Shown piece after piece: positions 1 to 64,000 of a stretch of 64,000 nucleotides of DNA. This DNA is from Mycolicibacterium cosmeticum (GTDB taxonomy: Bacteria; Actinomycetota; Actinomycetes; Mycobacteriales; Mycobacteriaceae). The first letter of the stretch is position 1, and the number at the start of each line of letters is the position of its first letter. The position numbers and the translations under genes were made by a program. The stretch lies in contig NZ_CCBB010000003.1 of the NCBI RefSeq assembly GCF_000613185.1, positions 2,294,001 to 2,358,000 of the forward strand. Reading direction: 5' to 3'. The notes under the pieces are model-generated. The model saw only the letters and a program-made list of their open reading frames with translations, ran no database searches and had not been told where the DNA came from.

Positions 1-230
1 TTGAGCAGCAACGAGATCCGGCCCGAGGGCGATCGGTACTCGCCGCGCAGCGCGCGCCGCAGCGCCCCGAGCGCCGACCCGGCGATCACCAGGGGAGCGT
101 TCTCCGAGGTCGGCCACCCGAATGCGAACACCCCGATCGCCGGGTAACCACGGCGGGTCAGCGGGGTGAAGGCGTTGGTGGCGTTGATCAATTCGGCGAC
201 GGCGCCGAGCAGGGGGCGGCGGTTACCCAC
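1..230 (-). CDS. Alpha/beta hydrolase (LipO-like esterase), N-terminal part only
   Basis: The gene is cut by the left edge of the window; 76 codons are visible. It opens with GTG at 230, overlapping the fadD stop by 8 bases, and reads VGNRRPLLGAVAEL, later FAFGWPTSENAPLVIAGSAL. The FGWPTSE-type segment recalls the N-terminal region of mycobacterial Lip esterases such as LipO or LipC, whose catalytic domain lies further on and is not visible here. In M. tuberculosis lipO (Rv1426c) follows fadD12 in the same order, which supports the call. The overlap implies co-transcription and translational coupling. The catalytic Ser-Asp-His cannot be checked. Confidence 0.6.
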   Translation of the reverse strand, partial: MGNRRPLLGAVAELINATNAFTPLTRRGYPAIGVFAFGWPTSENAPLVIAGSALGALRRALRGEYRSPSGRISLLL

Positions 231-1848
231 CGGCACGCTCCTGGAGTTCACGGCGCACGATCTTGCCGGTGCTGTTGCGCGGCAATTCGTCGAGCAGCGT
301 GATCTCCCGCGGCACCTTGTAGTTGGCCAGGTTGTCGCGCACGTATTGCTTCAGATCGTCGGCCGTGACGCGGTTGTCCCCGGACGGCACCACGAAGGCG
401 GCCAGCCGCTGGCCGAACTGTTCGTCGTCCACCCCGATCACGGCCGCCTCGGCGACGTCGGGATGCGCAACCAGCATCTTCTCCACCTCGATCGGATACA
501 CGTTCTCCCCGCCGGACACGATCATCTCGTCATCGCGGCCCACCACGAACAACCGGCCCGCGCCGTCCAGATACCCGATGTCGCCGGAGTTCATGTATCC
601 GTCGTGAAAAGCCTTGGTGCTCCCGGAGGTGTAGCCGTCGAACTGGGTCGAATTGCGCACGTAGATGGTGCCCACCTCGCCGGTCGGCAGCTCGTGCAGA
701 TCGGCGTCCAGGATGCGGATCTCGGTGCCCTCGGCCGGTTTACCCGCGGTGTCCGGGGCGGCGCGCAGGTCGGCCGGCGTGGCGGTGGCGATCATGCCGG
801 CCTCGGTGGCGTTGTAGTTGTTGTAGATCACGTCGCCGAACTGATCCATGAACTTGATGACGACGTCGGGGCGCATCCGGGAACCCGACGCCGCGGCGAA
901 CCGCAGGGTGCGCCCGCTGTAGCGGTTGCGGATCTCGTCGGGCAGTTCGACGATGCGGTCGAACATCACCGGCACCACGCACAATCCGGTGGCCCGGTGG
1001 GTGTCGACCAGGGCGAGGGTGGCCTCCGGGTCGAACTTGCGCCGGGTGACGATGGTGCAGGCCATCGACGCCGCGAACGCCAGTTGGGAGAAGCCCCAGG
1101 CGTGGAACATCGGCGCGACGATGACGACGGTCTCCTCGGTGCGCCACGGCGTGCGATCCAGGATGGCCTTGAGCACCTCCGGTCCGCCGCCGGAATGCTT
1201 GGCGCCCTTCGGACTTCCGGTGGTGCCCGAGGTCAGCAGGATGACCTTGCTCTTCGCCTTGGCGCGCACCGGGGTCTTGCCCGCGTGGTCGCGGATCAGC
1301 TTCTCGACGGTGAGATCGGGTTCGGCGGTGTCGGTCCAGGCGATCACCCGGGTGACCTCCGGGGCGTGGGCCAGAGCCCGGTCCACGGTCGCGCTGAACT
1401 CCTCGTCGTAGATGACGGCGGCATCCCTGTTTGCCGTCTCACGGCCGAGAACGTCGGCCATGGCCGGACCGGCGAACGAGGTGTTCAGCAACAACACGTC
1501 GGCGCCGATCCGGGTGGCGGCGATCAGCGACTCGACGAAGCCACGATGGTTGCGGGCCATGATGCCGACCACCTCGGGGGCGCCGATGGCTTGCAGGCCG
1601 GCGGCCAAAGCGTCTGCACGCCGGTCGATTTCACGCCAGGTGAGCGACCCCAGTTCGTCGATCAAGCCGAGCCGGTCCGGGCAGCGCTGCGCGGCCGCGG
1701 CGAATCCCGAGGTGATGCTCATGTTCTCGCGGGCCATGGCCGCGGCTATGCGCAGATACTTGTCCGGACGCAGCGGGGCGATCACACCGGCCCGTGTCAT
1801 CGTGCTCAGCAGCCCGACGGTGCCGGCGACCGGATCGAGGAGGCCCAT
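223..1848 (-). CDS. fadD12: Fatty-acid--CoA ligase (FadD12-like)
   Basis: A 541-residue ANL-family enzyme that activates a fatty acid to its acyl-AMP and then the CoA thioester. Visible motifs are the P-loop TSGTTGSPKG (about residues 205-214), YNATEAG (A5), NSGDIGYLD and VVGRDDEMIVSGGENVYPIEVE-type A7-A8 motifs, and the C-terminal catalytic lysine in NSTGKI (about K529). ATG at 1848 lies 12 bases after the acyltransferase stop, so the two are co-transcribed. Ligase, acyltransferase and hydrolase together match Rv1428c-Rv1427c-Rv1426c of M. tuberculosis. The substrate cannot be read from sequence; a KstR-like operator upstream hints at sterol- or lipid-linked expression. Confidence 0.85.
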   Translation of the reverse strand: MGLLDPVAGTVGLLSTMTRAGVIAPLRPDKYLRIAAAMARENMSITSGFAAAAQRCPDRLGLIDELGSLTWREIDRRADALAAGLQAIGAPEVVGIMARNHRGFVESLIAATRIGADVLLLNTSFAGPAMADVLGRETANRDAAVIYDEEFSATVDRALAHAPEVTRVIAWTDTAEPDLTVEKLIRDHAGKTPVRAKAKSKVILLTSGTTGSPKGAKHSGGGPEVLKAILDRTPWRTEETVVIVAPMFHAWGFSQLAFAASMACTIVTRRKFDPEATLALVDTHRATGLCVVPVMFDRIVELPDEIRNRYSGRTLRFAAASGSRMRPDVVIKFMDQFGDVIYNNYNATEAGMIATATPADLRAAPDTAGKPAEGTEIRILDADLHELPTGEVGTIYVRNSTQFDGYTSGSTKAFHDGYMNSGDIGYLDGAGRLFVVGRDDEMIVSGGENVYPIEVEKMLVAHPDVAEAAVIGVDDEQFGQRLAAFVVPSGDNRVTADDLKQYVRDNLANYKVPREITLLDELPRNSTGKIVRRELQERAGG

Positions 1849-1860
1849 ACCGGTTGCCCT

Positions 1861-2670
1861 CTAACCGATCACCGGCAGGCGGCGCTCGGCGGCCAGCCCG
1901 TCCAGCGCGCGTTGCATCACGTGGCGGACGTGGGCGTCCACCTCGTCGATGTCCGGGTTCTCGCCGAACTCCTTGTCGATGTGCACCGGTGGCAGCACCT
2001 GCATGACGATCTTGGAAGGCAGCGGCACGTTCAGCGGCAGCACCGCCGACAGACCGAACGGGAAGCCGAAAGACAGCGGGACCACCTTGGCGCGGGCCAG
2101 TCGGGCGATGGGGCCCAGCGCCTTGGCTATCCCGGCGCCGCGGGTCAGGTACAGCTGCGTCTCCTGGCCGCCGATGCCGACCATCGGCACGATCGGGACG
2201 CCGGCGTTGATGGCGGCCCGCACGTAGCCCTGCCTGCCGTCGAAGTCGATCTTGTTCGCCGCGGCGGTCGGGCGGTAGACGTCGTAGTCCCCGCCGGGAA
2301 ACACCACCACGACACCGCCGGAGCGCAGCGCCTCATCGGCGTTCTCGTGGCTGGCCAGGATGAAGCCGGTCTTCTTGAAGAAGTCGGCGGTGGGCCCGAT
2401 CATCAGCATCGCGTGGCTCAGCGTGTACACCGGCCGGCCGTAGCCGAACCGCTCGTAGAAGTCCGCCGCGAAGACGGGCACATCCATGGGGAACAGGCCG
2501 CCCGAGTGGTTGGACACCACCAGCGCGCCACCCTCGGGGAAGTTCTCCAGGCCGCGCACCTCGGAGCGGTGGTAAGCCTTCAGGAACGGCCGCAGCCAGC
2601 CCATCACCTTCTCGGTGAGGCCCGGATCGAACTTGGTGATCTCGGTGGGGTTGATATCCGTCGAGCTCAT
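1861..2670 (-). CDS. LPLAT-superfamily acyltransferase (Rv1428c-like)
   Basis: A 269-residue protein of the lysophospholipid/diacylglycerol acyltransferase superfamily. It has VVSNHSGGLFPMD, a divergent form of the HX4D acyl-transfer motif, and VVVFPGGDYDVYRP in place of the FPEG acceptor motif; this variant is typical of the DAGAT-like subgroup. A hydrophobic stretch follows near PIVPMVGIGG. It is the first gene of the operon with fadD12 and the LipO-like hydrolase, so it probably transfers acyl groups activated by the ligase to a glycerol or other lipid acceptor at the membrane. ATG at 2670 was chosen; the start lies 30 bases downstream of the KstR-type operator. Confidence 0.75.
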   Translation of the reverse strand: MSSTDINPTEITKFDPGLTEKVMGWLRPFLKAYHRSEVRGLENFPEGGALVVSNHSGGLFPMDVPVFAADFYERFGYGRPVYTLSHAMLMIGPTADFFKKTGFILASHENADEALRSGGVVVVFPGGDYDVYRPTAAANKIDFDGRQGYVRAAINAGVPIVPMVGIGGQETQLYLTRGAGIAKALGPIARLARAKVVPLSFGFPFGLSAVLPLNVPLPSKIVMQVLPPVHIDKEFGENPDIDEVDAHVRHVMQRALDGLAAERRLPVIG

Positions 2671-2699
2671 GGGGATCCTCCGCCGCTGCTGGCCGAAAT

Positions 2700-2713
2700 T
2701 AGAACGTGTTCTA
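2700..2713. promoter_or_regulatory. KstR-type operator
   Basis: TAGAACGTGTTCTA fits the KstR consensus TNNAACNNGTTNNA at every fixed position and matches the usual extended form. It sits in the 132-base divergent region between the acyltransferase operon (minus, start 2670) and nat (plus, start 2803). KstR is the TetR repressor of mycobacterial sterol catabolism; the lipid-activation operon on the minus strand is the more likely target. Confidence 0.75.
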
Positions 2714-2802
2714 GTTTTGCACGAACGTGTGGGCAGGTCAAAAGCCCGCGGTGCGGGTCACCCGGTTCGGCTACCCGCGTCGCCACGTACCACCATAGAG
2801 AG

Positions 2803-3624
2803 GTGAGCGTGGACACCACCGGCTACTTCGCCCGAATCAACCTCGCCGAGCCTGCCGCTCCGACGCTGGATGCACTGCGCGACATCGTGGCCGCGCACAA
2901 CCGGTCCATCCCGTTCGAGAACCTGGACCCGTTGATGGGCATACCGGTGCACGACCTCAGCGCCGGGGCGCTCACGGCCAAGCTGGTGCACCGCCGCCGT
3001 GGCGGCTACTGCTACGAGAACAACGGCCTGCTGGCCTACGTGCTGGAGGACCTCGGTTACGGGGTGGACCGGCTGGCCGGCCGGGTGGTGTGGATGCGCC
3101 CGCCGGATGCGCCGCTGACCGGGCTCACCCACAACGTACTCGCGGTGACGGTGCCGGGGGAGGGGGACCGCTTCCTGGTGGACGTCGGCTTCGGTGGGCA
3201 GACGCTGTCCTCGCCGATCCGGCTGGTCGCCGGCCCCGTGCAGCAGACCCGTCACGAGCCGTACCAGTTGGTGGAGCACCCCGAGGGATTGCAGTTGCAG
3301 ACCCAGATCCGCGGCGAGTGGTCGCCGCTGTACCAATTCGGTCTGCGCCCGCAACCGCTGATCGACCTGACGATCGGCAGCTGGTACTCGTCGACCTATC
3401 CGAGCGCCGTGTTCGTCGTCGGGCTGTCCGCGGCGTTGGTCACCGACACCGCGCGGTGGAATCTGCGCGGCCGAAACCTGGCCATCCACCAAGGCGGTGA
3501 CACCGAGAAGATCCGGCTGGGCTCCGCCGCCGCTGTGCTCGAGCAGCTCACCGGCCGGTTCGGGATCGACCTGTCCGGTCTCGGTGACGTCGAGGCGCGG
3601 GTCGCGCAGGTGCTGGACCAGTGA
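2803..3624 (+). CDS. nat: Arylamine N-acetyltransferase
   Basis: A 273-residue cytosolic NAT that transfers acetyl (or propionyl) groups from CoA to arylamines and hydrazines such as isoniazid. The full Cys-His-Asp triad is visible: C70 in RRGGYCYE, H110 in LTHNVL and D127 in LVDVGFGGQ, the same positions as in the M. smegmatis enzyme. The GPVQQTRHEPY segment is also characteristic. GTG at 2803 gives the usual family length. In M. tuberculosis nat lies with hsaABCD sterol genes; here it stands alone, but it shares a promoter region with a KstR-type site. A much longer reading frame runs upstream in the same phase, but only because it is antisense to fadD12. Confidence 0.95.
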   Translation: MSVDTTGYFARINLAEPAAPTLDALRDIVAAHNRSIPFENLDPLMGIPVHDLSAGALTAKLVHRRRGGYCYENNGLLAYVLEDLGYGVDRLAGRVVWMRPPDAPLTGLTHNVLAVTVPGEGDRFLVDVGFGGQTLSSPIRLVAGPVQQTRHEPYQLVEHPEGLQLQTQIRGEWSPLYQFGLRPQPLIDLTIGSWYSSTYPSAVFVVGLSAALVTDTARWNLRGRNLAIHQGGDTEKIRLGSAAAVLEQLTGRFGIDLSGLGDVEARVAQVLDQ

Positions 3625-3636
3625 CGGGCGCCGACC

Positions 3637-4623
3637 TCACGGGCAGCTGATCAGCGCGTCCCACGGATCGCCGGCGGCCAGCGTCAAGCGACCTAGCCGC
3701 CGGGCATGGGACGCGGTGCTGCCGAACTCGTCGCTCCAGCTGCGGGCCCGCATGGTGGCCGACCACAGCTGGTGTTCGATGGTGACGCCGATGGCTCCGT
3801 GCAACTGGTGGGCGATGGTGGTCACCGGGGTGACCGCACGCCCGACGGCGACCTTGGCGATGGTCACCGCGTAGTCGGCCTGCGGTGCGGCGAAACCGTA
3901 CTCGGTGACCGCCGCGGTCGCCAGATCGGTTGCCGCCCTGGCTCGTTCGACTTCACCGGCCATCGCGGCCAGGGAATGCTGGACGGCCTGGAACTTGCTG
4001 AGCGCGCGGCCGAACTGCACCCGCTGTGACGTGTGCGCGACGGTAAGTTCCAGCGCCGCATCGAAGGTGCCGATGATCTGCACGCAGCGCGCCCAGGCCC
4101 CGCGACGCATCAGTTCCTCCCCGACCTCGGTGTCCAGCCGCACCAGGCCCGCGGTGTCGTAACGGACGGTGCCACGTGGCTCGCCGGCCAGGTTGTGCCC
4201 GACGTCGCCGATCTGCGGATCATCGAGCAGCCCAACCGAAATCCCGTCGCCGGACCGGTCGGCCGCCAGCACCGCAGCGTCCCGCGGCCACGGCACGTCG
4301 GTCGCGGTGCCGTCGGTACCGATCGCCACCGTCAGCGGCCCGGCCCCTGGCACCTCGACACCGGCGCGTCCCGCCAGCCAGGCGGCCAGCAGGTCGGTCT
4401 CGGCGATGGGCACCGCCGCGGCGTGGCGGGCCAGCCCGGCCAGCACCACGGCGGCCTCGGTGAAACCGGCGTCCTGCTGGGTGGTCAGCCGGCTGAGCCC
4501 GGTCTCCTCCAGGTTCTGCCACAGCTCGGCATCGAAAACCTGAGGGAGCCTGCGCTTCCCGAAATTCTCGTCATAGGACCGGCGGCCGATGTCGTCGACC
4601 AGCTGCCGCAATTCGTCAGCCAC
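3637..4623 (-). CDS. Acyl-CoA dehydrogenase, short partner subunit
   Basis: A 328-residue acyl-CoA dehydrogenase-family protein, shorter than the usual 380-400. The C-terminal helical part is recognisable (RRGAWARCVQIIGTFDAALELTVAH, then RVQFGRALSKFQAVQHSLA, then HQLHGAIGVTIEHQLWS). The N-terminal and mid domains are weakly conserved and no clear catalytic glutamate is seen. The GTG start at 4623 follows the stop of the preceding dehydrogenase directly (TAA-GTG), so the two are coupled. In mycobacteria such adjacent pairs often form alpha2beta2 heterotetramers (for example ChsE enzymes) in which only one subunit carries the base. This one is likely the partner subunit; the substrate is unknown. 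Confidence 0.8.
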   Translation of the reverse strand: MADELRQLVDDIGRRSYDENFGKRRLPQVFDAELWQNLEETGLSRLTTQQDAGFTEAAVVLAGLARHAAAVPIAETDLLAAWLAGRAGVEVPGAGPLTVAIGTDGTATDVPWPRDAAVLAADRSGDGISVGLLDDPQIGDVGHNLAGEPRGTVRYDTAGLVRLDTEVGEELMRRGAWARCVQIIGTFDAALELTVAHTSQRVQFGRALSKFQAVQHSLAAMAGEVERARAATDLATAAVTEYGFAAPQADYAVTIAKVAVGRAVTPVTTIAHQLHGAIGVTIEHQLWSATMRARSWSDEFGSTASHARRLGRLTLAAGDPWDALISCP

Positions 4624-5772
4624 TTACCGCACCCCCAGGCCGCGGGCGATCACACCGCGCAGCACCTCGTTGGTTCCGCCGCGCAACGTGAACATCGGCG
4701 CATGTTGGCGCGCGGTGGCCAGCACCGCGCGCAATTCGCCCGGATCGTCGACCGTCTCCAACAGATCGGCGCACAGCTCCACCGACTCCTGTTCGAACCG
4801 CGTGCCCAGATCCTTCACCAGCGCGGCGCGGGTGGCCGCGTCCCGGCCGGCGGCCAGATCACGCGCCACCGCCACCGACAATTGCCGCAGCGACATCGCC
4901 CGGCCCATCAGATCGCCGACGGCGGCCGCGGTGCGGTCATCGACCTCGGGACCGAGTGCGCGGAGCACCCCGAAGATCAGGATCGCGGTCGACAGGATCC
5001 GTTCGGGCCCACTGCGTTCGAAGCCGAGCTCCGCGGTCACCTGATGCCAGCCGTCGCCCACCTCACCCAGCACATCCCCGTCGCCGACGGCCACGTCCTC
5101 GAACGTCACCTCGTTGAAGTGGTGATGCCCGTCCAGCGTGATGATTGGGCTGATGGTCACGCCGGGGGCGTCGAGCATGACGATGAACTGGCTGAATCCG
5201 GCGTGCCGGTGGTCGGGGTCCGGCGGGCTGGTGCGGGCCAGCACGATGGCGAAATGGGCTCGGTGCCCGCCGCTGGTCCACACCTTGGTGCCGTTGAGCC
5301 GCCACCCGTCCGCGGTGCGGGTGGCTTTCGTCGCGGTGGCCGCCAGGTCCGAGCCGGCACCGTGCTCGCTCATGCCGATCGCCGAATACAACCGGCCCGC
5401 CGCGATCCGCGGCAGCAGCCGGCGGCGTTGCTCCTCGGAACCGTAGGAGAGCAGGGCCGGCGCCACCTGCCGGTCGGCGAACCAGTGCGCGGCGACCGGG
5501 GCGCCCTGGCCGAGCAGTTCTTCGGTCACCACGTAGCGGTGCAGAAAGCCACGGCCGTGGCCGCCGTATTCGGGGGGAATGGTCAGGCCGACGAAACCGG
5601 CGTCGGCCAGCCGTTCGCTGAAGCCGGCGTCCCAACTGGTCAACCAGGAGTCGATCGCGGGCACCCAGCCGTGGGTGGCCCGGTCAGCGGTGATGAACTG
5701 CCGGACCGAAGCCCGGAGCTCGGCCAGCTCACCGTCGTTGGCGCACAGCGCATCGAATTCGCTCACTGGCAC
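4624..5772 (-). CDS. Acyl-CoA dehydrogenase (FadE), catalytic-type subunit
   Basis: A 382-residue flavoprotein dehydrogenase. It has PPEYGGHGRG near the N-terminus, AIGMSEHGAGSDLAAT and WTSGGHRAHFAIVLART as FAD-contacting beta-domain segments, and MFTLRGGTNEVLRGVIARGLG at the C-terminus. It would oxidise an acyl-CoA to the 2,3-enoyl-CoA and pass electrons to ETF. Start ATG 5772 gives a typical length. It is the first gene of a two-gene unit with the short partner that abuts its stop codon. The short region 5773-5845 is shared with the divergent AraC-type regulator, which could control the pair, though this is inference from position. Confidence 0.85.
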   Translation of the reverse strand: MPVSEFDALCANDGELAELRASVRQFITADRATHGWVPAIDSWLTSWDAGFSERLADAGFVGLTIPPEYGGHGRGFLHRYVVTEELLGQGAPVAAHWFADRQVAPALLSYGSEEQRRRLLPRIAAGRLYSAIGMSEHGAGSDLAATATKATRTADGWRLNGTKVWTSGGHRAHFAIVLARTSPPDPDHRHAGFSQFIVMLDAPGVTISPIITLDGHHHFNEVTFEDVAVGDGDVLGEVGDGWHQVTAELGFERSGPERILSTAILIFGVLRALGPEVDDRTAAAVGDLMGRAMSLRQLSVAVARDLAAGRDAATRAALVKDLGTRFEQESVELCADLLETVDDPGELRAVLATARQHAPMFTLRGGTNEVLRGVIARGLGVR

Positions 5773-5845
5773 CGGAGTGTAGCCAACGCGGTTGCGCAGG
5801 AAACGTCATGTCGCCCGGCGAGTGGGACGGCCATACTCGGAAACC

Positions 5846-6745
5846 GTGAACGCACCTGGACGCGACCGGCTCCGCGAACTGCTCGACGCGGTGGTGGACG
5901 AGACGAACGACGGGGTCGCGGGCATGGCCAGGGCCAGCTTCGCCTCGGAGTTCCACTTCTCCCGCGAGATCAGCCGGCTCACCGGGGAACCACCGGCCAC
6001 CATGCGGCGGCGCATCATGCTGGAGCGGGCGGCCTGGCGGTTGCAACGTGGTCAGGGCGTGGCCGCGGTGGCGCTGGACGAGGGCTGGTCGTCGCCCGAG
6101 GTGTTCTCCCGGGCCTTCCGGCGCGCGTTCGGCGTTCCCCCGTCGCAGGCCGACGAGGTCGGTTTCCGGCTGCCCGCGCCGAACGGGATGCACTTCCATC
6201 CGCCGGCGTCGTTGTGGGTGGACGCCCCGGCCGACGCGGAGCCGCCCGCGGTGTCGGCCTTGATGGTGGCGCACGACGTCGACGATACCGGTTATCTGAT
6301 CGCGCAGGCCGCCCGGTTGACCGAAGATCAGTGGGCACAAGAACTTTCGCCGGGGCAGGTGATCCTGCCCTGGGACGGGGAGGAAGCCAGCGTGGGGGCG
6401 GTGCTCGGTGCACTGGTGTGGACCAAGGAGGTGTGGCTGGCCAGCATCGAGGGTGCCGACCTGCCGGATCGGCCCGCGCTACGTCCGGCCGAGGTGCTCG
6501 CGGCCGATCACGACGACATCGCCACCCGGTGGACGGAGATGGTGCGGGACCACACCGCGCAGGGCCGGCTTGCCGATACCGTGATCGACGCGCTGTGCGA
6601 CCCGCCGGAGTCGTTTCAGCTGTACGGGATCATCGCGCACGTGCTCACCTACGCGGCGCATCGTCGGGAATTGGTGCGCGCCATGCTGGCTCGGCTCGGT
6701 GTGAGCGTGCGCAGCGGCGACCCACTGGATTGGATGAGGAGATAA
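5846..6745 (+). CDS. AraC-type HTH regulator fused to a DinB-like domain
   Basis: About 299 residues from GTG 5846; an in-frame extension upstream to 5792 exists but is less likely. The N-terminal 105 residues form an AraC-type double helix-turn-helix (FASEFHFSREISRLTGEPPATMRRRIMLERAAWRL, then VALDEGWSSPEVFSRAFRRAFGVPPS). The C-terminal half contains ALVWTKEVWLASIEG and a His-rich end (GIIAHVLTYAAHRRELVRAML) of the DinB/DUF664 four-helix fold, whose histidines often bind metal. This fusion is known among actinobacterial regulators. The stop is 5 bases before the reductase gene, so the two form a unit. The ligand is unknown. Confidence 0.75.
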   Translation: MNAPGRDRLRELLDAVVDETNDGVAGMARASFASEFHFSREISRLTGEPPATMRRRIMLERAAWRLQRGQGVAAVALDEGWSSPEVFSRAFRRAFGVPPSQADEVGFRLPAPNGMHFHPPASLWVDAPADAEPPAVSALMVAHDVDDTGYLIAQAARLTEDQWAQELSPGQVILPWDGEEASVGAVLGALVWTKEVWLASIEGADLPDRPALRPAEVLAADHDDIATRWTEMVRDHTAQGRLADTVIDALCDPPESFQLYGIIAHVLTYAAHRRELVRAMLARLGVSVRSGDPLDWMRR

Positions 6746-6750
6746 CCGAG

Positions 6751-7275
6751 GTGACGACCATCTATTACACGGCGTCCAGTCTGGACGGATTCGTCGTCGA
6801 CGACCGGGACAGCCTGGACTGGCTGATCAGCCGCTCCATCGACCCCAACGGGCCGTTCGGTTACGAAGCGTTCGCGAAATCCGTTGGGGCACTGGTGATG
6901 GGTTCGACGACCTTCGAGTGGATCGTGCGCAACCAGCCGGGGGAGTGGATGTACGAACAACCCTCGTGGGTGCTGACCAGCCGGCCCGACCGGGTCGTCC
7001 AGGGCCATCCGGTGCAGGTGTTCGACGGCGATGTCGCCGAGCTGCACCCCCAACTGGTGGCTGCCGCCGGTGATCTCGATGTGTGGGTGGTCGGCGGCGG
7101 GGTGGTGGCCGCGCAGTTCGTCGACGCCGGGCTGGTGGACGAGATGATCGTGAGCTATGCGCCGTGCACGCTCGGACGCGGTGCCCCCGTCTTGCCGCTG
7201 CGATCGGAGTGGCGGCTGGTGGAGTCGGGTGTCAACGGCGAATTCGTCTGCGCGCGACTGGAGAAGGCCGGCTAG
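6751..7275 (+). CDS. Dihydrofolate reductase-fold oxidoreductase (RibD C-terminal family)
   Basis: A 174-residue protein starting at GTG 6751. It opens with TIYYTASSLDGFVVDD, continues with VGALVMGSTTFEWIV and contains DVWVVGGGVVAAQFVDAGLVDEM, the NADPH-binding GGG segment shared by DHFR and RibD C-terminal domains. These stand-alone actinobacterial proteins are probably NADPH-dependent reductases, but the substrate is not established. It is co-transcribed with the AraC/DinB gene. Its last bases overlap the convergent TetR gene by 4 nucleotides. Confidence 0.8.
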   Translation: MTTIYYTASSLDGFVVDDRDSLDWLISRSIDPNGPFGYEAFAKSVGALVMGSTTFEWIVRNQPGEWMYEQPSWVLTSRPDRVVQGHPVQVFDGDVAELHPQLVAAAGDLDVWVVGGGVVAAQFVDAGLVDEMIVSYAPCTLGRGAPVLPLRSEWRLVESGVNGEFVCARLEKAG

Positions 7276-7895
7276 CGGGCTGGTACCCCGTACAGCCGGA
7301 TGAATTCCCGTGACTTGACCAGGAATTCGAGTTGCTGGGCAACCTGGTGCAGCGGTTCGGCATTGCCCGCCGACCGGCACAGCGCCACCGCTCCCTCCAG
7401 CGCGGCGATGCACATCACGGCGAGCGACTCGGCATCGGCGGACTCGAATCCGTCGTTGCGGAAGGTCTGTGCCAGCGCGTCACGCCAACGGGCGAAGATC
7501 TCTCCGGCTGCCGACGCCAGGACGGCCTGGTCCTCGGTGGTGCTGATCGCCGCCGCCATGACCGGGCACCCCGCGGTAAAGGCGCTGCCGGCCAGCGCGC
7601 GTTCCCAGAAAGCGACGAACTGGCGCACCAGGGCTATGCCGCCACGGTCGGCGGCGGCGTCGATGACCTCGGTGATGGAGTCGCCGGCGTAGTTCAGTGC
7701 CTCGGTGAGCAGCTGGTTGCGGCCCTGCGGGAAGTGGTAGTAGACCGACCCGCGGGGGGCACGGCTGCGGGCCAGGACTTCGTCGATCGTCAACCCGGCG
7801 GCTCCGCGCTCGCGCAGCACGTCAACCGCGGCGACCAGCATGGCGCGCCGGGTCGAACCACGTTTGCGGGTCAGGCCGCCCGTTGTGGACGCCAC
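7272..7895 (-). CDS. TetR-family regulator
   Basis: A 207-residue TetR protein starting at GTG 7895. The HTH lies at about residues 10-55: GSTRRAMLVAAVDVLRERG, then LTIDEVLARSRAPRGSVYYHFPQGRNQLL. The C-terminal half (FVAFWERALAGSAFTAGCPVMAAAIS) is the ligand/dimer domain of the LmrA/YxaF-like type. It is divergent from the fadE5-like gene at 8218, with an inverted repeat at 8019-8038 as a candidate operator, so it may repress that gene. Its start overlaps a 44-codon ORF with a much better ribosome binding site, which suggests coupled translation. A longer in-phase frame extends to 8219 but has no TetR character. Confidence 0.85.
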   Translation of the reverse strand: MASTTGGLTRKRGSTRRAMLVAAVDVLRERGAAGLTIDEVLARSRAPRGSVYYHFPQGRNQLLTEALNYAGDSITEVIDAAADRGGIALVRQFVAFWERALAGSAFTAGCPVMAAAISTTEDQAVLASAAGEIFARWRDALAQTFRNDGFESADAESLAVMCIAALEGAVALCRSAGNAEPLHQVAQQLEFLVKSREFIRLYGVPAR

Positions 7896-8005
7896 TGCAT
7901 GGTGCGCGGGTGCAGCCGCGCCCGCACTCGGTTGAAGGTGTGGCGGGGCCCGCCCACCTGGTGCGTGCACCGGTGGCCGGCGACGTTGAGCTCGATGAGC
8001 AACAT
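7871..8005 (-). CDS. Short ORF (44 aa) overlapping the tetR start; possible leader peptide
   Basis: ATG at 8005 is preceded by a strong Shine-Dalgarno sequence, GGAGG, six bases before the start (GATTGGAGGCAACCGATG). The predicted 44-residue basic peptide (MLLIELNVAGHRCTHQVGG at the start) ends 25 bases inside the TetR gene, in another frame. No family is recognised. The TetR GTG has no comparable binding site, so this ORF may exist to deliver ribosomes to tetR, or may be a real small protein. The inverted repeat at 8019-8038 lies directly upstream. It is supported only by the ribosome binding site and its position. Confidence 0.4.
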   Translation of the reverse strand: MLLIELNVAGHRCTHQVGGPRHTFNRVRARLHPRTMQWRPQRAA

Positions 8006-8018
8006 CGGTTGCCTCCAA

Positions 8019-8038
8019 TCTATGGTTATGAGCATAGA
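8019..8038. promoter_or_regulatory. Inverted repeat, candidate TetR operator
   Basis: TCTATG at 8019-8024 and CATAGA at 8033-8038 are perfect 6-base arms around an 8-base spacer. The site lies in the divergent region between the tetR unit and the fadE5-like gene, just upstream of the 44-codon ORF. Size and position suit autoregulation by the TetR protein. The rest of the 322-base region 7896-8217 holds no recognised gene other than that ORF. Confidence 0.45.
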
Positions 8039-8217
8039 ACAGCGACCCCGCGATGCCAATCATCGGCGACGGAGAAACGCCTGGTACTGGGTTAACAGTG
8101 CGTGAACACCTGTCAAGTTGCTTGGTGAATGAGATGCAGAAATATGGTCTGATGCATAATCGGTGGGCGGCTCGCGATTTGCCGGGCGCCGACCGGGCGG
8201 GCCGATAGGCTCGCGGC

Positions 8218-10050
8218 ATGGGGCACTATCGCAGCAACGTGCGGGATGTCGAGTTCAACCTGTTCGAGGTCTACGAACTCGAAAAGGTGTTGGCCACTGG
8301 TGAGTTCGGCGACCTCGACGGCGCGTCGGTGCGAGAGATGCTCGACGAGGCGGCCCGGCTCGCGGAAGGACCGCTGGCCGAGGCATTCGCCGAGACGGAC
8401 CGCCATCCACCCACCTTCGATCCGGAATCGCACGTGGTGAGCATTCCCGAGCCGTTCAAGAAATCGCTGCGGGCCTGGCGGGACGCTGAGTGGTTCCGGA
8501 TTGGCCTGGACGAGGGCGTCGGCGGTGTCCCGGCTCCCGCGATGCTCTCGTGGGCCGTCGGGGAATTCGCCCTCGGCGCGCAGCCGGCGGCGTTCATGTA
8601 TCTCGCCGGGCCGGTGCTGGCGAACATCCTGTTCGGTCTGGGCAATGAGCAGCAGCGCCGCTGGGCCGTGCAGGCCATGGAGCGCAACTGGGGTGCCACC
8701 ATGGTGCTCACCGAGCCCGATGCCGGGTCCGACGTCGGTGCCGGCCGAACCAAGGCCGTCGCGCAGCCGGACGGCACCTGGCACCTGGATGGGGTGAAGC
8801 GGTTCATCACCAACGGTGATGCCGACGACCTCTTCGAGAACATGCTGCACATGGTGCTGGCCCGGCCCGAGGGCGCCGGGCCGGGAACCAAGGGACTCTC
8901 GTTGTTCGTCGTCCCCAAGTTCATCCCGGACCCGCAGACCGGCGCGCCGGGCGAACGCAACGGCGTCTTCGTCACCGGTCTCGAGCACAAGATGGGACTC
9001 AAGGCGTCGGCGACGTGCGAGCTGACCTTCGGGCAGCACGGTGTGCCCGCGGTCGGCTGGCTGGTGGGCGACACCCACAGTGGTATCGCGCAGATGTTCA
9101 AGATCATCGAGTACGCCCGAATGATGGTCGGTACCAAGGCGATATCCACGCTGTCCACCGGCTATCTGAACGCGCTGGAATACGCGAAGACCCGCATCCA
9201 GGGCGCCGATATGACGGAGATGACGAACAAGACGGCGCCGCGCGTGACCATCTTGCACCATCCCGACGTGCGCCGGGCGCTGCTGACGCAGAAGGCCTAT
9301 GCCGAGGGGCTGCGCGCGCTGTATCTGTTCACCGCGGCGCATCAGGATGCCGTCGCGGCGGCGATCGTGTCCGGTGCCGATCCGTCGATGGCCGACCGGG
9401 TCAACGACCTGCTCCTGCCCATCGTCAAGGGGGTCGGGTCCGAGCGGGCTTACCAGTGCCTCACCGAATCGCTGCAAACCTTCGGTGGTTCGGGCTTTCT
9501 GCAGGATTACCCGATAGAGCAGTACATCCGGGATGCCAAGATCGACTCGCTGTACGAGGGCACCACGGCCATCCAGGCCCAGGACTTCTTCTTCCGCAAG
9601 ATCGCCCGCGATCAGGGCGGTGCGCTGGCCCACGTGGTCGGCCGCATCCAGGCGTTCCTGGATCGGGACACCGCGCGTCCCGAGCTCGTGGACGGCCGGG
9701 CCCGGCTGCGGTCGGCATTGGAGAACGCGTCGGCGATGGTGACCGCGATGACCGGCTATCTCATGTCTTCCCAACAGAATTCGCGTGAACTCTACCGGGT
9801 CGGGCTGTCCTCGGTGCCGTTCCTACTGGCGGTCGGTGACCTTTTCATCGGGTGGCTGCTGTTGGAGCAGGCCGAGATCGCGCTGAACGCGTTGGACACC
9901 GCCGCAGCCCGGGACCGCGACTTCTACCTCGGCAAGGTCGGTGCGGCCGACTTCTTCGCCCGCCATGTGCTGCCGCGGCTGGCAGCGGACCGGACGGTCA
10001 TCGAGACGATGGAACTGGCCCCGATGGAGCTGCCGGAGGGGGCGTTCTGA
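8218..10050 (+). CDS. Acyl-CoA dehydrogenase, FadE5 paralogue
   Basis: A 610-residue enzyme of the long (about 600 aa) acyl-CoA dehydrogenase class, to which mycobacterial FadE5 belongs. It starts [10 protein letters not shown], as FadE5 does, and has [20 protein letters not shown] and [19 protein letters not shown] in the flavin/acyl domain, [18 protein letters not shown], and the base E447 in [20 protein letters not shown]447 is the catalytic position of M. smegmatis FadE5. It should oxidise acyl-CoAs of broad chain length. It is a clear paralogue of the gene at 48793-50628 in the same window. It is divergent from a TetR gene, which may control it. The C-terminal third is the most diverged part. 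Confidence 0.9.
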
Positions 10051-10182
10051 GGGTGTGTGATCTCTCGACACAGGCGCGGGGTGTTCGACCGGCGTTGGTC
10101 GCCAGCGGGAAACTTGCGGCCGATCAGCGCGGATGGACCACGTAAAATAGCGGAGACGATTGAGCGGCGGGGGTGATTCGGT

Positions 10183-10485
10183 TTGGGGGAGCCGTTACGG
10201 GTTGATCCCGAAGAATTGGGTTTGACTGCTGGCCAGTTGGAAGGCCACGCGGCTGCTTTCGCGGCCGATCACGAGGCAGCGCACACCAAGGCGGCCGGCG
10301 TGACGTTGGGCTCGGCCTCTGGCGCAGCGCTGGCCGGCATGCTTTCGGCGTGGGAGGGCGAGCGGGCACAGTTCGGAGCGGTGTTCACTGGGCATGCTGA
10401 TGCTCATCGGGAGGCCGCCCGACGGTACCTCCAGGGTGATGACCGAGGAGCTGAGGCCATCGGCGATGCCGCGTCGTCGATGTAG
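10183..10485 (+). CDS. EspC-like type VII secretion-associated protein
   Basis: A 100-residue helical protein from TTG 10183. It reads RVDPEELGLTAGQLEGHAAAF, with a central SAWEGERAQFG and a helix rich in Ala and acidic residues. This is the pattern of the ESX secretion-associated EspC family (DUF2580), small helical proteins that pair with a WXG100-type partner. The toxin gene begins only 9 bases downstream with its own WXG-type domain, so this protein is probably the secretion partner or chaperone of the toxin. The arrangement parallels EsxE/EsxF next to CpnT in M. tuberculosis. A TAAAAT element upstream (about 10143) could be a -10 box. Confidence 0.65.
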   Translation: MGEPLRVDPEELGLTAGQLEGHAAAFAADHEAAHTKAAGVTLGSASGAALAGMLSAWEGERAQFGAVFTGHADAHREAARRYLQGDDRGAEAIGDAASSM

Positions 10486-10494
10486 GCGCATCTC

Positions 10495-12177
10495 GTGGGC
10501 CTGAGTCTGCAGGAGCTATTGGACTGGCCGGCTGAGATCGGAAACCTCGCGTCGGCGACCCAGGCGGCCGCCGCAACGCATACTCGTTCAGCCGAGTTCT
10601 ACCGATCGTTGGCCAGTGCTTCGACATGGGAAGGTGTGGCTGGGGCGACCGCCCAGCAGGCAATGGTGGCCAGTGCTGGCGATCACGAGGATGCGGCGGA
10701 TCGCCTCGGTAAAGCCGCCACGGTGATGGACAACGCGGAGAAAGACTCCGAATCGCTCGCCGACGATGTAAAAGCGATACTCAACGACGCCGCGGCGGCA
10801 CCGGCCGTGCAGGTGAACACCACCACCAACCAGGTGATTCCACCGGACACGTCGTATCTGACTGACGAGGCTGCCGCAGCAGTTGCGGCGAAGGTTGCAG
10901 ACCTGCAGACGCGTATTGCGGCGGCACTCGCTCGCGGTGTCACCATCGACGGTCAACTGGCGCAAGCAATTTCATCCGCCACCGGGGTGCCAGCGGCGAA
11001 GGCTCCGCAGCCTGTCGCGTCCCTGTCGCCCGCGCCGCCGGCACGGGCACCGGCACAACCGAAAACCCTGGACGAGGCTTTAGGTCAGTTGGCGGGTGGA
11101 TCCGGTCCGCTCCCTCCGGCGAAGCCCAGGCCGCCAATGGATCCCGCTGAAGCCGAACGTGCCAAGGCGCTACTGCGACAGGTGATGGCCAATGATGGTG
11201 TTCCACCCGATCAGATCGAGGCCCGTGTTGATGAGTTGATGGCCAAGGCGAGTCAACCGCTGCCGCCCTCGGTCAAGCCGTCCGATGCCAAAGGGCCTGA
11301 GCCTGGCTTCGGCGACGGTTTCGCCGATACCTGGTTCGGCACCGAACAGCAGATAAGGAACCTCCTCGGCCAGGGAGGGCCGGGCGAGCCGGGCGTGATG
11401 GAGTCATGGGGTGACCTACTCAAAGGGACCGCGGAGCAGTTCAGCGGTCCATTCGGGCCACTGAACCCCGCCATAAACGAAGTCAAGAATGCGCTGAACT
11501 CACCGAACGCCGCGTACTACCTCGGGCAAAAATCTGCTGAGGGTGCGATGACCGCGCCGACCGTGATGTTCGGTGGTGAAGGTGCGCTGGCGCGCGCAGG
11601 GCTCGACTTCTCTGAGCGGGTGCCAAGCGACTTGGTCGATCCGCCGCACGTCGCCGATCCGACTCTCCCGCATGCTCAAGCCGGCACTCCGCTCCACCTG
11701 CCGCCAGATGTCCCTCCGCAGCCACTGCCCCCGCATTCCCCATTGTTCGACGGATACCAACCAGTCGAGCCGGGCCCCGACTTTACTCACCCCGACGGCA
11801 GTCTCATCTACCCTGACGATAGTTTGCCCAGTAAACCTTATGCGATCGAAGGCACGGTGATTTCCCATGCCGAATTGCCTCAGGGAACAGCGCTCGACCG
11901 ATTCGGTTACCCCGGCGGCGAATGGCTCTCTCCGGAAGGAACTCCGTTTGCGGAAAGGGCCCTCCCGCCGGGCAGCGCGACCAAGCCGTACTTCGAGTAT
12001 GTGGTTGCAGATCCTGGGAAACTGCCTCCCGGTTGGCGTATCGAGCAATCGAGCGTCGCTCCTTGGTTCAACCAACCTGGCGGAGGCGTGCAGTATCGAA
12101 TTATTGCTCCGGAGGGCATCGATGCGTCGGTCACGGAACTTCTCGAGTCGGGCTATCTGAAAGTAAAGGGCAGCTGA
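10495..12177 (+). CDS. ESX-secreted toxin with C-terminal TNT (NAD+ glycohydrolase) domain
   Basis: A 560-residue polymorphic toxin from GTG 10495. Residues 1-100 form a helical WXG100/PPE-like domain (SASTWEGVAGATAQQ), followed by a Pro/Ala-rich linker (about 165-260). The last 115 residues match the tuberculosis necrotizing toxin domain: GTALDRFGYPGGEWLSPEGT with R469, PFAERALPP, and APWFNQPGGGVQY with Q527 and Q533 in the region that holds the essential Gln822 of CpnT. TNT domains hydrolyse NAD+. CpnT is longer (846 aa) because it carries a channel domain that is not seen here. The stop overlaps the next ORF by one base, fitting a toxin-immunity pair. GC content falls towards the 3' end, a sign of transfer. 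Confidence 0.85.
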   Translation: MGLSLQELLDWPAEIGNLASATQAAAATHTRSAEFYRSLASASTWEGVAGATAQQAMVASAGDHEDAADRLGKAATVMDNAEKDSESLADDVKAILNDAAAAPAVQVNTTTNQVIPPDTSYLTDEAAAAVAAKVADLQTRIAAALARGVTIDGQLAQAISSATGVPAAKAPQPVASLSPAPPARAPAQPKTLDEALGQLAGGSGPLPPAKPRPPMDPAEAERAKALLRQVMANDGVPPDQIEARVDELMAKASQPLPPSVKPSDAKGPEPGFGDGFADTWFGTEQQIRNLLGQGGPGEPGVMESWGDLLKGTAEQFSGPFGPLNPAINEVKNALNSPNAAYYLGQKSAEGAMTAPTVMFGGEGALARAGLDFSERVPSDLVDPPHVADPTLPHAQAGTPLHLPPDVPPQPLPPHSPLFDGYQPVEPGPDFTHPDGSLIYPDDSLPSKPYAIEGTVISHAELPQGTALDRFGYPGGEWLSPEGTPFAERALPPGSATKPYFEYVVADPGKLPPGWRIEQSSVAPWFNQPGGGVQYRIIAPEGIDASVTELLESGYLKVKGS

Positions 12178-12650
12178 TGGTTGACTTTGCATTTTTGAGT
12201 CAGAATTGGATGAAATGGTCTGTACGAGCGGGAATGAAAGAAGCGGCGGCATCACTCGACTGCGACGACTGTGACGCCTCCTTTGTCGCTACCGATGAGG
12301 CTTACCATGTTCGGCAGGAAGCGGGGTGGTGGATCGTCGATCGGGTGAATGACCGTGGGAAGCGTTACAACAACACGGCGCAGTTGTCTTCTTTCGAGTT
12401 ACTGGAAAAATACTTGATCTGGACGTGGGCTTCGTCGGCTCGTCAGGACTTGGCTTCGGGGAGGCTTGGCGCGGACCTCTATGCGCTTGGTTATTCACCT
12501 GACGTTACGGTGCATGAAGCGCGCGAAGGCTTTTCGAAGATCGACTCGGATGCGGGTTCTGCCGTGCTCTCGGTGGTCAAGGCAACGATCTTCAGTCATT
12601 TGATGCTGAAATCTGTTGGCGAACTCGAGCGATTGGTCGACAGTGCGTAA
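12177..12650 (+). CDS. Putative immunity protein for the TNT toxin
   Basis: A 157-residue acidic protein whose ATG overlaps the toxin stop (TGATG). It has aromatic-rich segments (LSQNWMKWSVRAG, EAGWWIVDRVNDRGKRYN and FELLEKYLIWTWASSARQ), the overall make-up of the Imm61/IFT group of TNT immunity proteins; I cannot confirm the family without a profile search. Position directly after a TNT domain is the main evidence. It would bind the toxin in the cytosol and block NAD+ hydrolysis until export. Base composition is clearly more AT-rich than its neighbours, matching the toxin end of the cassette. Confidence 0.65.
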   Translation: MVDFAFLSQNWMKWSVRAGMKEAAASLDCDDCDASFVATDEAYHVRQEAGWWIVDRVNDRGKRYNNTAQLSSFELLEKYLIWTWASSARQDLASGRLGADLYALGYSPDVTVHEAREGFSKIDSDAGSAVLSVVKATIFSHLMLKSVGELERLVDSA

Positions 12651-12708
12651 TCCCGCTCTGTTAAGAGCTCATCTTGATGGGCTACGCATTGACCAATGCA
12701 GAGGACGA

Positions 12709-13314
12709 ATGCCAGTCAACATGGTGGACCTGACCGCCCCGAAGTTGAGCAAGAGCCGAAGGATAGTGATCCCCAAGACGGCGATCGTCGTGCTGGCGAG
12801 CACACTGCTTGCCTCCGCGTGCGCGCGCGAGAACACCGCGGCGCCAACGACATCGACGACAACTACCACCGCGACAACGACGACGACGACCAAGTCCGTC
12901 CTGCCCGGCGTGCCCGCCTTCCTGCCGCAGCCGCCGGCCAACCGCGGCCGGCTCGACCTGATCGGCTACCTCACCGCGCCCGGGCCCGACGGCGCCACCA
13001 TCGCCACGGTGTACTTCCGCGCACCGGCGGTGGCGTCGCAGCCGCTGCCGGGTACCAGCGGTCCGCCGCCCTGCGATATCGCCCCGCACGTCACCGGCGC
13101 CGGCACCGATCACGTCACCGTCGATATCGACCTGACGTTTTCGGCGAATTCGACTGCGGCTAACGCGATCATGGCCGACTGCTGGACCGGAGACGCGCAC
13201 CGGCCCGTCGTGCGGTCGTACGTGGTGGGCCCGGTGCCGGCCACGGCGAAACTGTTCACCGGGACCCCGGCACCGGATACCCTCCTGCCGAAACTGACCG
13301 AACCGCCGCGCTGA
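12709..13314 (+). CDS. Secreted lipoprotein, unknown function
   Basis: About 201 residues from ATG 12709; ATG 12721 is an alternative, and GAGGA at 12701-12705 is too close to the first to decide. The N-terminus has basic residues (KSRR), a hydrophobic core (IVVLASTLLASAC) and a lipobox cysteine, so it should be lipid-anchored outside the membrane. A threonine-rich linker follows. The body has four further cysteine or proline-rich segments (PPPCDIAPHVTGAG and IMADCWTGDAHRP), perhaps forming one disulfide. No family is recognised. It lies at the 5' flank of the Rv0223c-like gene, convergent with it, and marks return to core genome after the toxin cassette. Confidence 0.65.
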   Translation: MPVNMVDLTAPKLSKSRRIVIPKTAIVVLASTLLASACARENTAAPTTSTTTTTATTTTTTKSVLPGVPAFLPQPPANRGRLDLIGYLTAPGPDGATIATVYFRAPAVASQPLPGTSGPPPCDIAPHVTGAGTDHVTVDIDLTFSANSTAANAIMADCWTGDAHRPVVRSYVVGPVPATAKLFTGTPAPDTLLPKLTEPPR

Positions 13315-13328
13315 CCGGTCCGCGCGGA

Positions 13329-14822
13329 TTACTCGGGGGTGTACCCGAACGGCAGCAGCACGCTCTTGGCCTGGGTGTAGGCCTCGATCCCTTCCGGGCC
13401 GTTCTCGCGGCCGATACCGGAGTTCTTGTACCCGCCGAACGGGGCGCCCGGATCGAACGCGTACATGTTCACCGCGTACGTCCCGGTGCGGATCTTCGAC
13501 GCGATCTCGACCGCCTTGGCGAAATCCTGGGTGTAGACGCTGCCCGCCAACCCGTAAGGCGAATCGTTGGCGATGCGGATCGCGTCCTCTTCGGTGTCGT
13601 AGGCGATCACGGCCAGCACCGGCCCGAAAATCTCCTCCTGCGCGATGGTCATCGAGTTGTCGACATCGGCGAACACCGTCGGCTGCACGAACCAACCGGA
13701 ATCCAGGCCCTCGGGGCGGCCGCCGCCGGCGACGATCCGGGCGCCCTCCTCGACGCCCTTCTTGATGTAGCCCTCGACCCGCTCCCGCTGCTTTTCGCTG
13801 ATCAGGGGGCCGATCATGGACGCCGGATCGTCGGGCATACCGACCTGCATGGCGCCGACCGCGGCGGCAAGCTTTTCCACCACCTCGTCGTAGCGCGAGC
13901 GCGGCGCCAGGATGCGGGTCTGCCCCACACAGGCCTGCCCGCAGTTCATCAGCCCGGAGAACACCAGCATCGGCAGGGTCGAGTCCAGGTCGGCGTCCTC
14001 GAGGATGATCGCGGCGGACTTGCCGCCGAGTTCCAGCGTGCACGGCTTGAGTTTCTCGGCGGCGATCTTGCCGATCTCCTTGCCGACGGCGCTGGACCCG
14101 GTGAAGGTGAACTTGTCCAGTTCGGGGTTGTTGGTCAGCGCGCGTCCGGTATCCGGGCCGCCGGGGACCACCGACAGCACGCCCTCGGGCAGGCCGGCCT
14201 CGGCGAACACCTCGGCGAACAGGTTGGTGGTCAACGGGGTTTCGGCGGCGGGCTTGAGCACGACGGTGCACCCGGCCAGCAGGGCGGGGCCCAGCTTGTT
14301 GCAGGCCAAAAAGAACGGCACGTTCCAGGCGATGACGGCGCCGACCACCCCGACCGGTTCCTTGACCACCAGGGTCTGGCCGTAGACGCCGTCGCGGATG
14401 TCCTTCCAGGCGAACTTGTCGGCCGCGCCGGCGAAGTACTGCAGCCCCGTCACGCCGGCCCCGAACTGCATCATGTCGACGATGGTCGGCGGCTGGCCCG
14501 TCTCCAGCTTGAGCAGTTCCTTGAACTCTTCGGCCCGCTCGTTGACCAGTTCCACCACCTTGGCCAGCACCGCCTGCCGCTCCTGGGGAGCCAGCCGCGG
14601 CCACGGGCCCTCGTCGAAGGCCTTGCGCGCCGCGGCGCAGGCGGCGTTGACGTCGGCTTCGGCGGCCAGCGGAACCTGGCCGACCTTCTGGCCGGTGGCA
14701 GGGGAGAACACCTCGATGATCTCGGAGGTCGACGGCTCGACCCACTGGCCGCCGATGAACAGCTTGTCCCAGTCGGTCCGGGCCAAGGTTGCGGTGCCCG
14801 CGCTAGTAGTGCTCTGTGTCAT
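13329..14822 (-). CDS. Aldehyde dehydrogenase (Rv0223c-like)
   Basis: A 497-residue NAD(P)+-dependent aldehyde dehydrogenase. The oxyanion-hole asparagine lies in AWNVPFF, the general base in LELGGKSA and the nucleophile in NCGQACVGQTR; TFTGSSAVGKEI is the dinucleotide-binding turn and EEIFGPVLAVI is also present. It oxidises an aldehyde to the acid in the cytosol; the substrate is unknown. ATG 14822 is preferred over an upstream in-frame start at 14861. The order aldehyde dehydrogenase, methyltransferase, divergent GT4 equals Rv0223c-Rv0224c-Rv0225. A partial KstR-type box lies 32 bases upstream. Confidence 0.9.
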   Translation of the reverse strand: MTQSTTSAGTATLARTDWDKLFIGGQWVEPSTSEIIEVFSPATGQKVGQVPLAAEADVNAACAAARKAFDEGPWPRLAPQERQAVLAKVVELVNERAEEFKELLKLETGQPPTIVDMMQFGAGVTGLQYFAGAADKFAWKDIRDGVYGQTLVVKEPVGVVGAVIAWNVPFFLACNKLGPALLAGCTVVLKPAAETPLTTNLFAEVFAEAGLPEGVLSVVPGGPDTGRALTNNPELDKFTFTGSSAVGKEIGKIAAEKLKPCTLELGGKSAAIILEDADLDSTLPMLVFSGLMNCGQACVGQTRILAPRSRYDEVVEKLAAAVGAMQVGMPDDPASMIGPLISEKQRERVEGYIKKGVEEGARIVAGGGRPEGLDSGWFVQPTVFADVDNSMTIAQEEIFGPVLAVIAYDTEEDAIRIANDSPYGLAGSVYTQDFAKAVEIASKIRTGTYAVNMYAFDPGAPFGGYKNSGIGRENGPEGIEAYTQAKSVLLPFGYTPE

Positions 14823-14853
14823 GGCCGTCACATTACCCAGTTCCGGCCGAAAC

Positions 14854-14867
14854 GAGAACACGTTGCA
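14854..14867. promoter_or_regulatory. Weak KstR-like box upstream of the aldehyde dehydrogenase
   Basis: GAGAACACGTTGCA keeps the AAC-N2-GTT core and the terminal A of the KstR consensus but lacks the leading T and has weak flanks. It lies 32 bases before the aldehyde dehydrogenase start. I believe Rv0223c has been listed in the M. tuberculosis KstR regulon, which would fit, but the match alone is not strong. Confidence 0.35.
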
Positions 14868-14877
14868 ATTGACGTTC

Positions 14878-15642
14878 TCAGGACGCGCGCAACACCAGCA
14901 CCAGATTGCTCACGGTGAATTCCCGCCAGCCCGGGATGGCGGTCATCCACCAGGCCCATCGTGGGTGGTAGCGGGGAAATGCGGCGATCAGCGCACCCGT
15001 CGAACGGGCCCACGCCAACCCGTCCGCGGCGGACACCGCGAACAACGACGATCCGTAGTCGTTTTTGGGCCGATGCCCGTGTTTCCGGGTGTACCTTTCG
15101 GCCGCGCGGCGGCCACCCAGGTAATGCGTCAGCCCCATCTCGTGCCCCCCGAACGGGCCCAACCACACCGTGTAGGACAACACCACCAAGCCGCCGGGGC
15201 GGGTCACCCGCAGCATCTCGTTGCCCAGCCGCCAGGGGTGGGGCACGTGCTCGGCGACATTGGACGACAGGCAGACGTCGACGCTGTCGTCGGCGAACGG
15301 CAGCGCCAGGCCCGACGCCCGGACGAACAGGCCGGTCCCCGGCCGGCCCGCGGGACCCGCGTGCATCTCCCGCGGGTCCGGTTCGACGCCGATGTACGTC
15401 ATCCCGGCAGCGTCGAACGCGGCCGAGAAATACCCGGGACCGCCACCGACGTCGCACACCGTGCGCCCGGCCGCCGGCGAATCGGTGCTGCCCGTCCACA
15501 GCTCCGCCACCATGGCGGCGGTATCGGCGGCCAGCGCGCCGTAGAACCGGGCCGGATCGCTCTGCTCGAACCGGAACGCGCCCAACAACCGAACAGAACG
15601 CCGCAGTGTCGCCCGCTCAGCGAGCAAATCGGTAGGACGCAC
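14878..15642 (-). CDS. SAM-dependent methyltransferase (Rv0224c-like)
   Basis: A 254-residue class I methyltransferase from GTG 15642. Motif I is TVCDVGGGPGYFSAAF (about residues 62-77), followed by YIGVEPDP (motif II), ADDSVDVCLSSNVAEHVPHPWRLG (motif IV region) and RVTRPGGLVVLSYTVWLGPFGGHE. These resemble methyltransferases acting on lipids or small molecules. Rv0224c is considered important for growth in M. tuberculosis, but its substrate is not established. It is divergent from the glycosyltransferase gene, with 33 bases between starts, so both probably use overlapping promoters. A role in envelope glycolipid assembly is inferred from the neighbourhood. Confidence 0.85.
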   Translation of the reverse strand: MRPTDLLAERATLRRSVRLLGAFRFEQSDPARFYGALAADTAAMVAELWTGSTDSPAAGRTVCDVGGGPGYFSAAFDAAGMTYIGVEPDPREMHAGPAGRPGTGLFVRASGLALPFADDSVDVCLSSNVAEHVPHPWRLGNEMLRVTRPGGLVVLSYTVWLGPFGGHEMGLTHYLGGRRAAERYTRKHGHRPKNDYGSSLFAVSAADGLAWARSTGALIAAFPRYHPRWAWWMTAIPGWREFTVSNLVLVLRAS

Positions 15643-15675
15643 CCGCTCAAACTACTCACCGGTACTCTCGACACG

Positions 15676-16839
15676 ATGTCCTCGCGCCCGCCCGTCCGGT
15701 CAGTACTGCTGTTGTGCTGGCGCGACACCGGCCATCCGCAGGGCGGGGGCAGCGAGGCCTACCTGCAGCGGATCGGCACCCAACTGGCCGCCGACGGTGT
15801 CGCGGTCACCATGCGCACCGCGCGCTACCCCGGCGCCAGGCGCCGCGAGGTGCTGGACGGGATCACCGTCAGCCGCGGCGGCGGCCCCTACTCCGTCTAC
15901 ATCTGGGCCGGTCTTGCCATGGTGTTGGCGCGGATCGGCCTCGGCCCGCTGCGCCACGCCCGGCCCGATGTCGTCGTCGACACCCAGAACGGCATCCCGT
16001 TCCTGGCCCGGCTCGCCTACGGCCGGCGCTCGGTGGTGCTGGTTCATCACTGTCACCGCGAGCAGTGGCCGGTGGCCGGGCGCCGCACCGGCAGGTTCGG
16101 CTGGTTCGTCGAGTCGCGGCTCTCGCCCCGGCTGCACCGGCGCAACCAGTACGTCACCGTGTCCCTGCCGTCGGCCCGCGAACTCGTCGAGCTGGGCGTC
16201 GGGAAGCACCGCATCGCGGTGGTACGCAACGGGCTGGACGCCGCCCCACAGGGCAGCCTGGAACAGCCGCGGTCTGCGACGCCACGGGTGGCGGTGCTGT
16301 CGCGGCTGGTGCCGCACAAGCAGATCGAAGACGCTCTCGACGCGGTGGCCGCCCTGCGGGCACGGATACCGGATCTGCACCTGGACATCGTCGGCGGCGG
16401 CTGGTGGCAGGACCGCCTGGTGCGCCACGCCGCCCGGCTCGGCATCGCCGACGCCGTGACGTTTCACGGGCACATTGCCGACGACGCCAAACATCAAGTG
16501 GTCCAACAATGTTGGGTACACCTGATGCCGTCGCGCAAGGAAGGCTGGGGGCTGGCCGTGATCGAGGCCGCCCAGCACGGCGTCCCGACCATCGGGTACC
16601 GGTCCTCCGGCGGGCTGACCGACTCGATCGTCGACGGCGTCACCGGCCTACTGGTGGACGGCCCCGGCGAACTCACCGACGCGCTGGCCCGGCTGCTCAC
16701 CGATCCGGTGCTGCGGATCGAGCTCGGCGCCAAGGCGCAGGTGCGCAGCACCGAGTTCTCCTGGAAGCAGAGCGCGGAAGCGATGCGCGCGGTGCTGGAG
16801 TCGGTGCATGCCGGCACCTACGTCAGTGGCGTGGTGTAA
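15676..16839 (+). CDS. GT4-family glycosyltransferase (Rv0225-like)
   Basis: A 387-residue GT-B enzyme from ATG 15676. The N-terminal domain has GHPQGGGSEAYLQRIGTQLA, typical of retaining GT4 enzymes. The C-terminal donor domain has VAVLSRLVPHKQIEDALDAV, DIVGGGWWQDRLVRHA, SRKEGWGLAVIEAAQHGVPTIGYRSSGGLTDSIVDG with the E-x7-E catalytic/donor motif, and a VDGPGELTDALARLL end. It should transfer a sugar from a nucleotide donor in the cytoplasm. It sits next to membrane proteins tied to lipomannan/lipoarabinomannan and mycolate biology, so a glycolipid or polysaccharide precursor is the likely acceptor. It is nearly end-to-end with a small lipoprotein gene on the other strand. Confidence 0.85.
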   Translation: MSSRPPVRSVLLLCWRDTGHPQGGGSEAYLQRIGTQLAADGVAVTMRTARYPGARRREVLDGITVSRGGGPYSVYIWAGLAMVLARIGLGPLRHARPDVVVDTQNGIPFLARLAYGRRSVVLVHHCHREQWPVAGRRTGRFGWFVESRLSPRLHRRNQYVTVSLPSARELVELGVGKHRIAVVRNGLDAAPQGSLEQPRSATPRVAVLSRLVPHKQIEDALDAVAALRARIPDLHLDIVGGGWWQDRLVRHAARLGIADAVTFHGHIADDAKHQVVQQCWVHLMPSRKEGWGLAVIEAAQHGVPTIGYRSSGGLTDSIVDGVTGLLVDGPGELTDALARLLTDPVLRIELGAKAQVRSTEFSWKQSAEAMRAVLESVHAGTYVSGVV

Positions 16840-16844
16840 GCGCC

Positions 16845-17129
16845 TTACTTCGGCGCGTTGCCGGGCAGGTTGCCGGGAGCCGCCGTCTGCGGGCCGGGCG
16901 CCTTCACCGTCGGCGTGAACAGGTTGCCGCCCGTCGGGTTGATGCTCTTCTCGGTGGGCTCCACCGGCGGGGCGCTGGTCGGCGCGGGAGCGGTGGTCGT
17001 GGTGGTCGTCGTGGTGGTGGTGCTGGTGCTCGGCGCTTCCTTCTCGCCGTTCGAGCACGCCACGCCAACCGTGGCCAGCGACGCCAGCAGCAGGCCGGCA
17101 GCGGTGCGGCGGATGATCGTCGCGTTCAT
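16845..17129 (-). CDS. Small Thr/Pro-rich lipoprotein
   Basis: A 94-residue protein: a basic N-terminus (MNATIIRRTAAG), a hydrophobic core and the lipobox VGVAC, so it is expected to be acylated and surface-anchored. The remainder is a threonine run followed by Pro/Ala-rich low-complexity sequence, with no globular domain. No function can be assigned. It lies between the GT4 gene (convergent, 5 bases away) and the large membrane protein gene, which it follows on the minus strand with a 40-base gap, so it may be transcribed independently. Confidence 0.65.
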   Translation of the reverse strand: MNATIIRRTAAGLLLASLATVGVACSNGEKEAPSTSTTTTTTTTTTAPAPTSAPPVEPTEKSINPTGGNLFTPTVKAPGPQTAAPGNLPGNAPK

Positions 17130-17169
17130 GTGGAGCTCCTGTCGTCGTGCAGTGGATCGCGCTTGAACC

Positions 17170-18774
17170 TTAATCTGTGGAAACGCTGCGTGCGGACCGA
17201 AACCATCCCCGGCCGCCGCGAGGGGACCCTGCGACCACCCCGGCGCCCACCAGCAGCGCCAACCAGACCAGATGCGCGCCGATCAGCAGCCCCCGCCCGG
17301 ACGCGGCGGGCGCGCTGCCGCCCACCCGGTACAGCGTGAGATCGCCGTCGCGGTAGGCGACGGGCAGCTTCAACGCCGGTGATCCGGATTCGACCACCAC
17401 CCAGCCGACACCGGCCGCGGCCAGCCGCTCCTGGGACGCCCCGCCGGCCAGCAGCGCGGTCACCTCCCGGCCCTTGGTGCCTTCGCCGGGCACGGTTCGC
17501 CCCCCGATCAGTAGGTCACCGCTGGCCAGCACGTCGGCCGAGACCCAGCGCGGCAGGGGATCGAGCACCGGTGCGGAACCGGCCCACCCGAACCGCCGCA
17601 TACTGTCGGCCGGCAGCACCGCGACGGGACGGGGATCGGCGTTGACCAGCCGGGCCACCGCGGGCCAGCTCGGCGGATAGTGCACCGCCCGCAGCTGACC
17701 TGCCACGCCCCACGCCAGGTCGGGCAGCACGGCGATCAGCGCGGCGGCACACACCACCGCCACCGCGCGGCCGTACCTGGCCACCCCCGCCCCCGCCAGC
17801 ACGTAGCCGGGCAACGCCAGTGCCACCCACTTCTGGCCGTCGCGCAACACCCCCAACCCGGGCACCGCCCGGATCACCGTCTCGAGCAACGCCAGACCGG
17901 GCCCGGTCGCCGCCAGCGCCGGCAGCACCACCGCGACCACGGCCAGCACCAGCAGTGGTCGGGCCGCCCGGACCCGCAGCACCACCGGAAGCCCGACCAC
18001 GACCACCGCAACCAATACGACCGTCGCCACCACGGCGAAAACCGTTGTCCGCGAAGCGGGCACGGCCTGCCCGTTCCAGATTCCGCCGAGACCGGCCAAG
18101 CTGCCCAGCGTCCCCAACCCGGGCTCGGCACGCGCGGCGAACGCCCGAACCCCGCCACTGGCCGAGCCGGACAGCGACCCGGCCACTACCGACGCCGTCA
18201 GCCACGGCAGCGCGGCACCCGCCGACGAGGCCAGCGTCACCCCTACCGAGCGCCATCCCCGCGCGCACACCAGCGCGATCACCGCGGCCAGCATCAGCCC
18301 CGTCGGGGTCAGGCCGGCCAGGGCCAGCCAGAACACCAGCGCGGGCCAACTCTTCCGCAGCGCCGCCGACGCCACCCAGGGCAGGCAGCCGTACCCGACC
18401 AACAGGCTCCAGTGCCCCTGCAACAAGCGTTCGGCGACATAGGGATTCCAGATCGCCAGCGTCACCGCCACGCCCTGACCGGCCACCCCGGTCGCCGGCA
18501 GCAGCACCGCCACCAGGCGGCCCGCACCCCAGCCGGCCAGCCACAGCCCGGCCACCAGCAGGACCTTGACCAGCACCCCGCCGTCGATCACGGTCGACAC
18601 GACGGCGACCAGGAAGTCCTGCGGCAGCGCGCGCGGGGCGGCCTCGGACAAGCCGAGTGCGGCATCGGACAGATACGACCGCGGGGTGGACACCGCGTCG
18701 CGCAGCAGCAGATAACCCGGTCCCAGCAGCGGACCGGTGACGAGCAGGGCCAGCGCCAGCGCGTACGCCGGCAC
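17170..18774 (-). CDS. Polytopic membrane protein (Rv0226c-like)
   Basis: A 534-residue integral membrane protein from GTG 18774, with roughly 11-12 hydrophobic segments and a soluble C-terminal part before a last membrane segment (LLIGAHLVWLALLVGAGVV). The periplasmic-type stretch (DPLPRWVSADVLASGDLLIGG) and overall layout resemble polyprenyl-dependent GT-C-like proteins, but I see no definite catalytic motif. It is the orthologue of Rv0226c by position, downstream of the DUF3068 gene (17-base gap) and co-transcribed with it. A role in export or assembly of arabinan/mannan glycolipids is inferred from context only. Confidence 0.75.
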   Translation of the reverse strand: MPAYALALALLVTGPLLGPGYLLLRDAVSTPRSYLSDAALGLSEAAPRALPQDFLVAVVSTVIDGGVLVKVLLVAGLWLAGWGAGRLVAVLLPATGVAGQGVAVTLAIWNPYVAERLLQGHWSLLVGYGCLPWVASAALRKSWPALVFWLALAGLTPTGLMLAAVIALVCARGWRSVGVTLASSAGAALPWLTASVVAGSLSGSASGGVRAFAARAEPGLGTLGSLAGLGGIWNGQAVPASRTTVFAVVATVVLVAVVVVGLPVVLRVRAARPLLVLAVVAVVLPALAATGPGLALLETVIRAVPGLGVLRDGQKWVALALPGYVLAGAGVARYGRAVAVVCAAALIAVLPDLAWGVAGQLRAVHYPPSWPAVARLVNADPRPVAVLPADSMRRFGWAGSAPVLDPLPRWVSADVLASGDLLIGGRTVPGEGTKGREVTALLAGGASQERLAAAGVGWVVVESGSPALKLPVAYRDGDLTLYRVGGSAPAASGRGLLIGAHLVWLALLVGAGVVAGSPRGGRGWFRSARSVSTD

Positions 18775-18791
18775 TACCGCATGCCGGGCTT

Positions 18792-20003
18792 TCAGACCGG
18801 TCGGTCCGGCGGCAGGTCGGTCGGTCGCCGGGTGGGGATCTTCTCGGTTTGCGCCTCGGCGGCCGGCATCGGACCGGATTCGTCGTCACGGCGGCTGAAG
18901 AACCCGCGATCCGATCCGTCCAGGCCGGGATCGATGAGGGCGGACTCGGCCCGCAGCCCGAACGACCCGAGCAGCACGCCACCCACCAACATCACCAGGC
19001 CCAGGCCGGCGAACGTGATCGGCAGGATCCGGCTCCACAACGCCAGGTTGTCGGCCTCGTCGCGCGCGGCGGAGACCTGGTTCTCCACCGTCGCCTCGGT
19101 GGAGGTCACGGTGTAGTCGGCGAACGTCACCTCCGGTTTGAGGGCGTCGCGTGAGTAGTAGTGAAAGGCGTGCTCTTTGGACTTGACGATGGTGCCGGTC
19201 ACCGGGTCGACCCAGAACGTCCGCTGGGCGGCGTAGTAGCGGGTCATGGTGATGGGCGCGTAGGGATCTTCGGACGGCACGCCCCACTGCTGCGCGAGAG
19301 CGGTCACAGTGCTGTCGATGTCGTTGTCGTACAGCGACGCATACTTGATCGGCTCGGCGAGCTTGCCGTCGGCGTCATAGCCCACGTTCTGGGTGAACCG
19401 GTAGGCGGTCAGCCCGTTGATGTCCTCTTCGCCGTCGTAGTTGGCGTCGAAGGCCTTCTGCGCGATCGGGTCGAAGTACGGGTAGGTCTTCTTCTCGGTG
19501 TCGAACGGGAAGCGGTAGGCCAGCCCCTCGTGCGGCAGCGCGATGTTGGTCGGCGGGTTCTGCTCCTCGATGGTGCGCGGCTTCTGCACGGCGCCGCCGG
19601 GGTTGGTGTCGCTGGAGACCGCCTCGGCCGTGGTCCGGTTGAGTGTCACGGTGTCCACCATGGCCAGCAGCAGACCCTTGTCCTGCTGCTTGTCGGTGCG
19701 TCGCAGCGAGGTGCCGACCTGCAGGGTGACCACATCGGCGTTCGCCGGGGCCTCCACGCTGAGCTGCTGCTGCAACGCCACCGGAACGTTCTTGTTGATG
19801 ACGAAATGTTCCGGCTGGGCCAGCGATGCCGGGTCCAGCGCGGTCCCGGTGCCCTCGCTCATCAGGTCGGCTTCGAGATCCAGCGGAATCTTGGCGATCT
19901 TGCCCTTGGTGTACGTCGACAACAGCAACGCGGCGATGAGCAGGGCAGCGCCGAGCCCCATCAGTCCGCACGCTGCGATTCGCAGGGCCACTGCGCGGTT
20001 CAA
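18792..20003 (-). CDS. DUF3068 (PorA-family) membrane protein, Rv0227c-like
   Basis: A 403-residue protein with an N-terminal transmembrane anchor (CGLMGLGAALLIAALLLSTY), a large extracytoplasmic domain (about 35-330) and a C-terminal membrane helix (ILPITFAGLGLVMLVGGVLLGSF), then a charged Pro-rich tail. The domain is DUF3068; I recall Corynebacteriales members (MSMEG_0317, NCgl2760) being required for lipomannan maturation and lipoarabinomannan synthesis. TTG at 20003 has a good AAGGGAG binding site six bases upstream, which decides the start. It heads an operon with the Rv0226c-like gene and is divergent from the acyltransferase. Confidence 0.85.
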   Translation of the reverse strand: MNRAVALRIAACGLMGLGAALLIAALLLSTYTKGKIAKIPLDLEADLMSEGTGTALDPASLAQPEHFVINKNVPVALQQQLSVEAPANADVVTLQVGTSLRRTDKQQDKGLLLAMVDTVTLNRTTAEAVSSDTNPGGAVQKPRTIEEQNPPTNIALPHEGLAYRFPFDTEKKTYPYFDPIAQKAFDANYDGEEDINGLTAYRFTQNVGYDADGKLAEPIKYASLYDNDIDSTVTALAQQWGVPSEDPYAPITMTRYYAAQRTFWVDPVTGTIVKSKEHAFHYYSRDALKPEVTFADYTVTSTEATVENQVSAARDEADNLALWSRILPITFAGLGLVMLVGGVLLGSFGLRAESALIDPGLDGSDRGFFSRRDDESGPMPAAEAQTEKIPTRRPTDLPPDRPV

Positions 20004-20129
20004 CCCGTGCTCCCTTCGGTCGGACTTGACCCTAACAGCACACCGTAAGGGGGATGTTCAGGACAACTCCACCTCTGCTGACTACCCGGTCGGTGCGCGG
20101 TATCCCGCTCGACCGGCAGACTGTTGGCC

Positions 20130-21299
20130 ATGGGCACTTCCGAGATCGGCGGGACGCGTAGTTTCCTGCCCGCGGTCGAGGGGATGCGGGCCTGCGCCGC
20201 CATCGGCGTGGTGCTCACCCACGTGGCCTTCCAGACCGGGCACACCGGCGGTGTCGGCGGCCGGCTGCTGGGGCGGTTCGATCTGGCGGTGGCGGTGTTC
20301 TTCGCGCTGTCGGGCTTCCTGCTGTGGCGCGGCCACGCGGCCGCCGCGCGTGGCCTGCGCAAACGCCCACCGACCGGGCACTATCTGCGGTCGCGGCTGG
20401 TGCGCATCATGCCCGGCTATCTGGTGGCCGTCGTGGTGGTGCTCACCCTGCTGCCGGATGCCGATGCCGATTTCACCGTATGGCTGGCCAACCTGACGCT
20501 CACCCAGATCTACGTTCCGCTGACGCTGACCGCCGGGCTCACCCAGATGTGGAGTCTGTCGGTGGAGGTCAGTTTCTACCTGGCGCTGCCGCTGCTGGCG
20601 TTGCTGGCCCGCCGGCTGCCGGTGCGGGCACGGATCCCGGCCATCGCCGCGGTGGCCCTCGCCAGTCTGGCGTGGGGGCTGCTGCCGCTGCACCCGCCGG
20701 CCGGCGTGAACCCGCTGAACTGGCCGCCGGCCTTCTTCTCCTGGTTCGCTGCCGGCATGCTGCTGGCCGAGTTGACCGTCAGCCCGGTGGGACTGCCGCA
20801 CCGGCTGGCCCGCAGCCGCGTGGTGATGGCCGCGGTGGCGGGCATCGCGTTCGTCGTCGCCGCGTCGCCGCTGGCCGGTCCGGAAGGCCTGACGCCGGGC
20901 ACCGTGGGCCAGTTCGTGGTGAAGGTGACGATGGGCGCGGTGGTCGCCGGCGCCCTGGTGGCGCCGCTGGTGCTGGACCGGCCCGAGACACCGCACCGGC
21001 TACTGGGCAGCCGGCCCATGGTGACGCTGGGCCGCTGGTCCTACGGGCTGTTCGTCTGGCACCTGGCGGCCCTGGCCATGGTCTTCCCGATCATCGGGCA
21101 GTTCCCGTTCAACGGGCACATGCCCACGGTGCTGGTGCTCACGCTGATCTTCGGCTTCGCGATCGCGGCGGTCAGCTACGCCCTGGTCGAATCGCCGTGC
21201 CGCAACGCGCTGCGCCGCTGGGAGTACCGCAGGGGGCCGGCGCCGCCCCCGCTGGACAGTTCGGTCACCGAAGACCCCGAGCCCGCCATCGCGCGGTGA
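20130..21299 (+). CDS. AT3-family membrane acyltransferase (Rv0228-like, TmaT type)
   Basis: A 389-residue acyltransferase-3 membrane protein with about ten helices. The conserved histidine is in AIGVVLTHVAFQ near the N-terminus, followed by FDLAVAVFFALSGFLLWRG and TQMWSLSVEVSFYLALPL; the last helices end with a LVESPCRNALRRWE-type AT3 terminus. AT3 enzymes move acyl groups across the membrane to a sugar. The orthologue group includes TmaT, which acetylates trehalose monomycolate for MmpL3-dependent transport; assignment to that exact member rests on synteny with Rv0228. ATG 20130 was chosen over TTG 20124. It is divergent from the DUF3068 gene. Confidence 0.8.
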   Translation: MGTSEIGGTRSFLPAVEGMRACAAIGVVLTHVAFQTGHTGGVGGRLLGRFDLAVAVFFALSGFLLWRGHAAAARGLRKRPPTGHYLRSRLVRIMPGYLVAVVVVLTLLPDADADFTVWLANLTLTQIYVPLTLTAGLTQMWSLSVEVSFYLALPLLALLARRLPVRARIPAIAAVALASLAWGLLPLHPPAGVNPLNWPPAFFSWFAAGMLLAELTVSPVGLPHRLARSRVVMAAVAGIAFVVAASPLAGPEGLTPGTVGQFVVKVTMGAVVAGALVAPLVLDRPETPHRLLGSRPMVTLGRWSYGLFVWHLAALAMVFPIIGQFPFNGHMPTVLVLTLIFGFAIAAVSYALVESPCRNALRRWEYRRGPAPPPLDSSVTEDPEPAIAR

Positions 21300-21345
21300 C
21301 GGGCCGGGATCGACTTTATCCGGTACCGCGGGTACCGTTACGCCG

Positions 21346-22242
21346 ATGGAGCTGTTGGATACCGACACCCCGGACGGCACCGCCATCGCCTTGCATGCCC
21401 GTCCCGTGCAGTTCGACCTGACCGACGTCCCGGCGCATTACGTCTACGGATATCCCGTCGCCACGCACCTCTACAACGGCCTGAGCCTGCTGCTGCCGGC
21501 CGGCGAGGAGTGGTTCATCACCGTCCTGAAAGAGGCGCTGCCGCACATCCAGGACGAGAAGCTGCGTGAGGACGTCATCGGCTTCATGGGCCAGGAGTCC
21601 ATGCACGCCAACGCCCACGTCGGGCTCAACGAGTACCTGACCCGGCACGGTATCGACCCCGCACCGATGCTCGACCGCGCCAACTGGGTGTTCGGCCACC
21701 TGCTCGGTCCGCGCCAGACGACGGGGGAGGAAGCGCACAACTACCTGGTCGAGCGGCTGGCGGTGATCGCCGCGCTGGAGCACATCTTCGCCTTCCTCGG
21801 CGACTGGGTGCTCAACGCGGATCGGCTCAACGACACCACCGTCCACCCGGTGGTGCTCGACCTGCTGCGCTGGCACGGGGCCGAGGAGGTCGAGCACCGC
21901 ATGGTCTCGCATGACGTGCTGCACTACTTCGACGGCAGCTACGTCCGCCGGGCGCGCGCCCAGGTGGTCGTCGCCCCGGTCCTGCTGTACCTGATCTGGC
22001 AGGGCATCCGCTATCTGATGCGCGTCGACCCGAATGTCACGATGTCACGTCGGCAGCGGAAGGTGGTGTGGCGCAACCTGTTCCGGTCCGCCCGTCGCGG
22101 CGTGACGCCGCCCATCCGGCACCTGGTGCTGCGCGCCCTGCAGTACTTCTCGCCCTGGTATCACCCCGGCGACGTCGGCGACACCGCGCAGGCGGTGGCC
22201 TATCTGGCGTCCTCGCCGGCCACCCGGCCCGCCGCGCAGTGA
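21346..22242 (+). CDS. Metal-dependent hydrolase family protein, probable di-iron enzyme
   Basis: A 298-residue protein of the bacterial 'metal-dependent hydrolase' family (PF10118/COG3687). The helical core has spaced Glu/His residues as in ferritin-like di-iron proteins: LLLPAGEEWFI, FMGQESMHANAH, VIAALEHIFAFLGDW and WHGAEEVEHRMVSHDV. No hydrolase activity is well established for the family. The stop overlaps the start of a ferredoxin-type reductase gene (GTGA), which points instead to an electron-accepting oxygenase or hydroxylase. It may be membrane-associated through ARAQVVVAPVLLYLIWQGI. The pair sits just before aftD, where M. tuberculosis has other genes. Confidence 0.75.
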   Translation: MELLDTDTPDGTAIALHARPVQFDLTDVPAHYVYGYPVATHLYNGLSLLLPAGEEWFITVLKEALPHIQDEKLREDVIGFMGQESMHANAHVGLNEYLTRHGIDPAPMLDRANWVFGHLLGPRQTTGEEAHNYLVERLAVIAALEHIFAFLGDWVLNADRLNDTTVHPVVLDLLRWHGAEEVEHRMVSHDVLHYFDGSYVRRARAQVVVAPVLLYLIWQGIRYLMRVDPNVTMSRRQRKVVWRNLFRSARRGVTPPIRHLVLRALQYFSPWYHPGDVGDTAQAVAYLASSPATRPAAQ

Positions 22243-23306
22243 AACACGTCCCGCCGGTCGGCGCGCCCATCGACGACCGGGCCATCAATGTGGTGGCCAC
22301 GGTGCTGGACAAGTTCTGGCTGCGTCCGGTGACCCGCAAGGGTTACACCGATCACCGCGCGGTGCGCAGCCCCGACGACCCGATGACGTTGGTGCTCACC
22401 GACCGTGTCGTGGTCGCCAGCGACAACGACGTGGTGGCACTGACTTTCGCCGATCCCGGTGGCGGGCCGTTGCCGGCCTGGCAGCCGGGTTCGCACCTCG
22501 ATCTGCACCTGCCGTCCGGCCGGCGACGGCAGTACTCACTGTGCGGTGACCCGCAGGACCGGTCCCGTTACCGCATCGCGGTACGCAAGATCCCCACCGG
22601 CGGTGGGGGTTCGCTGGAGATGCACGCGCTGGCCGAAGGGGACACCGTCACGGTGCGCGGGCCGCGCAACGGCTTTCCGTTCATCCCGCATCCGCGCGTG
22701 CTCTACCTGGCCGGTGGCATCGGCATCACGCCGATCCTGCCGATGGTGCGGGCCGCCCAGCGGTTGGGTCTGGACTGGCATTTCGTGTACTGCGGCCGCA
22801 GCGCCGACACCATCCCGTTCCTCGACGAGATGTGGCAGTGGGATCCGGCCCGGGTCACCATCCGCCTCGACGACGAGCACGGCATCCCCACGGCCGACGA
22901 CCTGCTGCGCCACGCGCCCCGGGCCGGTGCGGTGTACGTGTGCGGGCCCCCGCCGATGATCGAGACCGTGCGCCACGGGTTCGGCCGAACCGATTCCAGC
23001 GCACTGTATTTCGAGCGTTTCAGCGCACCTCCGGTTGTCGACGGCAGCCCGTTCGAGGTCGAGTTGGCCGGCACCGGTGAGGTGGTCTCCGTCGCGGCCG
23101 ACGAGACGCTGCTGCAGGCGCTGACCCGGGTCCGACCCGACATCGCGTACTCGTGCCGACAGGGTTTCTGCGGTACCTGCAAGATCGGGGTGCTAGCCGG
23201 CGCGCCCGACCACCGGGACAACCGGCTGACCGACGACGAACGTCAGTCCTCGATGCTCACCTGCGTATCACGTTCGCTCTCACCGCGTCTGGTGCTCGAC
23301 GCATAG
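22239..23306 (+). CDS. Ferredoxin-NADP reductase type electron-transfer protein with C-terminal 2Fe-2S domain
   Basis: A 355-residue protein from GTG 22239, overlapping the previous stop by 4 bases. Domains in order: a flavin-binding barrel (WQPGSHLDLHLPSGRRRQYSL, the RxYSL FMN/FAD motif), a nucleotide-binding domain (YLAGGIGITPILPMV, then YVCGPPPMI) and a plant-type 2Fe-2S ferredoxin (SCRQGFCGTCKIGVL plus a later cysteine in MLTCVSRS), as in phthalate dioxygenase reductase. It would pass electrons from NAD(P)H to an oxygenase, most likely the di-iron protein encoded immediately upstream. Its 3' end overlaps convergent aftD by 64 bases. Confidence 0.85.
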   Translation: MKHVPPVGAPIDDRAINVVATVLDKFWLRPVTRKGYTDHRAVRSPDDPMTLVLTDRVVVASDNDVVALTFADPGGGPLPAWQPGSHLDLHLPSGRRRQYSLCGDPQDRSRYRIAVRKIPTGGGGSLEMHALAEGDTVTVRGPRNGFPFIPHPRVLYLAGGIGITPILPMVRAAQRLGLDWHFVYCGRSADTIPFLDEMWQWDPARVTIRLDDEHGIPTADDLLRHAPRAGAVYVCGPPPMIETVRHGFGRTDSSALYFERFSAPPVVDGSPFEVELAGTGEVVSVAADETLLQALTRVRPDIAYSCRQGFCGTCKIGVLAGAPDHRDNRLTDDERQSSMLTCVSRSLSPRLVLDA

Positions 23307-26300
23307 ACCACCGTCGACGCGGCGAGCATGGCCACCGCGGTCAGTGCCGGCAGTTGCACCCACGGGGAATGGCCGACATAACCGTCCACCGACCGCCACG
23401 GATACCGCGACAGCGCCGCCCCGGCCAGGATCAGGCCCGCGGCGCAGGTGCCGACGGTGACCGTCTCCAGCGGTCGGGGCCGGTGCCGCAGCAGATGCCG
23501 CGCGCCGAGCGCCGCCGCGACCACCACCGCGCCGGCCACCCCGCTGATCACCGCGCCGGCCGCCAAGGCCAGGACCCCCAGCAGGACCGGCCGCGGCTGC
23601 CAGGTGCGCACGGGCTCACCGGCGCGTGGACGCCGGATCGGCAGCAGCGCAAGCAGCGCCAGGATCGGCAGCAGGGCCAACCCACCGAACAGCCCGACGC
23701 GGTAGGCCGCGTTCGAGGGGAAGGTCAGGGTGATCGGACCCGACGTGTCCGCCGGGACCACCCACCCCTGCTGCCAGCCGTTGACGGTGACCGGCCGCAG
23801 TGCGGCACCGCCGGCGGTATGGGCCACCCAGCCCGGGTTGCGGCTCTCGGGCACCACCAGGATCCGATCCTGGCCGGACGCCGTGACGTCGACCTCCCGA
23901 CGGTCCGGTCCCCACTGCCCGCGGTGAACCGGATCCATTGGAGCGGAATGCAATTCGCGTGATGCCGGTGCCGCCAGCGCGATCCCGTCGACGAAGAACG
24001 ACGGCCCCGGACTGATCAGCAGTTCCTGCTGCCCGGCGGGCAGCGCGATCGGCCGGTTCTGGCAGGGGCTGGCGGCGATCGGCGCACCGTCGAGCAGTGC
24101 GCCGACGGTGGTGGTGATCGAGGTCTGCACGAACTGGCCGGCCACCCCGATGATCGGCCCCTGCCCGCAGGGCAACGTGATGGCGCGCGTGCGGTTGGCC
24201 GCGCCGTCGGCGGCGGCGACGGGCCGGTGGGCCCGGTCCAGCGCCGTCACCTCCGCCAGCCCTGGCGGCTTGAGCTGGTCGAAACCCAGTGCGTTGCGGT
24301 CGATCACGTCACGCCAGTCCAGGATGGACACGGTGATGGTGTCGGTCACCCGCGGTTTGAGGTCGACGGTCTGGGTCTTGGTGCCGGTCAGCGGGCGTAC
24401 CTGCGGGCCGTCGCCGAGATCGATGGCCACCATGGTCGGATGCGCGGGCAGCTCCGAGCTGCTCGGCGCCAGCATCAGCGCCGCCACCTCCGCGGGTCTG
24501 GGCAGTTTGACCGTGAGGCTGGGCGCGGTCTTGAACTGCACCACGTTCTGCGGTGCGGTCCACGCCGTGTGCGGATCACCGTCGGCGGCGGCGTACGCCG
24601 AACCGAGCACGTCGATCGGGTCGGCGTCACCGGTGGCACGCGCGGTGGCGGGCATCGCGATCAGGTCCGCCAGGCGCGGGCCCTGACGGGCCCGGACCCA
24701 GACGGTCGGGGTGACCGACGTGGCCGCGGGCACGGTCAGGGTGCGGCTCAGGTTCACCGGCTCCTCGGGGGCCAGCGCCATCGCCGCGGCGCACCGCACC
24801 CCGTCCGGCGCCGTCGCGCATCCGGGCTGTCCCTGCAATTCCGTGCCGAGATCCCATTGCGCCACTTCCGATCCCGCGGGCGGGCCGGGTACCTCGACGG
24901 TGTGGCGCAGATTGACCGGATGGGCGAAACCGGAGGCGTCGTACTGGGTGACCGTGAAGTCGGTGATGCCGAACTGGACGCCGGGGGAGCCGTCGTTGGT
25001 GCCGACCGCGGTGATGCGCATCCACGGCGTCTCGCCGTAGGGCAGGGCCACCGACAGCGGCTTGCCCGGCTGGTCGAACCGCAAGGTGGTGGTGCCGTTG
25101 GCGGTCGACACCTCGATCCTGCGCACCTGGGCCCCGACGGCCGTGGCGCTCGGGGTGATGGTGAGTGAGGCGTTGGTGATCGGGTGGTCGAAGTCGACCT
25201 GCAGCCACTGCCCCACCGCGGTCTGCAACGCGTTGGAGACCCAGCTGGTCGACGAGTCCCCGTCGATCGCGGCGGCCGGGCCGGTCGACGGCGAGACATT
25301 GGGCAGTGCGGTGGAATCCGCTGCCGAACTGGACGCGGTGATCCGGCCGCCGGACCATCGGCCGTAGACCGGATCGGTGCCGGCGGGATAGTCCATCACC
25401 CGGTTGAAGGTGTGCCGCGGATCATCGGGGGTACGCACGGCCGACGAGTGGTTGTCCACCCGGCCGTAGTCGGTCTCGCGAGCCAACGGGGTGTCGGTGA
25501 CGGTGACCAGCGGAGCAGGCAGTCCGGCACGTTCGGCGTCGGCCGTCAGCAGCATCGGGCCCAGCGGCTCTCTGCCCAGCAGTCGGCGCCGTTCGTTGAG
25601 GCGCAACAACGCTTCCGGGCCGCCGTCCACGCGGGCCAACGCGTCGGTGTCCACCAGATACGGTCCGGTGACGGCGTTGCGCACGCGGTAGATCTCCACC
25701 GCTGGATACCGGGGTCGCAACCCGCTGTCGGCGACGAATCCCTCCAGCAGGCCGGCCCCGACAGGCTCCCCGAAGGAGGCCACCTTCGTCAGGCCGGGGG
25801 AGTGGTCCACGGCGCGGTGCACCAGCAGTGGCCGCGCCGACCGGGACGTCTCGGGATCCAGGTCGTTGCGCACCACCAGATAGGAAATGCCTTGCTGGGC
25901 AAGGGTGTCGGCGAGCCCGGCGGACGGCCGGCCGGCCGCGAACAGGCGCTGCACCGAATCCAGCGCGCGGATGGTCTCCGGCGGGGTGAGCGGAATGGAA
26001 TCCCGTACCCCCCATGGGCTGTCGCCGAGGACCTGCAGCGGTTCGTCGTGGGTGTTGCCCCACGTCTGGGTGGCGAACGGGGCGCCGGGCGCCACCAGCA
26101 CCCGGCCCCGGTCGGTGTTGTGCTCGTCGAGCCAGCGGGCCGTGTCGTGCCAGTACTGCGGAATCGCGCTGAAGCTGCCGGGCGGGGTGAGCCGGCCGGT
26201 CCACGCCAGCGACGACCCCGCGGCCAACGCGGCCAGCACGACGATGGCCACCGCCACCCGCCGGTCCTTCTCCGGGTGCGTCCACACCGGCAGCCACACC

Positions 26301-27571
26301 GCGCGGGGCGCGCTGCCCGGCAGCGGAACCCGGCCCAGCAGATGCGCCAGCCCCAGCGTCAGCGGCAGCCGGATCAAGGGTTCGAGCTTGTGCACGTTGC
26401 GCAGCGGGGTGCCGGCGGCATCCAGGAACAGCTGCACCTGGTGGGCGATCGGCGAACCCAGCCCGCCGGAGTAGCCCGCCGCCAGCGCGACGATCCCGAT
26501 CAGCAGGATGGTGATGAGCCGGCCGCGGGCCGGCATGGTGCGCATCGCCAGCCCGGCCAGCCCGGCGGCCGCGACGAGGGTGGTGGCCAGCACGGCCACC
26601 GACCCGGTCACCAGGGAGGAGCCGGCGGTCGCCGTGGTGGCCACGAACGGTGTCCAGCTGTCGGTGCCCCGCAACACCTCGGTCAGCGACAGCCAGCTGG
26701 TGGTGACGCCCGAGGATTCGATGTAGTCCAGGAACGGCGGGCTGATCCGGCCCAGCAGCACCAGCGCCACCGCCCACCAGGTGACGGCCAGCACCGTACA
26801 GACCGCCCACCACGCGGTGAACCGCCACCACTGCCGGTTCGGCCGGTGTGCGGCCCACCAGATGACCGCCGCCAGGCAACCGGTCAGGGTGGCCACGGCG
26901 TTCACGGCGCCCATCAGGGCGACGGCCACCGCGGAACGGGCGGCCAGCGTCCGGACTCTGGGGTCGCCGCGCATCACCAGGATCACCGGCAGCAGCACCC
27001 ACGGCGCCAGCATCATCGGCAGCGTTTCCGACGAGATGGCGCCCAGGGTGGTCAGCACCCGCGGGGACAGGGCGAACGCCGTCGCCGCGATGATCCGGGA
27101 CGTCGGATTCCCGATCCCCAGCGCCTCGGCCACCCGCAGCAGGCCCCAGAAACCGGCCGTCAGCAGCAACGCCCACCACAGCCGCTGGGTCACCCAGCCG
27201 GGCAGCCCGATCAGGTCACCGAGCAGGAAGAAGGCCCCGTGCGGGAACAGATAGCCGTACGCCTGGTTCTGCGCCTGGCCGAACGGCAGGTCGCTGTTCC
27301 ACAGGTTGGCCGCGCGGGCCAGAAACCGCAGCGGGTTGGCGGTGAGGTCCAGTTTGGTGTCGGGCGAGACGCGGCCCGGGGACTGCGCGAGGCACAGGAT
27401 CAGCGAGACGAGGCCGACCAGCCACAACCAGCGGCGGGACAGCGGGGCAGCGACAGGGAAAGATCCCGGGGTGGGCGAAGCGACGAGGTCGGATTCCCGA
27501 TCGGCGGTTGCCCCGGGATTAGGCCCGGTCGCCGTATTCAACGCGGTTGAGCACGGATGACGCCGGGTCAC
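23243..27571 (-). CDS. aftD: Alpha-(1->3)-arabinofuranosyltransferase AftD
   Basis: A roughly 1,400-residue GT-C membrane glycosyltransferase that adds arabinofuranose from decaprenyl-phosphoryl-arabinose during arabinogalactan and lipoarabinomannan synthesis. The N-terminal half has about a dozen membrane helices with the family signature SPGRVSPDTKLDLTANPLRFL and WNSDLPFGQAQNQAYGYLFPHG. A long extracytoplasmic part with carbohydrate-binding-like modules follows (about 650-1250), and membrane helices close the protein. GTG 27571 gives 1,442 aa but overlaps the DUF2613 gene by 53 bases; homologues begin closer to the first helix, and TTG 27541 is another option. It is orthologous to the essential Rv0236c. 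Confidence 0.9.
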   Translation of the reverse strand: MTRRHPCSTALNTATGPNPGATADRESDLVASPTPGSFPVAAPLSRRWLWLVGLVSLILCLAQSPGRVSPDTKLDLTANPLRFLARAANLWNSDLPFGQAQNQAYGYLFPHGAFFLLGDLIGLPGWVTQRLWWALLLTAGFWGLLRVAEALGIGNPTSRIIAATAFALSPRVLTTLGAISSETLPMMLAPWVLLPVILVMRGDPRVRTLAARSAVAVALMGAVNAVATLTGCLAAVIWWAAHRPNRQWWRFTAWWAVCTVLAVTWWAVALVLLGRISPPFLDYIESSGVTTSWLSLTEVLRGTDSWTPFVATTATAGSSLVTGSVAVLATTLVAAAGLAGLAMRTMPARGRLITILLIGIVALAAGYSGGLGSPIAHQVQLFLDAAGTPLRNVHKLEPLIRLPLTLGLAHLLGRVPLPGSAPRAVWLPVWTHPEKDRRVAVAIVVLAALAAGSSLAWTGRLTPPGSFSAIPQYWHDTARWLDEHNTDRGRVLVAPGAPFATQTWGNTHDEPLQVLGDSPWGVRDSIPLTPPETIRALDSVQRLFAAGRPSAGLADTLAQQGISYLVVRNDLDPETSRSARPLLVHRAVDHSPGLTKVASFGEPVGAGLLEGFVADSGLRPRYPAVEIYRVRNAVTGPYLVDTDALARVDGGPEALLRLNERRRLLGREPLGPMLLTADAERAGLPAPLVTVTDTPLARETDYGRVDNHSSAVRTPDDPRHTFNRVMDYPAGTDPVYGRWSGGRITASSSAADSTALPNVSPSTGPAAAIDGDSSTSWVSNALQTAVGQWLQVDFDHPITNASLTITPSATAVGAQVRRIEVSTANGTTTLRFDQPGKPLSVALPYGETPWMRITAVGTNDGSPGVQFGITDFTVTQYDASGFAHPVNLRHTVEVPGPPAGSEVAQWDLGTELQGQPGCATAPDGVRCAAAMALAPEEPVNLSRTLTVPAATSVTPTVWVRARQGPRLADLIAMPATARATGDADPIDVLGSAYAAADGDPHTAWTAPQNVVQFKTAPSLTVKLPRPAEVAALMLAPSSSELPAHPTMVAIDLGDGPQVRPLTGTKTQTVDLKPRVTDTITVSILDWRDVIDRNALGFDQLKPPGLAEVTALDRAHRPVAAADGAANRTRAITLPCGQGPIIGVAGQFVQTSITTTVGALLDGAPIAASPCQNRPIALPAGQQELLISPGPSFFVDGIALAAPASRELHSAPMDPVHRGQWGPDRREVDVTASGQDRILVVPESRNPGWVAHTAGGAALRPVTVNGWQQGWVVPADTSGPITLTFPSNAAYRVGLFGGLALLPILALLALLPIRRPRAGEPVRTWQPRPVLLGVLALAAGAVISGVAGAVVVAAALGARHLLRHRPRPLETVTVGTCAAGLILAGAALSRYPWRSVDGYVGHSPWVQLPALTAVAMLAASTVVYASSTRRGESERDTQVSIED

Positions 27572-27692
27572 CCGACTGCACCGGCGGCTTGGTGTCCTGC
27601 TGGATCATCAGCGTCACACCGAAGATCGCGGCCGCGCCCAGCAAAAGGCCGACGACGATGCTGGCCGCGGCGGGCACGACGAACCGATCCAT
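27519..27692 (-). CDS. DUF2613 small membrane protein (Rv0236A-like)
   Basis: A 57-residue protein: MDRFVVPAAASIVVGLLLG opens a single hydrophobic helix (residues 4-29), followed by a short polar tail ending SSVLNRVEYGDRA. It matches the mycobacterial DUF2613 micro-protein Rv0236A in length and sequence pattern. It precedes aftD on the minus strand and overlaps the longest aftD reading frame, so the two are co-transcribed. Function is unknown; a small membrane partner of AftD is a reasonable guess from its strict linkage. Confidence 0.85.
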   Translation of the reverse strand: MDRFVVPAAASIVVGLLLGAAAIFGVTLMIQQDTKPPVQSGDPASSVLNRVEYGDRA

Positions 27693-27716
27693 GCCGTCAA
27701 CCTAGCACGGGACAAT

Positions 27717-28013
27717 ATGAGGATGACGAGTCCGGAACGGGTGTTCTGGCGCGGCGCCGCCTGCACCGTGTGGGTCGGCTACGACGCCGCCGGCGCGTTG
27801 GTGTTCAGCGGCTACGACCGCGCGCACCTGGACGGCTATGAATACTCCGTCGTCGTGGCGCCTGACCAGTTCCCGGCACTGCGCCGCGCCCTCGGCGTGA
27901 CCGCGGCCGCCGACGTGGTGGACGCGGTCTGTGCGCACGTCGACGACATCATGCCCGGCGGCGAGCGAAGCTGGCTGGACGCCCACGGCATCGGCTGCGA
28001 GCTGCGGACCTGA
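27717..28013 (+). CDS. Conserved hypothetical protein
   Basis: A 98-residue soluble protein from ATG 27717 (a second ATG lies two codons later). It reads PERVFWRGAACTVWVGYDAAGALVFSG and YEYSVVVAPDQFPALRRALG, and ends near HGIGCELRT. Beta-rich at first, then helical. No family is recognised and no catalytic motif is seen. It is divergent from the DUF2613-aftD unit (24 bases between starts) and lies 44 bases ahead of lpqI on the same strand, so it may be the first gene of the lpqI transcript. Confidence 0.6.
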   Translation: MRMTSPERVFWRGAACTVWVGYDAAGALVFSGYDRAHLDGYEYSVVVAPDQFPALRRALGVTAAADVVDAVCAHVDDIMPGGERSWLDAHGIGCELRT

Positions 28014-28057
28014 CGCCCGCCCCGGCCGACGCCGGGCGCCGACTAAGGTCACTTGGC

Positions 28058-29200
28058 ATGCCGATGTCCCGCACTCTGGGTGCCCTGACAGCGCTGTCCG
28101 GACTGTTGCTGGGCTGCTCCCACGCCGAACCCGCCGCGTCGCCGGTGACCAGCAGCGTCACCCCGGCATCCACCAGCGCACCGCTGGCCCCGGCCCCGGC
28201 CGAGGCGCTGCCGCTGTGCGGCGACGTCACCGCCATCCCGCTGCGCGAGAAGCTGGCCCAGCTGCTGATGGTCGGTGTCACCGACGCCGCCGACGCCAGG
28301 GCCGTGGTGGCCAACTACCACGTCGGCGGCATCTTCATCGGCAGCTGGACCGACAAGTCGATCTTCGGTGACCTCAAGGGCATCACTGACGCCGCGTCCG
28401 CGCTGCCGTTGGGGGTCAGCGTCGACGAGGAGGGCGGCCGGGTGTCGCGGCTGTCCGACCTCATCGGAGCGCAGCCCTCGCCGCGGGTGCTGGCCCAGAC
28501 CAAGACGCCCGACGAGGTGTACCAGATTGCGCTGCAACGCGGACAGGCGCTGCGCGGGCTCGGCATCACCGTCGACTTCGCCCCCGTCGTCGACGTCACC
28601 GAGGAATCCGATGACGAGGTGATCGGCGACCGGTCCTTCGGTTCGGACCCGGCCAAGGTGACCGAGTACGCCGGTGCCTACGCCCGCGGGCTGCGCGACG
28701 GCGGCGTCACGCCGGTGCTCAAGCACTTCCCCGGACACGGTCACGGCTCGGGTGACTCGCACACCGGCGGGGTGACCACCCCGCCGCTGGACGCGTTGAA
28801 GGCCGACGACCTGGTGCCGTACCGGACGCTCACCACCGAACCGGGTGTCGCGGTCATGGTCGGGCACCTGCAGGTCCCGGGACTGACCGGCACCGACCCG
28901 GCCAGCCTCAGCGGCGCCGCCTACGCTCTGCTGCGCTCCGGCGGCTACGGCGGACCGGGCTTCAACGGGGTGGTCTACACCGACGACCTGTCCAGCATGG
29001 CGGCCATCAACGCGCGCTACGGCGTGGCCGAGGCGGTGCTGCGGGCGCTGCAGGCCGGCGCCGACGTCGCGTTGTGGGTGACCACCGGTGAGGTGCCCGC
29101 GGTGCTGGACCACCTGGAGAAGTCGGTCAACGCGGGCCAGCTGGCGGTGCCTCGATTGGATGACTCGCTTCGCCGGTTGGCGGCGGCGAAATGCGGATAA
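28058..29200 (+). CDS. lpqI: Beta-N-acetylglucosaminidase lipoprotein LpqI (GH3, NagZ-like)
   Basis: A 380-residue GH3 lipoprotein. The signal peptide ends in the lipobox LLLGC (C20), then a Ser/Thr/Pro linker. The catalytic domain has LLMVGV near the start, SVDEEGGRVSRL, the NagZ loop LKHFPGHGHGSGDSH (about residues 222-236) holding the His-Asp acid/base dyad, and the nucleophile in VVYTDDLSSMAA (D309 or D310). LpqI releases GlcNAc from muropeptides during cell-wall recycling, acting outside the membrane. ATG 28058 is used; ATG 28064 is possible. Equivalent to Rv0237. In M. tuberculosis the next gene is the TetR Rv0238; here more than 9 kb of extra genes intervene. Confidence 0.92.
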   Translation: MPMSRTLGALTALSGLLLGCSHAEPAASPVTSSVTPASTSAPLAPAPAEALPLCGDVTAIPLREKLAQLLMVGVTDAADARAVVANYHVGGIFIGSWTDKSIFGDLKGITDAASALPLGVSVDEEGGRVSRLSDLIGAQPSPRVLAQTKTPDEVYQIALQRGQALRGLGITVDFAPVVDVTEESDDEVIGDRSFGSDPAKVTEYAGAYARGLRDGGVTPVLKHFPGHGHGSGDSHTGGVTTPPLDALKADDLVPYRTLTTEPGVAVMVGHLQVPGLTGTDPASLSGAAYALLRSGGYGGPGFNGVVYTDDLSSMAAINARYGVAEAVLRALQAGADVALWVTTGEVPAVLDHLEKSVNAGQLAVPRLDDSLRRLAAAKCG

Positions 29201-29210
29201 TCTGACGCGC

Positions 29211-30224
29211 ATGACCACACATCGCGCCGTGCATGTCGCCTCCGCCCAGGCCCCGCTCGAACTCGTCGACGTGCAGACGTCGCCGCCGGCGGCCGGGCAG
29301 GTGCGCATCGACGTGGCGGCCTGCGGCGTGTGCGGCACCGACCGCGAATTCGTGGCCGGACACTTCCCCGGCATGACCTGGCCGTTGACCCCTGGACACG
29401 AGATCGCCGGCACCATCGCCGAAATCGGCTCCGGTGTCGAGGGTTTCGCGGTCGGTGATCGGGTGGCGGTCGGCTGGTTCGGCGGCAACTGCAACCACTG
29501 CGCTCAGTGCCGCAAGGGTCAGTTCATCCACTGCGAGAACGGTCAGGTGCCCAGCTGGCAGTACCCGGGCGGGTATGCCCAGTCGGTCACCGCACCGGCC
29601 ACCGCGCTGGCCCGGATTCCCGACGGGTTGTCCTTCGTCGACGCCGCGCCGATGAGTTGCGCCGGTGTCACCGTCTACCACGCACTGCGTTCGACGCATG
29701 CCGTCGCCGGTGACCGCGTCGCGGTGCTCGGTGTCGGCGGGCTGGGGCATCTCGGCATCCAGTTCGCCCGGGCCATGGGGTTCGAGACCGTCGCCGTCGC
29801 GCGCGGCGCCGACAAGGCCGACGATGCCCGCCGGTTCGGTGCCCACCACTACGTCGACTCCACCGCGGGTGATGTCAGCGAGGCGCTGCGCGCGCTCGGC
29901 GGTGTCGCGGTGGTGCTGGCCACCGCCGCCAACTCGACCGCGATCGGGCAGACGGTCGGCGGGCTGAACCCGCGCGGTGAACTGGTCGTCATCGGGGTGT
30001 CGGCAGATCCGCTGCCCATCAGCCCACTGGATCTGATCACCCCGGCGCTCACGGTGGCGGGTCATCCGTCGGGAACCGCTGCCGACGTCGAGGACACCAT
30101 GAATTTCGCTGTCCTGCACGATGTCCGGGCGCAGATCCAGGAGTATCCGCTGGAGCAGGCCGCCGAGGCGTACGCCGCCATGGAACACGGCCGCGCCCGG
30201 TACCGCGGGGTCATCACGATCTGA
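29211..30224 (+). CDS. Zinc-dependent alcohol dehydrogenase
   Basis: A 337-residue medium-chain dehydrogenase/reductase. Catalytic-zinc ligands are in GVCGTD and TPGHEIAG, and the structural zinc site is GNCNHCAQCRKGQFIHC. The Rossmann motif is VLGVGGLGHLGIQFARAMG (about residues 174-192). The mid-part PSWQYPGGYAQ fits the alcohol dehydrogenases acting on primary alcohols or formaldehyde-type aldehydes. It starts 10 bases after lpqI, so may be read from the same transcript, though it belongs to the segment absent from M. tuberculosis. It ends 6 bases from the convergent amine operon. Confidence 0.85.
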   Translation: MTTHRAVHVASAQAPLELVDVQTSPPAAGQVRIDVAACGVCGTDREFVAGHFPGMTWPLTPGHEIAGTIAEIGSGVEGFAVGDRVAVGWFGGNCNHCAQCRKGQFIHCENGQVPSWQYPGGYAQSVTAPATALARIPDGLSFVDAAPMSCAGVTVYHALRSTHAVAGDRVAVLGVGGLGHLGIQFARAMGFETVAVARGADKADDARRFGAHHYVDSTAGDVSEALRALGGVAVVLATAANSTAIGQTVGGLNPRGELVVIGVSADPLPISPLDLITPALTVAGHPSGTAADVEDTMNFAVLHDVRAQIQEYPLEQAAEAYAAMEHGRARYRGVITI

Positions 30225-30230
30225 GCCGGT

Positions 30231-31682
30231 TCAGCGCACCACCAGGACGTGCTGCAGCGACGGATCCGATGCGCTGATGGGCGTGCCCGCCGCGGCCAAC
30301 GCCCGCAGCAGGGCAACCGCCTCGGCGGTCAGGCGCTCGCCCGGCATCACCAACGGTATCCCCGGCGGATACGGCGTGATGGCCTCGGCGGACACCCGGC
30401 CGGTGGCCGCGGCCAGCGCCACCGCCTCGTCGGCTGCGAAGAACGCCTCACGCGGGGTCAGCACCGGCTCGGGCCGCAGGCCCAGCAGGTCGGCGACCAG
30501 ACCGGCGTCGCCGCCCGCATCGACACGCGTGCCGAAATGCGCCGAAGCCTCGGCGAATCCGTCGACCAGGCGGTCCATATCGTGATCGGTGTTGCCGATC
30601 GTCGTGATGCACAGCAGGTGGCCCGGCCCGCTGAGTTCGGGTTGCACCCCGTGCACGCGATTCAGCCGGACCAGCACGTCCCTGGCGTCGGCGGCCAGGC
30701 CCCCGGTGCCGACCAGCAGCTTGGTCTCGTCCAGATGGCAGAAACCGGATTCCGGGCCGGTGGCGTCGGACGGGCGCAACACGCGCAGCCCCGGGATCGC
30801 CTCGATCCGCGCGGCCGCCGCCCGTGCCCGCCGCAGGGTTGCGCTGAGCAGTTCGGTTCCCGCACAGGCCATCTCGCGGCGCGCCGTGTCGATCGACGCC
30901 ATGATGGCGAAATGCGGGCTGGTGGTCTGTACCAGTTGCAACGCCCGCCGCACCGCCGCCGGATCCAGCTGCGCCGGGTCGATGTGCAGCACCGCGGCCT
31001 GGCTCAGGCCGGAGAGGATCTTGTGCACCGACTGCACCGTCGCCGCCGCCCCGGTTCGCTCGGCGGCCGGGGGTAGCTCGTCGTGGAAGCCGAAGTGTGG
31101 TGAGTGCGCGCCGTCCACCAACAGCCTGGCCCCGTGGCTGCGGCACAGGGCGGACAGCGCCGCGATATCGGCGGTGGTGCCGTAATAGGTGGGGTGCAAC
31201 AACCAGAGTGCCGTGGCGCCGGTGTCCCGCAACGCCTGCTCGACGACGGTGACGCTCAGTCCGTGCGCGACGCCGAAGCGGGCGTCCCACTGCGGTTCCA
31301 GCCACACCGGCCTGGCCCCGGACTGCACCAGCCCGGCCAGCACCGACTTGTGCGCATTGCGTTGCACCAGAACGGTTTCGCCGGGACGCAGCGCGCTCAA
31401 CGCCACCGCGATGTTTCCGCCGGTGGAGCCCTGCACCATGATGAAACTCTGGCCGGTGCCCCACGCCTGGGCTATCAGCCGCTCGGCGTCGGCGATCGGG
31501 CCCTCGGGGCAGTGCAGGGTGTCCAGGTCGGGCAGGTTGTTCAGATCCACCTCGGCGATGTGCGTCCGCAGCCAGGGGTCCAGCGACCGGCCGCCCTTGT
31601 GCCCCGGACTGTAGAACGGCGCCTGCCCACGTTCGACGAAGGCGCGCAACGCCTCCAGCAGCGGCGCCTCAGACTGGTTCAA
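30231..31682 (-). CDS. Orn/Lys/Arg decarboxylase-family PLP enzyme
   Basis: A 483-residue fold-type I PLP protein of the ornithine/lysine/arginine decarboxylase family. It shows PFYSPGHKGGRS at the N-terminus, VQGSTGGNIAVALSALRPGE for phosphate binding, LLVDGAHSPHFGFHDELP with the PLP-binding Asp and His, and the Schiff-base lysine K221 in SVHKILSGLSQ. The C-terminal SAEAITPYPPGIPLVMPGE is typical of the short SpeA-like type. The start TTG 31682 overlaps the amidohydrolase stop (TTGA). It is the last gene of the five-gene amine operon and could make or consume a polyamine; the substrate is not readable. Confidence 0.85.
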   Translation of the reverse strand: MNQSEAPLLEALRAFVERGQAPFYSPGHKGGRSLDPWLRTHIAEVDLNNLPDLDTLHCPEGPIADAERLIAQAWGTGQSFIMVQGSTGGNIAVALSALRPGETVLVQRNAHKSVLAGLVQSGARPVWLEPQWDARFGVAHGLSVTVVEQALRDTGATALWLLHPTYYGTTADIAALSALCRSHGARLLVDGAHSPHFGFHDELPPAAERTGAAATVQSVHKILSGLSQAAVLHIDPAQLDPAAVRRALQLVQTTSPHFAIMASIDTARREMACAGTELLSATLRRARAAAARIEAIPGLRVLRPSDATGPESGFCHLDETKLLVGTGGLAADARDVLVRLNRVHGVQPELSGPGHLLCITTIGNTDHDMDRLVDGFAEASAHFGTRVDAGGDAGLVADLLGLRPEPVLTPREAFFAADEAVALAAATGRVSAEAITPYPPGIPLVMPGERLTAEAVALLRALAAAGTPISASDPSLQHVLVVR

Positions 31683-32845
31683 AGCCCGTACACCCGGGTG
31701 GCGTTGTGCACGCCGATCAGGTCGACGATCCGGATGGCGTCGGCTACCGTGCAGTCGCCGTGCCGGATCCAGCCGCCGAGCTCGATCCCCATGGCGCGGC
31801 GCCACAGCACCGAGCCCAGCACATGCAGTTCGGGCGGGCCGAACGCGTCCGAGGAGAACAGCTGTTTGGCGAACGGCGCCGTCTCCATCGCCTCGGCCAC
31901 CAACCCGGTGGACCGCACGCCCAGATAGTTGATCCCCAGCCCGACATCGAAATTCACGTGGTCGAAGGCCTGCGCCAGATATCCGGCCTGCCGGTGGAAC
32001 GGGTAGCAGTGCAGCAGCAGCACCGGCACCGGTGCCATGGTGCGCAGCAGCGGCAACAACAGCAGCGGATCGGTGCGGTGCAGGTCCAGATCACGGTCAC
32101 CGAAGCCCACGTGCACCTGGATCGGCAGCCCGCGCTCGGCGGCCTCGTGCACGCCGAAGGCGATCAGCACGGGGCTGTCCAGGCGCAGCGACCCGCGTGC
32201 GGCCAGCTCACGGGCATGCTGCACGACCAGTTCGTCCGGGGGCCGCGACCAGTCGATGTCGAAACCGGTGCGGTACGCGGCGATGGTCTTGGTGCCCACG
32301 GTGTCCGGGTCGTCGACCGCGGCGGCCAGGCGCGCACGGAACGCCGCGGGGAAATCCTGTGCGGCCGTGCCGTCCTCGAGCAGTTCCTCGGCGAGCCGTT
32401 CCAGCCGCAGGATCGACGACGACGGTCGGCCGCTCAGCTCGGTGAGCCGCTGCGGGGTGGTGATCAGGTCACCCTTGAATCCGGTGTCCACCACCCAGCG
32501 CTCGATGCCCGCGGCCGGCAGCAGCAGTTCGGCCAGCTCGGCCGGGCTGAGCTCGGCCCGGCGCTTCCAGTACGTGTCGGCGTCGGCGAAGGCCTCCAGT
32601 CCCAGCAGCGGGGCGCACCAGCGGCGGATGGAAAGGCCCAGCGGAGAATCGAATTGGGTCATGAAGTCGGGAATGGGGTCGTTGGACCCCTCGTTGATGG
32701 ACTGCTCGAAACCGGCGCGGTCGACCGGTTGGTCGAACACCCCGTGCACGTGATGGTCGATCAACGCGACGGTACGCAGATGATCGGCCAGCCCGTCCGG
32801 CACGTCCACCCGATCGAAGACATCGAGCACCTCACCACCCGGCAT
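31679..32845 (-). CDS. Amidohydrolase, FluG N-terminal-like
   Basis: A 388-residue amidohydrolase-2 family protein from ATG 32845. The metal-binding HxH lies in LIDHHVHGVF (about residues 25-34). HVGFGDRDLDLHRTDPLLLLPLL, LLHCYPFHRQAGYLAQAF and FSSDAFGPPELHVLGS supply further ligands, including the late aspartate. This family is found fused to a glutamine synthetase-like domain in fungal FluG; here the two domains are separate genes of one operon. It probably hydrolyses a gamma-glutamyl or other amide intermediate. Its start lies within the aminotransferase 3' end (14-base overlap) and its stop overlaps the decarboxylase start. Confidence 0.8.
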   Translation of the reverse strand: MPGGEVLDVFDRVDVPDGLADHLRTVALIDHHVHGVFDQPVDRAGFEQSINEGSNDPIPDFMTQFDSPLGLSIRRWCAPLLGLEAFADADTYWKRRAELSPAELAELLLPAAGIERWVVDTGFKGDLITTPQRLTELSGRPSSSILRLERLAEELLEDGTAAQDFPAAFRARLAAAVDDPDTVGTKTIAAYRTGFDIDWSRPPDELVVQHARELAARGSLRLDSPVLIAFGVHEAAERGLPIQVHVGFGDRDLDLHRTDPLLLLPLLRTMAPVPVLLLHCYPFHRQAGYLAQAFDHVNFDVGLGINYLGVRSTGLVAEAMETAPFAKQLFSSDAFGPPELHVLGSVLWRRAMGIELGGWIRHGDCTVADAIRIVDLIGVHNATRVYGL

Positions 32846-34121
32846 AGCGGGCCACCTCCTCGGCGTCGACGCTACCCGCCGCGGCATCGGCGATGGCGGC
32901 TCCGACGATCTCCGCGGCCCGCAGCGCCTCGGCCTCGGTGAGCACCAGCGGCGGCGTGATCTCCAGGACGTTGCCGCCGACGTAGAACACCACCACGCCG
33001 AGCTGCCAGGCGCGGTACACCACCTGCGCCGCCAGCCGCGGATCACGGTCACCGGTGGCCGGGTCCACGAGCTCCAGCCCGATGGCCAGACCGCGACCGC
33101 GCACGTCCCCGATGCGGTCGGAATCCAATTCCTGCAACGCCTTCCGTAGGACGGCGCCGACTTTCGCCGCCCGTTCGGGCAACTGCTCGCCGACGATGGT
33201 CGCCAGCACGGCCCGGCCGGCCGCCGTGCACACCGGGTTGCCCGCCGTCGTCAGCAGCGCCGCCGCCGGTGGGGCGTCCAGCACCGCGGCCGGACCCACC
33301 GCGGCCGAGAGCGGCAGGCCGCCGCCGAGCACCTTGCCGAAGGTGACGATGTCGGGCACCACGCCGTCGTGCTCGAAGGCGTGCAGGGTGCCCGGGCGGC
33401 CCAGGCCCATCTTGACCTCGTCACAGATCATCGGCACCGCGAAGCGCCGGCACACCTCGTGCAGCCGGGCCAGGAATCCGTCGGGCGGCACCACCAGCCC
33501 GCCGTCGGACAGGATGGGCTCCACGATCAGGCAGGCGACGTCACCGGCCGCCAGGTGCTCCTCGGCCAGGGCCAGGCAGTGTCCGGCGTCGTCAAGTCCG
33601 GACGGCCGAAAGGGGTTGGGGTAGGGCAGGAATGCCACGTCGGCGTCGGGTGCCACGCCGGCGTCGACGTGCACACCGGACACCCCCATCGCGACGCCGA
33701 CACCGCCGTGGTAGCTGTGCTCGAAGGCCACCACCCGGCGCCGGCCGGTGGCGTGCCGGCAGGCCCGCAACGCCACGTCGTTGGCATCGGATCCGGCGTG
33801 GCCCAGGTAGACCCGGCGCTCACCGTCGCCGGGCACCAGGGCGAGCAGGTCCTCGGCCAGTCCCACCGAATCCGGGTGCACGGCGGACAATCCGCCCGAG
33901 CCCGGGGCGGTGCGCACCGCCCTACTGACCGCCTCCACGACCGCCGGGTGCCCGTGCCCGAGCCCCGAGGCCGTCCACGTCGCCGACAGGTCCAGCAACT
34001 CGCGGCCGTCCGGTGTCACCAGTGTGCTGCCGTGCCCGGCCACCACTTCCAGCGGATAGAACCGCAGTTTCTCGATTCCCGCGATCACGGCCTCGTCACG
34101 GGCGTAGAGGGTGGCCGTCAC
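32832..34121 (-). CDS. Class III aminotransferase
   Basis: A 429-residue PLP aminotransferase from GTG 34121. It has LLDLSATWTASGLGHGHPAVVEAV, FEHSYHGGVGVAMG, LIVEPILSDGGLVVPPDGFLARL, MICDEVKMGLGRPG (PLP-binding Asp) and the lysine K263 in TFGKVLGGGLP. Class III enzymes of this type act on omega-amino groups such as GABA, ornithine, putrescine or taurine. The GTGA overlap with the permease stop and the overlap with the amidohydrolase start show one transcript. With the ligase and permease it fits stepwise breakdown of an amine. Confidence 0.85.
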   Translation of the reverse strand: MTATLYARDEAVIAGIEKLRFYPLEVVAGHGSTLVTPDGRELLDLSATWTASGLGHGHPAVVEAVSRAVRTAPGSGGLSAVHPDSVGLAEDLLALVPGDGERRVYLGHAGSDANDVALRACRHATGRRRVVAFEHSYHGGVGVAMGVSGVHVDAGVAPDADVAFLPYPNPFRPSGLDDAGHCLALAEEHLAAGDVACLIVEPILSDGGLVVPPDGFLARLHEVCRRFAVPMICDEVKMGLGRPGTLHAFEHDGVVPDIVTFGKVLGGGLPLSAAVGPAAVLDAPPAAALLTTAGNPVCTAAGRAVLATIVGEQLPERAAKVGAVLRKALQELDSDRIGDVRGRGLAIGLELVDPATGDRDPRLAAQVVYRAWQLGVVVFYVGGNVLEITPPLVLTEAEALRAAEIVGAAIADAAAGSVDAEEVARYAGW

Positions 34122-35599
34122 GGCGCGCCCGGCAGTTGCAGTTCGGCGGTCAGTGACTGGCCGACCCGTTTGGCGATGCCCGAGGCGGCCAGCGCGATCA
34201 CCAACCCGACCAGGCACCAGTACACGCCCAGAAGCGGGGCGGCGGTCCAGGTTTGGGCGTCCTTGACGTTGAACCACAGCACCACCGCGATCACCACGGC
34301 ACCCAGCAGGGGCAGCACCAGCCCGGCCACCTTCCCGTGGCCGCCGTGTACGGCAACGAATTTCGGGGCGCCGACGAACCACGCGGCGGCGATCTCGACG
34401 AGCAGATAGCACACCATCAGGCACACCGACCCGGCGACGGCGAACAGGAAGTAGGTGTCGATAGCCGGGTTTCCGGTGCCCATGTCCGGCCAACCGGCCA
34501 GCCCGCAGACCAGGTCCACCACCAGCGCCAGCCCGACCACCAGCCAGGTCGCCCGGCGCGGTCCGCCGGTGGACGGGTGGATGTGCGCCAGCGACCGCGG
34601 GCCGAATCCGTCGCGGCCGAAGGCGTACAGCATCCGGCCCGAGGTGGCGGCGGTGGCCATGTGGCACCCGAAGGCGGCCACCGTCGCGGTGAAGATGATC
34701 AGCAGGCTGAACCACTGGCCGATATAGGTGCTGCCCAGGTCGCCGAGGGTGTTCCCGGAACCCTGAAACGCCGCCAATCCGGCCTCGTCCGTACCGAATC
34801 CGATGACCTGGGCGAACATCACGACGACGAACAGCACACCGGTGAGGATCAGGGTGCCGCCGAGCGCCCGCGGGATGTTGCGGCCCGGGTTGTCGGTTTC
34901 CTCGCCCATCGACGCGCAGGCCTCGAACCCGGCCCAGGACAGGAACGCCGCCACCACGCCGGACAGCACCGCCGACGGGGACACCCCGCCGGAGAAGGAG
35001 AACACGCTGAAATCGACACCGGTCGACGGCGCCCCGCCACGGGCGAAGATCACGATCACCAGGATGACCATGGCGAGGATGCCGATGCCCTCGATCGCCA
35101 GCAGGATCTTGGCCAGCAACCGCACGTCGCGGCCGGCCAACAGGAACGAGACGGCGGCACCGATCACCACGGGTACCAGCCACGGCAGTTGGTAGGGATG
35201 GTCGGAGCCGGCCTGCAGTTGGGCGATGAATGCGTTGGTGAAGGCGGCCGTCAGCGCCAGGGTGCCGATGGAGAATCCGACGTAGGCGCCCAGCATCGCG
35301 AAGCCGGAGAAGAAGCCGGTGCGGGGCCCGACGGTGCCGCCCACCAGGGCGTAGGCCGACCCGGCGTGGTTGAGGTGGCGGGTCAGCCGGACAAAGCTGT
35401 AGCCCACCAGCGCCACGCCCACCAGGCCGATGACGAACACCAGGGGCAGGGCCTTGCCCACGGTGGCGATCAGCCCCTGCCCGTTGCCGGACATGGCCAG
35501 GGTCGGGCCGACGGTGGCGACCGACAGGGCGAGCGCCACCCAGAAGGGCAGCCGGCGCCGGGTCAGTTGGTCGTGTTCGGGTGTGGTTTCCGTGCTCAT
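34118..35599 (-). CDS. APC-family amino acid/amine permease
   Basis: A 493-residue inner-membrane transporter with about 12 helices. The APC signature region is near the N-terminus (WVALALSVATVGPTLAMSGNGQGL), followed by LNHAGSAYALVGGTVGPRTGFFSGFAML and GFEACASMGEETDNPGRNIPRALGG, the conserved segment after helix 5. It takes up an amino acid or polyamine by proton symport. ATG 35599 was preferred to a start nine codons upstream. It follows the glutamine synthetase-like gene by 23 bases and overlaps the aminotransferase start. The neighbours suggest an amine substrate such as putrescine or a related compound. Confidence 0.88.
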   Translation of the reverse strand: MSTETTPEHDQLTRRRLPFWVALALSVATVGPTLAMSGNGQGLIATVGKALPLVFVIGLVGVALVGYSFVRLTRHLNHAGSAYALVGGTVGPRTGFFSGFAMLGAYVGFSIGTLALTAAFTNAFIAQLQAGSDHPYQLPWLVPVVIGAAVSFLLAGRDVRLLAKILLAIEGIGILAMVILVIVIFARGGAPSTGVDFSVFSFSGGVSPSAVLSGVVAAFLSWAGFEACASMGEETDNPGRNIPRALGGTLILTGVLFVVVMFAQVIGFGTDEAGLAAFQGSGNTLGDLGSTYIGQWFSLLIIFTATVAAFGCHMATAATSGRMLYAFGRDGFGPRSLAHIHPSTGGPRRATWLVVGLALVVDLVCGLAGWPDMGTGNPAIDTYFLFAVAGSVCLMVCYLLVEIAAAWFVGAPKFVAVHGGHGKVAGLVLPLLGAVVIAVVLWFNVKDAQTWTAAPLLGVYWCLVGLVIALAASGIAKRVGQSLTAELQLPGAP

Positions 35600-35622
35600 C
35601 GAGGTGCCCTTTCGGTTGGGGG

Positions 35623-36939
35623 TCAACAGCTCCAGGCCAGCCGCAGCGCCGCGATGGTGTCGGCCGGTGGACGGGTGCCGTAGGTGGTCAGTTCGTAACG
35701 GCGCACCGCGAGCACACCTTCGACGACGGCCGAGGTGAGCAGTTCTGCAGCGGCGGAGGAGGATTCGAAGGTGTCCAGCACGTATGCCTGGTCGGCGGGC
35801 AGCGGCTCGGCGACGCCCGCCGGGTTGTCGGTGACCTCTGCCGGTAACGGCAGGCCGCGCTCGATACCGCGCAGCGCACTGCCCAGGAAGCCCAGCGTCG
35901 CCAGGTAGGGGTTGGCGCTGGGGTCGATGATCTTCAGTTCGACGTTGGCGCCGTGCGGGTTTCCGGCGGTGGCGGCGACGAAGCGCACCGCGGCCTCGCG
36001 GTTCTCCAGCCCCCAGCAGCGCGCTGCGCCGGCCCAGTTGCCCGGCTTGAGCCGGGTCGCCGACAGCACCGAACCGGCGTACACCGCAAGCAGATCAGGC
36101 AAGGTGTCCAACACGCCGGCGATCGCGGCGGCGCCGTCGGTGCGCATGCCGTGCGGTCCGTCGCCGCCGGAGAACAAGGGCCCCTGCGCGTCGGCCAGGG
36201 ACAGGTGCAGGTGTGCGCCGTTGCCCGCTTCACCGAAGAACGGCACGGGGGAGAACGAGATCTTCAGCCCGTGCCGGGCGGCGGTGCGCCCGATGACGAT
36301 CCGGGCCAGGATGACGGCGTCGGCGGCCGCCACCGGGGTGGCCGGTGCCAGCGACACCTCGAGCTGGTCGTGGCCGTATTCGGTGTGCAGTTGTTCGATG
36401 CTCAGGCCGGACCGTTCCGCGGCGACGGCCAGGTCGGCCAGGAACGCCGAGCGGTCCAGTGAGGTCCGGATGCCGTACGGCGACCACGGCTCGGCCGTGG
36501 CGTGACCGCCATCCGGAGCCAGCATGGTGCATTCCAGTTCGGCGCCCACCAGGGCGGTCAGCCCGCGTCGGGCCAGCGCCTGTTCGGCGCCGCGCAGCAA
36601 GGACCGCGCGCACAGCGGTGCCGCGGCGCCGTCCTGGTCGCCGAGACTGGCCGGGGCCCAGGCGATGCCGTCACCGATGGCATGCAGGTCGGCCGGGTCG
36701 ATGCGCAGTCGCTGGTCGCCGACCACCCCGATGGTCGGGGTGAAGGCGATCCCGCTGTCCACACAGAAGACGCTCCACGACGGCGACACCCCCATCCCGG
36801 ACGTCACGAAGGAGTCGAGGCGGCGCAGCGGCACGTACTTGGCGCGGGTGACCCCGGCCAGGTCGGTCAGTGAGCCGGCCACCAGTTCGACGCCCTCGGC
36901 ACGCAGTTCCGTGCGCAGTTGCTCGCTGATGTCGGGCAT
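35623..36939 (-). CDS. Glutamine synthetase-family ligase (probable gamma-glutamylamine synthetase)
   Basis: A 438-residue member of the glutamine synthetase family, not the housekeeping enzyme. It has LVGAELECTML (metal-binding Glu), HTEYGHDQLEVSLAPATP, NGAHLHLSLAD (the NGxHxH-like ATP/glutamate motif), RLKPGNWAGAARCWGLENREAAVRF and NVELKIIDPSANPYL. PuuA-like and FluG-like homologues join glutamate to an amine. ATG 36939 follows a strong AGGAGG binding site. It is the first gene of a five-gene operon with permease, aminotransferase, amidohydrolase and decarboxylase, so gamma-glutamylation of an imported amine is the most economical role. Confidence 0.82.
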   Translation of the reverse strand: MPDISEQLRTELRAEGVELVAGSLTDLAGVTRAKYVPLRRLDSFVTSGMGVSPSWSVFCVDSGIAFTPTIGVVGDQRLRIDPADLHAIGDGIAWAPASLGDQDGAAAPLCARSLLRGAEQALARRGLTALVGAELECTMLAPDGGHATAEPWSPYGIRTSLDRSAFLADLAVAAERSGLSIEQLHTEYGHDQLEVSLAPATPVAAADAVILARIVIGRTAARHGLKISFSPVPFFGEAGNGAHLHLSLADAQGPLFSGGDGPHGMRTDGAAAIAGVLDTLPDLLAVYAGSVLSATRLKPGNWAGAARCWGLENREAAVRFVAATAGNPHGANVELKIIDPSANPYLATLGFLGSALRGIERGLPLPAEVTDNPAGVAEPLPADQAYVLDTFESSSAAAELLTSAVVEGVLAVRRYELTTYGTRPPADTIAALRLAWSC

Positions 36940-37063
36940 GACGACCTCCTCCGGGGTGATTCCAGGGGAACGCTATGTCATAAATGTTTCAGAGTCTTTA
37001 AGATGCGTCCATCCGAGAAATATTCGTAAAATTTTCGGTGCGAGCCGAGGAGAGGGGGCCGCG
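36940..37063. promoter_or_regulatory. AT-rich divergent promoter region of the amine operon
   Basis: These 124 bases separate the divergent glutamine synthetase-like and glutamine amidotransferase genes. The centre is strikingly AT-rich for this genome (36975-37035), with CGAGAAATATTCG followed by AAAATTTT, short symmetric elements of the kind bound by RpiR-type regulators. The RpiR gene two genes away is the likely user. The exact operator cannot be defined from a single sequence. Confidence 0.4.
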
Positions 37064-37855
37064 GTGTGCCGACTGCTCGGTGTGGTGTCGACCGAACCGA
37101 TCACGGTGGAGGGCGCGGTGGGCGCTCACGTCCTGAAGGACTTCGTGGCGCTCACCAAGGTGCACGGCGACGGGTGGGGTGTCGCGGCCGGCGACGGTGA
37201 CCATCCGCGCGTCCACGTCAGCGCCGACAGCGCGATCGACGATCCCGATTTCGCGGCCATCATGCGCGACTGGCGATCCAACGGCACGCTGGTCCATCTA
37301 CGGTGGGCCACAAGCGGTCTCGCGGTGCAACCGGAGAACTCGCACCCCTTCCTGGCCGATGGGCTGGCCATGGCGCACAACGGCTCCATCAAACCGACCG
37401 ACGCACTCGACGCCCTGCTGGAACCCGACCTGGCCGGGACGCTCGGTGGCACCACCGACAGCGAACGCTACTTCGCCGTCATCCGGGCGTATCGACGGCG
37501 CGCGCCCGATCTCGCCTCCGCCGTGCGTGCCGCGGTGGCCCGGCTGCGCACGCCCTACCCCGACGCCAGCCTCAACGCCCTCATCCTCGGCGAGGGGCAA
37601 CTCATCGCGGTGCATGCCAATGCGCACAGCAGGCTGTCGGTCGAGGACGTCGCCGAGATCACCGCCGCAGATCTGCCCACCGAACACCTGGAGGACTATT
37701 TCGGGCTGCGCTGGGCCCGCACCGGCAGCGGTGCCCTGGTCATCGGGTCCACCGGGTTCGGTGACCTGGATTGGCAGCCGTTGCCGCCGGAGAGCGTCAC
37801 CGCGATCTCGTTGCGGGACCTGACGATGACGACGTTGCCGGTCATGGCAGATTGA
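37064..37855 (+). CDS. Class II glutamine amidotransferase
   Basis: A 263-residue protein from GTG 37064 that begins MCRLLGVV, so after methionine removal Cys2 becomes the N-terminal nucleophile of an Ntn-type glutaminase. HGDGWGVAAGDG, VHLRWATSGLAVQPENSHPF and LAMAHNGSI are the other active-site segments. It resembles the YafJ/EgtC group: the glutaminase domain alone, with no synthase domain. It may release ammonia or act on gamma-glutamyl compounds, consistent with the divergent amine operon. The RpiR gene starts 5 bases after its stop, so the two are co-transcribed. Confidence 0.85.
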   Translation: MCRLLGVVSTEPITVEGAVGAHVLKDFVALTKVHGDGWGVAAGDGDHPRVHVSADSAIDDPDFAAIMRDWRSNGTLVHLRWATSGLAVQPENSHPFLADGLAMAHNGSIKPTDALDALLEPDLAGTLGGTTDSERYFAVIRAYRRRAPDLASAVRAAVARLRTPYPDASLNALILGEGQLIAVHANAHSRLSVEDVAEITAADLPTEHLEDYFGLRWARTGSGALVIGSTGFGDLDWQPLPPESVTAISLRDLTMTTLPVMAD

Positions 37856-37860
37856 CATCC

Positions 37861-38727
37861 GTGGCCGACGTGCAGCACCCGGAATCCGTTGCGGAGCGGA
37901 CCAATGCCGCGCTGTCCACTTTGAGCAAGGCCGAACGGCGCGTCGGGCGCGCGCTGCTGGCCGACTACCCGAGTGCCGGGCTGGCCAGTGCGGCCCGGCT
38001 GGCGCAGCGCGCCGAGGTGAGCCCGCCGACCGTGTTGCGGTTCGCGCAGTCCCTCGGTTACGACGGTTTCGCCGACCTGCAGGTGGCGCTGCGGGCCGAG
38101 CTGTCGGCCCGCTCCAACGGCCCGATCACCAGGCTGCCCGACGCGCCGCCGGCCGGCAGCGCGCTGGACCGGCTGCTGCAGCAGGGCCGAGCCCAGAACG
38201 ACCGGGCCGCCGAGACACTGGCCCAACTGCCCGCCGCCGCGCTGGAGGCGGCCGTGGCGCTGCTCGCGGATACCAACCGGACCATCTATCTACACGGCGG
38301 ACGGTTCTCGCACCTGCTGGCGGTGCATCTGGCCGCGCATCTGGAACAGCTGCGGCCCGGGCTGCGGGTGCTGGCCGACCCCACCGGTGCCGACCTCGGG
38401 GCGCTGCTGGAACTGAACCGCTCCGATGTGCTGGTGCTGTTCGATTACCACCGCTACCAGCGCAGCGCCGCCGAGTTGGCCGGCCGGGTGCACCGGGCCG
38501 GTGCCACGGTGCTGTTGATCACCGACGACCTGGCGTGTCCGGTCGCCCCGGATGCCGAGGTGGTGCTGGCGGCGTCCAGCACGGTGGGGACGACCTACCA
38601 GAGCATGGCGGCCGGTTTCCTGCTGACCGAACTGCTGGTGCCGTTGGTGATGGACGCGATCGGCGAGCCGGCCAGGACCAGGATGGCGCTGTGGGAGGAG
38701 CAGCGCCGCGGCGAGTTGCTGTCCTGA
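37861..38727 (+). CDS. MurR/RpiR-family regulator
   Basis: A 288-residue regulator from GTG 37861. The N-terminal HTH_6 domain (about 10-85) includes LSKAERRVGRALLADYP, AARLAQRAEVSPPTVLRFAQSLGYDGFADLQVAL. The C-terminal SIS domain (about 125-275) has TIYLHGGRFSHLLAVHLAAHL, VLVLFDYHRYQRSAAELAGRV and GATVLLITDDLACPVA. SIS domains usually bind phosphosugars, but RpiR members next to amine genes may sense other ligands. It is cotranscribed with the amidotransferase and divergent from the five-gene amine operon, its probable target. Confidence 0.85.
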   Translation: MADVQHPESVAERTNAALSTLSKAERRVGRALLADYPSAGLASAARLAQRAEVSPPTVLRFAQSLGYDGFADLQVALRAELSARSNGPITRLPDAPPAGSALDRLLQQGRAQNDRAAETLAQLPAAALEAAVALLADTNRTIYLHGGRFSHLLAVHLAAHLEQLRPGLRVLADPTGADLGALLELNRSDVLVLFDYHRYQRSAAELAGRVHRAGATVLLITDDLACPVAPDAEVVLAASSTVGTTYQSMAAGFLLTELLVPLVMDAIGEPARTRMALWEEQRRGELLS

Positions 38728-38764
38728 GTGGGGAACCGGACAGGGCATTGCATACCCTGGACGA

Positions 38765-39367
38765 ATGGCAGGTGGAACGAAGCGGTTGCCGCGCGCGGTG
38801 CGTGAGCAGCAGATGCTCGACGCCGCCGTGCAGATGTTCTCCGTCAACGGCTATCACGAGACGTCGATGGATGCCATTGCCGGGCAGGCCCAGATCTCCA
38901 AGCCGATGCTGTATCTGTACTACGGCTCCAAGGAGGAGCTGTTCGGCGCCTGCCTGGACCGGGAACTGAATCGGTTCGTCGAGGTGGTGCGCAGCGAGAT
39001 CGACTTCACGCTGAGTCCGAAAGACATGCTGCGCAACGCCGTCGGGGCGTTCCTCGGCTATATCGACAAGAACCGGTCCTCCTGGATCGTGCTCTACAGC
39101 CAGGCCACCAGTTCACAGGCCTTCGCCCACACCGTGCGTGAGGGCCGCGAGCGCATCATCGAACTGGTCGGCCGGTTGTTGCAGTCCGGCACCCGCAACC
39201 CGGAGCCCGACGCCGATTTCAACATGATGGCGGTGGCCCTGGTGGGTGCGGGCGAGGCCATCGCCGACAGGGTCAGCACCGGTGACGCCGACGTGCACGA
39301 CGCCACCGAGCTGATGATCAACCTGTTCTGGCGCGGCCTGAAGGGTCGCCCATCCGAGAAGGCCTGA
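38765..39367 (+). CDS. TetR-family regulator (Rv0238-like)
   Basis: A 200-residue TetR protein from ATG 38765. The HTH is in residues 10-57 (RAVREQQMLDAAVQMFSVNGYHETSMDAIAGQAQISKPMLYLYYGSKEELF in outline), followed by an all-helical ligand domain with DKNRSSWIVLYSQATSSQ. Gene order TetR then htdX-fabG4/fadA2 equals Rv0238-Rv0241c-Rv0242c-Rv0243. It is the obvious candidate to bind the TTAC-N6-GTAA dyads found at fabG4/fadA2 and fadE5, although this is untested. The next gene is convergent, with a short hairpin between them. Confidence 0.85.
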   Translation: MAGGTKRLPRAVREQQMLDAAVQMFSVNGYHETSMDAIAGQAQISKPMLYLYYGSKEELFGACLDRELNRFVEVVRSEIDFTLSPKDMLRNAVGAFLGYIDKNRSSWIVLYSQATSSQAFAHTVREGRERIIELVGRLLQSGTRNPEPDADFNMMAVALVGAGEAIADRVSTGDADVHDATELMINLFWRGLKGRPSEKA

Positions 39368-39378
39368 GCGAAGGCCTT
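39359..39378. terminator. Short hairpin between convergent tetR and htdX
   Basis: AAGGCCT (39359-39365) and AGGCCTT (39372-39378) form a 7-base stem with a 6-base loop, overlapping the last codons of the TetR gene and ending 9 bases before the htdX stop. It could act in both directions. There is no U-tract, which is common for mycobacterial terminators, so support is moderate. Confidence 0.4.
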
Positions 39379-39387
39379 ACTTCCCGG

Positions 39388-40233
39388 TCAGAGTCCCCGA
39401 ACCGTCGCGGTCAGGTGCGGATAACCCTTCTTCAGGTGACGCAGCGCCAGCTCCCAGCCGTCGGCATCCCGGTCCACCCACAGCCCCGCCTTGGCCGGCA
39501 GCAGCACCGGCTTGCCGAACTTCACGTGATAGGCCACCGCGTCGGGCAGCTGACCCTCGATGTTGCCCAGCACCGCGGCGGCGCTGTACATGCCGTGCGC
39601 GATCACCGTGGGGAAGCCGAACAGCTTGGCGCCCAACGAGTTCGTGTGGATCGGGTTGTGGTCGCCGCCGATGGTGGCGTACGAGCGGATCTGCCCGGGG
39701 CTGATCGAGAGCACCGCATTCGGCGGTGGCAGCTTGGGCGCCTTGGCCGGTTCGGGTCGCGGTTCGCCGGACAGGCTGGTGCGCTGCTGGTGCAGGAACG
39801 TGGTGATCTGGTGCCAGGCCACGTCGTTGCCGATCTTCACCTCGGTGACGATGTCGACGAGCAGACCCTTGCGGTGCTCGCGGAGATTCTCCGCGTGCAC
39901 CGCCACGTCGAGGGTGTCACTGACCGCGATCGGGCGGTATTGGGTGATCTGGTTCTCGATGTGCACCGAACCCATTGCGGCGAAAGGGAAGTCGAACCCG
40001 GTGACCAGTGACATCACCGTCGGGAAGGTCAGCGCGAACGGATACGTCAGCGGCACGGTGTCGCCGAACCGCAGACCCGTCACGTGGGCGTAGGCCGCGA
40101 CGTTGGCCGCGTCGATGTGCAGATCGGCGACGTGCACCGTTCGGTCCGGCAGGCCGTCACCGCGCGGCACGAACGGCAGCGCACCGGCCACCGCCCGCGC
40201 CATGTTCAGCAGGCCGTTGGGCTGATCACCCAT
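39388..40233 (-). CDS. htdX: (R)-specific 3-hydroxyacyl dehydratase HtdX (MaoC-like)
   Basis: A 281-residue double-hotdog hydratase. The hydratase-2 motif is in ATIGGDHNPIHTNSLGAKLFGFPTVIAHGMY, carrying the catalytic Asp-His pair. The N-terminal hotdog (MARAVAGALPFVPRG) is degenerate, as usual. HtdX of M. tuberculosis (Rv0241c, 280 aa) dehydrates (R)-3-hydroxyacyl chains and can act in FAS-II. It starts 4 bases after fabG4, so hydratase and ketoreductase form an operon; with divergent fadA2 they supply three of the reactions between acetoacyl and enoyl thioesters. ATG 40233 is used. Confidence 0.92.
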   Translation of the reverse strand: MGDQPNGLLNMARAVAGALPFVPRGDGLPDRTVHVADLHIDAANVAAYAHVTGLRFGDTVPLTYPFALTFPTVMSLVTGFDFPFAAMGSVHIENQITQYRPIAVSDTLDVAVHAENLREHRKGLLVDIVTEVKIGNDVAWHQITTFLHQQRTSLSGEPRPEPAKAPKLPPPNAVLSISPGQIRSYATIGGDHNPIHTNSLGAKLFGFPTVIAHGMYSAAAVLGNIEGQLPDAVAYHVKFGKPVLLPAKAGLWVDRDADGWELALRHLKKGYPHLTATVRGL

Positions 40234-40237
40234 TCCG

Positions 40238-41590
40238 TCACGCCCCCAGCAGGGCCTGGCCGCAGACCCGGATCGTGTTGCCGGTCACCGCATTCGATGC
40301 CGGGCTGGCGAAGTAGGCGATGAGTTCGGCCACGTCGACCGGCTGGCCGCCCTGGAACAACGAGTTCAACCGGCGGCCCACCTCGCGGGTGGCCAGCGGG
40401 ATGGCCTCGGTCATCTTGGTCTCGATGAACCCGGGTGCCACCGCGTTGATGGTGATGCCCTTCTCGGCCAGCGTCGGGGCCAGCGTCTCGGCGATGCCGA
40501 TCATGCCCGCCTTGGTGGTGGCGTAGTTGGTCTGACCGCGGTTACCGGCGATACCGGCCATCGACGACAGCCCGACCACCCGGCCGCCCTCGCCGAGCGC
40601 GCCGGCGGCCACCAGGCCTTCGGTCAGATTCAGCGGGGCCAGCAGATTCACCGCAATTACGGCGTCCCAACGGGATTCGTCCATATTGGCCAGCAGCTTG
40701 TCGCGGGTGATGCCGGCGTTGTTCACCAGCACGTCCAGCTTGCCGCCATGGTGTTCCTTGAGGTGGGCGACGATGGCGTCGACCGCGCCGTCGGAGGTGA
40801 CGTCCAGCGTGAGCGCGGTGCCACCGACCTTGTCGGCGGTCTGGCGCAGCGCCTCTTCGGCCTGTGGCACGTCGACGGCCACCACCGCGGCGCCGTCACG
40901 GGCGAACACCTCGGCGATGGTGGCACCGATCCCGCGGGCCGCCCCGGTCACCACGGCGACCTTGCCGGCCAGCGGCTTGTCCCAGTCGGCGGGCGGTACC
41001 GAATCGGCCGCGCCGACCCGGTACACCTGGCCGTCCACATAGGCGGACTTGCCGGACAGGATGAAGCGCAGCGTGGACTCCAGCCCCGTCGCGCCCGCCT
41101 TGGCGTCGGCGGCCAGGTACACCAGCGAGACCGTCGCGCCGCGGCGCAGCTCCTTGCCCAGTGAGCGGGTGAAGCCCTCCAGCGCCCGCTGCACGATGTG
41201 CTCGTGCGCGGTGGCCGCCTCGGAGGGGGTGGTGCCGATGACGACGACGCGGCCGGAGGGGCCGAGGTTGCGCAGCACCGGGGTGAAGAACTCGTAGAGC
41301 GCCTTGAGGCCCGCCGGCTCGGTGATGCCGGTGGCGTCGAACACCAGCCCGCCGAACGAGTCGGCCCACCGCCCGCCGATGTTGTTGGACACGACGTCGT
41401 AGTCGTCGGCCAGGGCGGCGCGCAGCGGTTCCACCACGCGACCCTCCCCGCCGATCAACAGCGAACCGGCCAGCGGCGGCTGACCCGGCTGGTAACGACG
41501 CAGGGTTTCGGGCTGGGGTACGCCCAGTTGCTTGGCCAGGAACGATCCGGGCCCGGAGTTGACCACTTGGGTGAACAAATCGGAAGCCAT
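40238..41590 (-). CDS. fabG4: High-molecular-weight 3-ketoacyl reductase FabG4
   Basis: A 450-residue reductase of the HMwFabG type: an N-terminal flavodoxin-like domain (residues 1-200) without a cofactor motif, then a short-chain dehydrogenase domain with [21 protein letters not shown] and [14 protein letters not shown]. Catalytic residues S343, Y356 and K360 lie in [19 protein letters not shown], spaced as in M. tuberculosis FabG4 (Rv0242c). It reduces 3-ketoacyl thioesters, often with NADH and on CoA substrates. ATG 41590 is used; a much longer frame upstream is spurious. Its promoter region of 46 bases is shared with fadA2 and holds a perfect dyad. Confidence 0.93.
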
Positions 41591-41599
41591 GAGATCTAA

Positions 41600-41615
41600 C
41601 TTACTCCAGAGTAAG
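41600..41615. promoter_or_regulatory. Perfect dyad between fabG4 and fadA2, candidate TetR operator
   Basis: CTTACTCCAGAGTAAG has 7-base arms around two bases and lies midway between the divergent fabG4 and fadA2 starts. Its core TTAC-N6-GTAA recurs exactly in the fadE5 promoter at 50688-50701. The shared geometry suggests one regulator for the module; the Rv0238-like TetR encoded nearby is the natural candidate. Confidence 0.6.
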
Positions 41616-41636
41616 AACGCCGGGTAACATTGGGAT

Positions 41637-42935
41637 ATGGCTAACACGAATTCTCGCCGCGTCGCGATCCTCGGTGGTAACCGGATCCCCTTCGCCCGCT
41701 CGGACGGCGCCTACGCCAACGCCTCGAACCAGGATATGTTCACCGCCGCCCTGGACGGTCTGGTCGATCGTTTCCACCTCTCCGGGGAGCGCATCGGCAT
41801 GGTCGTCGGTGGTGCGGTGCTCAAGCACAGCCGCGACTTCAACCTGGTGCGCGAATGCGTGCTGGGCAGCGCGTTGTCGCCCTACACGCCCGCCTATGAC
41901 CTGCAGCAGGCCTGCGGCACCGGACTGCAGTCGGCCATCGCGGTCGCCAACGGCATCGCGTTGGGTCAGTTCGACTCCGGTATCGCCGGCGGGGTGGACA
42001 CCACCTCCGACGCCCCCATCGCGTTCGGTGACAACCTGCGTCAGGTGCTGCTGAGCCTGCGCCGCAGCAAGTCCAACCTGGACCGGCTCAAGCTGGTCGG
42101 CAAGCTGCCCGCGGCCATCGGCGTGGAGATCCCCACCAACGGGGAACCGCGCACCGGGCTGTCGATGGGCGAACACGCCGCGATCACCGCCAAGGAATTC
42201 GGCGTCAAACGCGTCGACCAGGACGAGCTCGCCGCCGCCAGCCACCGCAACATGGCCGCCGCCTATGACCGCGGCTTCTTCGACGACCTGGTCACCGGCT
42301 TCCTCGGCCTGTACCGCGACAACAACCTGCGCCCCGAGTCCAGCCCCGAGAAACTGGCCAAGCTGAAGCCGGTCTTCGGCGTGCGCAACGGCGACGCCAC
42401 CATGACCGCGGGCAACTCCACCCCGCTCACCGACGGCGCGTCGGTGGCCCTGCTGGCCACCGAGGAGTGGGCGGCCGAACGCAACCTGCCGGTGCTGGCC
42501 TACTTCGTCGACGCCGAGACCGCCGCCGTGGACTACGTCAACGGCCCCGACGGGCTGCTGATGGCGCCCACCTACGCGGTGCCGCGGCTGCTCGCCCGCA
42601 ACGGCCTGACCCTGCAGGACTTCGACTTCTACGAGATCCACGAGGCCTTCGCCTCGGTGGTGCTGGCCACGCTGGCGGCCTGGGAGTCCGACGAATACTG
42701 CAAGGAACGCCTCGGGCTGGACCAGGCGCTGGGCAGCATCGACCGCAGCAAGCTCAACGTCAACGGTTCGTCGCTGGCCGCCGGGCACCCGTTCGCCGCG
42801 ACCGGTGGGCGCATCGTCGCCCAGCTGGCCAAGCAGCTCGCCGAGAAGAAGAAGCAAACCGGTCAGCCGGTGCGCGGCCTCATCTCGATCTGCGCCGCGG
42901 GTGGCCAGGGCGTCACCGCCATCCTGGAGGCCTAG
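41637..42935 (+). CDS. fadA2: Acetyl-CoA acetyltransferase / thiolase FadA2
   Basis: A 432-residue thiolase. The nucleophile C93 lies in [13 protein letters not shown], the histidine of the base site in [10 protein letters not shown], and the C-terminal [20 protein letters not shown] and [14 protein letters not shown] complete the active site. It cleaves 3-ketoacyl-CoA or condenses acetyl-CoA. Order and orientation equal Rv0243, divergent from fabG4. In M. tuberculosis fadE5 follows directly; here 5.8 kb of accessory genes intervene. The stop overlaps the convergent MPT64-family gene by 4 bases. ATG 41637 is used. Confidence 0.93.
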
Positions 42936-43600
42936 GCGAGAACGCCGGCGAGCTGGCCGCGCGGCACGGACAGCCGATGCGGTCCGGCGTGATCGGCGAT
43001 CACCTCGTCCTGCCCGAAGAAGAAGATGACGGCGTCGTCGGTGATCGCGAAATTGCGGTACGTGCCGGCGGTCAGCTCGCGCACCGGCGTTCCGGGGCGG
43101 TTCCCGAACTCGCGCTCGACCAGCGGGTTCAGCACCGCCTCGGCGCCGGGCGTGAAGTACGTCTCGAACGTGATCGGGGTGTGCGCCTCCAGGTCGTAGT
43201 TGAAGGCCGTGTACGTCGTGTCGGGATGGCCCTGGTTGGCCAGGCCGGCGTCGTTGTCGGCCCGCAGCACCAGCGATGCGGTGCGGCTGGAGCGCAGCGA
43301 CTGCGCGCTGATATCGAGCTGGTAGGGCCGGCCGCGCCCGTCGGCACCGTAGGTCGCGTACCAGTCGGCCATGCCGTCGCGTTCCCGGGTGAGCGCGTCG
43401 AAGACGGCGCGCTGATCCGGGTAATCCGTCGGCACCCTGATGTCCACGGTGTAGCCGGACGTGCTGATGTGCACCTCGCATGTTCCCGCGTCGACCGTGC
43501 CGCCCAGGTCGGCGCACGGCGACTCCGCATCCGCCGCGGGTGCCGCGAACACCGCCACGACCAATGTCAGTGCGGCGGCGATGCAGGCTCGTGCGCTCAT
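42932..43600 (-). CDS. Secreted MPT64-family protein (RsiV/DUF3298 domain)
   Basis: A 222-residue exported protein. The signal peptide is MSARACIAAALTLVVAVFAAPAADA with AxA cleavage near residue 25, and the mature part begins ESPCADLGG. The two early cysteines (CADLGGTVDAGTC), VDIRVPTDYPDQRAVFDAL, TTYTAFNYDLEAHTPITFETYF and AITDDAVIFFFGQDEVIADHAGPHRLSVPR align with the secreted antigen MPT64/Rv1980c and the RsiV C-terminal domain. The function of this family is not settled; MPT64 is an immunogenic secreted protein. ATG 43600 is chosen because it gives an intact signal peptide. It lies in an accessory segment. Confidence 0.85.
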   Translation of the reverse strand: MSARACIAAALTLVVAVFAAPAADAESPCADLGGTVDAGTCEVHISTSGYTVDIRVPTDYPDQRAVFDALTRERDGMADWYATYGADGRGRPYQLDISAQSLRSSRTASLVLRADNDAGLANQGHPDTTYTAFNYDLEAHTPITFETYFTPGAEAVLNPLVEREFGNRPGTPVRELTAGTYRNFAITDDAVIFFFGQDEVIADHAGPHRLSVPRGQLAGVLA

Positions 43601-43714
43601 GCCGGAAAGCCTGCGACCAGCGGCTTGGCGCTTTCTTGGGGCGTCCGGTGATCCGGCGGAAATTTTTTTCCGAAGGTGTGTAACACCCGCCGGAGCCGCG
43701 TCGATACACCGGAT

Positions 43715-43774
43715 AGCTCCGTGTTGCCGTCTGACCCCCCGACCCGACGGCAACACGGGGCTCTTTTGGTTTTC
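43715..43774 (+). terminator. Strong stem-loop with T-rich tail
   Basis: The arms 43715-43731 and 43746-43762 pair over 17 bases with a single mismatch, the perfect part being CCGTGTTGCCGTC with GACGGCAACACGG; the loop is 14 bases. CTTTTGGTTTT follows on the plus strand, so it reads as a plus-strand intrinsic terminator. No plus-strand gene ends nearby except fadA2, 780 bases upstream. The remaining region 43601-43714 holds a small GGTGT-GTA-ACACC dyad (43675-43687) and an A/T tract, perhaps promoter elements of the MPT64-family gene. Confidence 0.55.
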
Positions 43775-43796
43775 CCGTCGCTTCGCTCGCCCAGGA

Positions 43797-44918
43797 TTAG
43801 TTCTCGGTTCTCCTGACTTCCTTCGACGCCCTGATCGGCCCCGCCGCGGCCGGTGCGAACAGGCTGCCGGCCACGCTTGCCCGCGCGGTCCGCACCGCCA
43901 CCAGCCCCCACGTGCACAGCAGCCCGACGTAGGCCACCACCGCCGCGACCCGGAACGCCGGCAGCCCGGTGTGAGCGGCCAGTTGGGTGGTGCCCGTGAC
44001 GAAGGTGCCGACCGGGAACGTCAGGCTCCACCAGGTCAGCGCGAACGGCATCCCGCGGCGCAACGTCCGGACCGTCAGCGCGGTGGCCAGCGCGATCCAC
44101 AACACGGCGAAACCCCACACCGGGACGCCGAACAGGACCGCGAACACCCGCATCCCGGCCGCCACGTCGGGGGGAGCGGCCAGCGCGGCGTTGGCGCCGA
44201 GCAGCCCGGCCGCGGTGATGCCCTGCCCCAGCGGCCCCAGCACGATCCACAGCGTCGGCACCCGCGCCGTCCCGGACGTCCCGTAATGGGCCAGCCGGCT
44301 CCAGATCATGCTGATGATGATCAGCGCGGCGATCAGCGACAGACCGAACATCGCGTAACAGCCGTAGAGCATGGTGGTGCGCCCGGTGCCCGGCGCCATG
44401 TGCGGGATCAACAGGGCGCCGCCGGCGGCCGACACCATCGGCGGCACCACCGGCATGAGCCAGCCGCCGAACGCCGCGTCGGGCCCGACGTCGATCCGGG
44501 TGAACATGACGAACGGAATCGTCATCGCGGTGAACAACCCGCCGATCGTGCCCGCGGTCCACAGCAGCCAGTCGATGTCCACGGCCAGCCGCTCGCCGAT
44601 CAAGTCCCGGCCGACCAGGGTCGCGCCGGCCCCGACGGTCAGCAGGGCCATCGGCGCGGCACCGTAGAAGTGCGTCATCTGCGGGTTGCGCACGTGACTG
44701 CGCGCCACGGTCGGATGGCGCACCCACTGCGCTGTCACCGCCACCGCCAGCACGACCAGCAGCACCGCGGCCGCCACCCACACCGCTTCGGAGAACCCAC
44801 GCAAGCCGGGCACGTGAATCGGTAATGTCGCGCCCGCGGTAGCAACGATGCCCGTCCCCATCACCGATGCGAACCAGTTCGGCCCGAAGTTCCCCAGCCG
44901 CGACTGCTCAGAGGTCAT
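43797..44918 (-). CDS. TDT-family transporter (C4-dicarboxylate/TehA type)
   Basis: A 373-residue membrane protein with ten predicted helices. It begins NFGPNWFASVMGTGIVATAGATLPI, the signature of the tellurite-resistance/dicarboxylate transporter family, and has LLWTAGTIGGLFTAMTIPFVMF and ALTWWSLTFPVGTFVTGTTQLA. Members move malate, sulfite or other anions; the substrate here is unknown. ATG 44918 lies 26 bases from the divergent oxidoreductase start. The 3' end is followed by a 196-base gap with hairpins. Confidence 0.82.
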   Translation of the reverse strand: MTSEQSRLGNFGPNWFASVMGTGIVATAGATLPIHVPGLRGFSEAVWVAAAVLLVVLAVAVTAQWVRHPTVARSHVRNPQMTHFYGAAPMALLTVGAGATLVGRDLIGERLAVDIDWLLWTAGTIGGLFTAMTIPFVMFTRIDVGPDAAFGGWLMPVVPPMVSAAGGALLIPHMAPGTGRTTMLYGCYAMFGLSLIAALIIISMIWSRLAHYGTSGTARVPTLWIVLGPLGQGITAAGLLGANAALAAPPDVAAGMRVFAVLFGVPVWGFAVLWIALATALTVRTLRRGMPFALTWWSLTFPVGTFVTGTTQLAAHTGLPAFRVAAVVAYVGLLCTWGLVAVRTARASVAGSLFAPAAAGPIRASKEVRRTEN

Positions 44919-44944
44919 GGTGCGACATTCAACAGGAGCGTGTC

Positions 44945-45853
44945 ATGCAGATCAGCCTCATCGGATCGTTGAGCGGTGGCGGTTCGCCGGTCGACGCCAC
45001 CGTGGACTTCCTGGCCCAGGCCCGCGACGAGGGTTTCCGGCGCGTCTGGATGACCCAGATGCCTTATGAGCCAGACCTTCTCACCGTGCTGGCGGTCGCA
45101 CTGCGGGAGGTGGACGGCATCGAGGTGGGTACCGGTGTGGTTCCCATCCAGAACCTGCATCCGATGCTGATGGCCCAACGTGCGCTGACCGTGAACCTGA
45201 TCGCCGGTGGACGGTTCATCCTCGGGCTGGGCATGACGCACGCCGCCGTCACCGAGGGCATGTGGGGCATCCCGTGGGACAAGCCGGTGCGCCGTCTCAA
45301 CGAGTACCTCGACGGGTTGCTGCCGCTGCTGGCCGGTGAGCCGGCGGACGCGACGGGCGAGACCGTCACCACCCGCGGCGCGGTGCAGATCCCGGGCGCG
45401 CCACGCCCCGACGTCTATATCGCCGCGCTGGGACCGCAGTTGCTCAAGATCGCCGGCCGGCGCACCGCCGGCACCGTGACGTGGATGACCGGACCGAAGA
45501 CCCTCGGCGGTCACGTCGGGCCCGCGTTGCGGGCCGCGGCGGGCGACCGGCCGGTGCGGGTGGTCGCCGCGCTGCCGGTGGCCGTCACCGACGACGTCGA
45601 CGGAGCCCGGGCGCAGGCCGCCGAGCAGTTCGCGATGTACGGCCACCTGCCGTCGTACCGGGCGATGCTGGAACGCGAGGGGTACGCCGGTCCGGCCGAC
45701 GCCGCCCTGATCGGCGACGAGGCGACGGTCACCGCCCGCGTCGAGGAGCTGCGCGCCGCCGGCGTCGACGAGTACGTCGGCGTGCCCTTCGATGCATCGC
45801 CCGAGGTCAGGGCCCGTACCAGGGCCCTGCTGCGGACGCTGGATTCGGACTGA
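44945..45853 (+). CDS. LLM-class F420-dependent oxidoreductase
   Basis: A 302-residue luciferase-like (beta/alpha)8 protein. IGTG-type segments are seen as DGIEVGTGVVPIQNLHPMLMAQRALTVNLIAGGRFILGLGMTH, where RFILGLG and the H/PMLMAQRA stretch mark F420-dependent actinobacterial members. The C-terminal AAGVDEYVGVPFDAS is also typical. It would reduce or oxidise an unknown substrate with F420H2/F420. ATG 44945 has AGGAG 6 bases upstream. A CRP-like site begins 12 bases after its stop, so it ends a transcript and a new one starts. Confidence 0.82.
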   Translation: MQISLIGSLSGGGSPVDATVDFLAQARDEGFRRVWMTQMPYEPDLLTVLAVALREVDGIEVGTGVVPIQNLHPMLMAQRALTVNLIAGGRFILGLGMTHAAVTEGMWGIPWDKPVRRLNEYLDGLLPLLAGEPADATGETVTTRGAVQIPGAPRPDVYIAALGPQLLKIAGRRTAGTVTWMTGPKTLGGHVGPALRAAAGDRPVRVVAALPVAVTDDVDGARAQAAEQFAMYGHLPSYRAMLEREGYAGPADAALIGDEATVTARVEELRAAGVDEYVGVPFDASPEVRARTRALLRTLDSD

Positions 45854-45864
45854 AAAAGCTCTGG

Positions 45865-45880
45865 TGTGATCTTGATCACA
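45865..45880. promoter_or_regulatory. CRP-type site
   Basis: TGTGATCTTGATCACA is a perfect match to the CRP consensus TGTGA-N6-TCACA, with 7-base arms. It lies just after the oxidoreductase stop and upstream of the structured RNA candidate and the ClgR-like gene. A possible -10 element (TACTGT, 45885-45890) is close, so the site might repress; if transcription starts further down it could activate. Confidence 0.7.
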
Positions 45881-45896
45881 GGTGTACTGTCGACCG

Positions 45897-46018
45897 CACG
45901 ACGGGTTCGGGAAGTGACAGATCCAAAGAGCCGGAACAGAGGAGAAGATCCGGCCGCGTGCCATACCGCAAGGTAAAGAAGACGCCCCTCAAGTGTCCTT
46001 CCCGAACCCGCCCATTTT
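45897..46018 (+). ncRNA. Candidate structured RNA (small RNA or leader) downstream of a CRP site
   Basis: The outer helix pairs CGGGTTCGGGAAG (45902-45914) with CTTCCCGAACCCG (45998-46010), 13 perfect pairs. After one bulged T it continues with GACA (45916-45919) and TGTC (45994-45997), giving 17 pairs. Inside are two hairpins: GCCGGA/TCCGGC (45930-45935 and 45949-45954) with a purine-rich loop containing GAGGAGAAG, and TACC-GCAA-GGTA (45964-45975), a GNRA-type tetraloop. CCCATTTTTG follows the outer helix. This three-way junction is too regular for chance in such a short stretch. No known mycobacterial RNA was recognised. It may be a free small RNA or the 5' leader of the downstream regulator gene. 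Confidence 0.5.
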
Positions 46019-46073
46019 TGTGCTCATGGTGAACACGCCCGCACGCCGCCGCGATAACGGCGAGGATGCTGAC

Positions 46074-46409
46074 ATGGGCGAGGTCATTCGTATCCATCCC
46101 GGTATCCACCCTCACCGGCGCGCACCGGAGCCGCTGGAACCACTGTGGCGCGAGGCGCTGGGCCGTCGTCTGCGGGCCACCCGCCAGCGCCAAGAGCAGC
46201 GCCTGGTCGACGTGGCCGAGCGGGCCGGCGTGTCACCTCAGTACCTCTCCGAGATCGAGCGGGGCCGCAAGGAGCCGTCCAGCGAGATGATCGCCGCGGT
46301 GTGCGGGGCGCTGGGCACCGATCTGGTGCGCCTGCTCGGCGGCATCTCGGCCGACCTCAGCCGTCCCGCAGGGCGTCCGGCGTCCGGCCCGATGTTGTTG
46401 GCGGCCTAG
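46074..46409 (+). CDS. XRE-family regulator, ClgR/PopR-like
   Basis: A 111-residue protein from ATG 46074; in-frame starts at 46026 and 45993 exist. The HTH covers [45 protein letters not shown] in outline, closely matching the ClgR-type helix-turn-helix ([15 protein letters not shown]). ClgR and Streptomyces PopR activate clp protease genes. The protein ends in MLLAA, and C-terminal Ala-Ala is the degradation signal by which ClpP1P2 removes ClgR and PopR. Its gene is tail-to-tail (4-base overlap) with two clpP genes, so it is very likely their regulator, stabilised when ClpP1P2 is impaired. Confidence 0.8.
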
Positions 46410-46999
46410 CCGTTCCGCTGGTCGAGCACCCGGTCGGCCAGACCGTAGGCCACCGCCGCCTCGGCGTCGAAGACGCGATCCCGGTCGGTGTCGTGCCGCA
46501 GTTGCTCGGTGCTGCGCCCGGTGTGCCGGGCCAGGATGTTCTCCAGTTGATTGCGCACCCGCGCCACCTCGTCGGCCTGCAGGATCAGGTCGGGGATGGT
46601 GCCGCGGCCCTGTGCGGCGGGCTGGTGCAGCACCACCCTGGTGTGCGGCAGCACCGATCGCCTGCCCGGTGCGCCGGCGGCCAGCAGCACCGCGCCCGCC
46701 GCGACGGCCTGACCGATGCACGTCGTCGCGACCGGTGCCTTGATGAAGCGCATGGTGTCGTACACCGCCAGCATGGCCGACAGGTCCCCACCCTCGGAGT
46801 TGATGTACAGCGCGATCTCCTGCTCGGGGTTGTCGGCCTCCAGATGCAGCAGCTGCGCGATGAGCGCGTTGGCGACACCCGGATCGATCGCGGTGCCCAG
46901 GTAGACGATGCGCTCGCTGAGCAGGTGCGAGTACACGTCCATGATGCGCTCGCCACCGGTGGTGCGGGTGATGACGTTGGGGATGGTGTAGGTGCTCAT
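46406..46999 (-). CDS. ClpP-family subunit lacking the catalytic serine
   Basis: A 197-residue ClpP homologue with the normal fold: [49 protein letters not shown] and [17 protein letters not shown]. The active-site segment reads [11 protein letters not shown] where active ClpPs have GQAASMGA, so the nucleophile position is A100. H125 and D174 of the triad remain. It should be a structural subunit, comparable to plastid/cyanobacterial ClpR, mixing with the catalytic paralogue encoded 28 bases upstream. ATG 46999 gives a typical length. The housekeeping clpP1P2 pair is expected elsewhere in the genome. Confidence 0.88.
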
Positions 47000-47027
47000 A
47001 TCTGTCGATTCCCTCGGCAAGCCTCGC

Positions 47028-47627
47028 TCATGCGTGAATTCCCAACTGTTGCTTGCGATTCGGCGTGATCTGCGCGAAGTCCTCGACGACGTGGTCGATG
47101 AATCCGTACTCACGCGCCTGCTCGGCGGTGAACCAGCGGTCGTGCAGCGAGTCGGTGAAGATGCGCTCGAGGTCTTGGCCGGTGTCGGCGGCGATCAGGC
47201 CGAGCACGGTGTCGCGGGTGTGCCGCAGATCGTCGGCCTGCACCTCCACCTCGACGGCCGAGCCGGCGATGCCCGCCGAGCCCTGGTGCATCAGGATGCG
47301 GGCGTGCGGCAGTGCGAAGCGCTTCCCGGGCGTGCCCGACGACAGTAGGAATTGCCCTGCGCTGCAGGCCAACCCGAGGGCCAGCGTGCCGACCTCGGCG
47401 GGCACCAGCCGGATCACGTCCCTGATGGCCAGCATGGCGGGCACCGAACCGCCGGGGGAGTGGATCCACAACCAGATGTCGTCGCTGGAATCGGCGGCCA
47501 GGGTGAGGAACTGGGTGACCAGGACGGTGCCGTTGTCGTCGTCGAGTGCCCCGTCGAGCACCACGACGCGCTTGCGGAACAGGTCTTCGCGTAATTGCCG
47601 GCTGAACAAGGGTGGTTTCTCGGACAT
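47028..47627 (-). CDS. ATP-dependent Clp protease proteolytic subunit (accessory ClpP)
   Basis: A 199-residue ClpP with a full triad: S89 in [12 protein letters not shown]114 in [10 protein letters not shown] and D163 in [34 protein letters not shown] is the oxyanion/GG segment. It differs clearly from mycobacterial ClpP1 and ClpP2, so it is an accessory paralogue like Streptomyces ClpP3/ClpP4. ATG 47627 was chosen; the longer frame runs into the palindromic repeat. It is first in a two-gene operon with the serine-less subunit and probably forms mixed rings with it. The ClgR/PopR-like gene downstream suggests induction when the main protease fails. Confidence 0.9.
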
Positions 47628-47687
47628 GCCTCGACCTTGCCGCCTGACGCGCCTGTCGCCCAGCCCACGCTGCTCTGAGCAGAACCC

Positions 47688-47748
47688 GTTGACTTGTCGC
47701 TGAGGGCGTTGGCTTCTCGCACTTTTCCGCCACCAGCGCCAAGTGAAC
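47688..47748. repeat. 61-bp palindromic element, copy 1
   Basis: It starts GTTGACTTGTCGCTGAGGGC and shares 51 of 61 bases with copy 2, in the same orientation. The left arm is identical in both copies; the right arm is degenerate here. It sits between the divergent clpP and DUF559 starts. The rest of 47628-47839 holds no other recognised element. Confidence 0.7.
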
Positions 47749-47839
47749 TCATCCCCAGTGCCGGATTCATCCAACACCGGACGGCCGGGGGCGCTGCCCG
47801 GTGCACCCGACCGTCACAGCAGCGCGCCAAGGTACGGCC

Positions 47840-48694
47840 ATGGATACCGAAACCGGGCCCTTCATCGGTAGTGAAGCCTTGGCCTCCGGTGCACTCACCC
47901 GATACGAACTGCGCAGGCATTACCGGGCGATCCTGCCGAACGTCTACGTCGGCAAGGGCATCCAATTGTCGTTACGACAGCGCACCGCCGCGGCCTGGCT
48001 GTGGTCGGGACGCCAGGCGGTGGTCGCGGGGCTTGCGGCGTCGGCGTTGCACCACGCGAGATGGGTGGACGACGGCGTTCCGGTTGAGCTCGTCCACGTC
48101 AACGCCAAAGCACCGAAAGGCGTCGTCACCCGAAACGAACTGGTCTATCCCGACGAGGTGACGACGATCGACGGATTGCCGGTCACCACGGCGGCACGCA
48201 CGGCCTTCGATCTCGGGCGGCGTGGCGGCGTCGACGAAGCGGTTGCCCGACTGGACGCCCTGGCGCGTGCGACGCATGTCGGCGCAGACGACGTCGCAGC
48301 GGTCGCGGCGCAACACCGACACGCCCGTGGCCTTCGCCAGCTGGATGACGCACTCGCACTGTTCGACCGGGGTGCGGAGTCGCCGAAAGAAACCTGGTTG
48401 CGACTGATGCTCATCCGGGACGGTTTCCCGCGGCCGCAGACGCAGATTGCGGTGCCGGGTATCGACGGATTTCCGCTGTACTACCTCGACATGGGGTGGG
48501 AGCACCTCAAACTGGCCGTCGAGTACGACGGCGCGCAGCATGCCGGCACGTTGGGCTACGACATCCAGCGGCACGACTACATCGCGAGCGTGGGGTGGAC
48601 GGTGGTCCGGGTCGCCGCCGGGCACCGCCGACCGGGCGTCGTGGCTCGGGTGAATCGGGAATGGCGCCGCCTGTCTGCGTTGACTTGTCGCTGA
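47840..48694 (+). CDS. DUF559 endonuclease-fold protein with AbiEi-like N-terminus
   Basis: A 284-residue protein from ATG 47840. The N-terminal part (ASGALTRYELRRHYRAILPNVYV) resembles the winged-helix of AbiEi-type proteins common in mycobacteria. The C-terminal 80 residues are DUF559, a Vsr/restriction-endonuclease fold: LAVEYDGAQHAGTLGYDIQRHDYIASVGWTVVRV, with the acidic E-x-D pair near residue 229 and a following His. Activity is unproven. The last codons (ALTCR-stop) are encoded inside copy 2 of the 61-bp palindrome, and copy 1 lies upstream, so gene and repeats appear to travel or evolve together. No partner toxin gene is adjacent. Confidence 0.75.
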   Translation: MDTETGPFIGSEALASGALTRYELRRHYRAILPNVYVGKGIQLSLRQRTAAAWLWSGRQAVVAGLAASALHHARWVDDGVPVELVHVNAKAPKGVVTRNELVYPDEVTTIDGLPVTTAARTAFDLGRRGGVDEAVARLDALARATHVGADDVAAVAAQHRHARGLRQLDDALALFDRGAESPKETWLRLMLIRDGFPRPQTQIAVPGIDGFPLYYLDMGWEHLKLAVEYDGAQHAGTLGYDIQRHDYIASVGWTVVRVAAGHRRPGVVARVNREWRRLSALTCR

Positions 48695-48739
48695 GGGCGC
48701 ACCCTTCTCGCACTTTTGCGCCCTCAGCGGCAACTCAAC
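48679..48739. repeat. 61-bp palindromic element, copy 2
   Basis: The ends are GTTGACTTGTCGCTGAGGGC and, on the right, its near-complement CGCCCTCAGCGGCAACTCAA; 19 of 21 arm positions pair around a 19-base loop that contains TTCTCGCACTTTT. The left arm encodes the C-terminus and stop of the DUF559 protein. Copy 1 lies 991 bases upstream in direct orientation. Confidence 0.75.
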
Positions 48740-48744
48740 ACGAA

Positions 48745-48783
48745 CGACAAGAGCCCCAGGCCGAAGACCTGGGGCTCTTGTCG
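48745..48783 (-). terminator. Terminator of fadE5
   Basis: CGACAAGAGCCCCAGG (48745-48760) and CCTGGGGCTCTTGTCG (48768-48783) form a perfect 16-base stem with a 7-base loop, 9 bases after the fadE5 stop. A long U-tract is lacking, as in many mycobacterial terminators. It also separates fadE5 from the convergent DUF559 gene. Confidence 0.75.
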
Positions 48784-48792
48784 CAGAAGGGG

Positions 48793-50628
48793 TCAGAAGG
48801 AGGCTTCGTCCAGCTCCATGACCTCGTTGTCGATACCGTCGATGACGACGCGGGTGCTGGTCAGCAGCGGCAGGAAGTTCTTCGCGAAGAACGACGCGGC
48901 CGCAACCTTGCCGTCGAGGAACTTCTTGTCCTCACCGGACGCACCGGCATCCAGCTGCTCGATCGCGACGGCGGCCTCACGCTGCAGCAGCCAGCCGACC
49001 ATCAGGTCGCCGACGGCGAGCAGGAACCGCACCGAGCCCAGGCCCACCTTGTAGATGCTGGCGGTGTCCTCCTGCGCGGCCATCAGGTAGCCGGTCAGGG
49101 TGGCGGCCATGCCCTGCACGTCCTCCAGGGCGGTGGCCAGCAGCGCACGCTCGGTCTTCAGGCGGCCGTTGCCCGACTCGTTCTTGATGAACGTGTCGAT
49201 CTCGCCGGCCACGTAGGACAGCGCCTGGCCCTTGTCGCGGATGATCTTGCGGAAGAAGAAGTCCTGCGCCTGGATGGCGGTGGTGCCTTCGTACAGCGAG
49301 TCGATCTTGGCGTCGCGGATGTACTGCTCGATCGGGTAGTCCTGCAGGAAGCCGGACCCACCGAAGGTCTGCAGCGACTCGGTGAGCTTGGCGTAGGCCT
49401 GCTCGGAGCCGTAGCCCTTCACGATCGGCAGTAGCAGGTCGTTGACCCGCAGCGCCAGGTTCTCGTCCACCCCGTGCAGGGCCTGCGCCACCTCGGCGTC
49501 CTGGAACGTCGCGGTGTACATGTACAGCGCGCGCATGCCCTCCGCGTAGGCCTTCTGGGTCATCAGCGAACGACGCACGTCCGGGTGGTGCGTGATGGTC
49601 ACGCGCGGAGCGGTCTTGTCGGTCATCTGGGTCAGGTCGGCACCCTGCACGCGCTCCTTGGCGTACTCCAGGGCGTTCAGGTAACCGGTGGACAGGGTGG
49701 CGATGGCCTTGGTGCCGACCATCATGCGGGCCTGCTCGATGACGTCGAACATCTGCGCGATGCCGTTGTGCACCTCGCCGACCAGCCAGCCGACGGCGGG
49801 CTTGTCGTGCTGGCCGAAGGTCAGCTCACAGGTGGCCGAGACCTTCAGGCCCATCTTGTGCTCGACGTTGGTGACGTAGACGCCGTTGCGCTCGCCCAGC
49901 TCACCGGTCTCGAAGTCGAAGAGGAACTTGGGCACGAAGAACAGCGACAGACCCTTGGTGCCCGGGCCGGCGCCCTCGGGGCGGGCCAGCACCAGGTGGA
50001 AGATGTTCTCGAACATGTCATCGGCCTCGGCGGAGGTGATGAAGCGCTTCACGCCGTCGATGTGCCAGGAGCCGTCCTCCTGCTTGATCGCCTTGGTGCG
50101 GCCGGCGCCGACGTCGGAGCCCGCGTCGGGCTCGGTCAGCACCATGGTGGCGCCCCACTCGCGCTCGGCGGCGATGACGGCCCACTTCTTCTGCTCGTCG
50201 GTGGCGTTGTGCGCGAAGATCTGCGCGAACGCCGCACCGCCGGCGTACATCCAGACGGCGGGGTTGGCGCCGAGGATGTGCTCGTTGAGCGTCCACAGCA
50301 GCGCCTTGGGGGCGGGCACGCCGCCGAGTTCCTCGTCGAGGCTGACCTTGTTCCAGCCGCCCTCGATGGTGACCTTGACCGACTTCTTGAACGACTCGGG
50401 CAGCTTGACGGTGTGCGTCTTGGGATCGAACACCGGCGGGTTGCGGTCGCCGTCGGCGAACGAATCGGCGACCGGGCCCTCGGCCAGCCGCGCCATCTCG
50501 GAGATCATCTCCTTGGCGGTATCGGCATCCAGGTCGCTGAACGAGCCGGCGCCGAGCGCCTTGTCGAGACCAAGTACGTCGAACAGGGTAAAGACCTGGT
50601 CACGGACGTTGCTCTTGTAGTGCCCCAC
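48793..50628 (-). CDS. fadE5: Acyl-CoA dehydrogenase FadE5
   Basis: A 611-residue long-type acyl-CoA dehydrogenase from GTG 50628, with GAGGAG nine bases upstream. [64 protein letters not shown] and the base E447 in [19 protein letters not shown] identify it; E447 is the catalytic residue in M. smegmatis FadE5, which dehydrogenates acyl-CoAs over a broad chain-length range. It is the positional orthologue of Rv0244c. Its promoter carries two TTAC-N6-GTAA type dyads like the one at fabG4/fadA2. A paralogue lies at 8218-10050. Confidence 0.95.
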
Positions 50629-50685
50629 GGTTTCTCCTCAATGAGATGGAACTGTCGGTTGGGTACTTGGACTCACGCCACGCTA

Positions 50686-50703
50686 AGTTACCCACCAGTA
50701 ACT
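50686..50703. promoter_or_regulatory. Dyad 1 in the fadE5 promoter
   Basis: AGTTACCCACCAGTAACT has 6-base arms and a 6-base spacer, centred about 66 bases upstream of the fadE5 start. Its TTAC-N6-GTAA core is the same as in the fabG4/fadA2 dyad. Confidence 0.6.
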
Positions 50704-50713
50704 GATATGAACT

Positions 50714-50727
50714 ATACCGTCCGGTAA
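50714..50727. promoter_or_regulatory. Dyad 2 in the fadE5 promoter
   Basis: ATACCGTCCGGTAA keeps the GTAA half-site and 6-base spacer with one change in the other half; the inner TACCG-TC-CGGTA is also symmetric. It is centred 26 bases from dyad 1, as expected for paired TetR dimers. Confidence 0.5.
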
Positions 50728-50799
50728 CCCCAACTCAAAGGGGTGTTGAGCAAATTTGCGCCAGCGAACCAACCCGCTGGTTGATCGGGCCGCTTGCGA

Positions 50800-50835
50800 C
50801 GCCTGTTTTTGCCGTCTGACGTGCCAAAACAGGCG
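50800..50835. promoter_or_regulatory. 10-base inverted repeat upstream of the oxidoreductase gene
   Basis: CGCCTGTTTT (50800-50809) and AAAACAGGCG (50826-50835) are perfect arms around 16 bases. It lies 52 bases before the oxidoreductase start, and a smaller CCAGCG/CGCTGG repeat sits at 50761-50780. It may be an operator or a leader hairpin. Confidence 0.45.
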
Positions 50836-50886
50836 ATCTGTGATGCTCGCCACGGAAACGCCCATCAAACCTCTAATGTGAGGCGA

Positions 50887-51966
50887 ATGAGACGCGTGGT
50901 GGTATGGGGAACCGGAAACATGGGCTCGACGACGATCCGTTCGGCACTCGCCTTTCCCGGGCTGCAGCTGGCCGGGGTGATCACCTCCTCCGCCGAGAAG
51001 GCGGGCCGGGACGCGGCGGTGTTCGCCGGGCTGCCGGGCCTGACCGGCATCGCCGCCACCACCGATGTCGACGCGGCGCTGGGCGCGGCCGACGCGGTGG
51101 CCTATATGGCCTCCGGTGACATCCGGCCCGAGGAGGCCATCGCGGATATCGAGCGCGCGCTGAAGTCCGGCGCACATGTGGTGACGCCGTCGCTGTATTC
51201 GCTCTACGACCCGCGCTCGGCGCCGCCGGAGTGGGTCGAGCGGCTCACCGCCGCCGCCCAAGCCGGGCAGGCGTCGTTGTTGGTCAGCGGTGTCGACCCG
51301 GGCTGGGGTAACGACGCGCTCGCCGTGACGGCCGCCAGCCTGTGCACCCGCATCAAGACCATCACCTGTCAGGAGATCTTCGACTACTCCACCTACAACC
51401 AGCCGTTCGCCGTCAAGGTGTCCTGTGGTTTCGGCGGCGCCATGGACGAGACCCCGATGATGCTGCTCCCGACGATCCCCACGATGGTGTGGGGCGGCAA
51501 CGTCCGGATGATCGGCCGCGGGCTGGGCATCGAGATCGACGAGATCACCGAAGAGGTCGAGCGGCTGCCCCTGGACGAGACCGTCGACACCGTGCTCGGC
51601 CCGTTCGAGAAGGGCACCCAGGGCGCGTTCTACCTCAAGGTGATCGGCTGGTCGGCCGGCGAGCGGCGGGTGGTCATCGAGCACATCACCCGCATCCACC
51701 CGTCGTGTGCCCCGCACTGGCCGCAACCCGACCAAGGGGTGGGCGATCACCGCGTCATCGTCGACGGCGACCCGCAGCTGACCATCACCACCCGCGCCGA
51801 CGTCCCGGGCGGCACCCGCGCCGACGGCGGCAACACCACCGCCGCCAACCGGCTGCTGGGTGCCGTCGAATGGCTGGCCACCCAGCCCGCCGGTATCTAC
51901 GACGGGCTGGATGTGCCGCTGCGCTCGGCGCTGCCTGCCGACGTGGAGGCGACGCGCTGGGCCTGA
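50887..51966 (+). CDS. NAD(P)-dependent oxidoreductase (dihydrodipicolinate-reductase-like)
   Basis: A 359-residue Rossmann protein from ATG 50887. The opening RRVVVWGTGNMGSTTIRSAL is the nucleotide-binding GxGxxG motif, followed by LAGVITSSAEKAGRDAAVF and DAVAYMASGDIRPEEAIADIERAL. The mid-section LLVSGVDPGWGNDALAV is characteristic of the mycobacterial DapB-like/amine dehydrogenase-like group, whose substrates are mostly unknown. It is divergent from fadE5 and ends one base from the convergent pks. In mycobacterial TPP loci a gene of this kind lies beside pks, but no role is shown. Confidence 0.75.
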   Translation: MRRVVVWGTGNMGSTTIRSALAFPGLQLAGVITSSAEKAGRDAAVFAGLPGLTGIAATTDVDAALGAADAVAYMASGDIRPEEAIADIERALKSGAHVVTPSLYSLYDPRSAPPEWVERLTAAAQAGQASLLVSGVDPGWGNDALAVTAASLCTRIKTITCQEIFDYSTYNQPFAVKVSCGFGGAMDETPMMLLPTIPTMVWGGNVRMIGRGLGIEIDEITEEVERLPLDETVDTVLGPFEKGTQGAFYLKVIGWSAGERRVVIEHITRIHPSCAPHWPQPDQGVGDHRVIVDGDPQLTITTRADVPGGTRADGGNTTAANRLLGAVEWLATQPAGIYDGLDVPLRSALPADVEATRWA

Positions 51967-51967
51967 C

Positions 51968-54900
51968 TCACTCCGCCGGCGCGGCCACCGGTTCGGCGGT
52001 CACCGGCGCCTCGGCGTCGGGCAGCTGCGACACCAGATGCTCGGCGAGTTCGCCGATGGTCGGGTAGTCGAACACCGCCGTCGGGCTGATGTCGAACTTC
52101 CCGCCGAACTGACCGAACAACCGGTTGCGCAGCTCGACGGCCATCAGCGAGTCCGTGCCCAGGTCCAGGAACCTGCTCGACGCGGCCGGTGGCTGCGCGA
52201 GCCGCAGGAAACCCTGGACTTCCTTCTGCAGGAACTCGGTGATGAACCCGGCCCGCGCGGCCACCGGCAGCTCCTGCAGTTGGCGCAGCAGCTCACTGTC
52301 GCCGGTGGCCGCCCCGTCACCGCTGGGCAGCACCTGATCCAGCAGCGGCGGCCGGATGCCGCCGAGCATCTTCGCGGTGCGCTGCCAGTTCGCCTTCAGC
52401 ACGGTCGCCTGCGCCGTGCCGTGCCGGATGGCCTCGCCGAGGGCGGCCAGCGCCGCCGACGGCTCCAGCGGCATCATGCCCTGCGCGCTCAGATTGGCCA
52501 CTGCCGCTTGCGAACTGGCCATCCCGCCGCTGCCCCACGGACCGAAGTTCACCGCGGTCCCCGGCAGCCCCTGCGCCCGGCGCTCGGCGACCAGCCCGTC
52601 GAGCAGGGCATTGGCGGTGGCGTAGTTGGCCTGCGACGGTGAACCCAGCACCGCCGACGCCGACGAGTACAGGATGAAGAAGTCCAGCTCGTCGTCCTCG
52701 GTCAACCGGTGCAGATGGTGGGCGCCATAGGCCTTGGGGGCCAGCGTCGTCCGGAACCGGTCCAGGTCCTGCTGCGGCAGCAGCGCGTCGTCGAGCACAC
52801 CGGCCAGATGTGCCACCCCGGCCAGCGGCGGCAGCTCCGCACGAATCCGCGCCAGCAATGCGGCCACCTCGGACTCCGCACCCACGTCGGCGGTGAAGAC
52901 GTGCACCCGGCAGTGGTAGCGCTCGGTGATGGCGTCGATGCTCTGCTGCTGCTCGACCTCGGGCGCACGGCGGCTGGTCAACACGATGTCACCGGCTCCG
53001 AGCTGGGCCAGATACGCCGCGGTGTGCAGCCCCAGCGCGCCGAGCCCGCCGGTCACCAGGTAGGTCCGGTCACCTTGCGGCTGCAGCGGTTTGGGCATCT
53101 GCACGACGATCTTGCCGATGTGCCGGGCCTGCTGCATGCGCCGGAACGCCGTCCTGGCCTCGGTCAGCGGGTACACCTCGGCAGGCACCGGCGTCCACGC
53201 GCCGGTGGCCAAGCCGTCGGCCACCTCGTTCATCAGCCGCTGGATGTGGTCGGGATCGGTCATCATCGTCACGTCCAGCGCCACGATCTCGTAATCGATA
53301 TCGGGTCGCACCGCGGCCATCTGCTCGGCCGTCCAGATATCGCGCTTGGCGATCTCGGCGAACCGGCCGCCTTGCGCGGTGGCCCGCACCGTCGCCTCGA
53401 TGAAGCCCTCGTTGGTCAGGCTGTTGAGCACCACGTCCACGCCCGCACCGTCGGTGTCCGCCAGGATCTGATCGGCGAAATCCGTTGTGCGGGAATCGTA
53501 GACGTACTCCACCCCCATCGCGCGCAGCGTGGCTTGTTTGTACTTGCTCGCGGTGGCGAACACCGTCGCGCCGAACTGCTTGGCCATCTGCACCGCGGCC
53601 AACCCGACACCACCGCTGGCGGCGTGGATGAGCACCTTGTCGCCGGGCCGCAACGTCGCCCAGTCGAAAGCCAGCCGCACCGTCAGCGCCGCCGCCGGGA
53701 TGGTCGCCGCGTCCACCGCGCCGATCCCGTCCGGCACGACGGCCAGCAGCGGTGCCGGGACGTTCAGCCGGCTCGCGAACGCCCCCTGCATCGAACCGAA
53801 CACCCGCTGGCCGACCTCGAATCCGCTGACCTCGGAGCCCACTTCGGTGACCACACCGCACAGGTCGCCACCGATCGGGCCGGGATCGCCGGGGTAGAGG
53901 CCGAGCACGTTGAGCACATCGCGGAAGTTCAGGCCGGCCGCCTCGATCCGGACCTGGACCTCGCCCGGCTCGGGCGGGGTGACCTCCTTCTCGGTCAGGC
54001 GCAGGTTGTCGATCGCGCCGCGCTCGGTCGGTGCCAGCTGGTAGTCGTCGCTGCGGGGCATCGGCAGCTGGCCGCTGCGCGCCCAATGCAGGAGTCGCGA
54101 CACCAGGAAACGTCCTTGCCGCACCGCCATTTCGGGTTCGGTGACCGGCGTGCCCAGCGCGCCGGCCAGCCAGCTCAGCGATTCCGCGGAGGAATCCCCG
54201 TCCACCAGCCGGACTCGCAGGGTCGGCTGCTCGGCGATCAGGGTGCGCCCGAATCCCCACAGCGCGGACTGCACGGCATCCACCGGTTCGCCGGGTTCGG
54301 TGGCCACCGCGCGATCGGTGACGATCCACAACCCGCCGGGCAGGCCCTTGTTCTCGGCAGCGGTCTGCGCGGCTGCGAGCAACCCGGCCACCTGCGCCTC
54401 CAGCCGGGACGCCAGGTCGTCATCCGGTTGTCCCGAAGCGCGCCAGACGATTCCGGCCACCGGCGTGCCCTGTTCGGCGGCACCGGTGAAGGCCCGCTGC
54501 CAGGACTGCGGATCGGTGACGTCGTCGACGGTCACGGCACCGGGCACCTCGCCGGCCAGCGCGTCGAACCCGGCGATCAACCAGGTGCCGGTCGCCTTCT
54601 CGGTATCCTCGGCCGCCGGCGCGGCGGCTTCCTGCCAGCCCACCGTGTACAGCAGCCGGGTGGAATCCCCGCCGAGCCCGCGCAGCAAGGCCTCCCGGGG
54701 GGCGCGCTTCACGGTGAACTCACGAATCCCGCCGAGAACCCGTCCGTCGCGGTCCACGAAATCGAGGTCGAACACCTGGGTTTCGCCGTTCAGGGGGCTC
54801 TCGTGCCAGCGCGCGCGGCAGTAGAAGCGCCGCGGCATCTTCTCCTGCACCTGAACCTGCCCGTAGCGCAGCGGCAGGAACAGATCCGACATGCCCTGCT

Positions 54901-57397
54901 CGGCGGCCAGGATGGCGGGGAAGGCCGGGAACGCCACACCGGTGCACAGGTCCAGCAGCACCGGGTGGATCGGCTCGCCGCTCAGATGCTCGGCGAGTTC
55001 CTCACCGATGGCGATATCGCCGATGGCCTCACCTTCACCGACCCACAACGACTTCAGCGACGTCGACCAGGTCGGCCCCCAGGCCAGCTCCATGTCGGCG
55101 AAGATGTCGAACAGTTCCTGCGGGCGGGTGCGATTCATCTGCTCGATCGCCTCGTCCGGGTTGACCGAGATCGGTTCCTCGTCGGCCTCGACGCCGGCCA
55201 GCAGGCTGCCGTCGGAGTTCAGCGACCACTCGGCGTCCCGCACCCCGTGCGGGCGGCTGTGCACCTGGAACTTCCAGCCGTCGTCGACGGGGTGCAGCGT
55301 CAACTGCACCTCGCGAGCGGCCTTGTCCGGCAGGATGATCGGCTCGTAGAAGAACACTTCCTTGACCCGGGCCGGCGCACCCGCCGCGGCGAGTGCCATC
55401 GCGGCGTACGTCGCACCGGGCACGACGACGGTCCCGTAGATGACGTGATGTGCCAGCCAGGGCTGGGTCTTGACCGAGAACACGTTGCTGTACACGGTGT
55501 CGCCGGACGCCAGATCCTTGGCACTGCCCAGGATCCCGGCGACCCGGATACCGTCGCCACCTCCGGCGAACCCCGAGGCCTTGGGCCAGTACCGGCGGCG
55601 CTGGAAGGGATAGGTCGGCAGCTCCAGTCGCCGGGCCGTCGCACGCTGCTTGGCGGCGAAATCGGGCCGGTGCCCGCAGATGTAGGCGGTGGCGAGCGCT
55701 TCGGTGATCTGTCGCTGGGCGTTGGCGCCCTTGCGCAGCGACACGATGGTGCGCGGCGCATCCGAGGACTCCGGCCAGCACTGCAACGCGGCGGCGGTCA
55801 GGATCGGCTGCGGGCCGATCTCCATGAGCACCGAGCAGCCCAGGGCCGCCACCGTGCGCACGCTCTCGGTGAACTGCACCGGCTGGCGGGAGTGCCGGCG
55901 CCAGTACAGCGCGTCGATCGGGGTGTCGGCGGTGAGCACCGCGCCGGTCCGGTTGCACACCAGCGGCCGGGTCGGCACCGCGAAGTCGAACTGCCCGGCG
56001 AACGCCTCGAATTCGTCGAGCACCGGGTCCAGCAGTTCCGAGTGGAAGGCGTGGCTGGTCTCCAGCCAGGTGCAGCGGGCGCCGTCCTGACTGCAGTTGG
56101 CGACGATCTGCTCCAGATCCTCACCGGGACCGGACAACACGGTGTTGCGGCCGTTGTACGCCCCCACCGACACCCGCGGGAACGCCTCGGCGGCGTCCTC
56201 CACGTACTGCGGGTCGGCGAACACCGCCACCATCCGGCCGCCGGCGGGCAGGCTGCCGAACAGCCTGCCGCGTTCGGCGATCAGCCGGGCACCGTCCTCC
56301 AGGCTGAACACCCCGGCCACACACGCCGCCGCGTACTGGCCCACGCTGTGGCCGAGCACCACGTCGGGTTCGATACCCCAGGACTGCCACAGCCGGGCCA
56401 GCCCCATCTCGATCGCGAAGATCGCGGGTTGCGCAAACGACGTGTGCCGCAACGTCTCGGCGGCCTCCCTGCCGCTGCTGAACAGGACGTCCAGCAGGGG
56501 GCGGGGCAGCATGCCGTCGACGGCCTGCGCGCACCGCCGGACGGTGTCGGCGAACACCGGCTCGGACTCGAACAGCTCACGTGCCATGCCCGGGTACTGG
56601 CTACCCTGGCCGGGGAAGAACCACGCCGTGGTGGGCGGGTCGGTGCATTCCCCGCGGACCACGCCCGGCCGTAGCCGGTTGGCCACCAACTCGTCGAGCA
56701 GCAGCCGCGCCTCCTGGGCCGAACCGGCGACCACCGCGGCCCGGTGTTCGAAGTGCGTCCGGCCGGCTCCCGCGGTGAAGCCGACGTCGCCGATCGGGGT
56801 GTCCGGGTGCGCGTCCAGCCAGGCGGCGTACCGCTGGGCCAACGCCGTCAACCCGGCGGCCGATCGTGCCGACAGCGGCAGCAGTGTCAGAGGTTCCCGC
56901 GGCGCCTCGGGTGCATCGTCGGCGACGGTGTCCTCGGCGGGTTGCGGGGCCTCCTCCAGCAGCACATGGGCGTTGGTGCCGGTGAAGCCGAACGAGCTGA
57001 CGCCGGCGCGGCGCGGACGGCCGTTGGTGAGCCACGGCGTCGCCTCGTCGACCACCCGCACCGGCAGGCTGTCCCACGGGATGTGCGGCGACGGGTTGGT
57101 GAAATGCAGGGTCCGCGGCAGCATTTCGTTCTGCAGTGACAGCACCACCTTGATCAGGCCGGCCACCCCGGCCGCCGACTCCAGGTGGCCGATGTTGGTT
57201 TTGGCGGTCCCCATCAGCAGCGGCCGGCCCGAATCGCGGCCGGCGCCGTAGGCCGCCGCGGCGGCCTGGACCTCGATCGGATCGCCCAGCGGGGTGCCGG
57301 TGCCGTGTGCCTCCAGGTAGTCGACGTCCCCGCCCGTCAGCCCGGCACGGGACAGCGCCGAGGTGATGAGGCGTTGTTGCGCACCGCCGTTGGGCAC
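51968..57397 (-). CDS. pks: Type I polyketide synthase, second module (downstream of frameshift)
   Basis: A 1,809-residue frame that continues the synthase after a one-base loss; GTG 57397 is only the first start in this frame and has no ribosome binding site. Order: end of KS2 (YLEAHGTGTPLGD and NIGHLES), AT2 with GHSVGQ and HAFH (malonyl type), DH with HHVIYGTVVVPG (H651), ER with LIHAASGGVGLAAVQMAK (about 1255), KR with TGGLGALGLHTAAYL (about 1450) and the SSASAV/NYATAN catalytic segment, and ACP with the phosphopantetheine serine S1750 in GTDSLMA. No thioesterase is present. As an independent protein it would lack the KS cysteine. Adjoined to the upstream frame it makes a normal module that reduces fully to the alkane. 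Confidence 0.88.
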   Translation of the reverse strand: MPNGGAQQRLITSALSRAGLTGGDVDYLEAHGTGTPLGDPIEVQAAAAAYGAGRDSGRPLLMGTAKTNIGHLESAAGVAGLIKVVLSLQNEMLPRTLHFTNPSPHIPWDSLPVRVVDEATPWLTNGRPRRAGVSSFGFTGTNAHVLLEEAPQPAEDTVADDAPEAPREPLTLLPLSARSAAGLTALAQRYAAWLDAHPDTPIGDVGFTAGAGRTHFEHRAAVVAGSAQEARLLLDELVANRLRPGVVRGECTDPPTTAWFFPGQGSQYPGMARELFESEPVFADTVRRCAQAVDGMLPRPLLDVLFSSGREAAETLRHTSFAQPAIFAIEMGLARLWQSWGIEPDVVLGHSVGQYAAACVAGVFSLEDGARLIAERGRLFGSLPAGGRMVAVFADPQYVEDAAEAFPRVSVGAYNGRNTVLSGPGEDLEQIVANCSQDGARCTWLETSHAFHSELLDPVLDEFEAFAGQFDFAVPTRPLVCNRTGAVLTADTPIDALYWRRHSRQPVQFTESVRTVAALGCSVLMEIGPQPILTAAALQCWPESSDAPRTIVSLRKGANAQRQITEALATAYICGHRPDFAAKQRATARRLELPTYPFQRRRYWPKASGFAGGGDGIRVAGILGSAKDLASGDTVYSNVFSVKTQPWLAHHVIYGTVVVPGATYAAMALAAAGAPARVKEVFFYEPIILPDKAAREVQLTLHPVDDGWKFQVHSRPHGVRDAEWSLNSDGSLLAGVEADEEPISVNPDEAIEQMNRTRPQELFDIFADMELAWGPTWSTSLKSLWVGEGEAIGDIAIGEELAEHLSGEPIHPVLLDLCTGVAFPAFPAILAAEQGMSDLFLPLRYGQVQVQEKMPRRFYCRARWHESPLNGETQVFDLDFVDRDGRVLGGIREFTVKRAPREALLRGLGGDSTRLLYTVGWQEAAAPAAEDTEKATGTWLIAGFDALAGEVPGAVTVDDVTDPQSWQRAFTGAAEQGTPVAGIVWRASGQPDDDLASRLEAQVAGLLAAAQTAAENKGLPGGLWIVTDRAVATEPGEPVDAVQSALWGFGRTLIAEQPTLRVRLVDGDSSAESLSWLAGALGTPVTEPEMAVRQGRFLVSRLLHWARSGQLPMPRSDDYQLAPTERGAIDNLRLTEKEVTPPEPGEVQVRIEAAGLNFRDVLNVLGLYPGDPGPIGGDLCGVVTEVGSEVSGFEVGQRVFGSMQGAFASRLNVPAPLLAVVPDGIGAVDAATIPAAALTVRLAFDWATLRPGDKVLIHAASGGVGLAAVQMAKQFGATVFATASKYKQATLRAMGVEYVYDSRTTDFADQILADTDGAGVDVVLNSLTNEGFIEATVRATAQGGRFAEIAKRDIWTAEQMAAVRPDIDYEIVALDVTMMTDPDHIQRLMNEVADGLATGAWTPVPAEVYPLTEARTAFRRMQQARHIGKIVVQMPKPLQPQGDRTYLVTGGLGALGLHTAAYLAQLGAGDIVLTSRRAPEVEQQQSIDAITERYHCRVHVFTADVGAESEVAALLARIRAELPPLAGVAHLAGVLDDALLPQQDLDRFRTTLAPKAYGAHHLHRLTEDDELDFFILYSSASAVLGSPSQANYATANALLDGLVAERRAQGLPGTAVNFGPWGSGGMASSQAAVANLSAQGMMPLEPSAALAALGEAIRHGTAQATVLKANWQRTAKMLGGIRPPLLDQVLPSGDGAATGDSELLRQLQELPVAARAGFITEFLQKEVQGFLRLAQPPAASSRFLDLGTDSLMAVELRNRLFGQFGGKFDISPTAVFDYPTIGELAEHLVSQLPDAEAPVTAEPVAAPAE

Positions 57398-57399
57398 CG

Positions 57400-62844
<5,445 letters not shown>

Positions 62845-63208
62845 GAAAGGTTGTGCTCCCCGCGTCGGGTGGGTGACGTATCGATGCATGCGGGAGACCG
62901 CGTCAGGGTCAGAGTTGTTTCCGAACGGCCACCGTGCGCCAACCCGTGCGTCGGCAACGGCCGGGCCATCTCCCGCCGGTCAGTATGGCATGCGGGTTGC
63001 TGAGGCAGGAGGTTTCCGGCCGGTTGGACAACCGCCGGCGCTGCGCGTGCCGGCGCGCCGCAACACCCGCTTAGCCGGTCTCGCGGAACGGTCTCAAAGC
63101 CGGCCCACAGGGGCGTATCGGCGACCTCGGCCGGCGGAGCCGCTATCGTGAAGTCGCCGCCGGTGTTGCTGGACCGCCGCCGTCGCCGCTTCAACCCGGG
63201 AGGGATTA
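62845..63208. promoter_or_regulatory. Divergent pks-papA3 intergenic region
   Basis: These 364 bases contain no convincing ORF. They should hold both promoters of the TPP genes. A CGGTTG-GA-CAACCG dyad lies at 63021-63034, and CGGTCTC occurs twice near 63077-63095. No consensus promoter or known operator is obvious. Confidence 0.45.
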
Positions 63209-64000
63209 GTGCAAATCGGGAAGATCACCATCGGCACAATCGATGATTGGGCGCCGAGTCCGGGCGTGGTGACGTCCTGGCACCCGACAAATGCGGCCAT
63301 GGACAAGGCCCGGCAAGCGCCCGTCAGTGCGGTGCCGGTCAGTTATATGCAGGGCCAACACATTCGCGGCGTGTACCACCAGGAAGCCGCGGGCCTCGAC
63401 TATTCCCGTCAGATCATCGCCACCTGCGAAGTGCCTGGTAAATGTGATATCGACGCGATGAACCACGCCATCAACGCTTATCTGCGGCGGCATGACACCT
63501 ATCGCAGCTGGTTCGAATACTCGGGTTCCGGCGACATTGTCAGACGTACCATTACCGACCCCGACGACATCGAATTCGAACCCGTCAACCACGGCGAAAT
63601 AACTGCCGAAGACGCGCGTAAACACATTGTCGACATACCGAGTCCACTGGAATGGGGTTGCTTTTCGTTCGGCATTGTCCAGAGCGACGATCATTTCGAT
63701 TTCTACGCCAGCATCGACCATGTTCACGGCGATGCCGCGTTGATCGGCATCACGATGCTCGAGGCGCACGGCATGTACACGTCGCTGACCCAGAGCGGGC
63801 AGCCGATGCCGTTGCCCGAAGCGGGCCGCTTCGACGATTTCTGTGTCAAGGAACGCGAAGCGACGGCGAACCTGACCGTCGATTCGCCGGAGGTGCGGGC
63901 TTGGATCGAGTTTGCTGAGAACAACAACAACAGCCTGCCCGAGTTCCCGCTACCGCTGGGTAACCCATCGGAGCCCACGGTGGCCGACATGGTCGGGGAG
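63209..64000 (+). CDS. papA3: Acyltransferase PapA3 (N-terminal 264 residues; cut by window end)
   Basis: Starts at GTG 63209, with GGGAGGG five bases before it. VQIGKITIGTIDDWAPSPG, YMQGQHIRGVYHQEAAGLDYSRQ and the acyl-transfer motif HVHGD (HxxxD, in SIDHVHGDAALIG near residue 172) mark a polyketide-associated protein of the condensation-domain superfamily. PapA3 in TPP loci transfers phleic acyl chains made by Pks to the trehalose precursor. The order pks then divergent papA3 matches TPP loci of other mycobacteria, where mmpL10, fadD23 and a PE gene follow; those lie outside the window. Confidence 0.9.
   Translation, partial: MQIGKITIGTIDDWAPSPGVVTSWHPTNAAMDKARQAPVSAVPVSYMQGQHIRGVYHQEAAGLDYSRQIIATCEVPGKCDIDAMNHAINAYLRRHDTYRSWFEYSGSGDIVRRTITDPDDIEFEPVNHGEITAEDARKHIVDIPSPLEWGCFSFGIVQSDDHFDFYASIDHVHGDAALIGITMLEAHGMYTSLTQSGQPMPLPEAGRFDDFCVKEREATANLTVDSPEVRAWIEFAENNNNSLPEFPLPLGNPSEPTVADMVGE

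What the first reader, a model, noticed from the sequence alone, without database searches (positions are those of the whole stretch)
45865..46018. CRP site followed by a three-way-junction RNA candidate
A perfect CRP site is followed within 25 bases by a region with a 17-pair outer helix (one bulge) closing two hairpins, one with a purine-rich GAGGAGAAG loop and one with a GCAA tetraloop, then CCCATTTTTG. The elements nest cleanly and span about 110 bases, which suggests a real RNA: a small RNA that could target C/U-rich sequences, or a riboregulatory leader of the ClgR/PopR-like gene. I recognise no known mycobacterial RNA here.
Basis: partly seen in the sequence, partly recalled or inferred. 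Interest (0 to 1): 0.8.

Follow-up and report, generated by a model that had tools for sequence, protein, structure and literature searches.

The report
CRP-controlled sRNA kin to transposon RNA
This stretch probably encodes a conserved small RNA of mycobacteria, related to the tuberculosis RNA Mcr11, and the same RNA fold sits inside a group of jumping genes of other actinobacteria, which suggests that a transposon's RNA became a host regulator.

Summary
In detail: a perfect CRP palindrome (45865-45880) lies just upstream of a ~123-nt RNA (about 45898-46020, +) with the described three-way junction. It is not unknown: Rfam's Ms_IGR-2 (RF02467) matches above cutoff, and ncrMT1302/Mcr11 (RF02341) matches over the fold just below it. 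Of 148 Mycobacterium genomes, 55 carry a Mcr11-type locus (cyclase gene beside it in 53), 52 an IGR-2-type locus, none both; the two join in a short-sequence tree, so they are probably one gene that moved. Helices covary, and the purine loop is one strand of a covarying pseudoknot, so it is probably not a free seed. The ClgR/ClpP genes follow only in a minority, so it is not a dedicated leader. About half of IGR-2 loci keep a CRP site at one fixed place between -35 and -10, suggesting repression by cAMP-CRP (inferred). Unexpectedly, the same RNA lies inside a clade of IS110 insertion sequences in several actinobacterial families, antisense to the transposase 3' end; the element's left end separately carries a bridge-RNA-like fold. 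Best reading: a trans-acting sRNA domesticated from an IS110-borne RNA. Homology is well supported; direction and function are inferred.

The parts
45859..45864 (+). -35-like element CTCTGG, present also in many IGR-2-type loci without a CRP site
   Evidence: coordinates; relatives listed; role inferred
45865..45880 (+). CRP site TGTGATCTTGATCACA (perfect palindrome), centre about -25 from the predicted start
   Evidence: same place in 23 of 52 IGR-2-type loci and 24 of 52 named loci
45885..45890 (+). -10 element TACTGT (TACGAT/TACAGT in relatives)
   Evidence: start of transcription not mapped
45898..46020 (+). predicted sRNA, Ms_IGR-2/Mcr11-type, ends approximate
   Evidence: Rfam RF02467 and RF02341; own model R1; ends inferred from -10 and T-run
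45902..45919 (+). P1 5' strand (13 + 4 pairs, T45915 bulged)
   Evidence: covariation
45994..46010 (+). P1 3' strand
   Evidence: covariation
45920..45929 (+). conserved unpaired junction GATCCAAAGA, candidate seed or protein site
   Evidence: alignments; function inferred
45930..45954 (+). P2 hairpin (GCCGGA/TCCGGC)
45939..45942 (+). pseudoknot 5' strand GAGG inside the purine loop
45987..45990 (+). pseudoknot 3' strand CCTC
45956..45985 (+). P3 arm (GCGT/ACGC) with GCAA-capped hairpin 45964-45975
46013..46020 (+). CATTTTTG, T-run after P1: probable terminator with the whole RNA as its loop
   Evidence: sequence; inferred
44945..45853 (+). luciferase-like (LLM) oxidoreductase, the usual neighbour of IGR-2-type RNAs
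   Evidence: Pfam PF00296; 40 of 52 loci, 39 of 52 named loci
46074..46409 (+). XRE/ClgR-like HTH gene downstream (an in-frame ATG also at 46026)
   Evidence: Pfam HTH_31; minority neighbour

Best explanation
The window encodes an independent small RNA of the Ms_IGR-2/Mcr11 kind. Transcription starts near 45898 from a promoter with a CRP site wedged between -35 and -10, so cAMP-CRP probably represses it by blocking RNA polymerase, and the RNA ends at the T-run after P1. The RNA folds into a long outer stem, two arms and a loop-to-strand pseudoknot that hides the purine loop; the conserved unpaired GAUCCAAAGA is the most likely contact for mRNA targets or a protein, in trans, as reported for Mcr11. 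IGR-2 and Mcr11 are most likely one gene that moved between two chromosomal sites. The family is probably older than this gene: it is part of a clade of IS110 insertion sequences in several actinobacterial families, encoded at the right end on the strand opposite the transposase, where it may restrain the transposase; mycobacteria probably domesticated one such RNA. Shown by computation: fold, covariation, family links, CRP-site conservation, location inside IS110. Inferred: transcript ends, CRP repression, trans action, role in the IS, direction of evolution.
For: Rfam matches. Covariation: A3, 96 distinct rows (4 of its 100 loci have a transposase match), 97.2% of cells paired, 13 of 21 pairs with two-sided changes, 184 such cells against 62 in shuffles; A4, 41 distinct rows from loci outside the family, 12 of 21 pairs, 80 cells against 21. 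Pseudoknot: at least 4 consecutive WC pairs in 138 of 176 distinct RNAs against a mean of 91 (maximum 102) with partners shuffled. Mcr11-type: 53 of 55 loci with the cyclase; IGR-2-type: 0 of 52; 55 and 52 genomes of 148, none shared. Tree: Mcr11+IGR-2 one clade bar one row, SH-aLRT 90. CRP: 26 of 52 with at most 2 mismatches, 23 at the same place, against 0.9 in shuffles; 0 of 55 Mcr11-type. IS110: transposase on the opposite strand, converging, in 33 of 40 loci outside the family and 13 of 19 non-Mycobacterium loci of the family; copies in different genomes share a unit with ends. Rfam's own RF02341 finds 2 of the 5 IS110 copies given to it, 46.3 bits (cutoff 45) and 44.1. R2, built without IS or class C rows, hits all 73 loci given, which R1 had picked. 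Of 30 transposase loci the RNA (R1, E<=0.01) is in 11 of 16 with at least 45% identity to the query and 0 of 14 at 41% or less.
Against: No transcript, CRP-binding or target data for this organism. Mcr11 and IGR-2 promoters differ, and half of the IGR-2 loci lack the CRP site, among them those whose promoter looks like the RF02467 consensus. RF02341 is below its cutoff in the window, and misses 3 of 5 IS110 copies. The tree has 100 columns and many open forks; two IS copies and the class C rows sit weakly beside the chromosomal clade, and one IGR-2-like row (L185) falls among the IS copies. 41 of 148 genomes gave neither type (Rfam models). Copies outside Mycobacterium without transposase exist (7 of 40, 6 of 19) and their neighbours were not studied closely. 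Capture of a host sRNA by the IS is not excluded.
Confidence: 0.6

Rival explanations
1. The reverse direction: an IS110 element captured a host sRNA gene (promoter included) at its right end and spread it through actinobacteria.
For: Homology alone gives no direction; two IS copies and class C rows lie next to the chromosomal clade in the tree.
Against: The RNA sits at the same place beside transposases down to about 43% identical to the two queries, in several families, while the copies with conserved chromosomal neighbours (cyclase, LLM gene) were seen only in Mycobacterium.
Confidence: 0.2
2. A riboregulatory leader or attenuator of the ClgR-like HTH gene, with the P1/T-run terminator deciding read-through.
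For: In the window the HTH start (46026 or 46074) follows the T-run closely; in the 8 named loci that have it the HTH match starts 174-222 nt after the RNA start.
Against: HTH and ClpP genes found in only 4 of 52 and 8 of 52 loci; the usual neighbour is the LLM gene, on either side of the RNA.
Confidence: 0.12
3. The RNA is the guide (bridge/seek) RNA of the IS110 elements, and the chromosomal copies are relics of it.
For: It is a structured RNA inside IS110.
Against: It is antisense to the transposase and its core is conserved between copies; the left end folds into a separate three-domain structure, 17 of 46 predicted pairs with two-sided changes in 22 sequences, where the IS110-group bridge RNA is reported to lie (PMC11208160, passages).
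Confidence: 0.06

Closest known systems
Ms_IGR-2 (Rfam RF02467), M. smegmatis sRNA overlapping ncMSMEG10373B
   Same: Rfam match above cutoff over model 1-82; LLM neighbour as in most relatives; reported as detected by northern blot earlier and by RNA-seq (PMC10454040, passages)
   Different: Rfam's model covers the promoter and 5' part only; the window has a perfect CRP palindrome where the RF02467 consensus reads cUGAGGGGUACCCgA; its P3 arm carries a GCAA-capped hairpin
Mcr11 / ncrMT1302 / MTS0997 (Rfam RF02341)
   Same: full-length model match (40.7 bits, E 1.4e-5); joined in one clade; a cAMP link in both, by different means; regulation in trans reported for Mcr11 (PMC8628891, passages)
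   Different: below the RF02341 cutoff; no cyclase or AbmR-like neighbour; a CRP-type promoter
IS110 bridge RNA / seekRNA
   Same: structured RNA within IS110 elements
   Different: opposite strand and other end of the element; a bridge-RNA-like fold is present separately in the left end
Antisense RNAs of insertion sequences such as RNA-OUT of IS10 (recalled)
   Same: RNA antisense to a transposase gene
   Different: overlaps the 3' end, not the start, and has a conserved pseudoknotted fold also found without any transposase

Membership tests
Ms_IGR-2 (RF02467) | score at or above the gathering cutoff | tested here: met
   47.3 bits, cutoff 45
Ms_IGR-2 (RF02467) | LLM-gene neighbourhood seen in relatives | tested here: met
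   LLM gene at 44945-45853; 40 of 52 loci
ncrMT1302 / Mcr11 (RF02341) | score at or above the gathering cutoff | tested here: not met
   40.7 bits, cutoff 45: called kin, not a member
ncrMT1302 / Mcr11 (RF02341) | cyclase and AbmR-like genes beside it | tested here: not met
   0 of 52 IGR-2-type loci, window's locus included
Mcr11/IGR-2/IS110 RNA superfamily (defined here) | P1, P2, P3 with covariation plus loop-to-3' pseudoknot | tested here: met
   family; window: R1 85.7 bits, GAGG/CCTC
CRP-regulated promoter | CRP palindrome kept at a fixed place in relatives | tested here: met
   23 of 52 at one position; 24 of 52 named loci
CRP-regulated promoter | CRP binding and changed expression | not testable with these tools
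   needs an experiment
IS110 bridge RNA | RNA in the left end (IS110 group) or right end (IS1111 group) with target and donor loops | tested here: inconclusive
   RNA is antisense at the right end and the left end has its own fold; complementarity to target and donor was not tested
6C, F6 and other Rfam RNAs | Rfam match over this stretch | tested here: not met
   only RF02467 and RF02341 overlap 45898-46020 at E<=1

The most novel reading that the evidence does not exclude
Mcr11 and Ms_IGR-2 are one mycobacterial sRNA domesticated from a second RNA that a whole clade of IS110 insertion sequences carries antisense to its transposase, alongside a bridge-RNA-like left end; in the window's lineage the domesticated RNA was put under CRP control through a site between -35 and -10.
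Probability: 0.5. Interest if true: 0.86.

Novelty: new variant of a known kind. Interest (0 to 1): 0.72.

Why it matters
Mcr11 is one of the better characterised sRNAs of the tuberculosis bacillus, and a 2026 paper says that MTS0997 is present only in highly pathogenic mycobacteria (PMC12840758, passage). Here its kin are found through the genus, among named species such as M. aurum and M. vanbaalenii, and inside transposons of several actinobacterial families, with a fold and pseudoknot that can be tested in a laboratory strain. It joins two Rfam families that the cmscan tables list without a clan and points to a second RNA in IS110 elements, which are of wide interest as RNA-guided recombinases.

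Tried and rejected
Leader of the ClgR-like gene: rejected as the general role because the gene is mostly absent. Free purine-loop seed: unlikely, given the pseudoknot; 38 of 176 RNAs fall short of 4 WC pairs there (36 have 3, 2 have 2), and with the 3' segment reversed 105 of 176 still reach 4, so the G/C-rich make-up explains part of the signal. Chance fold: rejected. Coding constraint of the transposase as the source of the helices: rejected, because the pairs covary in A3, where 4 of 100 loci have a transposase match. Phage origin: no match of the window RNA in the phage collection. A class C copy (L173) found nothing in the plasmid collection. Class C loci: no IS110 remnant at E<=1e-3 in 9 of 9; TniQ, IS481 or WXG100-type genes near some, no common context: unexplained. 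M. neoaurum sRNA paper: the terms searched gave no passage on this RNA.

Literature: ten searches of a library that lacks most subscription journals. Ten papers were opened with term searches only; one of them (PMC11187229) gave no passage for my six terms. In these listings and passages I saw no link between Mcr11 and IGR-2 or IS110; that is not proof of absence. Searches returned no papers; (3 of 4 terms) returned 75, ten titles seen, none opened.

Limits: when more than 40 genomes are searched few candidates per genome are scored (9-28), so absences are soft, and the same genomes recur between calls. The sorting into Mcr11-, IGR-2- and class C-type was mine, from promoter, hits and neighbours. 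L239 looks unlike the rest (impression, not tested), was left out of the tree but counted elsewhere. L120 (inverted body) and the decayed L065 and L072 stayed in the counts. One of the 52 named loci (L243, an Acidobacteriota MAG) is probably a chance match. Of the outside-family places, weak or truncated ones of G569, G582 and G618 were not fetched. R1 was trained on a set with IS-type and class C copies, hence R2. My first CRP count on named loci was one base off and is replaced.

Full report
1. The observation. The region folds 5.1 standard deviations better than shuffles on the plus strand and 5.2 on the minus strand; orientation is set by the -10 element, the T-run and the conserved family. 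The consensus scan for promoters and terminators found none.

2. A known RNA after all. cmscan puts RF02467 (Ms_IGR-2) at 45872-45948, 47.3 bits over a cutoff of 45, and RF02341 (ncrMT1302) at 45912-46019, 40.7 bits, E 1.4e-5, below its cutoff. That ncrMT1302 is Mcr11/MTS0997 I take from its place between MT1302 and MT1303, a cyclase gene and its neighbour, in the reviews (PMC4109619 and PMC8628891, passages). Ms_IGR-2 overlaps ncMSMEG10373B and had been seen by northern blot (PMC10454040, passages). Both families carry no clan in the tables, yet they hit overlapping places in many genomes.

3. Probably one gene, two addresses. In 148 Mycobacterium genomes RF02341 hits 84 and RF02467 hits 52 at E<=0.001. 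Sorted by locus, 55 genomes have the Mcr11-type and 52 the IGR-2-type, none both, 107 of 148 in all; independence would give about 19 shared, but relatedness is not corrected for. Mcr11-type loci: cyclase gene in 53 of 55, AbmR-like gene in 45 of 55 (the label AbmR-like rests on position and the reviews; the protein has no Pfam match); IGR-2-type: 0 of 52 for both. IGR-2-type loci: LLM gene in 40 of 52. The tree of 175 RNAs (100 columns, many unresolved forks) joins Mcr11 and IGR-2 as one clade with SH-aLRT 90 and IGR-2 as a subclade with 99, one row (L185) falling among IS copies in both cases. In two genomes of 3.3 Mb (G115, G075; L065, L072) the RNA scores only about 31 bits and looks decayed.

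4. Structure. Counted pairs covary. The loop of P2 pairs with the strand just 3' of P3: GGGG/CCCC, GAGG/CCTC, CGGGG/CCCCG, TGCGGG/CCCGCA, GAGT/ACTC and others; 138 of 176 distinct RNAs reach 4 consecutive WC pairs, against a mean of 91 and a maximum of 102 when partners are shuffled, and 105 with the 3' segment reversed. The window has GAGG 45939-45942 and CCTC 45987-45990.

5. CRP. Of 52 IGR-2-type loci, 26 have a site with at most 2 mismatches, 10 perfect, 23 at exactly the same position, against 0.9 expected from shuffled upstream sequence; of 55 Mcr11-type loci, none. Among 52 named loci found by an exact pattern, 24 have at most 1 mismatch, all at the same place. The centre lies about 25 bases before the predicted start, between -35 and -10. 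In M. [quoted passage not shown] Hence repression, inferred.

6. Neighbours. The HTH and ClpP genes are found after the RNA in 4 of 52 loci and 8 of 52 named loci, among them M. canariasense, M. neoaurum, M. bacteremicum and M. frederiksbergense. Of these 8 the window's genes are closest to M. canariasense and Mycolicibacterium sp. J2.

7. The transposon link. A model built from 44 RNAs (R1) finds one copy in the window's genome, hits in 58 of 401 family genomes, 7 of 31 genera (E<=0.001), and in 47 of 296 class genomes, 21 of 114 genera (E<=0.01; 32 of the 47 outside the family). No transposase of this kind was found in the window's genome (E<=1e-20). An IS110 transposase (Pfam PF01548 and PF02371 on two representatives) lies on the opposite strand, converging, its C-terminal part ending near the RNA's 3' side, in 33 of 40 loci fetched outside the family and 13 of 19 non-Mycobacterium loci of the family; of the 160 or fewer remaining loci searched, mostly stand-alone Mycobacterium ones, few have it (54 of 200 in all). 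Of the 7 loci outside the family without a match, three show short remnants (L201, L212, L238). In pairwise comparisons the shared DNA begins 46-62 bases before the RNA in most pairs and, for the copies L156, L157 and L167, runs to about 1360 after it, with different flanks; other pairs share less, and L182/L183 share their flanks too. So the RNA is part of the element. Tail motifs of the transposase are read antisense from the RNA; 119 of the 120 best homologues listed (of 7996) carry at least one of three such motifs in their last 80 residues, 12 all three. Of 30 transposase loci, the RNA is found in 11 of 16 with at least 45% identity to the query (the 5 misses match only part of it, ending at residues 283-353 of 416) and in 0 of 14 at 41% or less. 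Of five plasmid copies that I picked from 20 listed, four have it (Nocardia, two Rhodococcus, Frondihabitans), Streptomyces atratus not. The left end, where bridge RNAs of the IS110 group are reported (PMC11208160, passages), has its own conserved three-domain fold in 22 sequences. RF02341, an independent model, reaches 46.3 bits on one IS110 copy (L180; cutoff 45), 44.1 on another (L200), and misses three (L167, L222, L322) at E<=0.1. R2, built from 32 Mcr11- and IGR-2-type rows only, hits all 73 loci given, which had been chosen with R1 and include the doubtful L239.

8. Verdict. Very probably a real RNA with known kin. What I did not find in the papers searched is the union of the two families, the pseudoknot, the CRP promoter of one lineage and the IS110 link. 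Function in trans is borrowed from Mcr11 (reported to act on lipB, fadA3 and Rv3282; PMC8628891, passages) and not shown here.

Noticed in passing
window 43710-43767 (+): Rfam F6 sRNA (RF01791, 71.7 bits); in locus L032 F6 lies 78 bases from the IGR-2-type RNA on the same strand.
   Followed up: no
window 46406-46999 and 47028-47630 (-): Two tandem ClpP genes beside a ClgR-like HTH gene, an accessory Clp locus found at this place in 8 of 52 named relatives, such as M. canariasense and M. neoaurum.
   Followed up: partly
L171-L179: Class C copies of the RNA, most behind a palindromic TACTAGTAGTA-like promoter, some near TniQ, IS481 or WXG100/nuclease genes, without IS110 remnants.
   Followed up: partly
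L120:2440-2600: The RNA body between the P1 arms appears inverted relative to its CRP-type promoter: a flip across the P1 repeat or an assembly error.
   Followed up: no
L065, L072 (3.3-Mb genomes G115, G075): Mcr11-type RNA appears decayed (about 31 bits; in L072 only model positions 16-89 match).
   Followed up: no
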